Part shown: positions 1 to 64,000 of the stretch, one piece after another
Layout: each line of letters opens with the position of its first letter
Position numbering within the stretch: position 1 is the first letter of the stretch
Assembly: GCF_000517085.1 (NCBI RefSeq)
Contig: NZ_KI912107.1
Coordinates: forward strand, 3,841,980-3,905,979
Direction: 5' to 3'
From: Saccharicrinis fermentans DSM 9555 = JCM 21142
Lineage (GTDB): Bacteria > Bacteroidota > Bacteroidia > Bacteroidales > Marinilabiliaceae
DNA: 64,000 nt
Notes under the pieces: model-generated
What the model saw: the letters and a program-made list of their open reading frames with translations, nothing else
Database searches by the model: none
What the model was told of the DNA's origin: nothing
Made by a program: the position numbers and the translations under genes

Positions 1-951
1 GCTATCCCATCCATTCTGGCCGGAAATACAATGGTGTTAAAGCATGCTTCCAATGTACCCGGTTGTGCCATCGCCATCGAAGATTTATTTCTAGAGTCTG
101 ATTTTCCGGATGACATATTCCGCTCTGTGCTCACCTCCAACAGAAGAGTAGAGCGTATAATCGCCAACAAACGCATTGCTGCAGTAACCCTCACAGGAAG
201 CACCAAAGCCGGACAAGCGGTAGCACAAACAGCAGGAACCTACCTCAAAAAATGCGTTTTAGAATTGGGTGGCAGTGATCCTTATATCATCTTAGATGAT
301 GCAGATTTGGACATGGCGGTAGAAGCATGCGTTAAAGGCCGCCTACTAAACACAGGACAGAGCTGTATTGGTGCCAAACGATTTATCGCAACCGAAAAAA
401 TATATGACGAGTTTGAACAACGTTTTGTAGCAGAGATGAAAGCAGTAACCATGGGCGATCCGCTCAATGAGTTCAACCAACTGGGTCCAATAGCAAGAGG
501 CAACATACGAGAAGACCTTCTGAGCCAAGTAAATAAATCCATATCGATGGGAGCCCATCTATTATGCGGAGGCGAGATCAATTACGACGTTGAAGGCTTC
601 TACTACCCTGCCACGGTTTTATCTAATGTACAAAGCGGAATGCCAGCATATAACCAGGAATTGTTTGGTCCGGTAGCATCCCTTATCAAAGTAAAGGGAG
701 AGCAAGAAGCCATTCATATTGCCAATGACACTAGTTATGGATTGGGCGCTGCTATCTTTACCGCTGATGTTGAAAAAGGAAAATACATCGCTGAACATGA
801 GCTGGATGCCGGCTGTTGCTTTGTAAATGATTTTGTGAAGTCAGACCCCCGGCTGCCTTTTGGTGGCATCAAGGATAGTGGATATGGCCGCGAACTCTCC
901 ATCTATGGCTTACACGAATTCGTTAACATCAAAACAGTATATATTAAATAA
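1..951 (+). CDS. NAD(P)-dependent aldehyde dehydrogenase, 5' end outside window (succinate-semialdehyde dehydrogenase-like)
   Basis: The reading frame is open from base 1, so the N-terminal part of the gene lies outside the window; 316 residues remain, against about 455-480 for the family. It should oxidise an aldehyde to the acid in the cytoplasm with NAD(P). Visible family marks are the cofactor-domain segment VTLTGSTKAG, the general-base glutamate in LELGGSDPYI, the catalytic cysteine in NTGQSCIGAKRF, the late motif NQELFGPVA and the C-terminal LPFGGIKDSGYGRE. The wording of these motifs resembles the Sad/YneI group of succinate-semialdehyde dehydrogenases, but substrate cannot be fixed from sequence. 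Its stop overlaps the recX start by one base (TAATG), so the two are probably co-transcribed. Confidence 0.9.
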   Translation, partial: AIPSILAGNTMVLKHASNVPGCAIAIEDLFLESDFPDDIFRSVLTSNRRVERIIANKRIAAVTLTGSTKAGQAVAQTAGTYLKKCVLELGGSDPYIILDDADLDMAVEACVKGRLLNTGQSCIGAKRFIATEKIYDEFEQRFVAEMKAVTMGDPLNEFNQLGPIARGNIREDLLSQVNKSISMGAHLLCGGEINYDVEGFYYPATVLSNVQSGMPAYNQELFGPVASLIKVKGEQEAIHIANDTSYGLGAAIFTADVEKGKYIAEHELDAGCCFVNDFVKSDPRLPFGGIKDSGYGRELSIYGLHEFVNIKTVYIK

Positions 952-1418
952 TGACATTTGAACAAGCATTACTAAAAGCCTCTCATATATGCGCCCGCCA
1001 AGAGAAATGTATTTTTGATATCCAAAAAAAACTCAATGACTGGCAGGTGGAACCTAATATTGCCCAACGGGTAATAGACCAGTTGATCAAGGAAAAATTT
1101 ATTGACGAAGAGAGGTATATTCGGTTTTATGTAAAGGATAAATTTTTATTTAACCGCTGGGGAAAAATAAAAATAAGGTGGCAACTGAAGGCAAAACAGA
1201 TATCCGGCAAGCAGGTAGACACAGCGCTCGAACAGATTAATATGGGAGAATACAGGCAGGCTTTGGCGCAATTATTGATACAAAAAAAACGTTCAATAAA
1301 AAACGATGATCCATTTAAAACAAAAGCTTCACTGATCAGATATGCATCATCACGTGGCTTTGAACCACCGTTGATATATCAAATTTTAGACAATGAAGTA
1401 ATGAGCGATAACAAATAA
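951..1418 (+). CDS. recX: Regulatory protein RecX
   Basis: A 155-residue cytoplasmic protein of the RecX family, which binds RecA filaments and modulates recombination and SOS induction. The sequence has the family's small helical-repeat layout: an early segment with RQEKCIFDIQKKL, the central KFIDEERYIRFYVKDK block and the basic NRWGKIKIRWQLKAKQIS block typical of RecX. Length fits the family (about 150-160). The start ATG overlaps the preceding aldehyde dehydrogenase stop codon, implying coupling; recA itself is not nearby. Identification rests on motif recognition and is quite firm. Confidence 0.85.
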   Translation: MTFEQALLKASHICARQEKCIFDIQKKLNDWQVEPNIAQRVIDQLIKEKFIDEERYIRFYVKDKFLFNRWGKIKIRWQLKAKQISGKQVDTALEQINMGEYRQALAQLLIQKKRSIKNDDPFKTKASLIRYASSRGFEPPLIYQILDNEVMSDNK

Positions 1419-1429
1419 AACATGAACCT

Positions 1430-2836
1430 ATGAACCTCTTTAACTTACCAAAGTCACTTAGCAGGCTAATACTCTGCATGATGATATTTACACTTTCTTT
1501 CTTCTCATTGGAGGCCAAAAGAAAACCCTCTTGGGTCAATCAACGTCCCACCGACACAAACTACTATTATGGCAGGGCCATGAGCTCAAAACTAGATGGT
1601 GAGGTTTCTTTCCGGACAGAAGCGCGTAATAAAGCATTAAAAGAACTTAGCTCTGAAATTAAGGTGACTATCTCATCCAATTCTATTCTACGGCAATTTG
1701 AACATAATTATCAGGTAAAAGAAGAGTTTGAAGCAAGCACGTATGAGTCGGTAGAAGCCACCTTAGAAGGCTATGAGGTACTCACATGGGAAAACAAAAA
1801 GGAATATTGGGTAATGGTTCGTCTTAACAAGGACAAATATGCCATGCTCAAGAAACAAAAACTGGACTATGCAAAAAAAATGTCCGCCACCTATTATTAC
1901 GACGGAAAAAAAGCGGTTGCCCAAGGGAATATCTACGAAGGCTTACTTTTTTACGTACAAGCCATCAAAGCCATTAAAAACCACACTGCAGAAGACCTGA
2001 GCTATAGAGATATCGACGGCAACTTAAACCTGGGATCAGATATTTTTAGCGCCATACAGGATGCGTTCAGAAAGATTAACCTGGAAGCGCTACAATCATC
2101 CTTCGTATTAGAATTTAGCAAGCAAATAAAAGTACCCTTAGCATTAAAAGCAAGTTACACATCCACCGCAGGTAATCAACATCCAATCGCCAACTTACCC
2201 TTGGCTTTTTACTTCACCAAAGGAGAGGGTGAACTCACAAATACAGGAACCACAGATCGCGACGGAAAAGCCAACTGTGATATTATCCGATTAATTTCCA
2301 AAAGAAAAAACCAGGAAATAACGGCAGAATTTAATTTGGATTTATTTCTTGAAAAAGAAACCGAAGAAGACAAAGTTCTCTTAAAAGCCTTCTTTCATGA
2401 TGAATACTTACCTAAGACTCGTTTCAATATTGAAGTACAAAAATCTACAGCTTATGTGGTAATGAATGAGCTTGTATTTGACCAGGCTACAACAAATGGC
2501 GCTTTAGGAAATGCCATACGATCGGAACTGGCACAAAGTTATTTTAATATCACCGAGGACAAAAACAATGCGGACTTTATTGTTACTATCAATGCAAAAT
2601 TCACAGCAGGAGGAGAGAGAAAGGGAAAGGGATATTCTGTTTTTGTTGTATTTTCCGACTTTCACATATCTGTTACCGACAACAAAACACAGATGGAGAT
2701 ATTCGCCGACGGCTTCGATAGCTTAAGAGGAATGCAACCCCGCAGTTACGAATACGCATTAAAGAACGTTCGGGAAAAAAGCGTGCAAAAAATAATCGAT
2801 GAAATATTCCCTAAAATGGAACAGGTAAACTTGTAA
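1430..2836 (+). CDS. LPP20-like secreted envelope protein
   Basis: 468 residues with an N-terminal signal peptide (hydrophobic stretch about residues 13-28, followed by EAKRKPSWV). Mature residues about 32-150 read like the LPP20 lipoprotein domain: PSWVNQRPTDTNYYYGRAMSS, then a helix rich in EARNKALKELSSEIKV and the strand-forming VEATLEGYEVLTWENKKEYWVMVRL. No lipobox cysteine follows the signal, so it is probably periplasmic or otherwise envelope-located rather than a lipoprotein. The C-terminal 200 residues are not recognised. It lies 11 bp after recX and may belong to the same transcript. The function of LPP20 proteins in Bacteroidota is poorly known. Confidence 0.65.
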   Translation: MNLFNLPKSLSRLILCMMIFTLSFFSLEAKRKPSWVNQRPTDTNYYYGRAMSSKLDGEVSFRTEARNKALKELSSEIKVTISSNSILRQFEHNYQVKEEFEASTYESVEATLEGYEVLTWENKKEYWVMVRLNKDKYAMLKKQKLDYAKKMSATYYYDGKKAVAQGNIYEGLLFYVQAIKAIKNHTAEDLSYRDIDGNLNLGSDIFSAIQDAFRKINLEALQSSFVLEFSKQIKVPLALKASYTSTAGNQHPIANLPLAFYFTKGEGELTNTGTTDRDGKANCDIIRLISKRKNQEITAEFNLDLFLEKETEEDKVLLKAFFHDEYLPKTRFNIEVQKSTAYVVMNELVFDQATTNGALGNAIRSELAQSYFNITEDKNNADFIVTINAKFTAGGERKGKGYSVFVVFSDFHISVTDNKTQMEIFADGFDSLRGMQPRSYEYALKNVREKSVQKIIDEIFPKMEQVNL

Positions 2837-3283
2837 GAATAACAGATCAGCCCACAATCAAACAGAAACCAACACCCTAAGGAGGTGTATACATTGTGGC
2901 CCTATTGTAAAGACGAACAATCCAAACAAAATGGATAAACTATTTATGGAGAGAATAGTCACAAAACCGGGTCAGTGTCAAAAGTTGGGTATTTAGATGG
3001 AAAATATTTTTTCTGTATGGAGAGGATTGATGGATTCTTTTAATACATACCTTGTTCTTGCTGCTTATCGATATGTCCTTTTTATTCGGAGAGGTTTATT
3101 TTTAAAGGCCCTCATGATAACTTCGTCATTATCATTGCCATAAAAAGGACCAAAATAGCGCGCATTGGAACCGTAATGTTTTTTAACTTTTTTTTTGCAA
3201 GGAGGGAAAACAGGATAAGAAAGAATATGCTTGAGGCGCAGGAAACAACATGCACCATCAAGACACACAAAGGCATATCATCA
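2837..3283. other. Intergenic region with a hairpin after the LPP20-like gene
   Basis: No convincing gene in 447 bp; short open frames on the minus strand look random. Bases 2850-2902 can fold into a two-step hairpin: CCACAAT (2852-2858) pairs with ATTGTGG (2893-2899), and ACACC (2871-2875) with GGTGT (2884-2888). There is no clear T-run after it, so it is only a possible terminator for the genes to the left. Confidence 0.35.
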
Positions 3284-4222
3284 TCAATCCGCAAAGATGG
3301 CCTTGGGTCGATATGCGTAGTAACCACCAAACACTGACACAAAGAGCGAAATAAAATAAAACAATAAACTCATGGCCACCGCATGATCCTGGTTCAATCC
3401 CAGATACTGAGAGCCAAACATAAATGTAACTTCCCTTAACCCCAGTCCTCCTAATGAAATAGGAATGGCCGACATTACACTAGACAATAAAAACAAAAAC
3501 ACGTAATCATCCTGTCTACCAGCCAGCTCAGTCCCCATTGATTTTAATATAATGATAGCAGAAATCATTTGTAGTCCCTGAATAACAATCGAAAGCAAAA
3601 GCACCTTCCAGGTAGCTCCCGTTAAATGGCGACTAAAAAGACGTAAATACATAAAATAGCCCAATACGACAAGGGGAATAAACAGCACAAAATAATTTAG
3701 AAAAGGATTCACCCATCGCAGCAGATCATGAATCATCTTAATTCCTCCTTCCGGCACCGCCACTACAGAAAGATCATAATCGATAAAATAAACCAAGGCA
3801 CATAGATAGACCAAGATTACAGATAAACCACTCAGTCTATCAGCCAATACAGTGCCCACCAATCGTTTTATCGAAGTATGGTAATACTTATTGATTAAGT
3901 ACACTTTATAACCATCGCCACCAATACCTCCCGGCAAAAACAAATTGTAAAACATCCCCATCCAATAAAGTTTCATATTGACGGTTGTACTTATTTGAAC
4001 CGGTACGTATCTATAAAAAGTATTCAGTCGGAATGCCGACACAACCTGAGATACTGCATAAATAAAAATGGACAATAACAATAAGCCCCCATTAATTCCT
4101 TTAATGGCAACAAAGGTCTGTTCTATATCAATTTTTGAAAAAACATAATATAATGCGGCAATCGATAAAATTATTTTAGCAACAAATTTTATTGCTTTAG
4201 CATGCTTCTTTAAGTACGACAA
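3284..4222 (-). CDS. Flippase-like integral membrane protein (lysylphosphatidylglycerol synthase TM-region family, UPF0104)
   Basis: 312 residues with about seven to eight hydrophobic membrane segments. The middle motif GGIGGDGYKVYLINKYY, followed by TVLADRLSGL, and the later SAIPISLGGLGLREVTFMFG are hallmarks of the UPF0104/YbhN group, the membrane half of MprF-like proteins without the aminoacyl-transferase domain. Members sit in the inner membrane and are thought to move or support lipid-linked substrates; the substrate here is unknown. It is transcribed alone on the minus strand, about 320 bp downstream of the KamA-family gene. Confidence 0.8.
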   Translation of the reverse strand: MSYLKKHAKAIKFVAKIILSIAALYYVFSKIDIEQTFVAIKGINGGLLLLSIFIYAVSQVVSAFRLNTFYRYVPVQISTTVNMKLYWMGMFYNLFLPGGIGGDGYKVYLINKYYHTSIKRLVGTVLADRLSGLSVILVYLCALVYFIDYDLSVVAVPEGGIKMIHDLLRWVNPFLNYFVLFIPLVVLGYFMYLRLFSRHLTGATWKVLLLSIVIQGLQMISAIIILKSMGTELAGRQDDYVFLFLLSSVMSAIPISLGGLGLREVTFMFGSQYLGLNQDHAVAMSLLFYFISLFVSVFGGYYAYRPKAIFAD

Positions 4223-4540
4223 AATCAGAAGTTTTTATATAAAATATTCCGAACAAAAGTAATGGTAATTTACAATTATAATAATTTATTAACTAAGCTT
4301 TAACTTCCTTGTATATAAATTACGTACCAGCACACTTTTATTTTATGCCACATTATCTATTAAAACCATCCGTAAAAAAACAAACAACGGACTGATCATA
4401 TTCTTTTACAACAAGTGCAAAGCACCAAACCTGATCTATTCATCAATTATCCACTACGACAAACCATGAATACATCAGGCAAGATAAAAGACCAAGCAAA
4501 AAGATGATGGATAAATAAATACCCATAGCATCTTTAATCT
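4223..4540. other. Intergenic region, nothing recognised
   Basis: 318 bp of A+T-rich sequence between two minus-strand genes. I see no ORF, repeat or clear hairpin; it probably carries the promoter of the flippase-like gene and the end of the KamA-family transcript. Confidence 0.4.
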
Positions 4541-5854
4541 TTATTTCAGCAACATTTCTGCCAGTTCTTCCTCATAAAAGAAGTTTTCACTACCAAAGGC
4601 AGGCTTCAGGTCATCGATCCACATCGCTTTACTATCATACTTAGCAAAGAACGGACGTGCAGCCCAGTCACTATTTCTACCTTGTATAAATTCGAGGGCC
4701 AGCACCTTCTCTCCCTTAATTTCAGCAAGTCCGATCACTCTAATTTTCCCCGGCGTACAAGACATACTTGGTCCTCTCACCGTACGTGCAATACCGCTTA
4801 CTTGGGTATAAGCCTTCTGAAAAATTTCCCATGCTTTCACCACCGGAATTCCAAAATAATCTTGCGCACCCGTATCGCGGGCAATAAACATATAATAAGG
4901 TATCATTCCCAAGCCCACTTGTTTTTGCCACATTTCAGCCCAAACAGAGCTACTCGCATTGATATGATTAAGAACAGGAGACTGGGTTCTGATCACAGCT
5001 CCGGTATTTCTAATTCTACGAACGGCTTTTTTAACGGCATCCGTACTAAGCTCCTGCGGATGATTAAAATGTGCCATAAAAGATATGGATTTACCAGCCT
5101 TGGTGATACGTTCAAACACGGCCAACAGATCATCGGCATCTGGCTCTGTTAGAAAACGGTATGGCCAGAAGCTCAATGATTTAGATCCGATTCTAATCGT
5201 TTTAAGATGAGCAATATCAGCCTCTAATATTTTAGAGATATATGTATCAAAGGCCTTGGCTTTCATCACCATAGGATCACCACCAGTGATAAGCAGGTCG
5301 GTAATTTCGGTATGCTCCTTTAAGTATCCCACAATAGAATCGGCTTCTTTCATAGAAAACTTAAGGTCTCCATCCATATTGGTAAACTGCGGCCATCTAA
5401 AGCAAAAAGTACAATATGCATGACAAGTTTGTCCCTGCGAAGGAAAAAACAACATGGTTTCCCGGTACTTATGCTGCACACCATTTAACTTTTCACCATT
5501 TAGTTCTGGCACATTATACTCTAACTGACCAGCTGGATGAGGATTTAGCTTTTCCCGTATAATATTTGCTTCCCGTCTTATTACAGTTTTATCAGCACCA
5601 GAGCGAATCAGAGCAGCCATGTGATTAAAATCATCAGGCGCTAGCATACCCTTCTGGGGAAAATTTAAAATAAACATTGGATCGTCGCGGAAATTATCCC
5701 AATCAATCAACTCGTTAACAACGTAGTTATTGGTCTTAAAGGGAAGCACATTTCCTACAACCTCAATATTCAATAAATCATCATCCGACAATCTTTCGAT
5801 TTGCGGAATACTTTTAAAATTATGCAATGCGTAAGTTTGATACCTCATTGTCAC
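4541..5854 (-). CDS. KamA-family radical SAM enzyme (lysine 2,3-aminomutase-like)
   Basis: 437 residues. The iron-sulfur/SAM motif CX3CX2C is at C144, C148 and C151 (CHAYCTFC), followed by FRWPQF instead of the CTRRR seen in classical lysine 2,3-aminomutases. ITGGDPMV supplies the SAM-binding GGDP motif and SCTPGKIRVIG near residue 375 holds a plausible PLP lysine. The fold and PLP site are thus those of aminomutases, which shift an amino group between neighbouring carbons in the cytoplasm under anaerobic conditions. The substrate is uncertain because the motif surroundings differ from characterised lysine or glutamate mutases. Two start codons (MTM) lie two codons apart. It is a single gene with long flanking gaps. 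Confidence 0.75.
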   Translation of the reverse strand: MTMRYQTYALHNFKSIPQIERLSDDDLLNIEVVGNVLPFKTNNYVVNELIDWDNFRDDPMFILNFPQKGMLAPDDFNHMAALIRSGADKTVIRREANIIREKLNPHPAGQLEYNVPELNGEKLNGVQHKYRETMLFFPSQGQTCHAYCTFCFRWPQFTNMDGDLKFSMKEADSIVGYLKEHTEITDLLITGGDPMVMKAKAFDTYISKILEADIAHLKTIRIGSKSLSFWPYRFLTEPDADDLLAVFERITKAGKSISFMAHFNHPQELSTDAVKKAVRRIRNTGAVIRTQSPVLNHINASSSVWAEMWQKQVGLGMIPYYMFIARDTGAQDYFGIPVVKAWEIFQKAYTQVSGIARTVRGPSMSCTPGKIRVIGLAEIKGEKVLALEFIQGRNSDWAARPFFAKYDSKAMWIDDLKPAFGSENFFYEEELAEMLLK

Positions 5855-6389
5855 ACAGTTTTTATTAGTTTCTAATCTCTCAACACAAACTCAAAATGCC
5901 CAAAAAATTGCGATAATCCATCTGTCCCTTTCAATTGGAAAGAGTAAATCTATTCATGCATTTATAATTTTCATTTGCTGCATGTAACTCCCAAGAAAAT
6001 TTATTATTCACCAAATATGTTCAACGGCGTTCTTAAATACGATGTATTTCACTCACCAGTATAAAAAATTGAATTATTAAATTTCACATGCTCGTTTCAT
6101 ACCATAAAAATAAGATGTCTCTACACCCCAAAAGACAGATTATACTAAAAATACGAAAATTATACGGATTTGGCAATCATCCAACTTTCAATTGATACAA
6201 AAGGTAACTATCAGTATTAAAGATAGTTATGGGCGTTCGTTTTAAATCGGTGACAAAAATAGCAAAAATATGTAAGAAATTACATACTACACTTCCTAAA
6301 TTAGCATGACAATTGGCAGTAACACATGTCCTATACACCACAAACAGTCACTGGCAGTGCCATTACAAATAAATGAACACTACGGTCTA
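5855..6389. other. 535-bp intergenic region with one small inverted repeat
   Basis: No gene-like reading frame. The only structure I see is TAACTATC (6205-6212) and its perfect complement GATAGTTA (6222-6229) with a 9-base loop. It could mark the promoter region of the KamA-family gene or an operator, but no function can be assigned. Confidence 0.3.
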
Positions 6390-7808
6390 TTACCTGATAA
6401 GTTCAGCTCTATTCGTATCTAATTTTAAGAATATAAACAACAAAGTAGTAAAGCCCCACAACGAAGACCCGCCATAGCTAAAAAAGGGCAGCGGTATACC
6501 AATAACAGGAGCCAGGCCAATGGTCATACCAATATTAATGGTAAAATGATAAAAGAAAATAGAAGCCACACAATAGCCGTATATCCTACTAAAGGCAGAA
6601 TGTTGTTTTTCAGCTAACAGGATTAAGCGCAAAATCAAAAACAAGAACAAGAACACCACGGCAAAAGTTCCCATATACCCCCATTCTTCGCCCACAGTAC
6701 AAAAAATAAAATCGGTACTCTGTTCCGGCACAAAGTCAAACTTAGTTTGCGTACCTTGTAAATATCCTTTACCTGTAAGTCCACCAGAACCGATGGCAAT
6801 TTTCGATTGATTAACGTTGTAACCTGCACCCAAGGGATCATCTTTAAAGCCCAGCAGCACATATACTCTATTTCGTTGGTATTCCGTCAGCACATCATTC
6901 ACAAAATAATCAGCAGAAAAAGTTGCACCAACGGCGCCCCACATAAAAATAACGACAGGAACTATCCATTTAATTTTTTTTGCAAAACTTCTCAACAGCA
7001 GGTAAACGGTAAAAGCCACTATTCCGAACAAAGCGAACAGATCCCAGCGCAAGGTCAAGCCAGCTATATAAAACACCGTTAACAACAACAAGAATCCGCC
7101 TCCTACAAATAACAAACCTTTCAAGGCCATTTTCTTATCTATTTGAAAAAACAGAAACACCCACACACCCAAAACAATCAGTGTCAACAAAATAATATTA
7201 GGATAAACCAGCGTCAGCACAGAAGCGACTGCAGCAATAAGTCCAAACACCAATATATTACCCGATAAGCCTTCACGATAAAACGGCAATACGAAGATAA
7301 AGAAGACCAAAGCCGAACCAGTATCATTTTGCAGGAAGATACAAAGCACAGGCAATGCCCACAACCCCAATATTTTTAAAAGCTCCTTGGTTTTTCCAAA
7401 CGAAAACTCATGACGTCCCATTATTCTGGATAAAGTAAGGGCCGTAGCAATCTTGGCCAATTCGGCTGGTTGAAACCTAAGGGGCCCAATCTCAAACCAC
7501 GATTTGGCACCATTGATTTCTTTTCCCACAAAAATAACCGTAAACAATAGAAAAATCGACAGACCATATAAGAAGTAGGAGAACGCCACATAAAACTTAC
7601 TATCCGTCATAAAGATGATCCAAATAATAATCATGGATAGGGCAATCCAGATCAATTGCTTGGCATATTCCTTACCCGGATCAAAGAATACCGGATTCTC
7701 TGGATTGTAGTTAGCGGCATAAATATTAAACCAACCATATGCCACAAGTACAATGTAGATAAGAATGGTTACCCAATCCGCTTTTTTATCATAATTATTT
7801 CTCATCAT
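6390..7808 (-). CDS. rodA: Peptidoglycan glycosyltransferase RodA
   Basis: 472-residue SEDS-family membrane enzyme that polymerises lipid II glycan strands in the elongasome. Multiple membrane segments are visible, with the family motifs FQPAELAKIATALTLSR, the late loop QSTDFIFCTVGEEWGYMGT and the C-terminal GIPLPFFSYGGSS. It is longer than typical RodA (about 370-420) because of an extended central region (roughly residues 175-300), which is common in Bacteroidota. The start overlaps the end of mrdA by 14 bp, so the pair is translationally coupled. It is the last gene of the minus-strand cell-shape block. Confidence 0.95.
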   Translation of the reverse strand: MMRNNYDKKADWVTILIYIVLVAYGWFNIYAANYNPENPVFFDPGKEYAKQLIWIALSMIIIWIIFMTDSKFYVAFSYFLYGLSIFLLFTVIFVGKEINGAKSWFEIGPLRFQPAELAKIATALTLSRIMGRHEFSFGKTKELLKILGLWALPVLCIFLQNDTGSALVFFIFVLPFYREGLSGNILVFGLIAAVASVLTLVYPNIILLTLIVLGVWVFLFFQIDKKMALKGLLFVGGGFLLLLTVFYIAGLTLRWDLFALFGIVAFTVYLLLRSFAKKIKWIVPVVIFMWGAVGATFSADYFVNDVLTEYQRNRVYVLLGFKDDPLGAGYNVNQSKIAIGSGGLTGKGYLQGTQTKFDFVPEQSTDFIFCTVGEEWGYMGTFAVVFLFLFLILRLILLAEKQHSAFSRIYGYCVASIFFYHFTINIGMTIGLAPVIGIPLPFFSYGGSSLWGFTTLLFIFLKLDTNRAELIR

Positions 7809-9639
7809 GAATCAAATCTCCTTCTAACATTCGTTGTTCTGTCCACTTACGGGATGGATCTATTTCCTTGTTCAGGTACTTTTCCACCATCAAACTAGCG
7901 ATAGGGGCGGCCCATCTGGCTCCAAAACCGCCATTCTCTACATATACAGCTATGGCAATTTTAGGGTTCTCTTTAGGTGCAAAAGCAATAAACACGGAAT
8001 GATCTTCGCCATGAGGATTCTGTGCCGTTCCTGTTTTTCCACAAATACTAATGCCCGGAATCCTGGCTATGGTAGCCGTACTACCCGGCCCACCCCATAC
8101 GGCCATCTCCATTCCTTCAATAACCGGCTCAAAATGCACTGTATCTATACCGGTATTTCGGATTGTTCTAAACTTAGCAGCTATGGTATCATTTTCAATA
8201 TCCTTCACCACATGGGGGGTATAAAAAGTTCCCCTATTGGCTAAAGTTGCAGCCATATTGGCCATCTGCAAAGGAGTTGTCAAAAGCTCTCCCTGTCCAA
8301 TTGCCAAAGACACCACCGTTAAAGAAGACCAACTTTTATTATAATACTTATCATAGTATTTGCTATTAGGTACAAACCCACGAATTTCGTTTGCCACATC
8401 AGCTCCCAAGCGGTAACCAAAGCCAAATTTAACCAGGTAATTCTTCCAGAGCTCAAACCCTTCTTGCACAGAGGCATTTTTAGGATTATCGAGGATATCC
8501 CGAAAAACATGGCAATAATAGGCATTACAAGAGTGAGATATTGAATTTTTCAGATCCAGCGGACTAGTATGGTGGTGACAGCCCAAATGAAACCTACCCA
8601 CAGTATAGCCCATATGACATTCAAAAGTAGTCTGAGGAGTGATCACTCCTTCCTGCAGACCGATCAGTGCATTAATCGTTTTAAAAGTAGAACCGGGAGG
8701 ATACCACCCCATGATAGTTCTATTGAAAAGAGGCTTGAGCGTATCCATACTTAAACCAGAGAAATGACTGGCTCGTTTTTTACCCACCAACAAAGAAGGG
8801 TCGTAACTAGGAGCCGAGACCATAGAGAGCAACTCACCGGTTTGGGGTTCTATTGCCACAATAGCTCCTATTTTATTATTCATCAGCTTTTCTCCATATT
8901 CTTGCAATTCGATATCAATGGTCAACTTAATATCTTTACCGGCCACAGCTGGAATATCATAGGCACCATCTCTGAATGCCCCTTTTTCTCGGCCATGCAC
9001 ATCTACCAGCACATATTTATAGCCTTTTTCACCCCTGAGGTATTTCTCATAGGTAGATTCAATTCCACTTATACCATGATAATCACCGCGTATATAATAA
9101 TCATCCCGTTCTATATCCTGCGGACCTACCTCCCCCACATAACCCAGAATATGAGCTGCATTGGGATACTCATACTTACGTAAAGTTCTGCGTTGCACAA
9201 AGAAACCATCAAACTTATAAAGTTTCTCTTGCAGATAGCCATATTGTTTAGCCGACAGCTGTTTATAAAAGATGGAAGGTTTTATCCAGGATATCTTTTT
9301 ATTTTTTAGCTTACTTCTCATATCATGAAACAAAGCTCTGAGATCCTCCATTTCAATCTCCAACGCCCTACAGAAGTCCAGTGAATCAATAGGCTTAAGT
9401 TCTCGGGGCACAACCATCAGGTCATAATCAGCCTGGTTCGAAACAACCAGTTTTCCATTTCTATCATAAATTAAACCACGAGCTGGAAAGTTAATGATCT
9501 CCCGTCGGGTATTACTTTCTGCCGAGAACTTATAGGAAGGATCATATACCTGAAGAATAAATAGCTTAATGACAAAGGTAACACCAATGAACAAAAAGAT
9601 AAGGGCAATAACTATGGTTCTTCTACTTAAATTTTCCAC
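7795..9639 (-). CDS. mrdA: Penicillin-binding protein 2 (class B transpeptidase)
   Basis: 614 residues. An N-terminal membrane anchor (residues 8-30) is followed by the PBP dimerisation domain (FPARGLIYDRNGK near 51) and a transpeptidase domain with the nucleophile motif STFK (serine 317), SCN in NSISHSCNAYYCH, and KTGTAQ near the C-terminus. It cross-links new peptidoglycan outside the inner membrane and partners RodA, whose gene overlaps it downstream. Upstream mreD ends 12 bp before. Length and motif order match PBP2 (MrdA) rather than the division-specific PBP3, and the gene neighbourhood confirms this. Confidence 0.95.
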   Translation of the reverse strand: MENLSRRTIVIALIFLFIGVTFVIKLFILQVYDPSYKFSAESNTRREIINFPARGLIYDRNGKLVVSNQADYDLMVVPRELKPIDSLDFCRALEIEMEDLRALFHDMRSKLKNKKISWIKPSIFYKQLSAKQYGYLQEKLYKFDGFFVQRRTLRKYEYPNAAHILGYVGEVGPQDIERDDYYIRGDYHGISGIESTYEKYLRGEKGYKYVLVDVHGREKGAFRDGAYDIPAVAGKDIKLTIDIELQEYGEKLMNNKIGAIVAIEPQTGELLSMVSAPSYDPSLLVGKKRASHFSGLSMDTLKPLFNRTIMGWYPPGSTFKTINALIGLQEGVITPQTTFECHMGYTVGRFHLGCHHHTSPLDLKNSISHSCNAYYCHVFRDILDNPKNASVQEGFELWKNYLVKFGFGYRLGADVANEIRGFVPNSKYYDKYYNKSWSSLTVVSLAIGQGELLTTPLQMANMAATLANRGTFYTPHVVKDIENDTIAAKFRTIRNTGIDTVHFEPVIEGMEMAVWGGPGSTATIARIPGISICGKTGTAQNPHGEDHSVFIAFAPKENPKIAIAVYVENGGFGARWAAPIASLMVEKYLNKEIDPSRKWTEQRMLEGDLIHDEK

Positions 9640-9651
9640 GTTACAATTCCT

Positions 9652-10170
9652 TTAAATTCTTCGTTTTTTTTGATACGTAAACAACAGGGTAACCCCCATT
9701 ATTATAAGTGTGAACAACGTACTTCCTGCTGTTTTAACCATGATCGTCACAAAATTTTCTATGGAAAAAGATTCCACTACAAAATAAAAAAGGTGATGAA
9801 TAAAAACCAAAATAGCAGCATACTTAAAAAACCAACCAAAACCATAATACGAAGGCAAAGGGAGCGTTCCGGGTTCATAATTCTCTCGTGGTGCAAAGCG
9901 CACTAATATAAAGGGTCGTAAAAAGGCCATAAACAACGACGCAGCCATATGCATCCCCATGGTATTAGAGAAGACATCAATACTCAAACCCAATAAGCCG
10001 GCCAGCATCAACAATAACCACCCTGGAGTTTCAAAGGGCAGTGTCAAAATAAAAATAACATATAAATAAGGATTCAAATAACCCGAGAATTCCATCTTGT
10101 TCAGGATAAGAACCTGAAGCAACACAAAAAACAAAAAGTTAAATATATATCTTGGTATCAGACTAATCAT
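9652..10170 (-). CDS. mreD: Rod shape-determining protein MreD
   Basis: 172-residue inner-membrane protein with about five hydrophobic segments and few distinctive motifs. It is identified by size, membrane pattern (start MISLIPRYIFNFLFFVLLQV) and position between mreC and mrdA. It overlaps the mreC stop by four bases (ATGA type), showing tight coupling. It works in the elongasome linking MreB/MreC to the synthetic enzymes. Confidence 0.85.
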   Translation of the reverse strand: MISLIPRYIFNFLFFVLLQVLILNKMEFSGYLNPYLYVIFILTLPFETPGWLLLMLAGLLGLSIDVFSNTMGMHMAASLFMAFLRPFILVRFAPRENYEPGTLPLPSYYGFGWFFKYAAILVFIHHLFYFVVESFSIENFVTIMVKTAGSTLFTLIIMGVTLLFTYQKKRRI

Positions 10171-10994
10171 AATTTTGTATCCTCCTCCAATTGCTGTTGT
10201 TGTTCCTGAAGAATATTCTCCACCACTTCCACATAACTCAGTTTAGCAAAATCGGTACTCAACTTCACTTTAATTTTATAAAAACTCTCACCATCCGGAT
10301 GTAACACTTCATCCACGGTACCAATCAGGATACCCTCAGGAAAAGTGGAAGAATAACCACTTGTAATCACCTGATCTCCCAAACTCACATTGGCATGTTC
10401 CGGAATCTCGTCCAATGTAGCAAACAATATAGATTTGGTATCCCAACTAACCGAACCAAAAAAATCAGAGCCTTTGAGCTTTGCAGACACTTTGAGCCGA
10501 GGGTTAAGAACCGATAGTGCCGTACTGTAATGATCGTTACATTTTATAACGATACCAACGATACCTCTATTACACAACACGCCCATATCTGGTTTAATAC
10601 CATCCTTAGTACCCTTATTCAAGGTCACATAATTAAAATGCTTTCGAACAGTATTATTCACTACTTTACATGCTCTATATTTATATTGGTGCATGGAGGC
10701 GCTATCACCTACCATTGAAAAGTAATCATTGGACTGCCTAAAAGAAGTTGGCATTTGACTACGTAAAAAAGCATTTTCATTTGACAGTTCTTGGTTAATC
10801 TCTTTAAGGGCAAAATACTGTTCCACATTATCTACCTTTTCAAAAAGACCTCCAGCTATTCGAGATGAGGAACTCAAGTACAAAGCACGTTGATTCTGAT
10901 TATACGAAACAACAAGAACAAAAGCGACAAACTCCAGTAGTATAAAAAGAAATGTAAAATGATGCTTTAGTATAAACCTTAAAAAATTTCTCAT
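10167..10994 (-). CDS. mreC: Rod shape-determining protein MreC
   Basis: 275 residues. A single N-terminal membrane helix (about 13-31) precedes a coiled-coil stretch (VEQYFALKEINQELSNENAF) and the beta-rich periplasmic MreC domain, with motifs NYVTLNKGTKDGIKPDMGV and GIVGIV followed by LGDQVITSGYSSTFPEGI. MreC forms a periplasmic scaffold that activates PBP2-RodA. The gene overlaps mreD and lies about 200 bp after mreB, from which it is separated by a strong hairpin. Confidence 0.93.
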   Translation of the reverse strand: MRNFLRFILKHHFTFLFILLEFVAFVLVVSYNQNQRALYLSSSSRIAGGLFEKVDNVEQYFALKEINQELSNENAFLRSQMPTSFRQSNDYFSMVGDSASMHQYKYRACKVVNNTVRKHFNYVTLNKGTKDGIKPDMGVLCNRGIVGIVIKCNDHYSTALSVLNPRLKVSAKLKGSDFFGSVSWDTKSILFATLDEIPEHANVSLGDQVITSGYSSTFPEGILIGTVDEVLHPDGESFYKIKVKLSTDFAKLSYVEVVENILQEQQQQLEEDTKL

Positions 10995-11138
10995 TCAGTT
11001 GTAATATTTTCCGATTTTTAAGGCAATTGCTTGCTTTTAATTATTTGCTACGATTTAAGTCCGATAAAGTTAGTTTTTTTTGTTAATAAGCATATTGAAT
11101 TACCCCAATAAAATCCTATTTATTGTATGAAAATACAA

Positions 11139-11172
11139 AACCCGGTTCGAAAATTCCATTCCAAACCGGGTT
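11139..11172 (-). terminator. Hairpin between mreB and mreC (terminator or attenuator)
   Basis: AACCCGGTT and its perfect complement AACCGGGTT frame a 16-base loop. Read on the minus strand, the stem is followed by a T-rich run. It follows the mreB stop, so it may terminate part of the purH-mreB transcription and lower expression of mreC and later genes relative to mreB. Confidence 0.6.
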
Positions 11173-11194
11173 ATACTATACTTTTATAAAAAAC

Positions 11195-12217
11195 TTATCT
11201 CATCAAGAATGAGAATTTATGTCTATTCTTCAGGGCAATTCCTGTTCCTCTGGCAACAGCATGCAGCGGATTTTCAGAAATATGGAATGGGATATTAATT
11301 TTATCCGTCAACCTTTTATCCAAACCTCTCAATAAGGCACCTCCACCAGCTAAGTAGATTCCATTATTCACAATGTCAGAATACAGTTCAGGAGGTGTTT
11401 GCTCCAGCGCACTCAAGATGGCCGTCTCAATTTTTGAGATAGATTTCTCCAGGCAATGGGAGATTTCCTGATACGACACAGGTACCTCAATGGGCAATGC
11501 AGTCATCTGGTTAGGCCCCTGAACAATATAGTCCGTTGGAGGCTCTTCCAATTCCGGCAAAGCAGATCCCACATGAATTTTAATCTCTTCGGCCGTTCTT
11601 TCACCCACTTTAATATTATGCTGACGACGCATATACTCCATGATATCGGCGGTTAGGTCGTCCCCGGCAATGCGTATAGACTTATTGGTTACAATTCCTC
11701 CCAAGGAGATAACTGCAATTTCGGTTGTACCACCACCTATATCTACCACCATATTACCCTGTGGCGCTTCCACATCAAGTCCAATACCCAAAGCAGCTGC
11801 CATCGGCTCATAAATCATATAAACCTCACGGCCACCGGCGTGTTCACCAGAGTCCCTTACCGCCCGGATCTCCACCTCTGTACTTCCCGAAGGAATACAA
11901 ATAACCATGGTTAAGGAGGGGGCAAATAAGCGGGAAGATGTATTAATCAATTTTATCATCCCTCTAATCATCTGCTCAGCAGCATTAAAGTCGGCAATCA
12001 CTCCATCTCGTAAAGGTCTGATAGTATATATATTATCATGTGTTTTACCATGCATCTGGCGCGCCTTCTCACCGATCGCCATTAACTTGTCAGTTCTGCG
12101 GTCAAGTGCTACTATTGAAGGTTCATCCACCACAATTTTATCATTGTGAATGATGATTGTATTGGCCGTACCAAGATCCATGGCAAGCTCCTGAGATAAA
12201 AAAGAAAAGAATCCCAT
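11195..12217 (-). CDS. mreB: Rod shape-determining protein MreB (actin homologue)
   Basis: 340 residues with the actin-fold nucleotide motifs: LAMDLGTANTII (phosphate 1), VVDIGGGTTEIAVISLGG (phosphate 2) and AGGGALLRGLDKRL (adenosine). GIVTNKSIRIAGDDLTADI is typical MreB. The N-terminal MGFFSFLSQE is the likely amphipathic membrane-binding helix. It polymerises on the inner face of the membrane and positions the elongasome. It lies 15 bp after purH and upstream of mreC. Confidence 0.97.
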   Translation of the reverse strand: MGFFSFLSQELAMDLGTANTIIIHNDKIVVDEPSIVALDRRTDKLMAIGEKARQMHGKTHDNIYTIRPLRDGVIADFNAAEQMIRGMIKLINTSSRLFAPSLTMVICIPSGSTEVEIRAVRDSGEHAGGREVYMIYEPMAAALGIGLDVEAPQGNMVVDIGGGTTEIAVISLGGIVTNKSIRIAGDDLTADIMEYMRRQHNIKVGERTAEEIKIHVGSALPELEEPPTDYIVQGPNQMTALPIEVPVSYQEISHCLEKSISKIETAILSALEQTPPELYSDIVNNGIYLAGGGALLRGLDKRLTDKINIPFHISENPLHAVARGTGIALKNRHKFSFLMR

Positions 12218-12232
12218 TGGGTTTGGATTTAT

Positions 12233-13822
12233 TTAATGTTTAAAATGACGTTTTCCTGTGAATAGCATCGCTATTCCAAATTCATTACATGCTTCAATGA
12301 CTTCCTCATCCCTGATACTACCTCCAGGCTCCACGATATATTTAACGTTGTATTCATTAGCCGCTTCTATGCTATCGCGAAATGGGAAAAATGCATCAGA
12401 TATCACTACTGAGTTTTCTATTTTAACACCTTCCTTCAAGTTAAAGCGAGGTATGGTTAGGTGACGCAAACTATCCAAACGGTTAGGCTGCCCCATCCCT
12501 GCTCCTGTCAACCAAAAAGAACCATCTTCGTCTTCGGTAACAATAGCAATTGCATTACTCTTCAAGTGCTTACATGCGGTAATACCAAACTTAGCCAGTT
12601 CCATTTTAGTAGCATCAAAGGCCAGTTTCGTTACATTTTTAAAATCAGTATCCACACCTTCATCTTCATCCTGAACCAGAATACCTCCACTCACAGAGCG
12701 AATCAGTTTTTCTCCAGTCACTTCATTTTTGATAGGTGTCTGCAACAGGCGCAGGTTCTTTTTCTTTGCAAAGACTTCCAATGCCTCGCCGGTGAACTCA
12801 GGCGCAATAATAATTTCAACAAATCGTTTTGAGAACCACTGAGCGATTGCCCCTGTCACTGTTCCGGTGAAACAAATAATACCACCAAAAGCACTGATTG
12901 GGTCACCTGCCCATGCCAACTCCAAAGACTTGGTAATGTCATGGGTTACAGCCAGACCACAAGGGTTAAGGTGTTTCACCACTGCAACAGCCTGCTTATG
13001 CTCAATATTACTTACGGAGTGATAAGCATCGCTGGCAGCTTTCCATGCAGCATCTGCATCAAGCATGTTATTATACGACAGCGCCTTTCCTTGTAATACC
13101 TTGGCATTGGCAAGCGAAGCGCCCTCTTTTGTATTATTATATTTATAAACAGTAGCTTTCTGATGAGGGTTTTCTCCATACCGAAGAACTTCACCATCGT
13201 TCAAGCTAATACGTTCCATATCTTCGGCATCGGGATTAAAGTAATTAAAGATGGCCGAATCGTAATGCGAAGAGACTGCAAAGGCTGCCCCTGCAAAAGC
13301 TTTTCGTTCCTCAAGCGTTGTAACGCCATCATTTTCTTTTAATACTTTAGCCAACATGTCATACTGTGCTTTTGATGGCACTATTACAACATCTTTAAAA
13401 TTTTTGGCTGCGGCCCTTATCAGTGAAATACCACCTATATCAATTTTTTCGATGATATCCTGTTCTGCTGCTCCCGATGCAACAGTAGCTTCAAACGGAT
13501 ACAAATCAACAATAATCAAATCCAACTCTGGAATATCAAATTCATTGAGTTGATTTTTATCTGAATCATTATCTCTACGAGCTAAAATACCTCCAAAAAC
13601 TTTTGGGTGCAAAGTCTTCACCCTTCCACCCAAAATAGATGGATACCCTGTAATATCTTCAACTGCGGTTACTTCAACACCTAAATCTTCGATAAAAGTT
13701 TTAGTACCACCGGTACTGTATAATTGAACACCAAGCTTATCCAACGTTTGAATGATTTCGTCTAATCCATCTTTATGAAAAACAGAAATAAGCGCTGATT
13801 TTATTCTTTTTGAGCTACTCAT
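12233..13822 (-). CDS. purH: Bifunctional AICAR formyltransferase / IMP cyclohydrolase
   Basis: 529 residues, full length for PurH. The N-terminal MGS-like IMP cyclohydrolase domain shows SVFHKDGLDEI and YSTGGTKTFIEDLGV, then TLHPKVFGGILARR. The C-terminal AICAR transformylase domain shows LRYGENPHQKATVY, VKHLNPCG, and GAGMGQPNRLDS. It performs the last two steps of IMP synthesis in the cytoplasm. It is the first gene of the minus-strand block and probably drives mreB transcription, an arrangement common in this phylum. Confidence 0.97.
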   Translation of the reverse strand: MSSSKRIKSALISVFHKDGLDEIIQTLDKLGVQLYSTGGTKTFIEDLGVEVTAVEDITGYPSILGGRVKTLHPKVFGGILARRDNDSDKNQLNEFDIPELDLIIVDLYPFEATVASGAAEQDIIEKIDIGGISLIRAAAKNFKDVVIVPSKAQYDMLAKVLKENDGVTTLEERKAFAGAAFAVSSHYDSAIFNYFNPDAEDMERISLNDGEVLRYGENPHQKATVYKYNNTKEGASLANAKVLQGKALSYNNMLDADAAWKAASDAYHSVSNIEHKQAVAVVKHLNPCGLAVTHDITKSLELAWAGDPISAFGGIICFTGTVTGAIAQWFSKRFVEIIIAPEFTGEALEVFAKKKNLRLLQTPIKNEVTGEKLIRSVSGGILVQDEDEGVDTDFKNVTKLAFDATKMELAKFGITACKHLKSNAIAIVTEDEDGSFWLTGAGMGQPNRLDSLRHLTIPRFNLKEGVKIENSVVISDAFFPFRDSIEAANEYNVKYIVEPGGSIRDEEVIEACNEFGIAMLFTGKRHFKH

Positions 13823-14032
13823 TTTTTAAATATTATACGATATTGAAAATTTTTAATGTTGAATCGAAGCATTTTTCAAGTAGAAACTATAGATACGTCT
13901 TCTTTATATGTTTTGTTACACAAATAAATACGTAAAAATGCTTCACTTCGGGCAAAATTAAGAAAATAAGCACATTTATCAAGGTAGTAATTAATTTTCT
14001 TGATAGTTTTATGGTGAATAAGAAAAGGTGAT

Positions 14033-15286
14033 ATGATAATCGTATTTAAATTTATAAAGGAGAGCTTACTTTTTGCATGGAATGCACTCACTTCAAACAA
14101 GCTTAGAACAATTCTAACTTTAAGTGGGGTTACCATTGGCATATTCTCCATCATTTCGGTATTTACTTTAATAGATTATCTGGAAAGTCGCATCCGGGAT
14201 AGCATTCAATCACTGGGCGACAATGTGGTTTACGTGCAAAAATGGCCATGGACACCTCCGGAAGGCGAAACAGAATACCCATGGTGGCGTTATATGAACC
14301 GTCCCTTGCCCACACTCAATGAGCAAAAGGTGATTGAGCGTCATTCGCAACTGGCCGCTTCTTCCACATTTGCCATATCGGCACAAAAGAAAATAATTTT
14401 TGAAGCTAATTCCTTCGACAAGGTCCAAGTTCTTGGAGTAAGCAATAGCTTTGATCAAAACTGGAATTTTGAGATCAGCCGCGGACGCTATTTCACCTCT
14501 TTTGAATCCAGTAAAGGAAGTAACATTACAATTATTGGTGCTGATATTGCAGATGAACTATTCCAGGACACAGATCCCATTGGCAAGCGGATAAAGATGG
14601 CGGGCAGGCAGTTAACGGTAGTGGGTGTCATCCTTAGACAAGGAAAAGACATCTTTGGCAATAGCCTAGACACCAACATTATCATACCCATACAGTATGC
14701 CAAAAATATTTTTAACATACGCAGTGAGCGCGTTCAACCATTTATTGTAGTCAAGGCCAAAGAGAGGGTTAACACAGAAGACTTAATGAGTGAATTGGAA
14801 GGTATATTGCGGGCCGAGAGAAAAATAAAACCCCAGCAGGGCAATACCTTTGCCCTCAATCGAATGAGCATTATCCAAAAACAATTTGACGACTTATTTG
14901 GCATATTAAATATCGCGGGTGGTTTTATTGGATTCTTTGCCATATTAGTGGGGGGATTTGGAATTGCCAATATCATGTTTGTATCGGTAAAAGAACGAAC
15001 ACGTATCATAGGGATTCAAAAAGCCTTGGGTGCCAAACGAAGATTTATCTTATGGCAGTTTCTATTTGAAAGCATCTTTCTCAGTCTCCTGGGAGGAACC
15101 ACAGGCCTGGCCCTAATCTTTATCATCATACAGATAGCCAACTCTCTCTTTGACTTAAGCATACCACTCACTTTTTGGAATATCTTTCGCGCTTTGTTTA
15201 TATCCATATTCCTGGGCATTATATCCGGATATATACCATCCAATAGCGCCAGTAAATTAAATCCGGTGGACGCCATCAACAATTGA
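14033..15286 (+). CDS. ABC transporter permease, MacB/FtsX type
   Basis: 417 residues: an N-terminal membrane helix (SNKLRTILTLSGVTIGIFSI), a large periplasmic MacB-PCD domain (about 45-270) and three C-terminal membrane helices with the FtsX signature GGFGIANIMFVSVKERTRII, then GIQKALGAKRRFIL. Such permeases pair with a separate ATPase to move substrates or signals at the envelope without classical transport across the inner membrane. No ATPase gene is adjacent here, so the partner must be elsewhere. It is divergent from purH, with about 210 bp of shared promoter region. Confidence 0.88.
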   Translation: MIIVFKFIKESLLFAWNALTSNKLRTILTLSGVTIGIFSIISVFTLIDYLESRIRDSIQSLGDNVVYVQKWPWTPPEGETEYPWWRYMNRPLPTLNEQKVIERHSQLAASSTFAISAQKKIIFEANSFDKVQVLGVSNSFDQNWNFEISRGRYFTSFESSKGSNITIIGADIADELFQDTDPIGKRIKMAGRQLTVVGVILRQGKDIFGNSLDTNIIIPIQYAKNIFNIRSERVQPFIVVKAKERVNTEDLMSELEGILRAERKIKPQQGNTFALNRMSIIQKQFDDLFGILNIAGGFIGFFAILVGGFGIANIMFVSVKERTRIIGIQKALGAKRRFILWQFLFESIFLSLLGGTTGLALIFIIIQIANSLFDLSIPLTFWNIFRALFISIFLGIISGYIPSNSASKLNPVDAINN

Positions 15287-15341
15287 TTATATACAAGAAA
15301 CCTTCTGGCGACAAGCCTGTGTCTCCGGAAGATTTCTTATG

Positions 15342-15497
15342 TAGTCTTTCCAAGAAAACTCCAAATACTGCGTTATTCTCATTTTTGAAACAGTCATTTA
15401 CAATCAGTAAACTCCTTGGTTTCAAAAATATCGAAAGCCTTGTCTTTGAAGCTTTCTTATCAAAGACAAAAAATAGTAGTTTTCTTGCAGCCACTAT
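15342..15497 (+). repeat. 156-bp structured intergenic repeat, copy 1
   Basis: Located between two convergent genes and closely matching, in inverted orientation, 44281-44440. It contains three inverted repeats: outer CAAGAAAACT (15351-15360) with AGTTTTCTTG (15478-15487); ATTTTTGAAAC (15381-15391) with GTTTCAAAAAT (15419-15429); TTGTCTTTGA (15440-15449) with TCAAAGACAA (15460-15469). The nested stems suggest a folded RNA or a small non-autonomous element. Open frames across it are a by-product. Confidence 0.7.
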
Positions 15498-15537
15498 GTA
15501 TTTATAGAACACAAAGATCCGCAATATATTTTCCGGA

Positions 15538-16521
15538 TTAGATGGACAATATACTAGTCAACTCCACCAAAGAAGGGTTCAGTTTCTTTTTATTTTTCAA
15601 GGCCTGATTAAAAGGAATATGGGTAATTTCTTTATTCACCAATCCAATCATAATACTTTTTTGGTCATCAACCAGTGCTTCAATGGCCGAAACCCCCATA
15701 CGACTTGCAGTCACTCTATCAAAGGCCGTTGGTGATCCTCCACGCTGTATATGTCCCAGGATGGTAACGCGGGTATCATAATCGGGATATTCCTTCTGCA
15801 CCCTTTCGGCCACATGAATAGCACCTCCGCTAATTTTCTCTCCTTCTGCCACCAAAACAATGCTACTGCTCTTATCCTTATTAAATCCCTTTTCTAAAAA
15901 GGTATACAACTGTTTAAAATCGGTATCTATCTCAGGAACCAAAATAGCCTCTGCTCCTGAGGCAATACCACTACGAAGCGCCAAAAAACCAGCATCACGC
16001 CCCATCACCTCAATAAAAAAGAGTCGGCTATGTGCACTGGCTGTATCCCTAATTTTATCCACGGCTTGAACAACCGTATTCAAAGCTGTATCATAACCAA
16101 TGGTATAATCCGTGCCAAAAAGATCATTATCAATGGTTCCAGGAATACCAACAATAGGAATATTATATTCCTGACTAAAGATACGGGCTCCGGTAAATGT
16201 TCCATCACCACCAATCACCACCAGGCCATCCACACCACTCTTTTTCAAATTCTCAAAGGCTTTTTTACGACCTTCGGGTGTTCTAAACCCTTCGCTCCGT
16301 GCCGATTTTAAAATAGTACCGCCCTGATGAATAATATTACTTACCGACTTGGAAGTCATTGGCTCCATTCTATCCTGAATCATGCCATGATACCCTTGTT
16401 TAATGCCCACCACTTTAAGCTTATTAAATATGGCAGCTCTCACGACTGCCCTAACAGCAGCATTCATTCCCGGAGCATCCCCTCCCGAGGTCAACACTCC
16501 CACTTTTGTAACTTGTCCCAT
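15538..16521 (-). CDS. pfkA: 6-phosphofructokinase (ATP-dependent)
   Basis: 327 residues, the length of bacterial PfkA. Motifs: [21 protein letters not shown] at the N-terminus, GGDGTFTGA (glycine at the position that marks ATP rather than pyrophosphate use), [20 protein letters not shown] (active site TIDND), [11 protein letters not shown] and [15 protein letters not shown]. It phosphorylates fructose 6-phosphate in glycolysis. It lies 5 bp after ispH on the minus strand and may be the last gene of a porQ-cmk-ispH-pfkA run. Confidence 0.96.
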
Positions 16522-16526
16522 AAAGT

Positions 16527-17408
16527 TTATTTGTCTTTTGTTATCATTTTAATTTGTCGGGCTACATTTTCCATTAACCAAGGGGGCGTAGAGGTAGCGC
16601 CGCTAATGCCAACAGATCTTATAGCAGGACTAAACCATTCTTTTTTCAATTCATCCACGTCACTCACAAAATACGAACAGCGATTCGCCTCCAGACATTT
16701 AGCAAAAAGCATCCTAGCATTACTACTTTTCTTTCCGCCCACAAAAACCATTACATCATGCTTTTGGGCAAAAAGCACGAGCTTTGGTAGTCGACCGGCC
16801 ACTTGCCGGCAAACGGTATCATATGACTTAAACTCGACCTGAGCACTGATGTTTTCTTTCAGATAGCTTGAGATACGCTTAAACTCATCAATGCTCTTGG
16901 TTGTTTGCGCATACAAATGTGTCGCCTTGCTAAGGTCGATTTTTTCAATCTCGTCCATCGATTCTATTACAATAGCTTCGTTTTCTGTTTGTCCAAGCAG
17001 ACCAACCACTTCGGCATGACCTGCCTTACCATAAATAACTACCTGACCATTCTTTTCTTTCAACTCCATCCATGAGTTTTTAATTCTCTTTTGAAGTTTC
17101 AATACAACGGGGCAAGTGGCATCAATCAGTTGAAGGCCCAGATCCTTGGCCTTTTGATAAGTAGCAGGAGGCTCACCATGTGCCCTTATCAGCACTTTTT
17201 TACTTACCTTACTTTGCAAAGCAATATCAGCTATCGATCTCAACCCTCTCTTTTCGAGTCTCTCCACCTCCATGTTATTATGAACAATATCCCCCAAACA
17301 ATAAAGGATATCATTATTTTCCAACGCTGTTTCCGCTGCTTCTACCGCTTTTACAACTCCAAAGCAAAAACCTGAAGCAGGATCAATTTCGATGTGTAAA
17401 GATGACAT
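16527..17408 (-). CDS. ispH: 4-hydroxy-3-methylbut-2-enyl diphosphate reductase
   Basis: 293 residues. IspH/LytB carries a 4Fe-4S cluster and makes IPP and DMAPP, the last step of the MEP isoprenoid pathway. The three cluster cysteines are visible in [17 protein letters not shown] and [10 protein letters not shown]; the substrate-binding glutamate region is [12 protein letters not shown] and the SSN motif is in [24 protein letters not shown] matches the usual C-terminal GASTP motif. Cytoplasmic. Its neighbour upstream is cmk (90 bp away). Confidence 0.95.
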
Positions 17409-17498
17409 TTTATGGATATTTTTTTTACGCTATGAAAGGTGCTGTGCACAAAAGTTAGAAATCCTCGACGAATCCTTTTTAACATATATGCACCATCC

Positions 17499-18203
17499 TC
17501 ACTGAATCAACTTTCTATTTCTTAGTTCCCGAACAATAAAATCGAGTTGCTCTTCTTTGCTCATCTCTCCATTGTCCAATACAATCGCATCCGCTGCTTT
17601 TCTCAATGGGCTTTCCTTGCGTGTTTCGTCAATATGATCACGTTTTCTTACATTTTCCAATACTTCTTCAAAGCTAATGCGCTCATTTTTTTCCTTATAT
17701 TCTTTAAACCGACGTTCTGCTCTTATGTGCGGCGAGGCTGTCATAAACAACTTCAAATCAGCATGGGGAAAAACCACGGTACCAATGTCGCGTCCGTCCA
17801 TTACAATGCTATCGGTTTCACCCATCTTTTGTTGTAGTTCAACCATTTTTTTCCTCACAAATCCCAAGGCGCTTATTGCACTCACATGATTACTCACATC
17901 CAAACCTCTAATTTTATCTTCTACTAACTTACCGTTTAGATAAGTATCGTTGGCTTTCGTTTGGGCATCAAACTTAAAAGAGATGGTGATCTCACTCAAG
18001 ACTTTTTGTAACAAATCCTCGTCTATACCCCCTCCTTTAATAATATTATTCTCCAATGCATAGAGAGTAACGCAGCGGTACATGGCTCCTGAATCGATAA
18101 AAATGATATTCAACAATTTAGCTAGGTCTTTGGCCACAGTACTCTTTCCGCACGAGGAATAACCATCAATGGCAATTACCACTTTTGAGTTCGTATCAGT
18201 CAT
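17499..18203 (-). CDS. cmk: (d)CMP kinase
   Basis: 234 residues. P-loop GYSSCGKST near residues 14-22, the nucleotide-binding FIDSGAMYRCVTLYALENN, the NMP-binding VSNHVSAISALGFVR, and DGRDIGTVVFPHADLKLFMT with RAERRF (lid). It phosphorylates CMP and dCMP. In this phylum cmk is often beside ispH and porQ, as here. Confidence 0.95.
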   Translation of the reverse strand: MTDTNSKVVIAIDGYSSCGKSTVAKDLAKLLNIIFIDSGAMYRCVTLYALENNIIKGGGIDEDLLQKVLSEITISFKFDAQTKANDTYLNGKLVEDKIRGLDVSNHVSAISALGFVRKKMVELQQKMGETDSIVMDGRDIGTVVFPHADLKLFMTASPHIRAERRFKEYKEKNERISFEEVLENVRKRDHIDETRKESPLRKAADAIVLDNGEMSKEEQLDFIVRELRNRKLIQ

Positions 18204-18582
18204 TAATAAAATATTTGAGCCCGTAAAAATACTATTTTTGTGTACTGATGGTACAAATTTCTGAAATTAAAGCCGAAAAAAACGCGAGAAAGTTTAGAAC
18301 AATAGATCACTATCTCTGAGAAACACAACTCATCAACTTAAACAACTACACCAACTCCACAACTTAAACAACTACGACAACTCCACAACTCGCCATCTCA
18401 AAACCTCTCTCCACCGCCGGACACAGCTATTGTTCTGGTCTACCCTGCGGTCGTTTATTGATAGCTGATATATATGAGAATCACTCTTTGAATGCATGGC
18501 ACCATTTCATAGGCGTGGAGACTCACCTGTATCAATCCCTCAAGCACAGTATGTGTAGTAATAAAAAAGAATTATGACAGTC
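18204..18582. other. Intergenic region between porQ and cmk
   Basis: 379 bp without a convincing gene. It carries a C/A-rich tandem repeat (18334-18385, listed separately) and presumably the cmk promoter. Nothing else recognised. Confidence 0.4.
18334..18385. repeat. Two tandem 26-bp C/A-rich repeats
   Basis: Two units (18334-18359 and 18360-18385), each starting CAACTTAAACAACTAC and ending CAACTCCA, differ at two positions; a third partial start (CAACTC) follows. A loosely similar C/A-rich stretch lies at 54900-54965. Confidence 0.7.
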
Positions 18583-19608
18583 CTATCTGAAATTTGACAA
18601 CTTAGTCGATACCGAAAAATGATTGGAAGCACCACCCAAATGATAACGAGCCGATCCGTAAGAAAACAAAAACTTGTATACCCGGAAACCAAATCCCCAG
18701 GACAACCCTGCCGTTGACATACGATTCTCAAACCCTAGCTCCTGTCTTCTCCGATAATTATAACCAAAATCAACGTGAAAGCTCTTGGAAGGCATAAATT
18801 CCACACCCACCACCATATGACGCAAGGCCTTGTCGCCAAAGCCGGCATCCTCGGTATTGTCCACAAAACCAGAGTTATTCGAATTCTCTGCATCATAAGG
18901 ACTATAGGTCAAATCCCAATTCAAAAGACTTTGCAAGGTTAATGAAAAACGAAAAGGTGCATGTTCCAATTTTTTAGTAAATCCAATCTGCAAGTCAGAG
19001 GGCATGTCCTCCTGTATTTGGTCATAGGAAGAGATTTGTGATCCCACATTTTTCAACACCAGCCCCATGGAGAAATGTTTATCAGACAGGTTATAGTGCA
19101 CCCCAAAATCAGCTGCAATCCCCAACGAACTATACACATCTAACTTTGAATACACAGGCTTCACAGTCAAACCCATAGAAAAAGCAGGTGACAACTGACG
19201 GGCATAAGTCATATTAAAGGAATATTCGGCAGCACTAGCTATCCCCATATCTTCCCCCTCGTTGTTGGTTCTTTGAAAATCGCCATAATTAACATTGTGA
19301 ATACCTAAACTAAAGGTACCCACCTCTTTGAAATGTCTGGCAAAACCCACATAACCATAATTAATTCCGGTCATATAAGGCACATAATTCAACACCAAGG
19401 CTCCATCCATCTCCTTTTGTAGCAAAGCTGGGTTATGATAGGCCATATTAATATCATCATCAGGAATAGAAACATTAGCACCGCCCAATGCAGCCACACG
19501 AGCCGAATTGGTCAAATTCAAAAAATCATATGTACTTTCTCCTCCTCGCTGCGCCCCAATTGTTTGAGCTATTCCCAACCACATTATAATGTATAAATAC
19601 TTTTGCAT
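18583..19608 (-). CDS. porQ: Type IX secretion system protein PorQ
   Basis: 341 residues with a signal peptide (residues 1-19, ending QTIGAQ). The mature start, ESTYDFLNLTNSARVAALGG, followed by HNPALL, is characteristic of PorQ, an outer-membrane beta-barrel needed by the type IX secretion system of Bacteroidota for export and anchoring of CTD proteins with PorU/PorV. The remainder alternates short amphipathic strands as in a barrel, ending in an aromatic-poor NFR. Upstream of cmk, as seen in relatives. It suggests that the organism uses T9SS, for example for hydrolytic enzymes or gliding. Confidence 0.85.
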   Translation of the reverse strand: MQKYLYIIMWLGIAQTIGAQRGGESTYDFLNLTNSARVAALGGANVSIPDDDINMAYHNPALLQKEMDGALVLNYVPYMTGINYGYVGFARHFKEVGTFSLGIHNVNYGDFQRTNNEGEDMGIASAAEYSFNMTYARQLSPAFSMGLTVKPVYSKLDVYSSLGIAADFGVHYNLSDKHFSMGLVLKNVGSQISSYDQIQEDMPSDLQIGFTKKLEHAPFRFSLTLQSLLNWDLTYSPYDAENSNNSGFVDNTEDAGFGDKALRHMVVGVEFMPSKSFHVDFGYNYRRRQELGFENRMSTAGLSWGFGFRVYKFLFSYGSARYHLGGASNHFSVSTKLSNFR

Positions 19609-19808
19609 ATATATTTACTTATTCCTTACTAACCTTGAAAACGACAAATATAAAGTTTTAGTGCTTATGAAACACAAACAGATAGAAGTTTAAGACCGCT
19701 TATGCATTGAAAACCGGCAACAAGCAGGCTTTAAAACATCACGCATCTCCAATCACCACAATGCTACCTTATGCAATAATGAAAAACATAGGCTCACATA
19801 CATATCTT

Positions 19809-20300
19809 CTAATAGACCCTTTTCATGGTCTCCAACACTTCATAAACAGCCGGACATACAAAAGAGTTTCGATAAGTAAGGTTCAATATCTGATAAAAAC
19901 GCTTTCGATCTGTATGGGGGTACTCCCGACAAGCTCGTGGCCGCACTTCATAGATCATACAATAATTATCATTCATTAAAAAGGGGCACGGGGTTTCTTT
20001 AAAAACATAATCATGATCCTCATCTAATTCAAAATACTGATCAATCAATGCAGGCCGTTTCATCTTTAGGTGTTTAGCCATTCGATCGATATCACGATCG
20101 GTAACAATAGGACTAATTGTTTGACAACAGTTGGCACAGTCCAAACAATCCAAGCGCTCAAACACCTCCACATGGGCATCCAGAACAGTACCATCCAGCG
20201 TCTTAGGCTTTTTCTTACGCAACCGTGTAACAAAGGCTTTATTTTCTTTGGCTTTATTATGGGCCAATTCTTTGTACCGCTCCAAATCAAGCCTCATCAT
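19809..20300 (-). CDS. YkgJ-family cysteine cluster protein
   Basis: 163 residues. The metal-binding cysteine cluster is visible as DCLDCANCCQTISP (about residues 53-66), then CPFLMNDNYCMIYEVRPRACREYP, the pattern of the YkgJ/CxxCxxCC zinc- or iron-binding family. Function unknown; probably cytoplasmic. Its start overlaps the end of the EamA transporter by 14 bp, so the two are co-transcribed. Confidence 0.85.
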   Translation of the reverse strand: MMRLDLERYKELAHNKAKENKAFVTRLRKKKPKTLDGTVLDAHVEVFERLDCLDCANCCQTISPIVTDRDIDRMAKHLKMKRPALIDQYFELDEDHDYVFKETPCPFLMNDNYCMIYEVRPRACREYPHTDRKRFYQILNLTYRNSFVCPAVYEVLETMKRVY

Positions 20301-21213
20301 TTATTCTTTTAATTTGTGCCACAAACAGTCCACTTACCACAATCACAATACCCACAGCCTTCTGCCCATCCAACACATCGTCCCGCAACCACCAGGCAAA
20401 GACAGCCGTAAAAACAGGAATCAGGTTAATAAACATATTCGATTTGGCTACCCCCAACACTTTTAAGGCCTTTGTAAAAAAGATAAAAGCCAGCGAAGAA
20501 GCAAAAACTGCCAGCTGTACAATAGCTAACCAAGAATCAGCAGAAAGAGTGGAACGCATCAAATTTTCATGCTCCCACAAAAAATAAAAGGGCAAAAACA
20601 TAAATATCCCCAAAAAATTCTGATATGCTATGATATTAACCGCCGTATACCTATGCGCTAACTTCTTCAACGTCAACGAATAACCTATAGTAGACAATAC
20701 AGCCACAAACATCAGCATGATACCAAGCAAAGAGGCATTCAGTTCAAATCCATTTTCAAATATCATGGTTCCCACACCTAAAAAAGAAATAGCCATTCCC
20801 AATATAGCCCATACAGTTATCCTTTCTCGCAAAAACAGAAAAGCAAAAAGGGTGGCAAACAAAGGAATCGTAGATACGATAACAGCAGCCAGGGTACTGG
20901 ACACCAACTGCATACCAAAGCTCTCCCCCATAAAATACATAAAAGGCTCAAAAAAAGACAGCAATAAAATAAGCTTATAATCTTCTTTTTTAATGGCAGC
21001 CATCTTTCCAGTAAGCAGCAAAAATAAAAACAACAGACCCGAACTGATAATTAACCTAATAAGAACGGTAGAAACAGGTTCAAAGGATTCATAAGCCACC
21101 TTTACCCACACAAAGGAAAAGGCCCAAAAAATCATAGATCCAATAATATATAGAACAGATGCTGTACTTACTTTTGACATAGACCACAAAAATTGAAGCG
21201 CAAAAATAGACAT
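20287..21213 (-). CDS. DMT-superfamily transporter (two EamA domains)
   Basis: Up to 308 residues with ten hydrophobic segments in two EamA repeats; motifs FWAFSFVWVKVAYESFEPV in the first half and VAKSNMFINLIPVFTAVFAW in the second are typical of the drug/metabolite transporter superfamily. The annotated start gives ten extra residues; MSKVSTASVLY at 21183 is the more likely start. Inner membrane; substrate unknown. It overlaps the following YkgJ-type gene. Confidence 0.88.
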   Translation of the reverse strand: MSIFALQFLWSMSKVSTASVLYIIGSMIFWAFSFVWVKVAYESFEPVSTVLIRLIISSGLLFLFLLLTGKMAAIKKEDYKLILLLSFFEPFMYFMGESFGMQLVSSTLAAVIVSTIPLFATLFAFLFLRERITVWAILGMAISFLGVGTMIFENGFELNASLLGIMLMFVAVLSTIGYSLTLKKLAHRYTAVNIIAYQNFLGIFMFLPFYFLWEHENLMRSTLSADSWLAIVQLAVFASSLAFIFFTKALKVLGVAKSNMFINLIPVFTAVFAWWLRDDVLDGQKAVGIVIVVSGLFVAQIKRINDEA

Positions 21214-21391
21214 TTTAACCAGATAAATAAACGTTTCATCAGATGTTACCCTTACTTAATGCGAAAAAAGGCATGTAGAAAACTTGTACTTACCCCTAGC
21301 GATTTTAAATTTGATAACGATCTTGCTTTTGAAGTTTTCACAAATGATCTTTTTCCTCGCCGGCAGATACCTTCAACAGCTAAAATTTCTA

Positions 21392-21399
21392 TACATTTG
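21392..21399 (+). promoter_or_regulatory. Bacteroidetes-type -7 box ahead of priA
   Basis: TACATTTG matches the TAnnTTTG consensus and lies 20 bp upstream of the chosen priA ATG (21419), which supports that start rather than a longer upstream one. Confidence 0.45.
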
Positions 21400-21418
21400 T
21401 GAGAATTTTCTTTTTTAT

Positions 21419-23887
21419 ATGGAGACCACATATTACACAGATATTATATTACCACTACCCTTGCACCGCTTATTCACCTACGAGGTTCCGGAAGAATGGA
21501 TAAACATGGTGGAAATTGGTATGCGCGTGGTTGTTCCTTTTGGCAAAAAGAAATATTATTCAGGCATTGTGTACGCCTTGCACGACCAAAAACCAGAAGC
21601 ATACGAAACCAAGCAAATTATATCGATACTTGACAATGCGCCGGTAGTATCTGAAACACAATTGCATTTTTGGAAATGGATAGCTGAATACTATATGTGC
21701 ACTCTAGGAGAGGTGTATAAAGCAGCTTTACCTTCAGGGCTTAAGTTGGAAAGCGAAACCAAAGTGCACTACAATTCAAACTGGGTTGCTAAGGAGAAAC
21801 TAAGTGCCAAAGAATCCTTGGTTTTAGACTTTCTATCCGAAAAAAAGACAGCAAGTGTACAGGACATCAATAACATTACCGAGCTCAAAAGCTCTTTACC
21901 GGTCATCAAGTCTCTACTCGACAAAGAAGCCCTCTTTGTCAGTGAGCGTTTAAAAGACGGATATAAACCCAAGACCAAAAAGTTACTCCAACTGGCACCT
22001 GACTATTGCCGCGAACAAAAGCTACAAAACGTATTTACAGAATTAGCCCGGGCTCCCAAACAACTGGAGGTTCTTATGTTATTTCTCACCCTAATCGGGG
22101 GAGCTCACGAAAGCAATTACAGTAAGGCAATAGACAAAAACCTGGTAAAGGAAAAAAGTGGTGTTTCAACATCTGTCCTCAGTGAATTAATAAAAAAAGG
22201 CATCCTGCTGGAAGTGGAGACTGCTATCTCAAGATTGCAGACCGACGCATTAACAACAGATGGATTACACGAACTCAACCCGGCTCAACAAAATGCCAAA
22301 CAAAAAATAACAGAGCTCTTCCAGGAAAAAGATGCGGTACTGCTACATGGAGTCACTTCCAGTGGTAAGACCGAAATATATATCCATCTGATAAAAGAAC
22401 AAATAGACAAGGGCAAACAGGTGCTCTATCTGCTACCAGAGATTGCCCTAACCACCCAAATCACATCTCGCCTAAAAAAAGTATTTGGCAACCAGATAGG
22501 CATTTATCACTCCAAATACAGTGATGCCGAGCGCGTAGAAGTATGGAACGACATTCTACACAAAAAAAATTACAAGGTGGTAATTGGTGTGCGCTCCTCC
22601 ATTTTTCTTCCCTTTGACAAGCTGGGCTTCATCATTGTGGATGAAGAACATGAAAACACATACAAGCAATTTGACCCTTCGCCCCGCTACCATGCCCGGG
22701 ATGCAGCAATGGTACTAGCACATTTGCACAAAGCCAAAGTACTGATGGGAACGGCCACTCCTTCTATTGAAACATATAGAAACACACAATTGGGCAAATA
22801 TGGATTGGTAGAGCTAAACGAAAGATTTGAGGGCATCAAGATGCCACAAATCATTACCGTTAACGTGCGTGAAGAACAACGAAAAAAGAAGATGCACTCC
22901 CATTTTTCCGCCACCCTGATCGACCATGTTACAAAAGCCATTGAACAAGGAGAACAAGCCATCCTGTTTCAAAACAGAAGAGGTTTCTCTCCCTATCTGG
23001 AATGTACCCAATGTTCCTGGGTTCCGAAATGCGATTATTGCGATGTAAGTTTAACCTACCACAAACACATCAATCAGTTGGTATGCCACTATTGTGGCCA
23101 TTCCTGCTACCTTCCCAAGACCTGTAAGGCATGTGGTTCACCCTCTTTACAAACCAAAGGCTTCGGTACCGAAAAGATAGAAGAGGACATCAAAATTATC
23201 TTCCCCGATATCAAAGTCGCTCGCATGGATTTGGACACCTCAAGAACACGTAGATCACATGAAAATATTATTGGAAGCTTTGAACGTGGCGAAGTGGACG
23301 TCCTCATAGGTACGCAAATGATTTCAAAGGGACTGGATTTTGATAATGTAAGTGTTGTCGGCATTTTAAATGCAGACAGCATGCTCAACTATCCCGACTT
23401 CAGAGCTTTTGAACGCAGCTTTCAGATGATGGCACAAGTGGGAGGACGCGCGGGACGTAAACACAAACAAGGAACGGTTATATTACAAACTTCCAACCCA
23501 GACAACCCTGTCATATTAAACGTAATCAACAATAATTATAAAAACCAATATCAATCAGAATTAGCAGAGCGAGAGCTTTTTAAATACCCACCATTTTATC
23601 GCTTAATTCACCTGACCATTAAACACAAAAATCCCAACACCGTTCATCAGGCCTCAGATTACTTCGGACAATATCTTCGTGGTCTTTTTAACGAACGCGT
23701 TGTGGGTCCCCAGGCACCTACCATCAGCAAGATACAGAACTGGCATATCCGTAAAATCATGCTCAAGATCGAAGGAGGTGTATCTCTCCATAAAGTAAAA
23801 GCCATGGTTCGTGACGCCATTAACACGGTGGTCTCCCACCCCGGATTTAAAGCGGTAATCATCCAGGCCGATGTAGATCCAATGTAA
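21419..23887 (+). CDS. priA: Primosomal replication protein N' (helicase PriA)
   Basis: 822 residues from the ATG at 21419; METTYYTDIILPLPLHRLF is the standard PriA N-terminus, and an in-frame start 45 codons earlier is probably not used. Order: 3'-DNA-binding and winged-helix domains, helicase motif I HGVTSSGKTEIY, motif II VDEEHENTYKQFD, a zinc-binding insertion with four CxxC pairs (CTQCSWVPKCDYC, CHYCGHS, CKACGSP), GTQMISKGLDFDNV and GRAGRKHKQGTVILQT. It restarts stalled replication forks in the cytoplasm. Stands alone in its transcript or with the following oxidoreductase. Confidence 0.96.
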   Translation: METTYYTDIILPLPLHRLFTYEVPEEWINMVEIGMRVVVPFGKKKYYSGIVYALHDQKPEAYETKQIISILDNAPVVSETQLHFWKWIAEYYMCTLGEVYKAALPSGLKLESETKVHYNSNWVAKEKLSAKESLVLDFLSEKKTASVQDINNITELKSSLPVIKSLLDKEALFVSERLKDGYKPKTKKLLQLAPDYCREQKLQNVFTELARAPKQLEVLMLFLTLIGGAHESNYSKAIDKNLVKEKSGVSTSVLSELIKKGILLEVETAISRLQTDALTTDGLHELNPAQQNAKQKITELFQEKDAVLLHGVTSSGKTEIYIHLIKEQIDKGKQVLYLLPEIALTTQITSRLKKVFGNQIGIYHSKYSDAERVEVWNDILHKKNYKVVIGVRSSIFLPFDKLGFIIVDEEHENTYKQFDPSPRYHARDAAMVLAHLHKAKVLMGTATPSIETYRNTQLGKYGLVELNERFEGIKMPQIITVNVREEQRKKKMHSHFSATLIDHVTKAIEQGEQAILFQNRRGFSPYLECTQCSWVPKCDYCDVSLTYHKHINQLVCHYCGHSCYLPKTCKACGSPSLQTKGFGTEKIEEDIKIIFPDIKVARMDLDTSRTRRSHENIIGSFERGEVDVLIGTQMISKGLDFDNVSVVGILNADSMLNYPDFRAFERSFQMMAQVGGRAGRKHKQGTVILQTSNPDNPVILNVINNNYKNQYQSELAERELFKYPPFYRLIHLTIKHKNPNTVHQASDYFGQYLRGLFNERVVGPQAPTISKIQNWHIRKIMLKIEGGVSLHKVKAMVRDAINTVVSHPGFKAVIIQADVDPM

Positions 23888-23960
23888 AAAATCGATCAGA
23901 CATGCACAACAATTTAGCTCCTCATAGGTTATTTATCCTACACGCTCAAATACGAATACA

Positions 23961-24998
23961 TTGAAGGACTATTTAATTGTTGGTCAAGGACTGGCAGGAA
24001 TGCTGATAGCAAATCAGCTTATACAAAATAAGCAATCATTTTTGGCCGTTGCTGACAAAAAACAAATAGCGGCTACTACAATAGCAGCAGGCATGTTCAA
24101 CCCCTTGGTATTTCGCAGAATCACCAAAAGCTGGATGGTAGATGAATTATTGCCCGAGATGTATACCACCTTTAGGCAGTTAGAAGAAAGACTTAAAGCT
24201 AAACTTATTTACCCGCATCCCATCGTAAAATTAATTAGCCAGGAGGAATACCCACAATGGGTCAAAAAAGAAAAAGACACTGACGTAGGCAAGTACATCC
24301 AAAAACTAGAAAGAGAAAACCACATCGAAGGCATACACCCATTTTATGCCTCTGCCACCATTGCACATAGCGGCTATATGGATCTGCAGACTTTACTAAC
24401 AAAGTTTCACCAAGAAATAGCACACCAAAACAGCTTAACATATGATCATTTCGAACACAAAGATGTAAGCATACACAAAAACCATATTTTATGGAAAGGC
24501 ACTCCCTTCAAAAATATTATTTTCTGCGAAGGCGCTTTTGCAATCAACAATCCCCTATTTACCGAAGTCAACTATAAACTGACCAAAGGAGATGTACTAA
24601 CCCTGGACATGGAAGACATCGAGCTACATCATATCATTAATAAAATGGCTTTTCTTTTAGAGAAGAAAAAAGGCGAATTTTTATGTGGTTCCACCTACAA
24701 CTGGAGTGGCCTTGATTTTTCACTCCATCCGAAAGATCTAAATTATTTAAAAGAAAAAATATCTGCCATTCTGCATAAACCCTTTAAAATAAAAAGCCAT
24801 AAGACTGCCATCAGGCCTACAGTGAGCGACCGAAGACCCGTATTAGGCACCCATGCAAAATACAACAACGTACATTATTTCAACGGACTAGGCACAAAAG
24901 GCGTGATGTTGGGGCCCTACTTTGCCAAGCAAATGATCGCTTATTTACACAAGGAAAAAGAGTTATATCCCGAAGTTGCCATTAATAGGTTCAGGTAA
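23961..24998 (+). CDS. FAD-dependent oxidoreductase (DAO family)
   Basis: 345 residues. The N-terminal dinucleotide-binding motif YLIVGQGLAGMLIANQLI and the C-terminal VSDRRPVLGTHAKYNNVHYFNGLGTKGVML fit D-amino-acid-oxidase-like FAD enzymes. It uses a TTG start by the frame seen here (TTG AAG GAC); no ATG lies close enough to replace it without losing the Rossmann motif. Substrate unknown; could act on an amine or on tRNA-related substrates, but nothing in the context decides. Confidence 0.75.
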   Translation: MKDYLIVGQGLAGMLIANQLIQNKQSFLAVADKKQIAATTIAAGMFNPLVFRRITKSWMVDELLPEMYTTFRQLEERLKAKLIYPHPIVKLISQEEYPQWVKKEKDTDVGKYIQKLERENHIEGIHPFYASATIAHSGYMDLQTLLTKFHQEIAHQNSLTYDHFEHKDVSIHKNHILWKGTPFKNIIFCEGAFAINNPLFTEVNYKLTKGDVLTLDMEDIELHHIINKMAFLLEKKKGEFLCGSTYNWSGLDFSLHPKDLNYLKEKISAILHKPFKIKSHKTAIRPTVSDRRPVLGTHAKYNNVHYFNGLGTKGVMLGPYFAKQMIAYLHKEKELYPEVAINRFR

Positions 24999-25044
24999 AC
25001 ATGAAAGTGATGATAAATACCCATAAGCACTTGCCCTTTTTTTA

Positions 25045-25052
25045 TATATTTG
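25045..25052 (+). promoter_or_regulatory. -7 box ahead of the heptose-kinase-like gene
   Basis: TATATTTG matches TAnnTTTG and sits 16 bp before the ATG at 25068, implying a very short leader. No clear -33 TTTG is seen. Confidence 0.35.
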
Positions 25053-25067
25053 TGCAAAATCAAGAAC

Positions 25068-26069
25068 ATGTCACAAGACTATTTTGCAAATATATTTCAG
25101 TCTTTTAACGATAAAAACATCCTGATACTGGGCGATGTGATGATTGACTCATACCTATGGGGTGATGTAAACCGCATTTCACCGGAAGCTCCGGTGCCAA
25201 TTTTATCGGGAATTGGAAGAGAGAACAGATTAGGAGGAGCAGCCAATGTGGCACTCAATATTCAGGCACTGGGTGCCAACCCCATTTTGTGCTCCGTTAT
25301 TGGAGATGACCTCCGTAGCCACGACTTTTTTAAGTTACTCAAGAATCAAAAACTAAGCAAAGAAGGAATTGTCACCTGCAAGGATCGCATGACCACAGTA
25401 AAAACAAGAGTCATCAGTCAACACCAACATCTATTGCGGGTAGATGAAGAGATTTGTACCCCCATTGATCAGGATTCAGAAGAAAAATTATTGACCAAAT
25501 TAAGGCGACTAACAGAAACAATACGGGTAGATGCCATCATATTTGAAGATTATGACAAGGGCGTTATTACACCTTCGGTGATAAAAAAGGTGGTAGACCT
25601 ATCCAATAACAAAGGTATTCCCACACTGGTAGACCCCAAAAAAAGAAACTTTAATGATTATAAAGGTGTTACATTTTTTAAACCTAACTTTAAAGAATTT
25701 AATGAGGGCTGCAAACTAGAACTCAGTAAAGGCAATACGGAAGAACTGATAGCAGCCGGCAAAGCATTTCAGAAAGAGCAAAACATAGAGATTTTAATGA
25801 TCACCCTGTCGGAACATGGGGTCTTCATCAACACCAAAGATGATGAAGCGATTCTGATACCTGCTGAAGTAAGAAGTATCTCTGACGTGTCAGGAGCCGG
25901 CGACACTGTCATCAGTGTTAGCTCCCTATGTCTTATACAAGGAATGGAGACCAGCCTGATAGCAAGAATAGCTAATATGGCAGGCGGACTGGTATGCGAA
26001 GAGTCAGGCGTTGTTCCAATTAACAGGAACTTACTCCTTCAGGAGTGCATACAAAATATTGAATTATAA
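25068..26069 (+). CDS. PfkB-family sugar kinase, D-glycero-beta-D-manno-heptose-7-phosphate kinase-like (RfaE1)
   Basis: 333 residues from the ATG at 25068 (an upstream TTG adds six residues and is less likely). NILILGDVMIDSYLWGDVNRISPEAPVPIL at the N-terminus is very like HldE/RfaE domain I, with RLGGAANVALNI for substrate binding and the PfkB signature SDVSGAGDTVISV near the C-terminus (catalytic Asp in GAGD). It would phosphorylate heptose 7-phosphate at C1 for LPS inner-core synthesis. The adenylyltransferase half of HldE is absent, as in split RfaE1 proteins. Confidence 0.85.
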   Translation: MSQDYFANIFQSFNDKNILILGDVMIDSYLWGDVNRISPEAPVPILSGIGRENRLGGAANVALNIQALGANPILCSVIGDDLRSHDFFKLLKNQKLSKEGIVTCKDRMTTVKTRVISQHQHLLRVDEEICTPIDQDSEEKLLTKLRRLTETIRVDAIIFEDYDKGVITPSVIKKVVDLSNNKGIPTLVDPKKRNFNDYKGVTFFKPNFKEFNEGCKLELSKGNTEELIAAGKAFQKEQNIEILMITLSEHGVFINTKDDEAILIPAEVRSISDVSGAGDTVISVSSLCLIQGMETSLIARIANMAGGLVCEESGVVPINRNLLLQECIQNIEL

Positions 26070-26297
26070 ACTTGTAAATAACAATTGTTTATAACTTTAT
26101 TGTTAAAGTAAAACTTTTAAACCTTTTTGGGTATATGATTTTTTAATTAAAAGTTTAACTTTGACTGACTTTTATAGTAAAAAATATTAAGCTATATTGA
26201 TCCTTATCACAAAGATCATACAGCTTAATTTACAACAATATACGATCACGGTTAACTAATAATTATAGAATTAAATTATCATTTTAATTTCCGTAAT

Positions 26298-27098
26298 ATG
26301 GGAAAAATCATTGCTCTGGCAAATCAAAAAGGAGGTGTTGGTAAAACAACAACAGCAATTAATTTAGCAGCGAGTCTCGCTGTTTTAGAATACAAAATTT
26401 TGGTTGTTGATGCCGACCCACAGGCAAATGCCACTTCTGGTTACGGTTTCGACTTAAGAGAAATTGAAGCAAGTATTTACGAATGTATCGTTGACGGCAT
26501 TGACCCGAAAGATGCATTGCTAAAGACGGAGATAGAAGGACTGGATATTTTGCCTTCGCACATCGATTTGGTAGGTGCCGAAATTGAAATGCTCAATAGG
26601 CCCAACAGAGAGAACGTTTTAAAAGATGTGCTTTACAAAATAAGAGACCAATATGACTTTATTTTTATTGATTGCTCTCCTTCGCTGGGTTTAATAACCG
26701 TCAATTCATTAACAGCAGCCGACTCGGTGATTATCCCGGTTCAGTGTGAGTATTTCGCCTTGGAAGGACTCGGTAAATTACTGAACACCATTAAAATCAT
26801 TCAAAGCAGGCTTAACAAGACCTTAGAAATAGAAGGTTTCTTATTAACGATGTATGATTCACGTTTGCGATTATCGAATCAGGTAGTAGAAGAGGTACAG
26901 CGACATTTTCAAGATATGGTGTTTGACACCTTGATTACCCGTAACATCAAACTGAGCGAAGCACCCAGCTACGGTAAAGCCGTGGTAGAGTATGATGCAT
27001 CCAGCAAGGGTGCGGTTAGCTATCTTAACCTGGCCCGTGAGCTTTTACAAAAAAACAATATGACCAAAATCGACAACCAAGATAAAGTGATCAAGTAG
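26298..27098 (+). CDS. parA: Chromosome partitioning ATPase ParA (Soj)
   Basis: 266 residues. Deviant Walker A KGGVGKTTTAINLAA close to the N-terminus, VVDADPQANATSG (Walker A'), and IFIDCSPSLGLITVNSL (Walker B). Short N-terminus without HTH marks the chromosomal Soj type. It forms a DNA-bound gradient that moves ParB-parS complexes. parB follows after 130 bp. The upstream 228 bp are A+T-rich and probably hold the promoter; no parS site was sought beyond the eye. Confidence 0.95.
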   Translation: MGKIIALANQKGGVGKTTTAINLAASLAVLEYKILVVDADPQANATSGYGFDLREIEASIYECIVDGIDPKDALLKTEIEGLDILPSHIDLVGAEIEMLNRPNRENVLKDVLYKIRDQYDFIFIDCSPSLGLITVNSLTAADSVIIPVQCEYFALEGLGKLLNTIKIIQSRLNKTLEIEGFLLTMYDSRLRLSNQVVEEVQRHFQDMVFDTLITRNIKLSEAPSYGKAVVEYDASSKGAVSYLNLARELLQKNNMTKIDNQDKVIK

Positions 27099-27120
27099 TC
27101 GATACACTCAACATACAGGG

Positions 27121-27158
27121 AAGCCGTTCTCTACTTGCAAAAAGCAACAAGAACGGTT
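27121..27158. other. Hairpin between parA and parB
   Basis: GCCGTTCT and AGAACGGT form a stem (one G-T pair) around an 18-base A-rich loop. It follows the parA stop by about 20 bp and may attenuate read-through into parB or stabilise the parA message end. Confidence 0.4.
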
Positions 27159-27228
27159 TCGTCATTACAAACAACAAACTAAATCATAAGTTATTCGGTA
27201 TTTTCCGAACAACTATTATAGTATTAGA

Positions 27229-28110
27229 ATGGCAAAAAAGAACGCTTTAGGAAGAGGGCTGGGAGCTCTTATTGATAATGCAGATGAGGTTAACAGAGGT
27301 AAACCTTTAGAGGGAATGGACGAAATTGAAGTGAGTAAGATTGTAGCCAACCCATGGCAACCTCGCTCTCGCTTCGACGAAGAAAAATTAGATGAACTAG
27401 CCAAATCAATAGAAAAAATTGGTGTCATACAACCGCTGACTGTGCGTAAGAGCGGCAATAAATATCAGCTGATTGCTGGTGAGCGCCGGTTTAGAGCTTC
27501 AAAAATAGCAGGACTGGAAAAAATACCAGCCTATGTGCGTACCGCCGATGACGAAACCATGCTCGAAATGGCATTGGTAGAAAATATACAGCGCGAAGAT
27601 CTTGATCCCATAGAAATAGCCATCAGTTACCAACGCCTCATTGATGAGTGTAAACTTACCCAAGAGAGCATGTCGGAACGCGTTGGTAAAAAACGGGCAA
27701 CTGTCACCAACTACCTACGCTTACTCAAACTACCCGCAGAGGTTCAACTGGGACTACGTGACAAAAAACTTGGAATGGGACATGCCCGTGCAATTATTGG
27801 TATCGAAGATCCACAGACACAAATTAAAATTTACGAAGAAATCGTAACCAATGATTATTCCGTGCGTAAAGTGGAAGAGGTTGTTAGAGAGCTAAATGCC
27901 CCTAAAGCCGAAAAAGAACCCGCTAAAGATAAAGCAGCGCTACCGGAAGAATACAAGCAGTTAAGTGATCAGATCTCATCCGTATTTAATACCAAAGTAC
28001 AATTTAACCGCAGCGAAAAAGGAAACGGTAAAATTGTAATACCCTTTAAATCAGATGAAGATCTGGAGAGAATTATAGCCATTTTAGATAAAGCAAACAC
28101 AAAGGAATAG
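27229..28110 (+). CDS. parB: Chromosome partitioning protein ParB (Spo0J)
   Basis: 293 residues. N-terminal KNALGRGLGALI (ParA-interacting), the CTPase/ParB-N domain with NPWQPR, AGERRFRASKIAG (GERRxR) and ENIQREDLDPIE, the HTH TQESMSERVGKKRATVTNYLRLLKLP and a C-terminal dimerisation domain. Binds parS sites near the origin. Genes around it (DUF5683, lytic transglycosylase) are the usual Bacteroidota neighbours, placing this window near oriC by inference. Confidence 0.96.
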   Translation: MAKKNALGRGLGALIDNADEVNRGKPLEGMDEIEVSKIVANPWQPRSRFDEEKLDELAKSIEKIGVIQPLTVRKSGNKYQLIAGERRFRASKIAGLEKIPAYVRTADDETMLEMALVENIQREDLDPIEIAISYQRLIDECKLTQESMSERVGKKRATVTNYLRLLKLPAEVQLGLRDKKLGMGHARAIIGIEDPQTQIKIYEEIVTNDYSVRKVEEVVRELNAPKAEKEPAKDKAALPEEYKQLSDQISSVFNTKVQFNRSEKGNGKIVIPFKSDEDLERIIAILDKANTKE

Positions 28111-28143
28111 TTTTTGCTGTAGGAGCATCTGTTGTAGAAAAAT

Positions 28144-28839
28144 ATGTATTTGAATTTTTTATTGGTGAAGAAAAATAAACTGATCTTCTTGGTTGCAATT
28201 TTTTTTGTGACGATGCTTGGCTATTCCCACGAAACCTCTGCTCAAAATAATGAGTTTAACATTGTTTCGGCAGATACAGTGGTATCAACACCTGTGGTAT
28301 CTAAACCGCTTGTTGTCAAGACTCATTCTCCTCATAAAGCCACGTTTTATTCAGCTATTCTACCTGGATTAGGACAAGCCTACAATAAAAAATATTGGAA
28401 AATTCCCATTTTATATGCCGGTATTGGTGGTGTCATTTATGGCCTGGATTTTAATTCCAGTAATTATAAAAAATACAGAAGAGCCTATCGTGATTATTTG
28501 CTCCAAGACCCGGGCAACCAAAGTTATTTGAATGATAATGTTCGCCCACGTAGTACTTCTCTAGAAGAGTTTAAGGAATTGCTAGAAACAGACAGCTCCT
28601 ACGCTGATTGGTTTGAGTCGGCACTGGAAAATAAAAGAGACTATTACAAGAAATACAGAGACCTGAGTTATGTAGGATTGGCGCTGGTATATGTATTAAA
28701 CTTAGTGGATGCCAGTGTGGATGCCCACTTTAAAACATTTGACGTAAGCAACGATCTCAGCATGCATATTGAACCAACAACAACTCCCATGTATGGGGGG
28801 TATAACAGTATAGGCATGCAAATAAGATTTACTTTTTAA
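28144..28839 (+). CDS. DUF5683 domain-containing envelope protein
   Basis: 231 residues. A signal-like hydrophobic segment (about 11-27) precedes the DUF5683 region with SPHKATFYSAILPGLGQAYNKKYWKIPILYAGIG and the later YVGLALVYVLNLVDASVDAHF. This family regularly sits between parB and a LysM transglycosylase in Bacteroidota. Function unknown; probably an outer-membrane or periplasmic protein with short membrane segments. Confidence 0.85.
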   Translation: MYLNFLLVKKNKLIFLVAIFFVTMLGYSHETSAQNNEFNIVSADTVVSTPVVSKPLVVKTHSPHKATFYSAILPGLGQAYNKKYWKIPILYAGIGGVIYGLDFNSSNYKKYRRAYRDYLLQDPGNQSYLNDNVRPRSTSLEEFKELLETDSSYADWFESALENKRDYYKKYRDLSYVGLALVYVLNLVDASVDAHFKTFDVSNDLSMHIEPTTTPMYGGYNSIGMQIRFTF

Positions 28840-28875
28840 TATAGATTAATCAACACAACAATAAAAGATAGAAAA

Positions 28876-30456
28876 ATGTTAAGGTTTTTGATGATTGGTG
28901 CAGTAGCGATTACAGCATTTAACTCTATTCAAGCTCAAGAAATAGAAATAACAGACTCGCTTACCACCACAGTTGTAGATACTTTACAACAAGACTCGGT
29001 AAAATTAGATAACAAGGTAGAAACAGGCTTTTTTACTGAAAACCTGGATACACTAAAGGTGAATGCCAAAGCAGAAGCGAGCACCACTCCTTTGAGCTAC
29101 CCAAAGGATCTACCTGACTCGGTTTACATTAAACGACTGCAAGAAATGGCCTCTCCCCTGGAGTTTCCATATAATTCAAAAGTCAGAGCATATATCCAGC
29201 TATACACTCAGAAAAAAAGAAAACAAGTTGAAATCATGCTCGGTCTATCTGATTATTATTTTCCTTTGTTTGAAGAAGCTCTTGATGCGGCCAACCTACC
29301 GTTGGAACTAAAATATCTACCCATTATTGAGTCCGCCTTGAATCCGAGAGCCTTTTCCAGAGCTGGCGCTTCTGGACTCTGGCAGTTTATGTATGGAACA
29401 GGAAAAATGTACGGACTGCAAGTTGATTCATACGTGGACGACAGACGAGATCCTATCAAAGCAACCCAAGCAGCGGTTAACTTTTTGAAAGATTTATACG
29501 AAACCTATGGCGATTGGTACTTGGTTATTGCAGCTTATAACTGCGGCCCCGGCAATGTAAACAAAGCCATCTATCGCTCCGGAGGCAAACGCGACTTCTG
29601 GCAAATCTATTATCGCCTGCCCCGTGAAACCCGTGGGTATGTGCCAGCCTTTATTGCTGCCGCCTATACCATGACCTACCACAAAGAACATATGATTGAG
29701 CCTAAACCTGCTGATATTGTTCAGGCGACCGACACCATAATGATATCTGACTTATTACACTTTAATCAGGTATCGGCTGTTACAGGTTTACCCATCGAAA
29801 CATTGCGCGCGCTCAACCCGCAATACCGCAGAGACGTCGTTCCTGCCCAGAAAAAACCTTACAGCTTAAAACTCCCATTTGAAGCAACCGAAAAGTTTAT
29901 CGCATTCAAAGATTCTATCTTCGGATACCAGCGCGAGAAATATTTTGCCTCCAACCGACTGGTGGTCAGTCCGTCAAACAACTACAATGCTCCTTCTGCA
30001 CCTAAAAACAAAGCAAAAGTGTATTACACCGTTAAGTCGGGCGATGCTGTTGGTTTAATTGCCGACTGGTTTGACGTTTATACTTCTGATTTACGTTACT
30101 GGAACAACATCCGTAGAAACCTCATTAAAGTAGGACAAAAGCTGGTTATTTACGTACCTAAAGACAAGGCTTCTTATTACCAGAAGTTTAATACGATGAG
30201 TTACGCTCAAAAGCAAGCAGCAAACGGAAAGACAATCAGCGCCTCCACTGCCCCATCGTCAACCCCAAGCACGGTCTCATCCTCGTCCGTTGATGCCAAC
30301 TACGAGTATTACACGGTTCGACGAGGCGACAACCTATGGTCGATTGCCAAGAGGTACCCTGGCATTTCCAATAACGACATCATGCGTTTAAATGGACTCA
30401 GTGCATCTTCTAAAATCAATCCAGGACAAAAACTAAAGATTAGACCCAAGAGTTAA
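28876..30456 (+). CDS. LysM-containing lytic transglycosylase (MltD-like)
   Basis: 526 residues. Signal peptide (1-20, ending IQAQ), a lytic transglycosylase SLT domain (about 130-270) with the catalytic glutamate in KYLPIIESALNPRA followed by GASGLWQFMYGTGKMYGL and IAAYNCGPGNVNKAI, and at least two LysM modules: YTVKSGDAVGLIADWF near 385 and YTVRRGDNLWSIAKRYPG near 477. It cleaves glycan strands in the periplasm. It closes the parAB-DUF5683 cluster; a strong terminator-like hairpin follows, after which the accessory region begins. Confidence 0.93.
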   Translation: MLRFLMIGAVAITAFNSIQAQEIEITDSLTTTVVDTLQQDSVKLDNKVETGFFTENLDTLKVNAKAEASTTPLSYPKDLPDSVYIKRLQEMASPLEFPYNSKVRAYIQLYTQKKRKQVEIMLGLSDYYFPLFEEALDAANLPLELKYLPIIESALNPRAFSRAGASGLWQFMYGTGKMYGLQVDSYVDDRRDPIKATQAAVNFLKDLYETYGDWYLVIAAYNCGPGNVNKAIYRSGGKRDFWQIYYRLPRETRGYVPAFIAAAYTMTYHKEHMIEPKPADIVQATDTIMISDLLHFNQVSAVTGLPIETLRALNPQYRRDVVPAQKKPYSLKLPFEATEKFIAFKDSIFGYQREKYFASNRLVVSPSNNYNAPSAPKNKAKVYYTVKSGDAVGLIADWFDVYTSDLRYWNNIRRNLIKVGQKLVIYVPKDKASYYQKFNTMSYAQKQAANGKTISASTAPSSTPSTVSSSSVDANYEYYTVRRGDNLWSIAKRYPGISNNDIMRLNGLSASSKINPGQKLKIRPKS

Positions 30457-30474
30457 TGACCTACATCACAATAG

Positions 30475-30530
30475 AATTCCTGAACTTTAAATTGGTGACA
30501 CTTTACCACATTTTAAACATCAGGAATTTT
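30475..30530 (+). terminator. Terminator-like hairpin after the lytic transglycosylase
   Basis: AATTCCTGA pairs with TCAGGAATT; inside, TGGT and ACCA can pair. TTTATT follows. It marks the end of the parAB-associated transcript. Confidence 0.6.
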
Positions 30531-30581
30531 ATTGAAATACCCTTATGGGTAAACTGCATTCAATAATATTTAATAATCGAA

Positions 30582-30776
30582 TTAAGATAGGTAGTTAAAA
30601 ATAAAAACAATTAAAATAACTGCAATTATAAATACGTATGTACGTGGATTCGCAAAATTTAGCGTCCACCCCACCCCTACTACTTTTTTAGGAACAATGA
30701 CCCTTGAATCTTTTCGGTTAAAATAAAACACCCCTATCCAAGGTTCCAGCTGTTGTTTATTTCCATTAGGTCTCAT
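30582..30776 (-). CDS. Small DUF5808-like membrane protein
   Basis: 64 residues. IGVFYFNRKDSRVIVPKK followed by GVGWTLNFANPRTY matches the DUF5808 pattern (short motif before GWTLNFA), and the C-terminus is one hydrophobic helix (YVFIIAVILIVFIFNYL). Function unknown. It is the last gene before the decayed recombinase and may belong to the core side of the boundary. Confidence 0.65.
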   Translation of the reverse strand: MRPNGNKQQLEPWIGVFYFNRKDSRVIVPKKVVGVGWTLNFANPRTYVFIIAVILIVFIFNYLS

Positions 30777-31036
30777 AGCTTTATATAGGATTTATTAAAT
30801 AGTTTGAACGGCATAAGTTACCGATTCTATGCCATAACAGCGCCATAACAGGTGAAATTTCATTAATTCGGCGAGCATAAAATTAATAGAATCAATAGGT
30901 TTCTCTTATAATTTAAGGCCATTTTAAGTAAGGATAACCAACAATTATTTTGTTTACTGATTTAGCTTTTTTAATTTTATGAACATTATTTCCATAAAGT
31001 AATACAAATAAAACAAGAAACCAAATAAACAAATAA

Positions 31037-31288
31037 GCTTACCCGAAGACTATTGGGCGAATTTATAAAGACTTAGATATAGCGAGCGTACCATAGGAAC
31101 TTATTCGAAATACATGAGAGATTTTGTACTGCATTTAAGAATGATGATCTTTCAGAAATAGGTATTAACGAAATCAATGAATACGTACATCATCAGGCAC
31201 AGATGTATTTTATCATTCATTTATTCTGCAGGTCTCAGACGTAGTGAACTTAATTTATATGAAGATGAATTATGGAATTCGACGTAAA
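31037..31288 (+). pseudogene. Decayed tyrosine recombinase (integrase)
   Basis: No open frame, but pieces in different frames read as a tyrosine recombinase: RYSERTIGTYSKYMRDFV (N-terminal SAM-like domain), then after a frameshift NDDLSEIGINEINEYV, then after a deletion YSAGLRRSELNLYEDE, which is the box I region with the first catalytic arginine. The rest of the catalytic domain is missing. It lies at the left edge of the cassette-like region, where an integrase would be expected, but the fragments look XerD- or phage-like and do not show that it was an integron integrase. Confidence 0.6.
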
Positions 31289-31290
31289 AC

Positions 31291-31337
31291 AAAAAAGTGC
31301 ACAATACTACCTTATATGGTATATATTGTGCACTTTT
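31291..31337. repeat. Strong inverted repeat
   Basis: AAAAGTGCACAATA and TATTGTGCACTTTT are perfect complements around a short spacer that itself nearly pairs (CTACC with GGTAT). It immediately follows the recombinase relic and could be a bidirectional terminator or an element end. Confidence 0.6.
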
Positions 31338-31359
31338 AATCATGATATATTAAATATAT

Positions 31360-31375
31360 ATGCACTATAGTGCAT
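31360..31375. repeat. 16-bp perfect palindrome ATGCACTATAGTGCAT
   Basis: Sits 43 bp upstream of the start codon of the broken membrane-protein gene, close enough to be an operator for it. It shares TGCAC with the larger inverted repeat just upstream. Confidence 0.45.
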
Positions 31376-31841
31376 TTACTTTTATTATAAGCATGGACTT
31401 AAAAAGACAATAATACAATGGAAAATATTTGGACAATAATAAGTACATCTGCTTTTATAGGAGCCATTGCTTCTGTATTAACAAGTTTTTTGACCTTGAA
31501 GTATACGCGTAGAAATTTGAAGACAACAAAATATATTGAAACAATAATTACTGAGCGTATCAAATGGATTAATTTATTAAGAAATGATTTCTCTATACTT
31601 ATTACTTCAATTCTTGTATTACAGGATAATAAAGAAAAATTGCATGAAACTGAATTTGAATCCCAAAGATTAGAATATGTTAATCATCTGACAATGCGAG
31701 ATACCTATGAAGACGATGAATTAGAGGATAACTATAATAGCAAAAGACTAATCAATGATATAAACTTAGCAATTGAGAAATGCTTGACACCTGCGGAAAT
31801 TGTTATTAAAGCGACGCAGGTTAGATTAAGGTTGGACTTAA

Positions 31842-33363
31842 TTCTACTTTAACAGATTAAAATGATCACTGAAAAAACGATAATTTAGTATTGTTTTTCT
31901 TTCGTAATAAACAGTAAATTAGTATATTGCAATTGAAACAAAGAACAAAACTCAAGTTTGCAATGGGTAACGGGCGAAAAACTTAAAAAAATATACGAAT
32001 AATGGTAAAACACTGCTAGCGGTCAACAACCGACTTGAAGTGTATTTATCTGAATTTCAGCACCATTTTAAAAATAGAACAAAATCCAACTTCGACAAAG
32101 CTACTCAATACGTCGAAGGTCTAGCTTTAAGCGATTTGAAAAACATCGAACGCATCACTGAGACATTAAACGCAGACTACCATAAGATGCAGCATTTTAT
32201 CACCGAATCCAATTGGGATGCAAGAGCTGTCATCGACCAAATAGCAAATCAGGTAGACCAATCACTCCCAAACCAAAAATTAAAAGGATTACTCATAGAC
32301 GAAAGCGGATGGGTGAAAAAAGGTGACAAAAGCATTGGTGTTGATCACCAGTATTGCGGGAACGTTGGGAAGACTGCAAACTCGCAGGTTGCAGTTTTTG
32401 GTTGCTTGTGCACGGACAAATATGCAGCGTTGGTCGACACGAGACTGTACCTTCCAAGGTCATGGTGTACTAACAACGCCAGGTGTGAAACTGCTGGCAT
32501 CCCCAAAGAGGACAGGGTTTTCAAGACAAAACCGGAGCTGGCTACAGATATTGTGAAGCACCAACTGGAAATGGGTATCGAGTTCGATTACGTTGGGGGG
32601 GATGGACTTTATGGCAATGACCTTGCGTTTACCCGTTCGGTTGAGGATATGGGTTTGGTGTACATGCTTGACATTCATAGCGATCAAAAAATCCACCTTG
32701 AAAAACCAGAACTACATATTCCAGAGCGAAAGAGCAATCGTGGGCGCCCACCCAAAAGGCCGAAGGCAAGCACCCCATCGGTAAACGCTAACGAATATAT
32801 AGAAACGCTTACAAACAAGGACTGGAAAAAGCTTGACATTCGTGATTCTGCCAAGGGAAAGCTGAAGGGATTGTTCCATTTTAAGACAGTTTACATTTGG
32901 GATAAGGTTCAGAACATTGTTGAGAAACGGTTGCTGGTCATTTCGAAAAGAAAGACAAAGCAGGGAGTAGAAATAAAATATTCGTTCACTAACGCAGAAC
33001 TTGCTCAATACACGCATCAGGCGCTGGCATACATGCAGGCACAACGCTTTTTCATTGAGCATAGCTTCAAAGAGCAAAAACAGATAGTAGGCTTGGATCA
33101 GTTCCAAACCCGCAAATGGCTGTCATGGCATCACCAAGTAGCCCTCAACTTAATGGTGGGCAGCTTTATGCTGAAAGAAAAACTATTGAATCAAGACGAA
33201 GTCCCATTGTTGTCGGCAAGAGACATTATGGATTTTATGGTATACAAATTTTATCGTGAAATGACCGATGAACGGATGCTGGAAAAACTGCAGCAGCGAC
33301 ATGAAAAGCGACAGCGTGACATAGATCTCTGTTATTCAAAGCAATAAATCTGTTAAAGTAGAA
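31842..33363 (+). mobile_element. IS701-family insertion sequence, complete (1522 bp)
   Basis: Terminal inverted repeats of 17 bp are perfect: TTCTACTTTAACAGATT at 31842-31858 and its complement at 33347-33363. Both ends are flanked by TTAA (31838-31841, 33364-33367), a 4-bp duplication of the YTAR type known for IS701. The restored reading frame of the host gene proves the boundaries. One transposase gene fills most of it, so it looks recently inserted and possibly active. Confidence 0.92.
32040..33347 (+). CDS. IS701-family transposase (DDE)
   Basis: 435 residues from a GTG start. The catalytic-domain motifs LLIDESGWVKKG (first Asp), NSQVAVFGCL and YVGGDGLYGND (second Asp) followed by FFIEHSFKEQKQ (catalytic Glu region) match the DDE_5-type endonucleases of IS701. 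The stop codon falls on the first bases of the right inverted repeat (TAA at 33345-33347), an economical arrangement usual for IS elements. It catalyses cut-and-paste of the surrounding element. Confidence 0.9.
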   Translation: MYLSEFQHHFKNRTKSNFDKATQYVEGLALSDLKNIERITETLNADYHKMQHFITESNWDARAVIDQIANQVDQSLPNQKLKGLLIDESGWVKKGDKSIGVDHQYCGNVGKTANSQVAVFGCLCTDKYAALVDTRLYLPRSWCTNNARCETAGIPKEDRVFKTKPELATDIVKHQLEMGIEFDYVGGDGLYGNDLAFTRSVEDMGLVYMLDIHSDQKIHLEKPELHIPERKSNRGRPPKRPKASTPSVNANEYIETLTNKDWKKLDIRDSAKGKLKGLFHFKTVYIWDKVQNIVEKRLLVISKRKTKQGVEIKYSFTNAELAQYTHQALAYMQAQRFFIEHSFKEQKQIVGLDQFQTRKWLSWHHQVALNLMVGSFMLKEKLLNQDEVPLLSARDIMDFMVYKFYREMTDERMLEKLQQRHEKRQRDIDLCYSKQ

Positions 33364-33546
33364 TTAAAGGAATATAAAGAAATGTCAGACATGTTAGGAG
33401 AAATTATTTCTGAATATTCAATAATTGACTTAAAATCCAAAAATTCAAATGTTGATATTAATAAACTGTCTATGTTGACTCAAGAAATGTTAACCGTCGA
33501 ATGGAAAAGAGTAATCGATGAAGTAGAAACAAAATAACAAAAGCTA

Positions 33547-34033
33547 ATCGAATAGGTGGCTGACAGGATTGTAGCCCTGCCAGTGCACCTTTCACAGCAC
33601 GACTTTTTACTCCATAAAAAGTACGTACGGGTAACTTCGTTATTCCTCTTCACAAATTAAAATACTATTTTAATTTATTCGAGCATATACGGCGGTTCCT
33701 TACATCATGGGGAATCGAAGATCGGCGGAGCCAATTTGCCGTCGGTATTTACTACGCTAATCGCTCACAAATAATCTTCACTGCATAGGTCACCCCATAC
33801 CACTACGTTTTTACATTCGTAAAAAGTGTCACTTGCTAACGGTTCGGAGCGTTACCTCCGCCCGTGATGGGACTTTTGAATACAAATATTTATATTAAAG
33901 CATTCGTGAACTTCGTTTCACCCTCTGGATATTAAATAATACTCCACATTCTGAGGTTTATTGAAGATAATTTGTATTTTCAAACTTTTTCAACAACTTC
34001 GGGTGTGGGTGTACTGCAGCACATGCAGGGCAC
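33547..34033 (-). mobile_element. Group II intron relic 1 (ORF-less, 0.49 kb)
   Basis: On the minus strand it starts with GTGCCCTGCATGTGCTGCAG (5' end at 34033) and ends near CCACCTATTCGAT (about 33547), the same ends as the copies at 36.8, 41.7 (variant) and 58.1 kb. The reverse transcriptase gene is missing; only 5' domain sequence and a 3' hairpin remain. It is inserted directly between the stop of the membrane-protein gene and an attC-like palindrome. The exact 3' boundary is uncertain by a few bases. Confidence 0.7.
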
Positions 34034-34232
34034 AAACACTCTGGAATAAAGCATAAGGAGCAAGTGAGTATTGGAAGCTGTTTCGGGGGAAACACCTCCC
34101 ACCAAATTTTCGTTTAGAAAATTTTGCTAGTTTTAAAGTTATTATCAAAACGTAAATTTGGCTCTGCTAGACTTCGGAAAGGACAACTCGTTTTTCCTCC
34201 CTTACGACTTCATCCAGTTTACCGTTAGGTGC
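34030..34232 (+). other. Candidate integron attC site 1
   Basis: Imperfect palindrome. The left arm (34030-34058, beginning GCACAAACACTCTGG) pairs with the right arm (34201-34232, ending with the core GTTAGGT at 34224-34230, which fits the attC R' consensus GTTRRRY). Extra unpaired bases lie on one arm, as in attC sites. The group II intron 5' end coincides with the outer edge of the left arm. The next gene starts 17 bp after the core. Confidence 0.55.
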
Positions 34233-34246
34233 CATAAAAAACAGAC

Positions 34247-35923
34247 ATGATACTCAATAATAAAATATTAGTTAAAAATTATAAGTGTTTTGATTCATCT
34301 GGAGGTGGTTTTGAAAAAATTTCACCTATCAATCTTATAATTGGCAAAAATAATTCTGGCAAAAGTAGTCTTGTTGATTTGATTAGATTCATTATCGAAA
34401 AAAAGAAAGAGATTATTGAAAGTGGAAGAGATAATTCAAACCCAGAGGTAATTATTGAGCACAAATTAACGGAACAAGAAATTTTACGAGCTTTTCCATC
34501 CGGAACAAGTGGAGGTGGTATTCCTGGAAGGAATTTTTTTGAGTATGGGAAGCAATTCATTGATAAAACATATACTTACAAATTAGAAGAAAAAGGAAAG
34601 AAAACATTTATCCATCTTGATGCAGAATTTGTAACCCATGCTCGAAAACAGATTGATGCTTTAGCAGGAATAATTAATGAGCCTTTAGCAAATAAAATTT
34701 TCTGCAACATTGCTGCTGAAAGAGATATACTGCCAGAAGAAACAAATGCTGAAATTATTTTTACACCAAATGGTTCTGGAGCTACAAATGCAATTCAACA
34801 AATTATTAATCGGACAAATAGAGACAGTCGATTGATAGAGCAAGAATTATTAAATGAATTAAACGCAATTATTAACCCCGATATAATATTTACACGGATT
34901 CTCGTACAATTAAAAAATAATAATCATTGGGAAATTTTTTTTGAGGATGCAAACAAGAAAAGTATTGCTCTTTCAAAAATGGGAAGTGGTATCAAGACTG
35001 TTTTATTAGTATTACTGAATTTAGTTGTCCGACCTGTAATTGAAAATAAAAACCGGAATTCATACGTATTTGCTTTTGAAGAGTTAGAAAATAATCTACA
35101 CCCTTCTCTACAAAGACGATTGTATAATTATATTCGAAAATATTCTGAAAATCATTCATCTTATTTCTTCCTTACAACACACTCAAATGTAGTAATAGAT
35201 GCTTTTGGTACTGACAAGAATTCTCAGTTAATTCATGTTATCAATGATGGTGATAAATCAAATTCTACAACAATATTATCATATAATGGAACGAAACAAA
35301 TTTTAAACGATTTGGGGATTAAGGCAAGTGATATTCTACAATGTAATGGAGTTATTTGGGTTGAAGGACCAAGTGACAGAAATTATATAAATAGATGGAT
35401 TGGAATTTTAGCTCCTGATTTAAAAGAAGGGTTACATTATTCAATAATGTTTTATGGAGGTAGATTGTTGGCTAATTTGTCATTTGATTTTGAGTGGTTT
35501 AATAATGAGGTAATACCACTTTTAAAAATTAATAAGAATGCCTTTGTTGTATTGGATAGAGACGGAAAAACAATGAATGCTAAAATAAACGATACTAAAA
35601 ATAGAATTACTAAAGAAATTGGAGAAAACAATAGTTGGATTACAAAAGGAAGAGAAATCGAAAATTATCTATCTGATAAAACTATTTCAGATTGGCTTTT
35701 AGATAAGCATGGATTTAAAACAAGCTTTACCAATGACAAAAACACAAAACTTGAAGAAAATATTGCAAATTCAAGTAAGACAATAAATTTAAAATATAAT
35801 TTAAGCAAAACTGTTTTCTCCTCTGAAATTGCAGACTACATTGATAAAGATTCGCTTGCAATTTTAGATTTAAACGAGAATCTAAAAAATCTCTTAAGTA
35901 AAATAAGAGAATGGAATGAATAA
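34247..35923 (+). CDS. AAA ATPase fused to a TOPRIM domain (OLD/PARIS-like defence candidate)
   Basis: 558 residues. The N-terminal ABC-type ATPase has Walker A GKNNSGKS (residues 33-40), Walker B FAFEELENNLHP and the switch histidine in FFLTTHSNVVIDAF. The C-terminal part is TOPRIM-like: IWVEGPSDRNYINRWIG (acidic first motif), FVVLDRDGKTMN (DxD) and KGREIENYL. This domain order is that of OLD-family nucleases and of fused PARIS proteins, which act in anti-phage defence; GajB-type helicase is absent, so it is not Gabija. It lies alone in its cassette between two attC-like marks. Whether it is a nuclease or a trigger is open. Confidence 0.75.
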   Translation: MILNNKILVKNYKCFDSSGGGFEKISPINLIIGKNNSGKSSLVDLIRFIIEKKKEIIESGRDNSNPEVIIEHKLTEQEILRAFPSGTSGGGIPGRNFFEYGKQFIDKTYTYKLEEKGKKTFIHLDAEFVTHARKQIDALAGIINEPLANKIFCNIAAERDILPEETNAEIIFTPNGSGATNAIQQIINRTNRDSRLIEQELLNELNAIINPDIIFTRILVQLKNNNHWEIFFEDANKKSIALSKMGSGIKTVLLVLLNLVVRPVIENKNRNSYVFAFEELENNLHPSLQRRLYNYIRKYSENHSSYFFLTTHSNVVIDAFGTDKNSQLIHVINDGDKSNSTTILSYNGTKQILNDLGIKASDILQCNGVIWVEGPSDRNYINRWIGILAPDLKEGLHYSIMFYGGRLLANLSFDFEWFNNEVIPLLKINKNAFVVLDRDGKTMNAKINDTKNRITKEIGENNSWITKGREIENYLSDKTISDWLLDKHGFKTSFTNDKNTKLEENIANSSKTINLKYNLSKTVFSSEIADYIDKDSLAILDLNENLKNLLSKIREWNE

Positions 35924-36153
35924 TTACGCACCTAATCGAATTCTAGGACTTAAACAAACATTTTTAAAGAATTAATTTCTAACTTTATTCTTGCCGAACA
36001 GCGACCGATGGTGATTATTATACCGAAGATTTCTTTGCATTGAGGTATGCTTTATTTAAGGCATACCTTTTCCTTTTACACAGGCATCGAACCTGTATAA
36101 AAGGAGCCGAACAACTCCCTTAAGATCCTATTTTCCGAATATAATTAACCTGC
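35924..36153. other. Non-coding end next to the IS110 relic, with a hairpin
   Basis: Contains GCACCTAAT at 35930-35938, which matches the complement of the attC core GTTAGGTGC upstream and may be the first arm of the ATPase cassette's attC. AGGTATGC (36043-36050) and GCATACCT (36061-36068) form a perfect hairpin followed by T-rich sequence. The rest is probably the non-coding end of the IS110 element, where a guide (bridge) RNA might have been encoded; that is inference. Confidence 0.35.
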
Positions 36154-36327
36154 CTAGCGTATTTTCACAAATGGAGTTCCTCTATTTATCACAGCAAAAA
36201 CTCTAGTAATAAGCTTAAATTTAATCGCATTCATAATTACCCCATGCTCCTTACCATCCTTTGCTTTTCGATCATAATATATGCGTAATTCAGGATCATT
36301 CTGAACGGCAGAACGAGCTGCATTATT
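36154..36327 (-). pseudogene. IS110-family transposase, C-terminal fragment
   Basis: 58 codons on the minus strand ending in a TAG: YYDRKAKDGKEHGVIMNAIK, then FKLITRVFAVINRGTPFV. This is the conserved C-terminus of IS110/IS116/IS902 transposases (IS110 members use a DEDD domain plus this transposase_20 domain). The 5' part is cut off by the small IS66-derived element at 36328. Confidence 0.75.
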
Positions 36328-36665
36328 GTAAATATGCGGTCTGCTACATATTGCAAAGTAAAAAAATGCTCCAATCCGGATGTCGATTGGAGCGTTGGAA
36401 TTCTCTAAGTTTTACTGGAATCTTTTGGAATTAATCAAAATTAGTGGGTGTTTTTTGGAATATTCTGACAACTATTAGACTTTTTCCAATTGTGCGGCAA
36501 AAGATCAGACAAGTCTAAATCTTAATTGCTGTTGTATAACGCAATCTTAGAAAAATACATCCGTAAGCCAAACACTTACATGCTGTTAATGTCATTCTCA
36601 TTTTTTGCCATCAAAGAAACGGTGCTAGTATGAAGGTGGCAATATGTGAAAGACCGAAGACTAAC
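36328..36665. mobile_element. Small IS66-derived non-autonomous element, copy A (338 bp)
   Basis: Left end GTAAATATGCGGTCTGCTAC matches the start of the full IS66 at 60275; right end matches its end (GCAATATGTGAAAGACCG). The interior is the tail of tnpC joined directly to the start of tnpA, so about 2.3 kb is deleted. A second copy with the same junction is at 54978-57886. No clear 8-bp duplication remains. Confidence 0.8.
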
Positions 36666-36670
36666 CTTAC

Positions 36671-36820
36671 ATTAAAATAATTGAGCAGAGGAATGGCCTT
36701 CCAGATTTTTGGGAAACCTTAGTATTTGTCGGGAAATTATATCACGCACTTGAGGAAGTTTCACATAAAAGGATAATTCGTCCTAATTGGGATTTATATA
36801 TGCAAGGTTATAATGAATAA
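36671..36820 (+). pseudogene. 3' fragment of an unknown gene, copy A
   Basis: Forty-nine codons, no start, beginning right after the IS66-derived element: IKIIEQRNGLPDFWETLVFV, then GKLYHALEEVSHKRIIRP, ending YMQGYNE and TAA. The sequence is clearly protein-like and is repeated at 57892-58041. The stop is followed within 20 bp by the attC/intron junction, so it was probably a cassette gene. I do not recognise the family. Confidence 0.6.
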
Positions 36821-36834
36821 AACACGCGTTTACA

Positions 36835-38421
36835 ATCGAATAGGTGGCCGACAGGATTGTAGCCCTGCCAGAGGAACATAGCCTCTCTTTTTGAGGCGGT
36901 CGATAGTGATGGTGCTTCCTAAAATAGTACTTTGCCAACAATCTGTTTAATTTAATTTTTGTTGGCGATTTACACTGCGTTACAATTGGGCGATAGACCA
37001 CCCACCGATTATTCATAATATAAGTATATGCTTTAAGGCATTCATGATTTCGTTCCTCAATTCAGCTTCTGCTCCAAGCATAGGCCATACCAGCTTCAAT
37101 GCCTAATCGGATCAGGTTTTTCCTTTTCCGCTCAGGCTTCTTTATTCACAAGTGTTCATTTTTTGTGTTCATGATTTCCGCTTTGCTCCAATTCAATGAT
37201 GCCAAATGCAGTATCTAAGACGATTACGGAGCCAGCCATCCAACTCTTCCAGTTTTGTTTTGATATTGGCATATTTGAAGTTGTTAATCCAACCTCGTTG
37301 GATTTCAATTAACTTACTAATGCGTTCATCAAAGCTCATTGGAGTAGTCTTTCGAGTGACTTCTTTAAGTTTTGCTTTAAAACTCTTCCTTCTTTTTGGG
37401 GCAACTACCAATTAGTATTTTCCCTTGATACCTTTCTTATAGATCGGTACAAAACCGAAGCCGAGTATTTGGAAGTTTACTGGTCGTCTGATGCCACTTT
37501 TGTCTCTATTGATAGGGAGTTTTAATTTATCCCTAAGAAATATGTAAATGTCATTTCCGACCTTCCTAGCCTGCGATTTCGTTTTGCAATAGATGCTAAA
37601 ATCATCAGCATACGGTCAATAGCAGTAGGAATACCTAGTTGACGGGTTTTACCACCTCCTTTGGGTATTTCTTTGCCTCTGATGGATTGTGGCAAATATG
37701 CACAAGTCAGCATCTCTTCAACCAATTGATTACGGTGTAAATCTAGATGGTGTTTAAGTTCGGAAACTGACATACCATCTATACCGCCTGCACCTTTATT
37801 ACGTACCACTTCCTTGCAAGCTATGGTTAAGTTTGCAGGGTAAAGTACCCGTTCAATTAAATGATTAGTGTCCCGTTTTCTTCTTTTCATTTCTTAGCTA
37901 ATCCCTGTTCCCTGCTAATCTTCTTTGGGGCTGGAAAGGCTCGAATCCTTTTACCTCCGCCAAAGATTTATAGCGATATAAAGTTCAGCCCTTCACTTAT
38001 CTATGAGACCTCCATGCTTAGCGTGGTATTCGTAAGAATGGCTCGTTTTCCAAAGCTACTATGGCTTTTGCTGACTGCTCTGCTCTATTAACTCGTAATT
38101 ACAGAGCTCTCCCCTGGTAAGTGCTATATATAATATTTGCTGCGCTAATCGCTCACAAATAATCTTCACTGCATAGGTCACCCCATACCACTACGTTTTT
38201 ACATTCGTAAAAAGTGTCACTTGCTAACGGTTCGGAGCGTTACCTCCGCCCGTGATGGGACTTTACGAATACAAATGTTTATATGAAAGCATTCGTGAAC
38301 TTCGTTTCACCCTCTGGATAAAACAAATACAACCAAACCCGCGGTTTATTGAAGATAATTTGTATTTTCAAACTTTTTCAACAACTTCGGGTGTGGGTGT
38401 ACTGCAGCACATGCAGGGCAC
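36835..38421 (-). mobile_element. Group II intron, copy A (1.59 kb, degraded)
   Basis: Minus-strand intron with 5' end GTGCCCTGCATGTGCTGCAG at 38421 and 3' end near 36835 (CCACCTATTCGAT). It retains the 5' structural region (about 38110-38421, including the conserved block shared with all other copies) and pieces of its reverse transcriptase. No recognisable domain V like that of the 41.7-kb copy is seen, so it probably cannot splice. It sits between the unknown gene fragment and an attC-like arm. Confidence 0.75.
37193..37890 (-). pseudogene. Group II intron reverse transcriptase/maturase, fragments
   Basis: Two separate frames on the minus strand. The first (37890-37522) is the RT N-terminus: NKGAGGIDGMSVSELKHHL, then AYLPQSIRGKEIPKGGGKTR and LGIPTAIDRML. 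The second (37411-37193) is the thumb/maturase: SFDERISKLIEIQRGWINNF, then LEELDGWLRNRLRYCIWHH. The catalytic YADD region between them is missing. The RT wording is of the bacterial C/D/E/F type rather than LtrA type. Confidence 0.8.
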
Positions 38422-38552
38422 ACACAATAAATATACGTAATGGCAGGAAAAGCGCCAAATATCAAGGATTGTAGCCCGCTCAAACTGCGTAGCGGTTTGA
38501 CAAGAAAGTGCAACGCAATCTGCCACTACTCATACAATTTACCGTTGTGTTT
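38419..38552 (+). other. Candidate integron attC site 2
   Basis: The arm beginning ACACAATAAATATACGTAATGG at the intron edge pairs imperfectly with the arm ending ACTCATACAATTTACCGTTG (core GTTGTGT at 38544-38550, close to GTTRRRY). Extra bases in the right arm leave bulges as in attC. A short leader and the methyltransferase gene follow. Confidence 0.5.
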
Positions 38553-38647
38553 AATGCTAAGAGAGTGCACGAAATGCCAACGCACATTTGGCACATTTAC
38601 AAGCTCTAACCCACAGGCTGATGCTTCAGCTTGCAAAAGAGCCAATT

Positions 38648-38680
38648 TTTTGCCATCGCGCACAAGAATCGTTACCTTTG
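38648..38680 (+). promoter_or_regulatory. Promoter of the restriction-modification operon
   Basis: TTTG (38648-38651) and TACCTTTG (38673-38680) are separated by 21 bp and match the Bacteroidetes -33/-7 consensus. The chosen ATG begins at 38685, so the transcript would be almost leaderless. The segment TTTTTTGCCATCGC around the -33 box recurs ahead of the phosphatase gene at 59604. Confidence 0.6.
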
Positions 38681-38684
38681 TAGA

Positions 38685-40283
38685 ATGATAGAGTTAAATG
38701 AAAAATATAACTTACCGTCAGAATATGCTGATTACATTGGGCTTACTTATGCGACTTCTACATCGGACAAGCATAAAAAGGATAATGGACAGTTTTTTAC
38801 ACCAAAACAGATTTCTGACTTCATGGCGAATCTTGCCAAACCAAAATCGGACAAGATTTCTATCCTTGACCCTGGTTGTGGCACAGCAATACTGTCATGT
38901 TCTCTGATTGAAAAACTTGTATCGGATTCCGATATAAAAGAAATAGAATTAATACTTTACGAAACAGATAATAGTGTAGTGATACAAACAAAATCGGTTG
39001 CTGAATATCTTGCCGATTGGTTAAAAAAACAGAATATAGGATTTAACTACACAATAATTGAGTTAGATTTTATACTTGATAATTCAGAAGCTTTTAATTC
39101 AAATTCACTATTCGGAACAGAGAATGTAAAACAGTTTGATTATATAATTTCAAATCCACCATACTTTAAAATATCTAAAGCGGATAAAAGAGCCTCTGTT
39201 GCCAAAGAATTAGTTTACGGTCAGCCAAATATTTATTCGATATTCATGGGATTGTCAGCTAAACTTCTCAAAAACAATGGTGAACTTATTTTTATTACTC
39301 CGAGAAGTTTTGCAGCAGGAAACTATTTTAAAGCCTTTAGACAATCATTCTTTAAGGAGGTAAGCATCTCTGATATTCATATTTTCGAATCACGTGATAA
39401 GATGTTCAAGAATGATAATGTTTTACAGGAAAATATTATCCTACGGGCTACAAAAACAAAAAATTCCTCAATCAAAGTAACAGTTTCAGAATGTGATAAA
39501 GGATTGTTCAATCCTACAGAATATCTTTACCCCACAGACGAACTTATTGATTTAAAGTCTGTAGATAAGGTATTGTTTATTCCATCAAATAAGAATGAAT
39601 CTGATACAATCAAGATTTTCAAAAAGTGGAATAATACCTTAAATGACTTTAATATTCAGATTTCAACTGGTCCTGTTGTGGCATTCCGTTGTACTGACCA
39701 TTTAAAAAACGAAGGTCAAGTGAATGGAGCTATCGCTCCTTTGGTTTGGCTTCATAACGTCAAAGAAATGGAGTTTGCTTATCCTTTGCAAAAAGGTAAC
39801 AAGCCAAGTCTTATTGAAAACAATGAAGATTCACGAAAAGTACTGTTAAAAAACAAAAACTACATTTTTTTAAGGCGTTTTAGCTCAAAAGACGATAAAA
39901 GCCGTTTGGTTTGTTGTCCTTATTTCGCTCAAAGCTTTGACACAGAAATGGTAGGTGTAGAAAATCACATCAATTATATTCATCGACCAAATGGCGATTT
40001 AAATGATAATGAAATTTGGGGAATTTCGGCGCTTTACAGCAGTAGTTTATTTGATACATTTTTCAGAACCTTTAATGGCAATACCCAAGTTGGTGCATCT
40101 GAATTAAAACAAATTAAAATGCCCCCGCTTAAAGATATTGAGGTTATTGGAAATAAAGTTAAACAATTACAAAACCACAATAAACAGGAGATTGATAAAA
40201 TAATTAGTGAAGTACTATTAGAAAATATTTATGTCAAAAATACAAGAAGCTCAAGCAATTTTGAACGAGTTGGGGTTGCCTGA
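38685..40283 (+). CDS. Type II DNA adenine methyltransferase (BsuBI/PstI-type partner)
   Basis: 532 residues from the ATG at 38685 (an upstream in-frame ATG at 38631 lies before the promoter boxes and is unlikely). Gamma-type N6-adenine MTase layout: GQFFTPKQISDFMANLA, the SAM-binding ILDPGCGTAIL, and the catalytic motif IV ISNPPYFK (NPPY). The C-terminal part would hold target recognition. It protects host DNA; the endonuclease gene overlaps its end by 53 bp. The pair recalls PstI/BsuBI systems, which recognise CTGCAG, so that site is the expected target by inference. Confidence 0.88.
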   Translation: MIELNEKYNLPSEYADYIGLTYATSTSDKHKKDNGQFFTPKQISDFMANLAKPKSDKISILDPGCGTAILSCSLIEKLVSDSDIKEIELILYETDNSVVIQTKSVAEYLADWLKKQNIGFNYTIIELDFILDNSEAFNSNSLFGTENVKQFDYIISNPPYFKISKADKRASVAKELVYGQPNIYSIFMGLSAKLLKNNGELIFITPRSFAAGNYFKAFRQSFFKEVSISDIHIFESRDKMFKNDNVLQENIILRATKTKNSSIKVTVSECDKGLFNPTEYLYPTDELIDLKSVDKVLFIPSNKNESDTIKIFKKWNNTLNDFNIQISTGPVVAFRCTDHLKNEGQVNGAIAPLVWLHNVKEMEFAYPLQKGNKPSLIENNEDSRKVLLKNKNYIFLRRFSSKDDKSRLVCCPYFAQSFDTEMVGVENHINYIHRPNGDLNDNEIWGISALYSSSLFDTFFRTFNGNTQVGASELKQIKMPPLKDIEVIGNKVKQLQNHNKQEIDKIISEVLLENIYVKNTRSSSNFERVGVA

Positions 40284-41166
40284 TGCTCAACAAAATGAAA
40301 TATCTGGTTATACACTTTTAGCACTGTGTAATATCAAAGAAAAAGATAAATGGTCTAAAGCATTTAAGCAAAGTCACGGAGTAACAAAAGGAATAATGAC
40401 TTTTATTTCTGAGAATTACGATAAGGAATATGCTCCGAACACCCGTGAAACTTTTAGAAGACAAGTGCTTCATCAATTTGTACAGGCTGGTATTGCTGAT
40501 TACAATCCAGATATTCCTGATTTGCCAGTAAATAGCCCAAGAGCACATTACGCAGTATCTGAAATCGCATTGGAAACGATAAAAACATACAGAACAAGAG
40601 GTTGGAAGAAAGCGGTTGCAAACTTTAAATCTCAAATTGGGGAGTTAAAAGAAAAGTACAGTAAGGAACGGGAAATGTCAAGAGTTCCTTTGAAACTTGC
40701 GAATGGAAAAGTATTGATGTTATCACCAGGAAAACACAATGAAGTTCAAGCTGCAATAGTTGAAGAATTTGCTTCGAGGTTTGCGCAAGGTTCAACATTA
40801 CTCTACGTTGGTGATACTGAAAACAAAGATTTGCACATAGAAAAGGAAAAGCTTGAAAGTATTGGCATTCCGATTACTGAACATAGTAAATTACCTGATG
40901 TAGTTATTTATGACGAGGATAAAAATTGGTTATACTTAATTGAAGCAGTTACATCACACGGACCAATGTCGCCAAAACGAATTGTTGAACTTGAAGATTT
41001 CCTAAAGGATTGCAAGGCGGGTAAAATTTATGTTTCTGCGTTCCCTGACTTTTCAGAGTTTAAGAAACATACCAATGACATTGCTTGGGATACTGAAGTT
41101 TGGATAATGGATTTCCCAGAACACATGATTCACTTTAACGGTGACAGATTTTTAGGACCGAGATAA
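40231..41166 (+). CDS. BsuBI/PstI-family restriction endonuclease
   Basis: 311 residues, the usual length. The N-terminal helical domain carries RETFRRQVLHQFVQAGI; the C-terminal nuclease domain has LLYVGDTENKDL, LPDVVIYDEDKNWLYLIEAV (PD...E.K-type core), TSHGPMSPKRIVELE and the ending HMIHFNGDRFLGPR, all characteristic of the BsuBI/PstI family. It overlaps the methyltransferase by 53 bp in a different frame, which helps keep expression coordinated. Confidence 0.93.
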   Translation: MSKIQEAQAILNELGLPDAQQNEISGYTLLALCNIKEKDKWSKAFKQSHGVTKGIMTFISENYDKEYAPNTRETFRRQVLHQFVQAGIADYNPDIPDLPVNSPRAHYAVSEIALETIKTYRTRGWKKAVANFKSQIGELKEKYSKEREMSRVPLKLANGKVLMLSPGKHNEVQAAIVEEFASRFAQGSTLLYVGDTENKDLHIEKEKLESIGIPITEHSKLPDVVIYDEDKNWLYLIEAVTSHGPMSPKRIVELEDFLKDCKAGKIYVSAFPDFSEFKKHTNDIAWDTEVWIMDFPEHMIHFNGDRFLGPR

Positions 41167-41174
41167 TTTTAATT

Positions 41175-41605
41175 ATGGGCGAAATAGAAAGATTACTTTT
41201 AGAACTTGAATCAGGACGCAAAGAAATAAAAACTGACAGTTACCATATGAGTATTGGTGAAATAATCAATATGTATAAAGACGGTGACTTAGTTTTAAAT
41301 CCCGCATTTCAAAGGTTATTTAGATGGAATGATACTCAAAAGACACGTTTTATTGAATCAATCCTATTGGTCATGGGAGTAAGTATGAAGACAGTAACGA
41401 AGGAGATTTAGTTCTTGAAATTGAGGATGTTGAAAGATTAAAAAATATTGTTATTCTTATTATTGATAATTTCCGTGACGAACTTTTGGATTATGCGTTT
41501 AAAGAATACTATTTGTCAGATAATGAGAAAAACAAGACAATATATGATACAGAAAAAGAAGAAGAATTAGAAAAGCTATTAAAGTCATATGATGCAAATT
41601 CCTAA
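41175..41605 (+). pseudogene. DUF262 (GmrSD-like) gene with internal deletion
   Basis: The N-terminal part (41175 to about 41385) carries the DUF262 motif DGDLVLNPAFQRLFRW and RFIESILL; the frame then breaks, and a C-terminal piece from another frame (to 41605) ends LEKLLKSYDANS. About 300 residues are missing between them. DUF262 proteins often belong to defence or restriction of modified DNA. It starts 8 bp after the endonuclease and was probably the third gene of that operon. Confidence 0.7.
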
Positions 41606-41727
41606 CCCTTCGCAACCATACACATTGCCAAGTCGCTCAAAGAGCCACCCCACAAATCAAAACTTGTCAAAGAGTATGGCTGCCCCATCGCACGGACAGA
41701 CTTCGGAAGATAAAGCACTGAAAAACA

Positions 41728-42946
41728 ATCGAGTAGCCAGCCGATAGGCTATTAATTAGCCTATCGGAGAAGCTCTCACACCACCTAGCATACGGGTCTC
41801 GTACTGGGCGGTTCCTTATACCATGGGGAATCGAAGATCGGCGGAGCCAATAGTGTATTTGATTTAGTAGGTAAAGCAGAAGTAATTTGGTTGTACATAG
41901 AAGCTAAGGGAATGTAACCTCGTTTTTGGAGTCTTTCCACCGTAATGGTTGTACCTAAAATAGGACTTTGCCAACAAAGATTATGTTTTATTGGTGTTAG
42001 CGATTTCCGCTTTGCTCCAATTGAGCGATAGTCCAACCACCCATGCGGCTTCTGCTCCAAGCGTACGCCATGCCTGCTTCAACGCCCAACCGAATAAGGC
42101 TACGCCTTTTCATTCTTGTCAGGCTTCTTTATTCACAAGTGTTCATGATTTCCGCTTTGCTCCAATTCAATGATGCCAAATGCAGTATCTAAGACGATTA
42201 CGGAGCCAGCCATCCAACTCTTCCAGTTTTGTTTTGATATTGGCATATTTGAAGTTGTTCTACCAGTTGCTTACGATTTTGGTCGAGATAGTCTTTAAGT
42301 TCGGAAACTCTCATACCATCAACACCGCCCGCCCCTTTGTTGCTTACCACTCCCTTGCAAGCTATGGTTAAGTTTGCTGGGTGCAGTACCCGTTCAATTA
42401 AATTGCTCGTGTTCCGTTTTCTTCTTTTCATTCTTGTTCTTTTCAATTCCCTGCTATCTTTCTTTGGGGTTAGAAAGGTTCAAATCCTTTTACCTCCGTC
42501 AAAGATCAATAGCGACGTAAAGTTCAGCCCTTCTTCAACTTGTGAGTCCTCTGCATATCTTATTGCAGCTCGTTACTGTTGAATACTATGGCGTCGGCTG
42601 ACTTCTTGCCATAACCAACACGTAGTTGACAAGATCTCCCCTGATAATTACTGTATTAATATTTGCTGCGCTAATCGCTCACAAATAATCTTCACTGCAT
42701 AGGTCACCCTATACCACTACGTTTTTACATTCGTAAAAAGTGTCACATGCTAACGGTTCGGTGCGTTACCTCCGCCCATGATGGGACTTTACGAATACAA
42801 ATATTTATATGAAAGCATTCGTGAACTTCGTTTCACCCTCTGGATAAAATAAACACAACCAAACCCGCGGTTTATTGAAGATAATTTGTATTTTCAAACT
42901 TTTTCAACGACTTCCGGCTGTGTGCACTGCTGCTCATATAGAGCAC
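41728..42946 (-). mobile_element. Group II intron, copy C (1.22 kb, with domains V and VI)
   Basis: Minus strand, 5' end GTGCTCTATATGAGC at 42946, 3' end near 41728 (CTACTCGAT). Bases 41773-41815 read, on the minus strand, as a classic domain V (CGAGACCCGTATGC with flanking GGAACCGCC and GGTGGTGTGAG). CCGATAGGCT (41741-41750) and AGCCTATCGG (41758-41767) form domain VI. The 5' end is diverged from the other copies. Confidence 0.82.
41785..42446 (-). pseudogene. Group II intron maturase fragments (copy C)
   Basis: The N-terminal piece (42446 downwards) reads IERVLHPANLTIACKGVV and NKGAGGVDGMRVSELKDYL; it is then joined to the maturase C-terminus at the conserved C-terminal motif SPILGTTITVERLQKRGY (41785-42060). 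The whole catalytic core is deleted. Confidence 0.75.
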
Positions 42947-42994
42947 AGGTTACCATGCATTAGAAATAACAAACCGACAAACTCATAACGATTT

Positions 42995-43525
42995 ATGAAA
43001 AATAAACTTATAGCAGCTGAAAGTGGGGATGTAAAAATTCGAGAATTAATTGATTCAGATTTAGTAAAGCTATCCGAGTATGCAGATAATGAAAAAGTGA
43101 GTATTAATTTGAGAGACGCATTTCCTAAACCATACACCTTGAAAGATGCGGAGAATTTCAAAAAAATGATTGATTCACAAAATCCAAAGACTTTTTTTGC
43201 AATTGAATTTCAAGGTGAATATGTCGGAAACATTAGCCTTTCAGTTGGAGACGATATTTACAGGAAAAGTGCGGAGATTGGATATTTTATTGGACAACCA
43301 TTTTGGAATAAAGGAATTGCAACAAAAGCAGTAAATCTGATAACAAGTTGGGGATTTGAAAACCTTGATATTGTAAGGATTCATGCAGGGATTTTTGAAT
43401 TTAATAAATCATCACAGCGAGTATTAGAGAAATGTGGTTACATAAAAGAAGCTGTTTTCAAGAAATCAGTTTGTAAAAACAGCGAGATTTATGATGAGAT
43501 TAGATATGTAAAGATTAAAGAATGA
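42995..43525 (+). CDS. GNAT-family N-acetyltransferase (RimJ/RimL type)
   Basis: 176 residues. VKIRELIDSDLVKLSEYADN at the start, AEIGYFIGQPFWNKGIATKA (acetyl-CoA binding) and RIHAGIFEFNKSSQRVLEKCGY are the usual motifs of RimJ/RimL-like ribosomal-protein or small-molecule acetyltransferases. The substrate is not predictable. Its stop overlaps the next GNAT by four bases (ATGA). Located just after the 5' end of the 41.7-kb intron, as a cassette gene would be. Confidence 0.9.
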   Translation: MKNKLIAAESGDVKIRELIDSDLVKLSEYADNEKVSINLRDAFPKPYTLKDAENFKKMIDSQNPKTFFAIEFQGEYVGNISLSVGDDIYRKSAEIGYFIGQPFWNKGIATKAVNLITSWGFENLDIVRIHAGIFEFNKSSQRVLEKCGYIKEAVFKKSVCKNSEIYDEIRYVKIKE

Positions 43526-44016
43526 GGAATATTGAGAAAGACTTGGAAATAAGGGAAATTAAACCGACTGAATATTCTTTTCTTAACGAAATGCTATATC
43601 AAGCCATTTTCGTTGCTGACAAGAAAATTGTTTTGCCACGTGAGATTATTGAACAACCTGATTTGATAAAATACATTCAAGATTTCGGGAAAACTCGCGA
43701 CTTTTGTCTTGTTGCGGAACAATATGGAAAACTCTTAGGTGCGATTTGGGTTAGGTTTATCAAAGGTTATGGTTTTGTTGATAATGAAACCCCAGAATTG
43801 AGCATGGCCGTTCTAAATGGACACAGAGGTAATGGAATTGGGAAACAATTATTAACAGTTATGATTGACAGACTAAAAGACAAACAGTTAAAACGAGTTT
43901 CGTTGAGCGTTGACAGAGAGAATTTTGCATACGGATTTTATAGAAAACATGGATTTGTTGATTATCTTGCATCGGAGAAATCAATAATAATGACAAAAAA
44001 ATTGATTGAAACATAA
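43522..44016 (+). CDS. GNAT-family N-acetyltransferase
   Basis: 164 residues. LLGAIWVRFIKGYGFVDNETPELSM, NGHRGNGIGKQLLTVMI (acetyl-CoA loop, Q/RxxGxG/A) and VSLSVDRENFAYGFYRKHGF show the GNAT fold. Coupled to the preceding acetyltransferase by an ATGA overlap; the pair may acetylate related substrates, for instance an antibiotic or toxin, but this is a guess. Confidence 0.88.
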   Translation: MRNIEKDLEIREIKPTEYSFLNEMLYQAIFVADKKIVLPREIIEQPDLIKYIQDFGKTRDFCLVAEQYGKLLGAIWVRFIKGYGFVDNETPELSMAVLNGHRGNGIGKQLLTVMIDRLKDKQLKRVSLSVDRENFAYGFYRKHGFVDYLASEKSIIMTKKLIET

Positions 44017-44769
44017 GTGGAGGAACTGCCGTTGAATTTCAAAATATGCGGAATAAATACCAATCCTTACTTATAAAGCTCTAGCAAAGAAACGATGTCA
44101 TCATCAAACCAAAACAAGTACCTTTTGAAAAAGGAGATAATAAGCGAATTAGGTCAGCTTGTCAAAGTTCTGATATAAAAGCAAGTACCTCAGAATTATC
44201 TGCGACAAAAAATGCAAACAACAGAATCGACATTAAAAAAATGATTGTTTAGTAATATCGTGAATTTACTTGATGATCATAGATAGTGGCTGCAAGAAAA
44301 CGACCGTTTTTTCTGTCTTTGATAAGAAAACTTCAAAGACAAGGCTTTCGATATTTTTGAAACCAAGGAGTTTACTGATTGTAAATGACTGTTTCAAAAA
44401 TGAGAATAACGCAGTATTTGGAGTTTTCTTGCAAAGACTAAATAGGACATTTCTATCATAAGCTCTTATAGAGTTAGCATAGATTAACAATAATTTCGAA
44501 ATGTTTGGAGTAAAGATACGCAGAGTGTTATGTATTGGATATGTTAATTAAAACACAGATTTGATTGTATTTATGCTGATGATGTAACGGATTGACATTT
44601 GTTCCTATTTGAAATTATTTACAATAATACAAATCATAATTTATTCTTTACAATAGTAAACGATTGAAATTATTTAAATTACGCACTTTTAATTTATTAT
44701 TTACCAAACGTGTACTTTCGAGAAAAAAATAGGATTACGATTAAACCTTTATCAAACATAAAAAACTGA
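44017..44769. other. Intergenic region with a gene relic and a structured repeat
   Basis: About 44110-44250 contains a short plus-strand frame reading VIIKPKQVPFEKGDNKRI, ending IDIKKMIV and TAG, possibly the tail of a lost gene. The structured repeat at 44281-44440 is listed separately. The remaining 330 bp before the oxoamine synthase are A+T-rich and include GTACTTTCG, a weak -7-like box about 55 bp upstream of its start. Confidence 0.35.
44281..44440 (-). repeat. Structured intergenic repeat, copy 2 (inverted)
   Basis: Reverse complement closely matches 15342-15497, including all three inverted-repeat stems. Here the outer stem is one pair longer (TGCAAGAAAAC with GTTTTCTTGCA). The copies share the edges TAGTCTTT and CAGCCACTAT, and their flanks differ beyond these. 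Confidence 0.7.
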
Positions 44770-46020
44770 ATGAAAACGAAAAAATTATTTACCCCAAGAG
44801 ATTTTATCGATGTAGAAGGGAAAGATATTTATGAAAGTGCTGATTATTTTCAGGTTTTCATTGATCAGATGGACAACGAAAGAGCTAATGCTTTTGATAT
44901 TACAACAACTACACCAACAGGAAGTAAGGTAAAGGTGGTTGATAAGTATAGTGGAAAAGAGCTTTCAGCTATTAGTTTTGTTTCTTCGAATTATTTAGGG
45001 ATGAATATGCATCCAAAGGTTAAAGAGGCTGCAAAGTGTGCTATTGATGAATATGGAGTCGGAACTAGTACTACGCCGTTAATTGGTGGTTATTTGGATA
45101 TACATGCAGAATTGGAAAAGAAAATTGCAAAAATGCATGGCAAAGAAGCATCTTTAACATACTCCTCCGGATTTGCTGCCAATGTTGGTGTAGCGCAATT
45201 CTTGCTTAATAAAAACGATATTGCGATTGTTGACACCTTTATACATGCTAGTATGTATGATGGCCTAGCCAATACAAATGTAAAGATATTTGGTCATAAT
45301 GATTTAAAGTATCTAGAAATGGTATTGGAGAAATCCAAAGGAAATTACCGAAATATGATCGTTATCGTGGATGGTGTTTATTCTCAGGATGGAGATTTAC
45401 CAAGGCTTAAGGAGATTTGTGTTTTATCCAGACAGTATGGAGCATATATTTTTCTTGATGACGCTCACGGAGTTGGTGTACTTGGTAAGAATGGCTACGG
45501 AACCTGTAGTCATTTTAACCTATCGGATGAAGTTGATGTAATAACAGGTACATTAAGTAAGGCTATTGGAGCTATTGGTGGATATGTTGCAGGTTCAGAT
45601 CAGCTCATAAAATACCTAAGACACTTATCACGCCCTAGTATATTTTCTGCATCATTACCACCCTCTGTGGCCGTCTCAGCTTCAAAGGCTATTGATGTAT
45701 TCTCTGAAGAACCTCAGATTATCGAGAAACTATGGGAGAACACAAAATATGCTAGGAAAACTTTAATCGAAAATGGTTTTGATTTGGGACGTTCAGAATC
45801 TCCCATTATTCCTATTATGGTTCGGGATGATATGAAAGCAAAGGTTATTGCTAGAAAGCTATTGGAAAATGGGGTCTACATTATCCCCGCTACCTACCCA
45901 GCTGTTAAGCTAAAGGATTCAAGATTGAGGATGAACGTATCTGCGACACACTCGCAGTCTGATATAGATTATTTCTGCGAGCAATTGAATTGCATAAACA
46001 AGGAAATGGAGTTCAAATAG
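44770..46020 (+). CDS. Alpha-oxoamine synthase family PLP enzyme (serine palmitoyltransferase / AONS-like)
   Basis: 416 residues. The family condenses an acyl-CoA with an amino acid and releases CO2. PLP-site marks: histidine 159 in DTFIHASMYDG, DDAHGVGVLG (aspartate 230, histidine 233) and the Schiff-base lysine 264 in TGTLSKAIGAIGGYV. The substrate loop STTPLIGGYLDIHAELEKKI is typical. An N-terminal extension of about 45 residues resembles serine palmitoyltransferase-like or CqsA-like members rather than BioF. No biotin or threonine-degradation genes are near. It is followed directly by an IS4-like relic, beyond which lie its likely terminator and a TetR gene. Confidence 0.85.
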   Translation: MKTKKLFTPRDFIDVEGKDIYESADYFQVFIDQMDNERANAFDITTTTPTGSKVKVVDKYSGKELSAISFVSSNYLGMNMHPKVKEAAKCAIDEYGVGTSTTPLIGGYLDIHAELEKKIAKMHGKEASLTYSSGFAANVGVAQFLLNKNDIAIVDTFIHASMYDGLANTNVKIFGHNDLKYLEMVLEKSKGNYRNMIVIVDGVYSQDGDLPRLKEICVLSRQYGAYIFLDDAHGVGVLGKNGYGTCSHFNLSDEVDVITGTLSKAIGAIGGYVAGSDQLIKYLRHLSRPSIFSASLPPSVAVSASKAIDVFSEEPQIIEKLWENTKYARKTLIENGFDLGRSESPIIPIMVRDDMKAKVIARKLLENGVYIIPATYPAVKLKDSRLRMNVSATHSQSDIDYFCEQLNCINKEMEFK

Positions 46021-46029
46021 ATTACAGAC

Positions 46030-47205
46030 CAATAGCATCCTAAACGATTTAAAAAATGTGAGTAGAATATTAAGTATCTCAAATTATCTTTGAGTTGCAC
46101 AACAAAAAAATCTTCTCATATGTCAAAGATAAATTTATTCTCTCAGATTATTTCAAAACTGGATCGCGGTTTGTTTAATTCGATAGTAAAGGAACGCGAA
46201 ACAGATAAGCATCAAAAAGGTTATAGCAGCTGGACACATCTAGCTTCAATGCTTTTTTGCCAATTTGCGAAAAGTCAATCAGTACGAAGTATAAGCATGG
46301 CTTAAAATCCGCAACAGGCAATTTAAATCACTTAGGGATACCCAAAGCACCCCCAAAGCCTACAATTAGCTATCAAAACAAGAATCGAGACTAGCAACTT
46401 TTTAAAAATTACTATCTTAAGCTTTTCTCGCAATTAGGACCGCAGACAAATTTCAGACACACAAAATTCCGTATAAAGTCAAAAATATTTCTGCTAGACT
46501 AATCAACCATAAGCCTTTGTTTAAACTTATTCGATTGGGCAAAATATAAAACAAATAAAGATGCAGTAAAGATGCACAGATTGCTTGATTATGATGGAAA
46601 TTTAACAGCCTATATTAATATTACCAATGGCAAAACAGCTGATAATAAAGGGGCGTATAACGTGCCGCTACTGGCCAATAGTGTAATCGTTACTAACAGG
46701 TATTATAACGACTTCTCTCTTTTAGATGTTTAAGACAGTAACTCTGTATATTTTGTAGTTCGCCATAAAGAAAACTTGAATTTCAAAACGATAAAAGAAA
46801 ATAAACTACCCGACAATAGGCACCAACACGTACTTGTAGATGAAATTATTGAGATATTCTTCAGAGAGACAAAACAGCTTCTGCACTTAAATCATTAATC
46901 GGAACAAGTGAAAATGCTGTAATGATTCAGGTTTGGACAGCCTTAATTACCATACTTGTCCGAAAATACTTAAAAGCTCTTTCTGAATTTGGATGGAGAC
47001 TATCAAATCTTGTTGCCTTTATTCGCTTGAATCTCTTTGTGAAAATTGATCTTCAAAAATGGTTAGATAAACCTTTTGAGGATCCCCCTGAGAATAGACC
47101 TAATGCCATACAAGGGGTTTTGTTTTAAAATATGAATTCTATGAGCTCTAAACCCATTGTATTCTCGATGTCTCCTCGCTTAAAAATTTATTTAGGACGC
47201 TATTG
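46030..47205 (+). mobile_element. IS4-like insertion sequence relic (1176 bp)
   Basis: Ends CAATAGCATCCTAAA (46030) and the complement of CAATAGCGTCCTAAA (ending 47205) are inverted repeats with one mismatch. ATTACAGAC flanks both sides (46021-46029 and 47206-47214), a 9-bp target duplication. It landed immediately after the stop codon of the oxoamine synthase. Confidence 0.88.
46120..47128 (+). pseudogene. IS4-family transposase (DUF4372 N-terminus), multiply frameshifted
   Basis: Opening MSKINLFSQIISKLDRGLFN, then KGYSSWTHLASMLFCQFAKS, is the DUF4372 domain of Bacteroidota IS4-like transposases. Several stops and frameshifts follow; later pieces read KMHRLLDYDGNLTAYINITN and VLVDEIIEIF, ending with NLFVKIDLQKWLDKPFEDPP. 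Inactive. Confidence 0.82.
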
Positions 47206-47212
47206 ATTACAG

Positions 47213-47247
47213 ACAAAAGATTACACCAAAGCGTTGTAATCTTTTGT
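47213..47247 (+). terminator. Terminator, probably of the oxoamine synthase gene
   Basis: ACAAAAGATTACA and TGTAATCTTTTGT form a perfect 13-bp stem with a T-rich 3' arm. Before the IS4-like insertion it lay about 9 bp after the synthase stop. Confidence 0.75.
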
Positions 47248-47305
47248 AGTTTATGAATGTAAGCTTATTTTTACATCTTATTGTTTAAATCGGGAATCAG
47301 GACAT

Positions 47306-48013
47306 ATGATAAGCAAAAGAGAAAGCAATGCCATTAAGGCAAGAATGGATTTGCTCAATGCCGTTGGCTTAGCCTTGCAAAAACATGGTTTTGCAAAGCT
47401 AGGAATTAATACCGTGGCTGCTGAGGCTAAAATGGATAAAACTGCTATATACAGGTATTATTCAAACTTTGAAGATTTACTACGTGCTTATATCGACCAG
47501 CAAGAATTTTGGCTGAAGTCGTTAAAGAAATATGGCAATAGGGAAATTGATGACATGAATAGGCTTGCCAAAACATTCATTAGGGAGCAAGCAGAAGCCT
47601 TGATGGAAAGTGAGGAGTTTCGTCAGTTAATCTTATGGGAATTGGCAGACAAAGATGGGATAGCTACCCCAATTACGGTTAAGCGTGAAATTTATTCTAA
47701 AAACATACTAGAGCAAAGCAAAACCATCCTTGGTAATTGCGGAATAAATTTCAATTTTATTTTATCTATTATACTTGGTGGCTTGTATTATGTAACCATT
47801 CATAAAGATAAATACCCTTTCTGTGAAGTTGACCTTACTCAAAAAAAGCATAAGGATGAATTAATTAGAACACTTGACTGGCTAATTGATTTGCTATTCG
47901 AAACAAATAAGCAGGTTAGCGAGGTTGAGAAGATAGCATTAAGACTTCGTAGTAAGGGAATGACTAGAGATGAAATAATGGAGATAACCAATATTGATAT
48001 TGATCAATATTGA
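47306..48013 (+). CDS. TetR-family transcriptional regulator
   Basis: 235 residues. The N-terminal HTH is clear: ARMDLLNAVGLALQKHGFAK, then INTVAAEAKMDKTAIYRYYSNFEDLL. The C-terminal ligand domain is unrecognised; an extra C-terminal tail (EVEKIALRLRSKGMTRDEIM) looks like a second helical element. It probably represses itself or a neighbour such as the oxoamine synthase upstream; a ligand is unknown. A strong terminator follows. Confidence 0.85.
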   Translation: MISKRESNAIKARMDLLNAVGLALQKHGFAKLGINTVAAEAKMDKTAIYRYYSNFEDLLRAYIDQQEFWLKSLKKYGNREIDDMNRLAKTFIREQAEALMESEEFRQLILWELADKDGIATPITVKREIYSKNILEQSKTILGNCGINFNFILSIILGGLYYVTIHKDKYPFCEVDLTQKKHKDELIRTLDWLIDLLFETNKQVSEVEKIALRLRSKGMTRDEIMEITNIDIDQY

Positions 48014-48025
48014 ATAAATAATTTT

Positions 48026-48058
48026 AAATAAAAGGATTCTTTCAGGATCCTTTTATTT
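48026..48058 (+). terminator. Terminator after the TetR gene
   Basis: AAATAAAAGGAT and ATCCTTTTATTT make a perfect 12-bp stem with a 9-base loop and a T-rich arm. It isolates the RiPP locus downstream. Confidence 0.85.
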
Positions 48059-48239
48059 GAGATAAACATATTTATAAGTGCGAAAGGATTATTCTTAATA
48101 CTTTTAGAAATCCTAACTATGAGATTATTACGAATAAGTTGCACTTTCAATTAGTAATATATAATTATTATATCTGATAATTTTATATCTTTAAACTGTT
48201 TTTAGTTAGAATATTTTATTGACCTTTAATCCATTTAAA

Positions 48240-48314
48240 ATGAGAAAAACGTTTAGTTTATTTATGATTACCTGCTTGACTTTTCTGATACAGGCAAAGA
48301 ATATGAAGATTTAA
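48240..48314 (+). CDS. Very short signal-peptide-like ORF
   Basis: 24 codons: MRKTFSLFMITCLTFLIQAK followed by NMKI and a stop. It reads like an isolated signal peptide and ends 19 bp before the LytTR gene. It may be a leader peptide, or the stump of a deleted exported-protein gene. Confidence 0.3.
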   Translation: MRKTFSLFMITCLTFLIQAKNMKI

Positions 48315-48333
48315 ATATTTCGACACAATCATT

Positions 48334-48672
48334 ATGAATACGGAAAAAGTGCTTCTAAAAAACGAAACCTGCATAAAGCAAGTAAGATACTCTGATATAA
48401 CTCACATTTCAATTTGTGGAGATTGTTCAACCTTCATGTTAAATGATACATCATCATTCTCTTTATCTAAATCTTTGAATGAAATAAGCAAAAAACTTCC
48501 AGATTATTTTATACGAGTTAACCGAAATTACATTATAAATTCTGAACATATTCAAGAATTTAGGTATAAATCAAGAAAAATTACACTTGAGGGAAATATC
48601 ACTTTTACTGTTTCTCATCGAAACCTAAAGCTTGTAAAAGACACTTTAAGCGCCATCTCTTTTAACTTATAA
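48334..48672 (+). CDS. LytTR DNA-binding domain protein (regulator of the RiPP locus)
   Basis: 112 residues, a stand-alone LytTR domain: YSDITHISICGDCSTFML (first strands), SLSKSLNEISKKLPDYFIRVNRNYIIN and the basic EFRYKSRKITLEGNITFTVSHR. No receiver domain, so the signal must come from elsewhere. LytTR proteins often regulate peptide production in a density-dependent way. First gene of the plus-strand run to 54810; the radical SAM gene starts 21 bp later. Confidence 0.88.
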   Translation: MNTEKVLLKNETCIKQVRYSDITHISICGDCSTFMLNDTSSFSLSKSLNEISKKLPDYFIRVNRNYIINSEHIQEFRYKSRKITLEGNITFTVSHRNLKLVKDTLSAISFNL

Positions 48673-48693
48673 AAATTATAAAATATAACAATA

Positions 48694-49980
48694 ATGAAAT
48701 TAAGCATTTATAACTCATATATAAAACTATCTGAAGATCAGGCATTTTTATTTAACTCTAAAAGTAATGAATATCTGATATTTGATCCTATATATATTAG
48801 TGATTTCAACAATCTTAGTATTTACAAACTCCCCAGTGAGCTGAAAGAAAATATGAAAAAAGGAGGTTTTTTACTTCTAGATGACGACTACAATGAGACT
48901 ACCTCACTAATTGAGCATCGTAAAAGTTTATATGCCGACAAAAGCAAATATATCCTTACAATAAATCCAACATTAAACTGTAATCTAAATTGCTGGTATT
49001 GCTATGAAACAAAAGATACTGGAAAAATGTCCGATAAATTATTAAACTCTGTCTTATTATTTATCGAGAACACCATTGAAAATATTAAGGAACTTAAAAT
49101 GTTTGAATTATCCTTTTTTGGCGGAGAGCCTCTTCTTTGCTATAAAACGATTATACAGCCATGTATAAAGCAAGCAAAACTTCTATGTAAAAAAAACAAT
49201 ATTGAATTAACCATTGGTTTTACAACCAACGCTTATCTTTTAAATGATAACATTATAAATGATTTGAAAGGAGAAACAAAAGTAGCTTTTCAAATAACAT
49301 TAGATGGCAATAGAGAGCTACATAATCAAACACGATTTTTACAGAACAAAAAAGGTACCTATGACACTATTGTTAACAATATTAAGAAATTAGTTGCCAT
49401 AGAAAATATTCATACTACACTTCGATTCAACTGCACAAAAGAAAATCTTTCAAGTCTAATTGAGGTATTACCCGATATTGAAGGCATCGATGATATCCAA
49501 AGAAAGAGAATGGATTTAGCATTCGAGCGAGTATGGCAAGATTATGACAATGGAGATATTAAAGATCTAATGAATTTAGTACAAAAGCAATTTGAAGAAA
49601 AAGGTTTCTTTATTGATGATATAGACTATCTAGCTACCCCAATGTGGTGCGAAGGAAATAAACTAAATTCTTCTATCATCAATTACAATGGTGAAGTCTT
49701 CAAATGTACAGCCAGAGACTTTCAATCAGAAAAAAAAGAAGGAAAGTTAGATGATAAAGGAGAAATTATTTGGGATAAAGAGAAAGTAGATGCTAGATAT
49801 AATGCTCTATTTTCAAGTTCCCTATGTTTTGAATGTAGAATAGCTCACATATGTACAGAAAGATGTGCTCAAAAAACATTAGAAAATGGTGTTAATGGAT
49901 GTCCTTATGATGAAAAAGAGAAAGATGAATTAATACTTAATAGGTTTTATGCCCAAATATTCGAAAGGGTAAGTGTATGA
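48694..49980 (+). CDS. Radical SAM/SPASM peptide maturase
   Basis: 428 residues. An N-terminal region of about 85 residues (MKLSIYNSYIKLSEDQAFLF) could bind the precursor leader. The SAM cluster motif is C96, C100, C103 (NCNLNCWYCYE), followed by FFGGEPLL. The SPASM part has cysteines in MWCEGNK, VFKCTARD, SLCFECRIAHICTERC and NGCPYDE, enough for two auxiliary clusters. Such enzymes install thioether or carbon-carbon cross-links in ribosomal peptides. The stop overlaps the exporter start (ATGA), so they are coupled. Confidence 0.92.
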   Translation: MKLSIYNSYIKLSEDQAFLFNSKSNEYLIFDPIYISDFNNLSIYKLPSELKENMKKGGFLLLDDDYNETTSLIEHRKSLYADKSKYILTINPTLNCNLNCWYCYETKDTGKMSDKLLNSVLLFIENTIENIKELKMFELSFFGGEPLLCYKTIIQPCIKQAKLLCKKNNIELTIGFTTNAYLLNDNIINDLKGETKVAFQITLDGNRELHNQTRFLQNKKGTYDTIVNNIKKLVAIENIHTTLRFNCTKENLSSLIEVLPDIEGIDDIQRKRMDLAFERVWQDYDNGDIKDLMNLVQKQFEEKGFFIDDIDYLATPMWCEGNKLNSSIINYNGEVFKCTARDFQSEKKEGKLDDKGEIIWDKEKVDARYNALFSSSLCFECRIAHICTERCAQKTLENGVNGCPYDEKEKDELILNRFYAQIFERVSV

Positions 49981-52184
49981 ATTTTCCTTATTATCATCAG
50001 TTAGACTCTAACGATTGTGGACCTACTTGTCTTCAAATGGTATCTAAATATTATGGAAAAAAAATATCAATAGAAGACATAAGAAAATTAGTTGACGTAA
50101 GTAGTTCAGGTATTACACTGCAAGATTTATGCTCTGCCGCTTCGAAATTAAAAATAGACTCAGAGGCAGTAAAAATAAATGTAAAAGAAATGGTATTAAT
50201 GCCATTACCTGCAATATTATTCTGGAAACAAAATCATTTCGTTGTTCTATATAAAATTGATCAAAAAAAGAAAAGGTATTACATCGCTGACCCCTCTTTT
50301 GGTTTAACAAAATTAAACGAAGAAGACTTTATTAGAAACTGGTTAGGTGTATCTACCACCCAAAATGAGAGAGGGATTGTTCTATTATTAGAACCTCAGA
50401 GAGAGTTTAACCGTCCAGATAATACTTCAAATAAAATAAAACCTAAGAATAGTATTTTAAAATATATCTATTCAATTTTTGCAAACAATACTAAATCTTA
50501 CATCGTTGCATTATTACTGATGGGATTAGCCCTGCTAATGAACTGGTTAATTCCCACCATATTTCAACGAGTAATAGATGATGGTATTAAAAAAAAGCAC
50601 GTTAATTTAGTACAAATTTTAATTTTTGGTCAATTAGCTTGTTCTGTTGGTTATATTATATTTATAACTCTATATGAGTTTATTTTATTAAAAGTTAACT
50701 TCAAATTATCTATTAACTTTCTAAGAAGTTTCCTAACCAAAGTTACAGAACTACCTATCTCATTTTTTCTTAAAAGAGTAAGTTCAGACTTACTCCAAAG
50801 GATACAAGATCTTGAAATATTACAAAGGTTTTTAACAAACCATGCCATTAGTTTCTTAATCACCTTAGCAAACTTTATTATGTTCATAGTATTATTATCG
50901 AACTATAATATGGCAATAGCATCTATATATATATGCTCAAATATTCTTGTATTCTTTTGGATAAGTTTTTTCTTTAAAAAGCGCAAAATCCTTGATTACA
51001 ACAGGTTTTCAGTAGATTCGGAATATAAAAATAAATATTTTGAGCTAGTAACAGGTATGCCAGATATCAAGGTTAACAACGCAAGTAAAATAAAAATTAA
51101 TAATTTACAATCTGTTTTAAATAAAATAAACTCCTTACAATTAAAAACTTTAAAAACTGAAAATTATCAAACGGTTGGCTCTGATATCCTGGACACTATA
51201 AGAAATGTCTGTATACTTGGTTTATGTTCATATTGGGTAATTGAAAATAAGTTAACCCTAGGGCAAATGCTTAGTATTAATTACATACTTGGTCAGTTAG
51301 GAGGAACACTGAGATTTTTTACAAATTTTTCAAGAGATTACCAAGATGCAAAGATATCATTAGATCGGTTAAATGATATCAACAATACCTCAAAAGAACT
51401 AGATCGTTATAATCCAGATAGACAAACACAACTTTCAAAGAATATAATTTTCAAGAACGTATATTTTAAATATTCAACGAATAATCAAGACTACATATTA
51501 AAAAATATAAATCTTGAAATAAAGAAAGGTACAATAAATGCCATTGTTGGTGAAAGCGGAAGTGGAAAAACAACAATCTCTAAATTGCTACTCGGATTTT
51601 ATCCTCCAACGAAAGGGAATATTTTCATTGACCATCATCCTATCTCTGATATTAACATCGATTCTTGGAGATCAAGTTGTGGAGTAGTTCTTCAGGAAGG
51701 ATATATATTTAGCGGCAGCTTTATAGAAAACATTTCTATGACATCTACCAGTGTTGATATTAACAAAATAAAACAAGCTGCTAAGATTGCATGTATAGAT
51801 CAATTTATAGAGTCTCTTCCTATGGAATATAATTCCATAATTGGAAATAATGGAATATGTTTAAGTGGAGGTGAAAAACAAAGAATATTAATCGCAAGAG
51901 CTATTTATAAGAACCCTAAAATATTAATATTAGACGAAGCAACAAATGCTTTAGATACTAGAAATGAGATGGAAATTAGCAAAAATTTCATCAATTATTT
52001 TTATAATAAAACGGTGGTTATTATAGCTCATAGGTTAAGCACAATTAAGCAAGCCGATAATATATTAGTCATGAAGAAAGGGAGTGTAATAGAACAAGGA
52101 ACTCATAATGATTTACTAAATAATACGCAAAATCATTATTATTCTCTGGTAAAAAATCAATTACAATTAGAATATACAACTTAA
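49977..52184 (+). CDS. C39-peptidase ABC exporter (PCAT)
   Basis: 735 residues. The N-terminal C39 peptidase has catalytic C14 (NDCGPTCLQMV), H87 (NHFVVLY) and D105 (IADPSFG); six membrane helices follow (about 165-440); the ATPase has Walker A VGESGSGKTTISKLLLGF, signature LSGGEKQRILIARAI and Walker B ILILDEATNALD, with H-loop IIAHRLST. It should cut the leader from a peptide at a GG/GA-type site and export the core across the inner membrane. No HlyD-type adaptor gene is present, which is unusual. Confidence 0.95.
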   Translation: MNFPYYHQLDSNDCGPTCLQMVSKYYGKKISIEDIRKLVDVSSSGITLQDLCSAASKLKIDSEAVKINVKEMVLMPLPAILFWKQNHFVVLYKIDQKKKRYYIADPSFGLTKLNEEDFIRNWLGVSTTQNERGIVLLLEPQREFNRPDNTSNKIKPKNSILKYIYSIFANNTKSYIVALLLMGLALLMNWLIPTIFQRVIDDGIKKKHVNLVQILIFGQLACSVGYIIFITLYEFILLKVNFKLSINFLRSFLTKVTELPISFFLKRVSSDLLQRIQDLEILQRFLTNHAISFLITLANFIMFIVLLSNYNMAIASIYICSNILVFFWISFFFKKRKILDYNRFSVDSEYKNKYFELVTGMPDIKVNNASKIKINNLQSVLNKINSLQLKTLKTENYQTVGSDILDTIRNVCILGLCSYWVIENKLTLGQMLSINYILGQLGGTLRFFTNFSRDYQDAKISLDRLNDINNTSKELDRYNPDRQTQLSKNIIFKNVYFKYSTNNQDYILKNINLEIKKGTINAIVGESGSGKTTISKLLLGFYPPTKGNIFIDHHPISDINIDSWRSSCGVVLQEGYIFSGSFIENISMTSTSVDINKIKQAAKIACIDQFIESLPMEYNSIIGNNGICLSGGEKQRILIARAIYKNPKILILDEATNALDTRNEMEISKNFINYFYNKTVVIIAHRLSTIKQADNILVMKKGSVIEQGTHNDLLNNTQNHYYSLVKNQLQLEYTT

Positions 52185-52197
52185 CTAAACTAACATA

Positions 52198-54525
52198 ATG
52201 GAAAAGTATAATTTAATATTTTTATTACTTCTTATAAATAACATAAACACTATTGCACAAAAGGTTCACCTAAAAGGTGATGTAGTTGATACGCAGAATA
52301 TACCGATAGATTATTTTACAGTAGCATTATTAAATAATAGTGATTCCAGTATTATAACTGGGGGAGCATATTTGAATGGAAAATTTAATATCGAACATAA
52401 CGATACTAATTCTTGTATTATACAAATATCAAGTGTAGGATATCAACAAATTCTTCAATTAATACAGATAAATAACTCCCTAAATCTAGGCACATTTAAA
52501 ATGAATGGCTTAGACATCGAAGAAGTAGTGGTAGCTGCAAGAAAACCTAAAATAAAACAAAAAGAAGGTAGAACTATAATTTCTGTTGAAGGTACCGCAT
52601 TAGAGGAACTTGGAAATTCCATAGATGTACTCAAAAACACTCCCGCTGTTCAAGTAAATAATGATGGAAAAATAAGCATATTCGGAAAAGGCTCACCTTT
52701 AATCATAATAGATGGTCGCGAAATAAGTTCAACACATGAGTTGGATATCCTTCAATCTTCTAATATAAAAACCATTGAAGTAGATAAGAGTCCATCAGTA
52801 GCAACAAAATCGGATGTAAGCTCTGTTATAAAAATAACCACAAAAAATAAAAGTAATTTTAGCGCAGAACTCTATAACCGTTCCTATTTTGGAAGAAAAT
52901 TTAGTAATAAAACAGGGATAAATATTGTCCAGCCATATGAAAAAATAAGAAATATAATTTCGTACAGCTTTTATAAGAACAATAAAGAATATTATAATGA
53001 TGATTATGATATAAACAATAGGTCCGATTACCAAATACAAAATACTACATACTCCAAAAACTATCCGTCTAGTTCTTCTCACAACTTTCTGACAGGAATA
53101 GAATACGACCATGATTCAACTAATACAACAAGAATATTATATCACTTTAACGGATATAATGAAGACTTTTCTAAATTTACCCTCCAGCAAATCATAAAAA
53201 GCAATTCTCCAGATACGGTTCACAGAGAAATTTCCTTAAATACCATAGAAAAAACATATCAACACAATATTAGCATTAATCATACTAAGAGTTTTTCTCC
53301 ATCAAGTTCACTTTATGTTTCAACAGATTATGCCAAGGTAGTAGGTAAGGAAAATACTAATATTAAAGAAGCAACAACAAATCTAATTAATACCCAAAAC
53401 AAGAATAAAGATGATTACAATGTTTTTACATTTAACAGCCATTACAATAATGGACTAAATGAAAATACTAGTATAAATGCAGGTCTGAGAGCTGCATTTA
53501 TTAATAATAACGGAACTACTTCTTCTGTTAATTTAGATGAGGAGCAAATCAATTATTGGGATAAACAAACTACCAAAGATCTTGTATCAGCAATATATTT
53601 TTCATACAACCATAGTAAAAATAAAGTTGATTATGAATTTGGATTAAGAGCAGAACATACCAATACACATGCAAACCTTAATGAAATGGTTATTATAGAC
53701 AGTTCATATATTCATGTATTCCCATCCTTATTAGCATCTTACTCTCCTTCAAATAAATTTGGTATAAGTATGCACTATAATCACAAAATTGAACGTCCGT
53801 ATTTTTCAGACCTTAACCCTACCCAAACATACTATGATTCACTATCTTACAGACAGGGCAATCCCTTTCTAAAACCAACTATAAAGAAGAACTTGGCTTT
53901 AAACGTTGAATTGCCATGGGGTTTATCTCTCTCATCTGAATATACCCGTTATACTAATATGATTGTTCTTGCTGCAACCAATGATTCAGAAAATCCAGAT
54001 ATTATTAAATATACTCCGATAAATATTGATGAATCAGAAAGAATTCTTCTTGGCCTAATCAAAGCTTATGATGGTAAAATACATAGCTATAGTATATCTG
54101 GAGGAATAGAATTTCCTTTTATTAAAATACCGTATCTAGGAGAAACAAAACAAGTAAGAACAAATAGCTGGTACTTATCCATAAATAATGACATTAGCAT
54201 TGGAAACAAAATCATGCTTTATTCAAGTTTTGATTATTATAGCAAAAGTGTTGATGCAATAACAACCTATGATAGTTATTATAACTTATGGGCAAGTGCT
54301 AGTTTAAAACTATTGGACAAACAATTGGTAATATCATTAGATATGGATAACATACTAAATTCTAATAATATTAATTGGGAAGATAACTATGAATATATAA
54401 CAAATGGTGGGAAAAATGATTTTGATAATAGAATTGTTAGGATATCCGTTAAATATACGTTTAAAAATTTCAAGGATATTTTTAATACAGATAGCAATAA
54501 TTCTCAAGAATTAGATCGTTTATGA
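52198..54525 (+). CDS. Outer-membrane beta-barrel protein (TonB-receptor-like, OMP_b-brl_3)
   Basis: 775 residues. Signal peptide (1-20), a carboxypeptidase-regulatory-like fold (about 22-105, LKGDVVDTQNIPIDYFTVAL), a plug-like domain with NSIDVLKNTPAVQVNNDGKI and IIIDGREISS, and a long barrel rich in alternating aromatic residues. This architecture is found in Bacteroidota RiPP loci and may pass the peptide through the outer membrane or serve self-immunity. It begins 13 bp after the exporter; its stop overlaps a small ORF by ATGA. Confidence 0.85.
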   Translation: MEKYNLIFLLLLINNINTIAQKVHLKGDVVDTQNIPIDYFTVALLNNSDSSIITGGAYLNGKFNIEHNDTNSCIIQISSVGYQQILQLIQINNSLNLGTFKMNGLDIEEVVVAARKPKIKQKEGRTIISVEGTALEELGNSIDVLKNTPAVQVNNDGKISIFGKGSPLIIIDGREISSTHELDILQSSNIKTIEVDKSPSVATKSDVSSVIKITTKNKSNFSAELYNRSYFGRKFSNKTGINIVQPYEKIRNIISYSFYKNNKEYYNDDYDINNRSDYQIQNTTYSKNYPSSSSHNFLTGIEYDHDSTNTTRILYHFNGYNEDFSKFTLQQIIKSNSPDTVHREISLNTIEKTYQHNISINHTKSFSPSSSLYVSTDYAKVVGKENTNIKEATTNLINTQNKNKDDYNVFTFNSHYNNGLNENTSINAGLRAAFINNNGTTSSVNLDEEQINYWDKQTTKDLVSAIYFSYNHSKNKVDYEFGLRAEHTNTHANLNEMVIIDSSYIHVFPSLLASYSPSNKFGISMHYNHKIERPYFSDLNPTQTYYDSLSYRQGNPFLKPTIKKNLALNVELPWGLSLSSEYTRYTNMIVLAATNDSENPDIIKYTPINIDESERILLGLIKAYDGKIHSYSISGGIEFPFIKIPYLGETKQVRTNSWYLSINNDISIGNKIMLYSSFDYYSKSVDAITTYDSYYNLWASASLKLLDKQLVISLDMDNILNSNNINWEDNYEYITNGGKNDFDNRIVRISVKYTFKNFKDIFNTDSNNSQELDRL

Positions 54526-54632
54526 GAAGTTCACTTATCGACCAAGAAGACACGCTTATAGATTACATCGCACACTATGTTATACATCTAACTATCATTA
54601 CTATATTGGATGTATTATTAACAAATAAATGA
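54522..54632 (+). CDS. 36-residue ORF coupled to the barrel protein
   Basis: Starts within the barrel stop (ATGA) and ends 7 bp before the precursor start. MRSSLIDQEDTLIDYIAHYV continues with a hydrophobic segment HLTIITILDVLLTNK. It could be a small membrane or immunity peptide, or a chance frame; the tight packing on both sides favours translation. No family is recognised. Confidence 0.4.
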   Translation: MRSSLIDQEDTLIDYIAHYVIHLTIITILDVLLTNK

Positions 54633-54639
54633 ATTCACT

Positions 54640-54810
54640 ATGTCAAAAATTGAAAAAATTAAAAGCTTCGTAGCAACATTGGAACCTAATCAATTAGTAG
54701 ATCAAAAAGCAATGCTAGTAAGCGGTGCAAGCGCTGCTGATAGTGAGGTTACTAAAAATAAACGTAATAAAAAATGTTGCAACACAGAGAAGGTACTTTC
54801 TAAGATCTAA
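54640..54810 (+). CDS. RiPP precursor-like peptide (56 residues, Cys-Cys)
   Basis: MSKIEKIKSFVATLEPNQLV begins an acidic/hydrophobic leader; LVSGASAADSEV has a GA (or GAS) site suitable for C39 cleavage after residue 30; the remaining 26-residue core is basic and hydrophilic with C46-C47 in NKRNKKCCNTEKVL. It lies last in the LytTR-radical SAM-exporter-barrel run and right before a terminator, as precursors often do. The leader-peptidase-exporter logic makes it the probable substrate of the maturase. Alternative: an unrelated small protein; moderately sure. Confidence 0.75.
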   Translation: MSKIEKIKSFVATLEPNQLVDQKAMLVSGASAADSEVTKNKRNKKCCNTEKVLSKI

Positions 54811-54860
54811 CTTTTTAGGGAAGGAATATTTCTTCAATATCTTTCCATCATGTTGAAATT

Positions 54861-54885
54861 AAAGTCGGTGTAGTGCCGACTTTTT
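54861..54885 (+). terminator. Terminator of the RiPP operon
   Basis: AAAGTCGG and CCGACTTT form a perfect stem with loop TGTAGTG, followed by TTTCT. It lies 50 bp after the precursor stop. Confidence 0.88.
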
Positions 54886-55184
54886 CTGTACCATTCAACA
54901 AAAAATAACCAATTCCAACCAATCACGACAAACCATAACCAAACACAACCAACTCCACACCATAAGCCTACTTTATAGTAAATATGCGGTCTACTACTGG
55001 ATACAGCGGTTCGATTTATGCCACCCATTTCGGATTCATTGTGCCAGTGATTTCGGTTTAAACTGTGCCACTAACAACGAGTAAGTAATTCGAGGCACGT
55101 TTCTAATTGTGCCATTTGTTTCGGTTCAATTTGTGCCACTTTGAAAGATCAAGTAAAAACTACTATATCGCTAAAAAAAGCGGT

Positions 55185-56738
55185 ATGGCCAATAAACTTG
55201 ATCCCATGGATTTAAAACAGATAATTACGCTTCATCAAGATGGAGTGAGCAATCGTAAGATTGAGTCATTACTCGGTATCTCACGCAATACCATTAATAC
55301 ATACATGAAGCTCTTCAAGGCCTGTGCCTATAGCTTTGACGAACTGCTCTTGTTCGATAATATTAAACTTAGAGAGCTATTCCCTTCTCATACGACCATT
55401 GATAATGACCGCTACAATGAACTAATGCAGCATTTTGAACGCATTAATGCAGCAATAAATCATCCAGGCTTTACTTTTCTCTTTCATTATAACGAGTATA
55501 AACAACAGGCTAAAGATCCCTATGGTTATACCCAGTTTATGGAGCATTACAATCGAAAACATGCCAAAATTAAAGGTTCTATGAAACTTGAGCATGAAGC
55601 CGGTTATGAGGTGTTTATTGATTATGCAGGTAAGAAACTTCATATTGTAGATAAAGAAACTGGAGAGCAGGTTCCTGTTGAAGTATTTGTAGCCATCTTG
55701 CCCAATAGTCAGTATACCTATGTTGAGGCTTCTATGAGCCAGAAACGAGAAGATATGATTACGAGCATGGGCAACGCATTATCGTATTATGGCAGTGTTC
55801 CAAAGGCTATTGTATCCGACAATCTCAAATCAGCAGTCACAAGAGCTAGTAAGTATGAACCTGATGTCAATCGATCCTTTAAAGATTTTGCGCGTCATTA
55901 TAACTGTGCTATTAACCCTACCCGAAGTTATGCTCCGCAAGATAAGGCACTGGTCGAAAACGCCGTTCAATTGGCCTATCAACGTATTTATTATCCCATT
56001 AGAGAAATGACTTTTTTTTCGTTGGAAGAGCTCAATCTGGAAATTAAAAAACGGCTTATCGATTATAACAACCGCCTGCTAGCACGAAAAGGAGCCAGCA
56101 GAAAAGAGCTCTTCCAATCTATTGAGCGAAGTTACTTAAAGCCACTTCCATCGTTGGGTTACGAACTTAAAGATTATCGTAGAGCCAAGGTGCAAAAGAT
56201 GGGCTATGTATATTTTTCTCCCGACAAAAATTATTACAGTGTTCCGCATCGATATATTGGAAAATCAACACAGATTCATTATACAAAATCAACTGTGGAG
56301 GTCTTTTATAATCATGAACGAATAGCATCTCATCAGCGCAATCCTGCGATGGGCATTTACATTACCAACAAAAACCATTTGAGCAGTACGCACAAGGCAT
56401 ATACCGAATGGAGCCCTTCTTATTTTGAGAAAAAAGCCGCTAAGCATGGTGTCCATGTAGTAGCTTGCATTCAAGGTGTAATAAGTAATAGTATCTATCC
56501 TGAAATTGCCTATAAAAGGGCTATGGGCATTATTCAACTTCATCGCACCTATAGCTCCGAGAGACTCAATAATGCTTGTAAGAGAGCTGTTGAGGCAGGT
56601 GCCTTTTCCTACAAGCGCATACAAAATATCTTAAAGAATAATTTGGACAAAGAAGGTACTGTGGAGCAAATGCAAGCGTCCAATACACCACACATTCCTA
56701 CACACGAAAATTTACATGGAGCTTCGGCTTATAAATAA
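55185..56738 (+). CDS. istA: IS21 transposase IstA
   Basis: 517 residues from the ATG at 55185 (MANKLDPMDLKQIITLHQDG); an upstream in-frame start at 55107 lies inside the terminal repeats and is unlikely. HTH GVSNRKIESLLGISRNTINTY, DDE core with VFIDYAGKKLHIVD (first Asp), AIVSDNLKSAVTRA (second Asp) and APQDKALVENAVQLAY (Glu). The C-terminal SH3-like domain follows. istB starts 2 bp after the stop. Confidence 0.92.
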   Translation: MANKLDPMDLKQIITLHQDGVSNRKIESLLGISRNTINTYMKLFKACAYSFDELLLFDNIKLRELFPSHTTIDNDRYNELMQHFERINAAINHPGFTFLFHYNEYKQQAKDPYGYTQFMEHYNRKHAKIKGSMKLEHEAGYEVFIDYAGKKLHIVDKETGEQVPVEVFVAILPNSQYTYVEASMSQKREDMITSMGNALSYYGSVPKAIVSDNLKSAVTRASKYEPDVNRSFKDFARHYNCAINPTRSYAPQDKALVENAVQLAYQRIYYPIREMTFFSLEELNLEIKKRLIDYNNRLLARKGASRKELFQSIERSYLKPLPSLGYELKDYRRAKVQKMGYVYFSPDKNYYSVPHRYIGKSTQIHYTKSTVEVFYNHERIASHQRNPAMGIYITNKNHLSSTHKAYTEWSPSYFEKKAAKHGVHVVACIQGVISNSIYPEIAYKRAMGIIQLHRTYSSERLNNACKRAVEAGAFSYKRIQNILKNNLDKEGTVEQMQASNTPHIPTHENLHGASAYK

Positions 56739-56740
56739 AA

Positions 56741-57478
56741 ATGAACAACAATCAAACAATTGAAAAGCTCAGGCAAATGCGCCTAGGAGCTATGGCTGAT
56801 TTACATCTTCAGCATATGAAAAACAATCAATTAACAAATATTACACCTGATGAATATTTGGCTCTACTTACCGATCAGGAGTGGGAATATCGGCAAAACA
56901 GTAAAATTGCAAGGCTGATTGCCCAAGCTGATTTTAAACAAAAAGCTAATGTGGCAGACATTAATTATGGTCCATCCAGAAACTTGGATAAAAACATGTT
57001 TATGCGCTTGGCATCACTTGACTTTTTAAGTAAAAAGGAAAATATAATTGTATCCGGATCTTCTGGCGTTGGGAAAAGTTACTTAGCTCAATCTCTGGGA
57101 CACCAAGCTTGTTTAATGGGTTATAAGGTAATTTATGCCAATACGGCCCGATTGTTCACCAGGCTTAAATTATCTAAGGTAGATGGTACATATTTAAAGG
57201 AGCTAAAGAAGCTATCTAAGGCTAATATACTTATCCTTGATGACTTTGGATTGCAGGCCTTTGATAATCATGCCAGAGAAGCTCTAATGGACATAATAGA
57301 TGATCGATATAATCAAACATCAACCATAGTATCATCACAAATACCTGTTTCTGTCTGGTACGATATTATTGGCGAAGGTACCATAGCCGATGCTATTTTA
57401 GATCGTCTGGTCAACTCATCACATCGTATAGATCTCAAAGGAGAATCTTTAAGAAAAGGATATTTAGTGAGTGAATAA
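56741..57478 (+). CDS. istB: IS21 helper ATPase IstB
   Basis: 245 residues, DnaC-like AAA protein. Walker A SGSSGVGKSYLAQSLG, Walker B ILILDDFGLQAFDNHA, and the typical start TIEKLRQMRLGAMADLHLQH. It selects the target and activates IstA. Confidence 0.94.
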   Translation: MNNNQTIEKLRQMRLGAMADLHLQHMKNNQLTNITPDEYLALLTDQEWEYRQNSKIARLIAQADFKQKANVADINYGPSRNLDKNMFMRLASLDFLSKKENIIVSGSSGVGKSYLAQSLGHQACLMGYKVIYANTARLFTRLKLSKVDGTYLKELKKLSKANILILDDFGLQAFDNHAREALMDIIDDRYNQTSTIVSSQIPVSVWYDIIGEGTIADAILDRLVNSSHRIDLKGESLRKGYLVSE

Positions 57479-57891
57479 CATTTTTTTTCTTATTATTGCA
57501 GCATCTTTTAAAGTGGCACGGTTACTCCGAAATCGTTGGCATGGTCACTCCGAAATAGCCATCTACTACATATTGCAAAGTAAAAAAATGCTCCAATCCG
57601 GGTGTCGATTGGAGCGTTGGAATTCTCTAAGTTTTACTGGAATCTTTTGGAATTAATCGAAATTAGTGGGTGTTTTTTGGAATATTCTGACAGCTATTAG
57701 ACTTTTTCCAATTGTGCGGCAAAAGATCAGCCAAGTCTAAATCATAATTACTGTTGTATAACGCAATCTTAGAAAATACATCCATAAGCCAAACACTTAC
57801 ATGCTGTTAATGTCATTCTCATTTTTTGCCATCAAAGAAACGGTGCTAGTATGAAGCTCGCAATATGTGAAAGACCGAAGACTTACGTAAC

Positions 57892-58041
57892 ATTAAAATA
57901 ATTGAGCAGAGGAATGGCCTTCCAGATTTTTGGGAAACCTTAGTATTTGTCGGGAAATTATATCACGCACTTGAGGAAGTTTCACATAAAAGGATAATTC
58001 GTCCTAATTGGGATTTATATATGCAAGGTTATAATGAATAA
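57892..58041 (+). pseudogene. 3' fragment of an unknown gene, copy B
   Basis: Same 49-codon frame as 36671-36820, beginning at the end of the IS66-derived element and ending YMQGYNE. Nearly identical to copy A, showing that the block from here through the intron was duplicated. Confidence 0.6.
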
Positions 58042-58055
58042 AACACGCGTTTACA

Positions 58056-59186
58056 ATCGAATAGGTGGCCGACAGGATTGTAGCCCTGCCAGAGGAACAT
58101 AGCCTCTCTTTTTGAGGCGGTCGATAGTGATGGCGGTTCCTAAAATAGGACTTTGCCAACAATCTGTTTAATTTAATTTTTGTTGGCGATTTACACTGCG
58201 TTACAATTGGGCGATAGACCACCCACCGATTATTCATAATATAAGTATATGCTTTAAGGCATTCATGATTTCGTTCCTCAAATCTAATTCTGCTCCAAGC
58301 ATACACCATACCTGCTTCTACGCCAGACCGTATCAGGTTCTTGCGTTTCCGTTCCGGCTTCTTTATTCACAAGTGTTCATTTTTTGTGTTCATGATTTCC
58401 GCTTTGCTCCAATTCAATGATGCCAAATGCAGTATCTAAGACGATTACGGAGCCAGCCATCCAACTCTTCCAGTTTTGTTTTGATATTGGCATATTTGAA
58501 GTTGTTAATCCAGTTGCTTACGATTTTGGTCGAGATAGTCTTTAAGTTCGGAAACTCTCATACCATCAACACCGCCCGCTCCTTTGTTGCTTACCACTCC
58601 CTTGCAAGCTATGGTTAAGTTTGCAGGGTAAAGTACCCGTTCAATTAAATGATTAGTGTTCCGTTTTCTTCTTTTCATACTTATTCTTCTTAATTCCCTG
58701 CTATATCTCTTTGGGGCTAGAAAGGTTTTAATCCTTTAACTTCCATCAAAGATCAATAGCGATGTAAAGTTCAGCCCTTCACTTATCTATGAGACCTCCA
58801 TGCTTTGCGTGGTATTCGTAAGAATGGCTCGCTTTCCAAAGCTACTATGGCTTTTGCTGACTGCTCTGCTCTATTAACTCGTAATTACAGAGCTCTCCCC
58901 TGGTAAGTGCTATATATAATATTTGCTGCGCTAATCGCTCACAAAATAATCTTCACTGCATAGGTCACCCCATACCACTACGTTTTTACATTCGTAAAAA
59001 GTGTCACTTGCTAACGGTTCGAAGCGTTACCTCCGCCCGTGATGGGACTTTCTGCCTGATGACAGACAGTGCACCCTCTGGATATTAAATAATACTCCAC
59101 ATTCCGCGGTTTATTGAAGATAATTTGTATTTTCAAACTTTTTCAACAACTTCGGGTGTGGGTGTACTGCAGCACATGCAGGGCAC
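58056..59186 (-). mobile_element. Group II intron, copy D (1.13 kb, degraded)
   Basis: Same 5' end (GTGCCCTGCATGTGCTGCAG at 59186) and 3' end (about 58056) as copy A; internal deletion joins an N-terminal RT piece (NKGAGGVDGMRVSELKDYL) to a maturase piece around 58500. Part of the 5' region (59050-59080) is replaced by sequence not in the other copies. No working maturase. Confidence 0.75.
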
Positions 59187-59381
59187 ACACAAAAGCTAAT
59201 ACGTAATGCTGGGAATACTGTGTATACTAGGGTTTGTACGGTTTTTGACCTCCGCCAAATCTACGATTTGACTAGCTTTAAAATTTAAAAGTTAGCTATA
59301 AAATCGTAGTTTTGGCTACATAGTTATTTAAAGCAGTTGTAGGTTAAATTCCGCACTACTCATACGCATAACGTTGTATGC
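59184..59381 (+). other. Candidate integron attC site 3
   Basis: The arm at the intron edge (ACACAAAAGCTAATACGTAA) pairs imperfectly with the arm ending CATACGCATAACGTTGTATG (core GTTGTAT at 59373-59379). The right arm has extra bases. Site 2 at 38.4-38.55 kb shares ATACGTAATG on the left arm and CACTACTCATAC on the right arm. Confidence 0.5.
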
Positions 59382-59603
59382 AAGGCAGAATGAGCAGGTT
59401 GACTATAATATAATGAATTGTAATTTGAAAATCTTGATTGAAAATATAAGCTCATTGATTGAAGGTTACTGCAAGAAAAAAACAGTTTTTGCCCGCCCGC
59501 TTCTGCCCTTCGGGACAGTTGGGGAAGCCCACTCACATTGCACACATGCCGAAGAAAAATCGGCAAGAGTGCAATTTTTGCCATCGCTCAAAATACTGCT
59601 AAC

Positions 59604-60263
59604 ATGAAGCGACTCTTCGCATTAGGTGATATCCACGGTTGTTTTGACTCTCTCAAAGAGTTAGTTGAAAACAAAATTCAACTAAACAAAGGTGATAAAC
59701 TTATTCTGTTAGGCGACTATATTGACAGAGGCAATAAGAGCAAAGAGGTTGTTGATTATATCATTGACCTACAAGAAAAAGGATTTGATATTATTCCGCT
59801 TCTTGGGAATCATGAAATGTTACTTTTAGAAACTCTTGAAGATGAAAAGAATTTATCTAAATGGATTCAAAATGGTGGAGTCAAAACACTAAAAAACTTT
59901 AATATTGAATCAGTCAACGATATTTCTCCCAAATATTTAGAATTCTTTAAAAATCTGCAGAACTATTATTCATTCGAAGAATTCTTGTTTGTTCATGCAG
60001 GATGTAATGATAAAGTAGTTAATCCATTTCAGGATACTTATTCGATGTTGTGGAAAAGTCAAGCTACGTATACTAGCCCCCTACTTACTAATAAGATTAT
60101 CGTTCACGGGCATAGACCAATTTCAATAGAACTTTGTATAAAACAATTTGATGAAAATAAGCAAGTAATAAACATTGATACAGGTTGTGTCTATAAGGAA
60201 AAGGTCGGTTATGGAAAGTTAACTTCAATTGAATTGTATTCAAAAATGCTATTCTCAGTATAA
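59604..60263 (+). CDS. PPP-family serine/threonine phosphatase (metallophosphoesterase)
   Basis: 219 residues from the ATG at 59604; an upstream frame start at 59538 lies in the cassette leader. Metal-binding motifs in order: LGDIHGCFDSL (GDxHG), LLGDYIDRGNKS (GDxxDRG), LLGNHEML (GNHE), VHAGC and VHGHRPI. Similar to phage-lambda-type and PrpA/PphA bacterial phosphatases. Substrate unknown. It follows an attC-like site and shares the leader segment TTTTTGCCATCGC with the methyltransferase cassette. An IS66 is inserted 11 bp after its stop. Confidence 0.9.
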   Translation: MKRLFALGDIHGCFDSLKELVENKIQLNKGDKLILLGDYIDRGNKSKEVVDYIIDLQEKGFDIIPLLGNHEMLLLETLEDEKNLSKWIQNGGVKTLKNFNIESVNDISPKYLEFFKNLQNYYSFEEFLFVHAGCNDKVVNPFQDTYSMLWKSQATYTSPLLTNKIIVHGHRPISIELCIKQFDENKQVINIDTGCVYKEKVGYGKLTSIELYSKMLFSV

Positions 60264-60377
60264 TTTTATATAATGTAAATATGCGGTCTGCTACATATTG
60301 CAAAGTAAAAAAATGCTCCAATCCGGATGTCGATTGGAGCGTTGGAATTCTCTAAGTTTTACTGGAATCTTTTGGAA

Positions 60378-62066
60378 TTAATCGAAACTAGTGGGTGTTT
60401 TTGGAATATTCTGACAACTATTAGACTTTTTCCAATTGTGCGGCAAAAGATCAGCCAAGTCTAAATCATAATTGCTGTTGTATAACGCAATCTTAGAAAA
60501 TACATCTGTAAGCCATTCGCGAGGATTTACATCACTGGCTTTGCAGCATCCCAGTAGTGAGTACATAATTGCTGCATTTTCTGCGGCATCATGGTTGCCA
60601 CAAAACAGATAGCCTTTTCTTCCAACAGCTACCGGCCTAATTGCATTTTCAGCTCCGTTGTTGTCAGGCAGATATCGGCCATCAAGATGATAGCGAGACA
60701 GACGTAAGAAAAGATTGTATGTATAAACCAGCGCCTTACTCATCTTTCCTCCTTGTAGCGCTTTGGGGTAATAGCCTTCGATCCATTTTTCAAAAGCACG
60801 CATGATTGGATAAGCCAAGCGCTTTCGTAGTTCAGCTCTTTGCTTGTAATTCATGTTCTGATCGGTGGCCATTTGCTCAACTTGATAGATTTTAGCAATT
60901 TGTGCCAATGCGTATTCAGCCCCCGTTTTGTCTTCTTTTAGACTTTCGGAGAATTTCCTGCGCGCATGAGCCCAACAACCCAGAAGCAAAACACCTTTCT
61001 TTTGCTCATAGATTGAATATGCCTGATATCCATCGGTTTGAAGAGCTCCCTGAAAATCCTTTAATAAAGGAAGTATCACTTTTTGTGCTCGGGAACCTTT
61101 GTCGTAGTGAAAGAAAACCAAGTTATTCATTACTGATCGAACCATCCACAGATAAGCCTTTTGTGCTTTGTGCTTTTCGTTGCTAATAACAGGAATGGTA
61201 CTTTCGTCAACCTGAATATAATCAGATTTTAGAACGATTTCTTTTAAACGTGCATAAAGAGCTCTTAGTAAATCACAGCTTCCTTGAAACCAACCATTAA
61301 TGGTGGATGCAGGTAATTTTATACCAATCATTTTGAACATGGCCATTTGGCGATTAAAAGGCTGGTGGAAATAATATTTATTCATCATCAGCTCGCTCAA
61401 TAAAGAAGGCCCTGCATTGCTGCGTGGCAAAGGCAATAATGGCATTGAACCAATACGGATAGCTGATGCTTCTTCGGTCGTTTTGATCTGTAGCAATATC
61501 CGGTGATACTGATTCTTGCTTTACTGCATATTTAGGACGTTCTATACGACGTACATATACCTCTCCGGGCTTGTGTTCGAGTATTTCTGTTACTTCTTCG
61601 CCAATACGCACCCAGTTACCTTGTTTACCTTCCGGTCCAATAACTTCTACCTCTCGTCTAAGGTGGTCAGGAAGTGGTTGACGAACTGGCCTCTGCTTGT
61701 TTTTTACAGGCTTGCGGCGCTCATATTCGATAAGCTCTTTTTCTGCGTTTTCAATGATAGCTTTCTCTTCTGCAACGACCTCCAGTCCGTCCCAATCGAT
61801 CTTTCGTTGATCGGGATCTTCGGCAATATGCTTTTCACTAGAATTGCCAAAAAACTTATGGCGAAACCAAGCGAGCTGGTCGATCAGCTTTTTAATTTGC
61901 TGCTCTTTTTTAGCGACTATGGACTCTAATTTTTTGTTTTTAGCTTCCAAAGTGTCCAGAACCCTATTGTCATTTTTCGCAAGCGGGAAAGCTCCTGAAA
62001 CATCTCGTCACGTTCCTGGAGAAGCTCCTGAATTAACACATCTTTATTGCTTGAAAAATCGCTCAT
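60378..62066 (-). pseudogene. tnpC: IS66 transposase TnpC, two frameshifts
   Basis: The start ATG at 62066 reads MSDFSSNKDVLIQELLQERD. The frame is lost at a T5 run on the plus strand (61973-61977; one base short) and resumes as NKKLESIVAKKEQQIKKLID with the zinc-finger region, then breaks again near 61490 and resumes as TTEEASAIRIG. The catalytic part has QVDESTIPV (Asp), LQTDGYQAY (Asp) and DNNGAENAIRPVAVGRKGYLF (Glu). Either inactive or expressed through frameshifting. Confidence 0.85.
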
Positions 62067-62160
62067 TTATCACTGCTTGATTACGAGCTTAAAGATAGTA
62101 AAATCAAGGCTTATAGCCAATTTTATCAATCTAAAAATCCTAAAAAATCGCTTCTTTTTG

Positions 62161-62496
62161 TCACCTCTTTAAGAGCCTTTTTTTAGGCTTCACATTCTTT
62201 ACAATCAACATTAAATCGTGCCAACTTATAATGTGAGATGTGAGGCTTTCATCAAATGCAGGAAGTTTGAAAACACCACTATCGAGCTTCTTATGGTAAA
62301 TTACCAACCCGCCGTGTTCTAGATGAAGTATTTTCATGGTGGTCAGCCTACGGTTAACAAATATAAAAACTTCACCGTCCTGAACATTACGCTTCATCAA
62401 GGAGCTTACAATGCCGCTGAGTGTGTAAAAGCTTTTACGCATATCCACTGGTGCCGGATATAGAAAGTATTTAAGTTTATCGTGTAAATGAAACAT
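62161..62496 (-). CDS. tnpB: IS66 accessory protein TnpB
   Basis: 111 residues: KYFLYPAPVDMRKSFYTLSG, then GEVFIFVNRRLTTMKILHLE, the signature of IS66 Orf2 proteins, needed for transposition. Ends with a basic tail. It is 5 bp after tnpA. Confidence 0.92.
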   Translation of the reverse strand: MFHLHDKLKYFLYPAPVDMRKSFYTLSGIVSSLMKRNVQDGEVFIFVNRRLTTMKILHLEHGGLVIYHKKLDSGVFKLPAFDESLTSHIISWHDLMLIVKNVKPKKRLLKR

Positions 62497-62501
62497 CAGA
62501 C

Positions 62502-62852
62502 TTAATCAAATAAGTGAACAATTGTTTTTAATACTTGCGTGTTTATATTATCCCTTAGTAGCATCTTGGTGCCATTGGGAAATACGAATTCAATGGGAGC
62601 ATCATTATTTAAAGTAGGCTTACTCTTGATGATAGATGGACTCGATTGGTTATTCGTCGTTAACGGATTACTGTCAAATTCTAGTGGAACAAAGCTATCT
62701 GGCTCATGTGCTAATGCCTCTTCCAATTTATTTCGCCAATAGTAAAAAGTGGAAGGAGCCAAATCTTGGTTGGTACAGAAATCTTTTATGTTCAAACCTG
62801 ATTCCTGGTAATCCTTATACAAACGCTTAAATGTTGTTAATGTCATTCTCAT
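62502..62852 (-). CDS. tnpA: IS66 accessory protein TnpA
   Basis: 116 residues with an HTH of the transposase_8-like type: YQESGLNIKDFCTNQDLAPS followed by TFYYWRNKLEEAL. The C-terminal VFPNGTKMLLRDNI segment is usual for IS66 Orf1. Probable DNA-binding helper. Confidence 0.88.
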   Translation of the reverse strand: MRMTLTTFKRLYKDYQESGLNIKDFCTNQDLAPSTFYYWRNKLEEALAHEPDSFVPLEFDSNPLTTNNQSSPSIIKSKPTLNNDAPIEFVFPNGTKMLLRDNINTQVLKTIVHLFD

Positions 62853-62935
62853 TTTTTGCCATCAAAGAAACAGCGCTAGTATGAAGGTCGCAATATGTGA
62901 AAGACCGAAGACTTACTATATAATTGACTATTCTT

Positions 62936-62961
62936 AATTCGCGAATCGCGAATCGCGAATT
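62936..62961. promoter_or_regulatory. TCGCGA triple repeat, near-palindrome (possible operator)
   Basis: TCGCGA occurs at 62939, 62946 and 62953 (7-bp period) inside a 26-bp almost perfect palindrome bounded by AATT. It lies 13 bp before the start of the HTH gene, so it may be bound by that protein. IS66 is inserted just upstream of it. Confidence 0.5.
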
Positions 62962-62974
62962 GAAAACAAGTGAT

Positions 62975-63496
62975 ATGAAGAAACATAATGGGATGCGCCC
63001 CCAAGATATAGTTGTTTTATTGAAAATTATTGCACTTAAGCACGATGATTGGTATAATTCTGATTTAGCACAATCATTAAAAATCAGTCCATCTGAAATA
63101 TCGGAAGTTTTGAATAGATGCAAAATTGCAGGATTAATAGACACAAAAAAACGTAAGGTTAATATTAATTCCTTTATGGAATTTTTAATCTACGGATTAA
63201 GATATGTGTTCCCTACTCAACCAGGTGCTATAGTAAAAGGAATTCCTACAGCGCATTCGGCATCACCGATTAAGGAGCATATTTCAAGTGGTTCAGATAT
63301 TTATGTTTGGTCAAGTGCCAAAGGAACTCATCGTGGACAATCAATAGAACCTCTTTTTAAATCAATTCCTCAGATAGTACAAGATGACATATTATTCTAT
63401 GAATTACTGGCTATTGTTGACACAATAAGGGTTGGACGAGTTAGAGAAATAAACATAGCTAAAACAGAACTTGAAAAACGATTAAAGCATGGCTAG
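62975..63496 (+). CDS. HTH protein, putative antitoxin/regulator paired with a nucleotidyltransferase
   Basis: 173 residues from the ATG at 62975; a TTG frame start at 62924 begins within the IS66 duplication and is unlikely. A winged-helix-like part, DIVVLLKIIALKHDDWYNSD and KISPSEISEVLNRCKIAGLI, is followed by a C-terminal domain (PTQPGAIVKGIPTAHSASPI). It overlaps the next gene by 8 bp. The pairing with a nucleotidyltransferase recalls AbiE-like toxin-antitoxin systems, but the protein is not a standard AbiEi. Confidence 0.6.
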   Translation: MKKHNGMRPQDIVVLLKIIALKHDDWYNSDLAQSLKISPSEISEVLNRCKIAGLIDTKKRKVNINSFMEFLIYGLRYVFPTQPGAIVKGIPTAHSASPIKEHISSGSDIYVWSSAKGTHRGQSIEPLFKSIPQIVQDDILFYELLAIVDTIRVGRVREINIAKTELEKRLKHG

Positions 63497-63721
63497 TACA
63501 AATATTGAAATGCTACAAACAGTGGCAACTGGTTTGAGAGGTTTGAAAGATGATATGGTATTTGTAGGAGGAGCAGTAGCCGAATTGTATGCGAGTAATC
63601 CTGAATTATCAGATATTAGACCAACGCTTGATGTGGATTGCGTAATTGAATTGCGTTCTAAAACAGCTCATATTAAGCTGGAAGAAGACTTGAGAGCTTT
63701 AGGCTTTGCAAATGCATATTC
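63489..63721 (+). pseudogene. Nucleotidyltransferase (AbiEii/MenT-like) truncated by IS21
   Basis: About 77 native codons: LKDDMVFVGGAVAELYASNP holds the GG(A) of nucleotidyltransferases, and RPTLDVDCVIEL supplies the DxD metal-binding aspartates. The frame then runs into IS21 terminal repeats and stops at 63833. The gene product is probably lost, which leaves the HTH gene without its partner. Confidence 0.75.
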
Positions 63722-64000
63722 TGGAAGTATTCGGACACCCATTCTGAAAACATCCGGACAGGCATTCCGGAATTATTCGGACACTCATTCTGGAAACATT
63801 CGGACAGTCGTTCCGGAAACATCCGGACATTGATTTAGGTCTGTTTATCTTGCTTTTCCAAAAAAAGGAAAGCGATGAAAAAAACAGACATGAAAAAAGT
63901 ACGCGAATTATTACATCTAGTTATTGGGCAAGGCCATAGTTCACGTCAGGCAGCCAAGATTGCCGGCATGAGCAAGAGCAGCGCCAGCGAGTATGTCAGC
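63722..64000 (+). mobile_element. IS21-family element, left end only (runs off window)
   Basis: Five tandem 23-bp repeats start at 63722, 63745, 63768, 63791 and 63814, each with GGAA...ATTCGGACA or ATCCGGACA; they are the terminal IstA-binding repeats. The repeats differ from those of the IS21 at 54998, so this is a different member. Confidence 0.85.
63875..64000 (+). CDS. istA: IS21 transposase IstA, N-terminal 42 residues
   Basis: MKKTDMKKVRELLHLVIGQG, then HSSRQAAKIAGMSKSSASEY, the N-terminal HTH of IstA. The remainder lies beyond the window. Confidence 0.85.
   Translation, partial: MKKTDMKKVRELLHLVIGQGHSSRQAAKIAGMSKSSASEYVS

Follow-up and report, generated by a model that had tools for sequence, protein, structure and literature searches.

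A compact locus on the forward strand of the Saccharicrinis fermentans DSM 9555 = JCM 21142 genome is very probably a real RiPP operon, and the 56-residue peptide encoded at its end is very probably the precursor. The explanation that best accounts for the whole, and that we hold with high confidence, is an operon for making, cross-linking, trimming and exporting a small peptide. The kind of cluster is already known, namely the Bacteroidales clusters with a radical SAM enzyme, a C39 exporter and a GG-leader peptide; within that class, the locus is set apart by its peptide family, its rare operon order and its lone LytTR gene.

Layout and surroundings of the operon

The window, that is, the whole stretch of 64,000 nucleotides that was analysed (contig NZ_KI912107.1, positions 3,841,980 to 3,905,979), comes from a host genome of 5.98 Mb in 4 contigs. 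Six ORFs, all on the + strand, extend from 48334 to 54810 in the order LytTR, radical SAM/SPASM, C39-ABC exporter, outer-membrane barrel, 36-codon ORF and 56-residue peptide, with their coordinates confirmed. The features are as follows:

48334..48672, + strand: 112-aa LytTR DNA-binding protein, stand-alone, lacking a receiver domain (PF04397, E 6e-16, residues 14-105)
48694..49980, + strand: radical SAM/SPASM peptide maturase, 428 aa (PF04055, E 8e-14)
49977..52184, + strand: C39 peptidase ABC exporter (PCAT), 735 aa (PF03412, E 7e-34; PF00664; PF00005)
52198..54525, + strand: 775-aa outer-membrane beta-barrel, with regions resembling CarboxypepD_reg and a plug (PF14905, E 3.7e-57)
54522..54632, + strand: 36-codon candidate ORF with a hydrophobic C-terminal half (ATGA overlap with the barrel gene)
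54640..54810, + strand: 56-residue peptide, very probably the precursor (profile searches)
54640..54729, + strand: putative leader, residues 1-30, ending ...LVSGA (homology; proposed C39 cut after A30)
54730..54807, + strand: putative core, residues 31-56, SAADSEVTKNKRNKKCCNTEKVLSKI, with one C-x-N-x-E unit, C46-C47-N48-T49-E50
54861..54890, + strand: intrinsic terminator with an 8-bp stem, a 7-nt loop and a T-rich tail
55107..57478, + strand: IS21-type istA/istB pair, right flank, outside the system (IstB_IS21, E 1.6e-58; rve, Mu-transpos_C_2)

The initial annotation had described six ORFs packed on one strand and closed by a terminator, and both points were borne out. ATGA overlaps occur at two junctions (maturase/exporter and barrel/36-codon ORF). 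The first four ORFs fall into clear Pfam families; the two small ORFs matched no model in Pfam or NCBIfam. The terminator hairpin has its arms, AAAGTCGG/CCGACTTT, within 54861-54883 and is followed by a T-rich tail; its folding energy was -11.6 kcal/mol (z -3.2), with 2 of 200 shuffles equally stable, and it was absent from the list of a consensus terminator scanner.

The C39 domain of the exporter contains the segments SNDCGPTC, QNHFVVL and IADPS, as read in its sequence, and we take its catalytic Cys, His and Asp to lie within them. Leader cutting and product export are the presumed tasks of the exporter. Elsewhere in the host genome, a second C39 peptidase domain was observed in a 255-codon open frame (L066, C3:2474731-2475123). 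In the barrel, the PF13715 and Plug matches fell under their cut-offs. The 36-codon ORF, which had been reported as a coupled ORF, does overlap the barrel gene by ATGA; its status as a gene found no such backing, with 5.8% of shuffled tails staying open equally long and no homologues in NCBIfam, Pfam or the ORFs of related loci, reduced adaptors included. The idea that it is a shrunken HlyD was rejected for want of similarity to those reduced adaptors. No immunity gene was recognised in the operon, and a defence role was rejected, as PADLOC gave general radical SAM and ABC matches only.

The LytTR protein is probably the operon regulator, and as such would control operon transcription. It matched AgrA/LytR models in NCBIfam weakly. 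A close homologue, also stand-alone, adjoins the maturase locus L041 (E 1.4e-12), one of 30 related loci, and weaker ones in L040 and L032 are each ~9 kb away from the maturase. The Bacteroidota-type promoter motif is TAnnTTTG, and no exact copy was found upstream of the LytTR gene or of the peptide gene. Upstream direct repeats were considered as LytTR sites and dismissed, being a single 11-nt pair that we took as chance.

G+C content is 29.0% in the locus versus 38.0% in the rest of the window. In addition to the IS21-type pair on the right, the left flank was read as a broken transposase-like stretch (46087-47128) of several short frames. The low G+C, these flanking IS elements and the missing maturase in the eight other genomes of the genus (0/8 with a match) suggest that the locus was horizontally acquired.

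Identification of the precursor peptide

That the last small gene encodes the precursor, as initially claimed, was supported by independent profiles. A profile of two relatives' peptides, those beside the related maturases of L031 and L037, with the window peptide left out against circularity, ranked the 56-residue ORF first among the 499 ORFs of the window (E 8.2e-8; the next, 0.2). A profile of five relatives' peptides (A6), again with the window peptide left out, had this ORF as its sole match up to E 1 in its own 6 Mb genome (E 7.6e-5); in the other 70 family genomes, it found G069, itself a profile member, and otherwise only weak matches, none with E below 0.06. When the window peptide itself was used in phmmer, the matches were L031 4623-4895 (E 8.4e-5 to 1.3e-4) and, weakly, L037 9021-9281 (E 0.031), both directly upstream of a maturase. 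The maturases nearest by tree path are likewise those of L037 and L031, in a tree where the branch joining the group of the window maturase is weak (80/7). Two lines of evidence thus make the 56-residue peptide the very probable precursor: the homology of its leader to those of Cys-rich peptides adjoining related maturases, and the presence of the two most similar peptides next to the two maturases nearest by path.

A genome search for co-conserved pairs of peptide and maturase gave a concordant picture. Profile A1, of which the window peptide is a member, found the precursor in 2 of 71 family genomes and in 4 of 393 order genomes. The two in the family belong to the 4 genomes there that have a maturase match, the four in the order likewise have one, and in every case the peptide is itself an A1 member; precursor matches thus occurred only in maturase-bearing genomes in the two sets. 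The outcome named beforehand as adverse, related loci consistently without this peptide, did not occur, although most related loci have other GG-leader peptides in place of this leader.

Among the NCBIfam and Pfam models for precursors, none matched the window peptide, TIGR04149 (up to E 1) included. The window peptide shares the general design of the TIGR04149 GG-leader precursors of Bacteroidota, which the peptides of the related loci L003 and L041 match weakly, below the cut-off. The TIGR04149 scan took in the window peptide and, of its five leader homologues, all but the second L034 peptide, and matched none of these.

The leader had been proposed to run to about residue 30. MAFFT agrees, aligning G29 with the GG/GA/GS site of the relatives, whereas a profile alignment places the relatives' GG near K39 of the window peptide. 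Under the C39 leader rule as given in the available part of PMC8277102, the site is GG, GA or GS, preceded by Leu at -12, Glu at -8 and Leu at -7; in the window leader, L19 (-12) and G29-A30 fit, and K23 and A24, at the places of Glu -8 and Leu -7, do not. A cut at A30/S31 is likely, not certain.

A shared Cys-x-Asn-x-Asp/Glu unit in the core

The window core has two Cys versus 4-6 in the cores of seven relatives, and it is without the second Cys of the C-x5-C loops seen in several of them. C46 and N48 are invariant in A1. Of the 35 Cys in the seven relatives' cores, 17 have Asn at +2, a count that none of 20000 shuffles reached at any offset from -8 to +8 (highest, 16), bearing in mind that the seven were picked after the motif was seen, which favours it. 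C-x-N alone carries little weight in the window core (P 0.21 by shuffling). For the longer form C-x-N-x-[DE], 0.40 occurrences would be expected in the cores of the five leader homologues and 5 are present (P 5e-5); the window core has one (P 0.025 by shuffling), the unit having been chosen after it was sighted in the window sequence. It reads CCNTE in the window and CTNTE, CANYE, CLNLD, CKNIE and CLNND in the relatives, and is absent in three of the seven: L031, which has the closest peptide, L051 and L047. Cys-X3-[DE] alone is weak, with P 0.06 for the seven relatives, 0.027 for the five and 0.20 for the window; six instances of Cys-X3-Asp/Glu are spread over four of the seven relatives' cores, and one lies in the window core.

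Judged by these alignments, the core is an outlier in size yet keeps one family unit. Of the basic 26-residue core with C46-C47 in the initial annotation, the stretch from C46 to E50 stands as a shared unit; the second Cys is not a conserved part of it. In addition, a tandem trio of identical 56-residue, two-Cys precursor-like genes was observed upstream of a related maturase (L038:8411-9238).

The maturase and its likely chemistry

In an alignment of 24 sequences, the window's included, the radical-SAM cysteines C96, C100 and C103 of the maturase are invariant, and so are C319, C338, C378, C381, C387, C391 and C403, SPASM cysteines included. The best NCBIfam match was TIGR04463, at 158.5 bits, short of the 525 set as its cut-off. 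A single-sequence search against solved structures gave no match; the corresponding profile search gave CteB as the best solved sequence (E 2.7e-29). The AlphaFold model (pLDDT 86.8, from 22 sequences) likewise has CteB (5why/5wgg) as its closest solved fold (Foldseek E 8e-18), followed by SuiB, anSME, ChlB and TigE. The N-terminal region of the model shows three strands and then three helices, an element order that is RRE-like, as in leader-binding domains.

The thioether maturase CteB (PDB 5wgg, 5why) is thus the nearest solved enzyme in both sequence and fold. The window maturase is about 20% identical to it, and the operon differs in having an exporter and a barrel of Bacteroidota type; the comparison covers the maturases alone. 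A second comparison is with the PapB ranthipeptide maturases (PMC9413430, in the part available): the window core has one Cys-X3-Glu, C46-E50, whereas the window maturase scored 112.2 bits against the PapB model NF047865, far under its cut-off of 340, and the cores of three of the seven relatives are without Cys-X3-Asp/Glu. On sequence and model, we lean somewhat towards thioether formation as the chemistry. The best single guess for the link, and the most specific form of the thioether proposal, is C46 to E50 (Cys-X3-Glu); the one Cys-x-Asn-x-Glu unit left in the core would fit such a PapB-like thioether.

Related loci and the order of genes

Maturase matches were found in 4 of 71 family genomes (E 1e-25), 17 of 393 order genomes (1e-40), 4 of 395 class genomes (1e-55) and 3 of 395 phylum genomes (1e-50), each count including the own genome and the order, class and phylum sets being samples of larger groups. 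The maturase is thus rare, and its identity to any other is at most 41%. A search of genome contigs by a scan that finds close relatives only returned 6 loci, the best with 40% identity over part of the maturase. Viral contigs held no relative of the locus; among plasmids, six records had a maturase of 26-36% identity, and none matched the peptide or the locus DNA.

The related set comprises 30 loci with 33 maturase rows at E 1e-10 or better. Exporter homologues were found by phmmer in 26 of the 30, counting partial ORFs in L006 and L035 and a match in L057 that may be a general ABC match; the four loci without one are L005, L032, L045 and L058, two of which end just past the maturase. Direct matches to the barrel were obtained in 15 of the 30, and 10 of 13 further ORFs, chosen by size or place, matched PF14905.

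The position of the precursor at the operon end had been called unusual, and the related set agrees. A precursor-like ORF (38-115 aa, with G[GAS] and at least 2 Cys after it, at most 2.5 kb upstream of the maturase) lies upstream in 26 of the 33 maturase rows, a count in which some single matches are clearly spurious and 2 of the 7 misses lie at contig ends. L059 has the window's order of maturase, exporter, barrel and precursor: at L059:15005-15304, a 99-codon, Cys-rich ORF with a GG leader stands 36 bases past the barrel gene. The precursor-last order is therefore rare, not unique.

Two further arrangements were observed among these loci. In L051:1944-3466, on the Rhizosphaericola mali plasmid pB3-10, which is typed as mobilizable, five tandem precursor-like genes with Cys loops lie upstream of a related maturase and a C39 exporter. 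In L031:4540-4620 (- strand), a terminator-like hairpin and T run, recognised by reading, separate the precursor gene from that of the maturase, an arrangement that might give more precursor than enzyme transcript.

The closest published counterparts are the Bacteroidales radical SAM and PCAT clusters of Fernandez-Cantos et al. 2023 (PMC10352776), which, in the part of that paper available, share with the window a radical SAM maturase, a C39 exporter and, probably, a GG-type precursor. The window differs in having the precursor last, a GA site and a two-Cys core, and in its LytTR gene, a term absent from the main text of that paper as available. The window peptide may match one of the precursors shown there.

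HlyD-type adaptors: absent here, shrunken in some relatives

No HlyD match was found by Pfam among the six operon ORFs. The initial annotation had regarded this lack as unusual, a view that does not hold: in the part of PMC10352776 available, 4 of the 9 Bacteroidales clusters described have an exporter and an OMP and no membrane fusion protein, and how such clusters export is a question raised there. The lack is thus common in the class and already published.

The related loci display adaptors of very different sizes. HlyD-type adaptors of full length (380-470 aa) are present in six loci (L003, L006, L039, L042, L048 and L049), and L057 has a weaker match. Shortened adaptors, 153-171 aa long, are found in five (L036, L040, L041, L044 and L046) and, weakly, in a sixth, L051. 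Anchor-only ORFs measure 47 aa in L043 and 62 aa in L053; another, of 74 aa in L047, is weak. The reduced adaptors adjoin C39 exporter genes:

L036:13781-14266, reduced HlyD adaptor
L040:2564-3043, reduced HlyD adaptor
L041:4319-4834, reduced HlyD adaptor
L044:12824-13285, reduced HlyD adaptor
L046:4289-4783, reduced HlyD adaptor
L053:12738-12926, reduced HlyD adaptor with nothing past the anchor
L043:12930-13073, reduced HlyD adaptor with nothing past the anchor

They share an anchor like 'ELRSEKVR..IG..P...R.G' and a membrane helix, and Pfam recognised none of them save for a weak HlyD_3 match in L040. Three of the shortened adaptors align only to positions ~10-76 and 325-431 of a 439-position HlyD profile, indicating that the HlyD middle is gone and that the anchor is kept with part of the C-terminal region, a portion of a barrel. 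The model of one of them shows a membrane helix and then mostly strands (pLDDT 71); its fold search gave nothing at E 0.001 or better, with MacA- and EmrA-type adaptors at E ~0.01-0.02 among unrelated folds. No adaptor was found by either search in 10 of the 14 loci of the window's weakly supported tree group (L001, L002, L031, L034, L035, L037, L038, L052, L058 and L059), of which L037 breaks off inside the exporter and neither L035 nor L058 has a complete one. Nothing relevant on shortened adaptors was found in open-access papers.

Type 1 secretion with HlyD and TolC, as for colicin V-like peptides, shares with the window a C39 ABC exporter of a leader peptide; the window operon differs in having no adaptor gene and a barrel of the OMP_b-brl_3 family. 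A shrinking series, from ~440 residues through 153-171 and a bare anchor of 47-62 to nothing, as here, lies behind a tentative proposal that we consider possible though doubtful: in the window and some relatives, the exporter may work without a periplasm-spanning adaptor, and the product may leave in two steps, C39 release and then barrel passage.

Discussion

Gene content, the homology of the leader, the pairing of maturase and precursor from locus to locus, the fold class of the maturase and the recurring Cys-x-Asn-x-Asp/Glu unit are all computed results. For the working of the system we infer the following, from binding mode, cut site and link type to barrel direction and the role of the product. 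The N-terminal region of the maturase would bind the precursor via its N-terminal helix, KIEKIKSFVATLE, and the radical SAM/SPASM enzyme would then most likely form a thioether link. The C39 domain would cut after G29-A30, and the exporter would move a basic product of ~26 residues to the periplasm, from which the co-encoded barrel would be the likely outer-membrane route, either for export or as the producer's own receptor.

The receptor possibility is central to an explanation that we judge unlikely, in which the product is a C39-processed modified pheromone that feeds back via the stand-alone LytTR protein and has the barrel as its outer-membrane receptor. In Gram-positives, LytTR domains and C39 exporters are used in peptide signalling. 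The available part of PMC8277102 describes such signalling use of C39 exporters in that group. The LytTR gene is the first of the operon, L041 has a stand-alone LytTR gene nearby as well, and the barrel weakly matches the plug of TonB receptors. The operon, however, is without a kinase or other sensor, and a close LytTR homologue stands at only one of the 30 related loci. We prefer an antagonistic peptide over a signal as the putative role of the product.

The meagre core raises two further explanations of the locus. In one, which we consider improbable, the locus is a decaying immigrant with maturase and exporter intact, whose precursor has lost most of a Cys-rich core and its GG, leaving little or no active product; the two Cys against 4-6 in seven relatives, GA in place of GG, the low G+C and the IS flanks would all agree with this, but the six ORFs are all open and tightly packed, the leader is preserved enough for profile detection, one C-x-N-x-E unit is retained, and the 56-residue, two-Cys precursor-like genes of L038 exist in three identical copies. 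In the other, the 56-residue gene is a leftover or accessory peptide and the true precursor of the maturase lies elsewhere in the genome. The unusual gene position and poor core invite that idea, which we regard as very improbable indeed: neither the peptide nor the relatives' profile, searched against the own genome, found a second precursor copy, and reading of the ORF list between 46 and 57.5 kb found no other precursor-like ORF.

Taken as a functional RiPP operon with its own precursor, the locus is a good test case for a known class of cluster rather than a surprise in kind. It is a very small, self-contained cluster, with one maturase and one two-Cys substrate, and could serve for testing an uncharacterised branch of Bacteroidota maturases. 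It offers a definite prediction, a link from C46 to E50, together with five related natural peptides as comparison substrates, and the shrinking-adaptor series makes the printed question of adaptor-less export answerable by gene removal.
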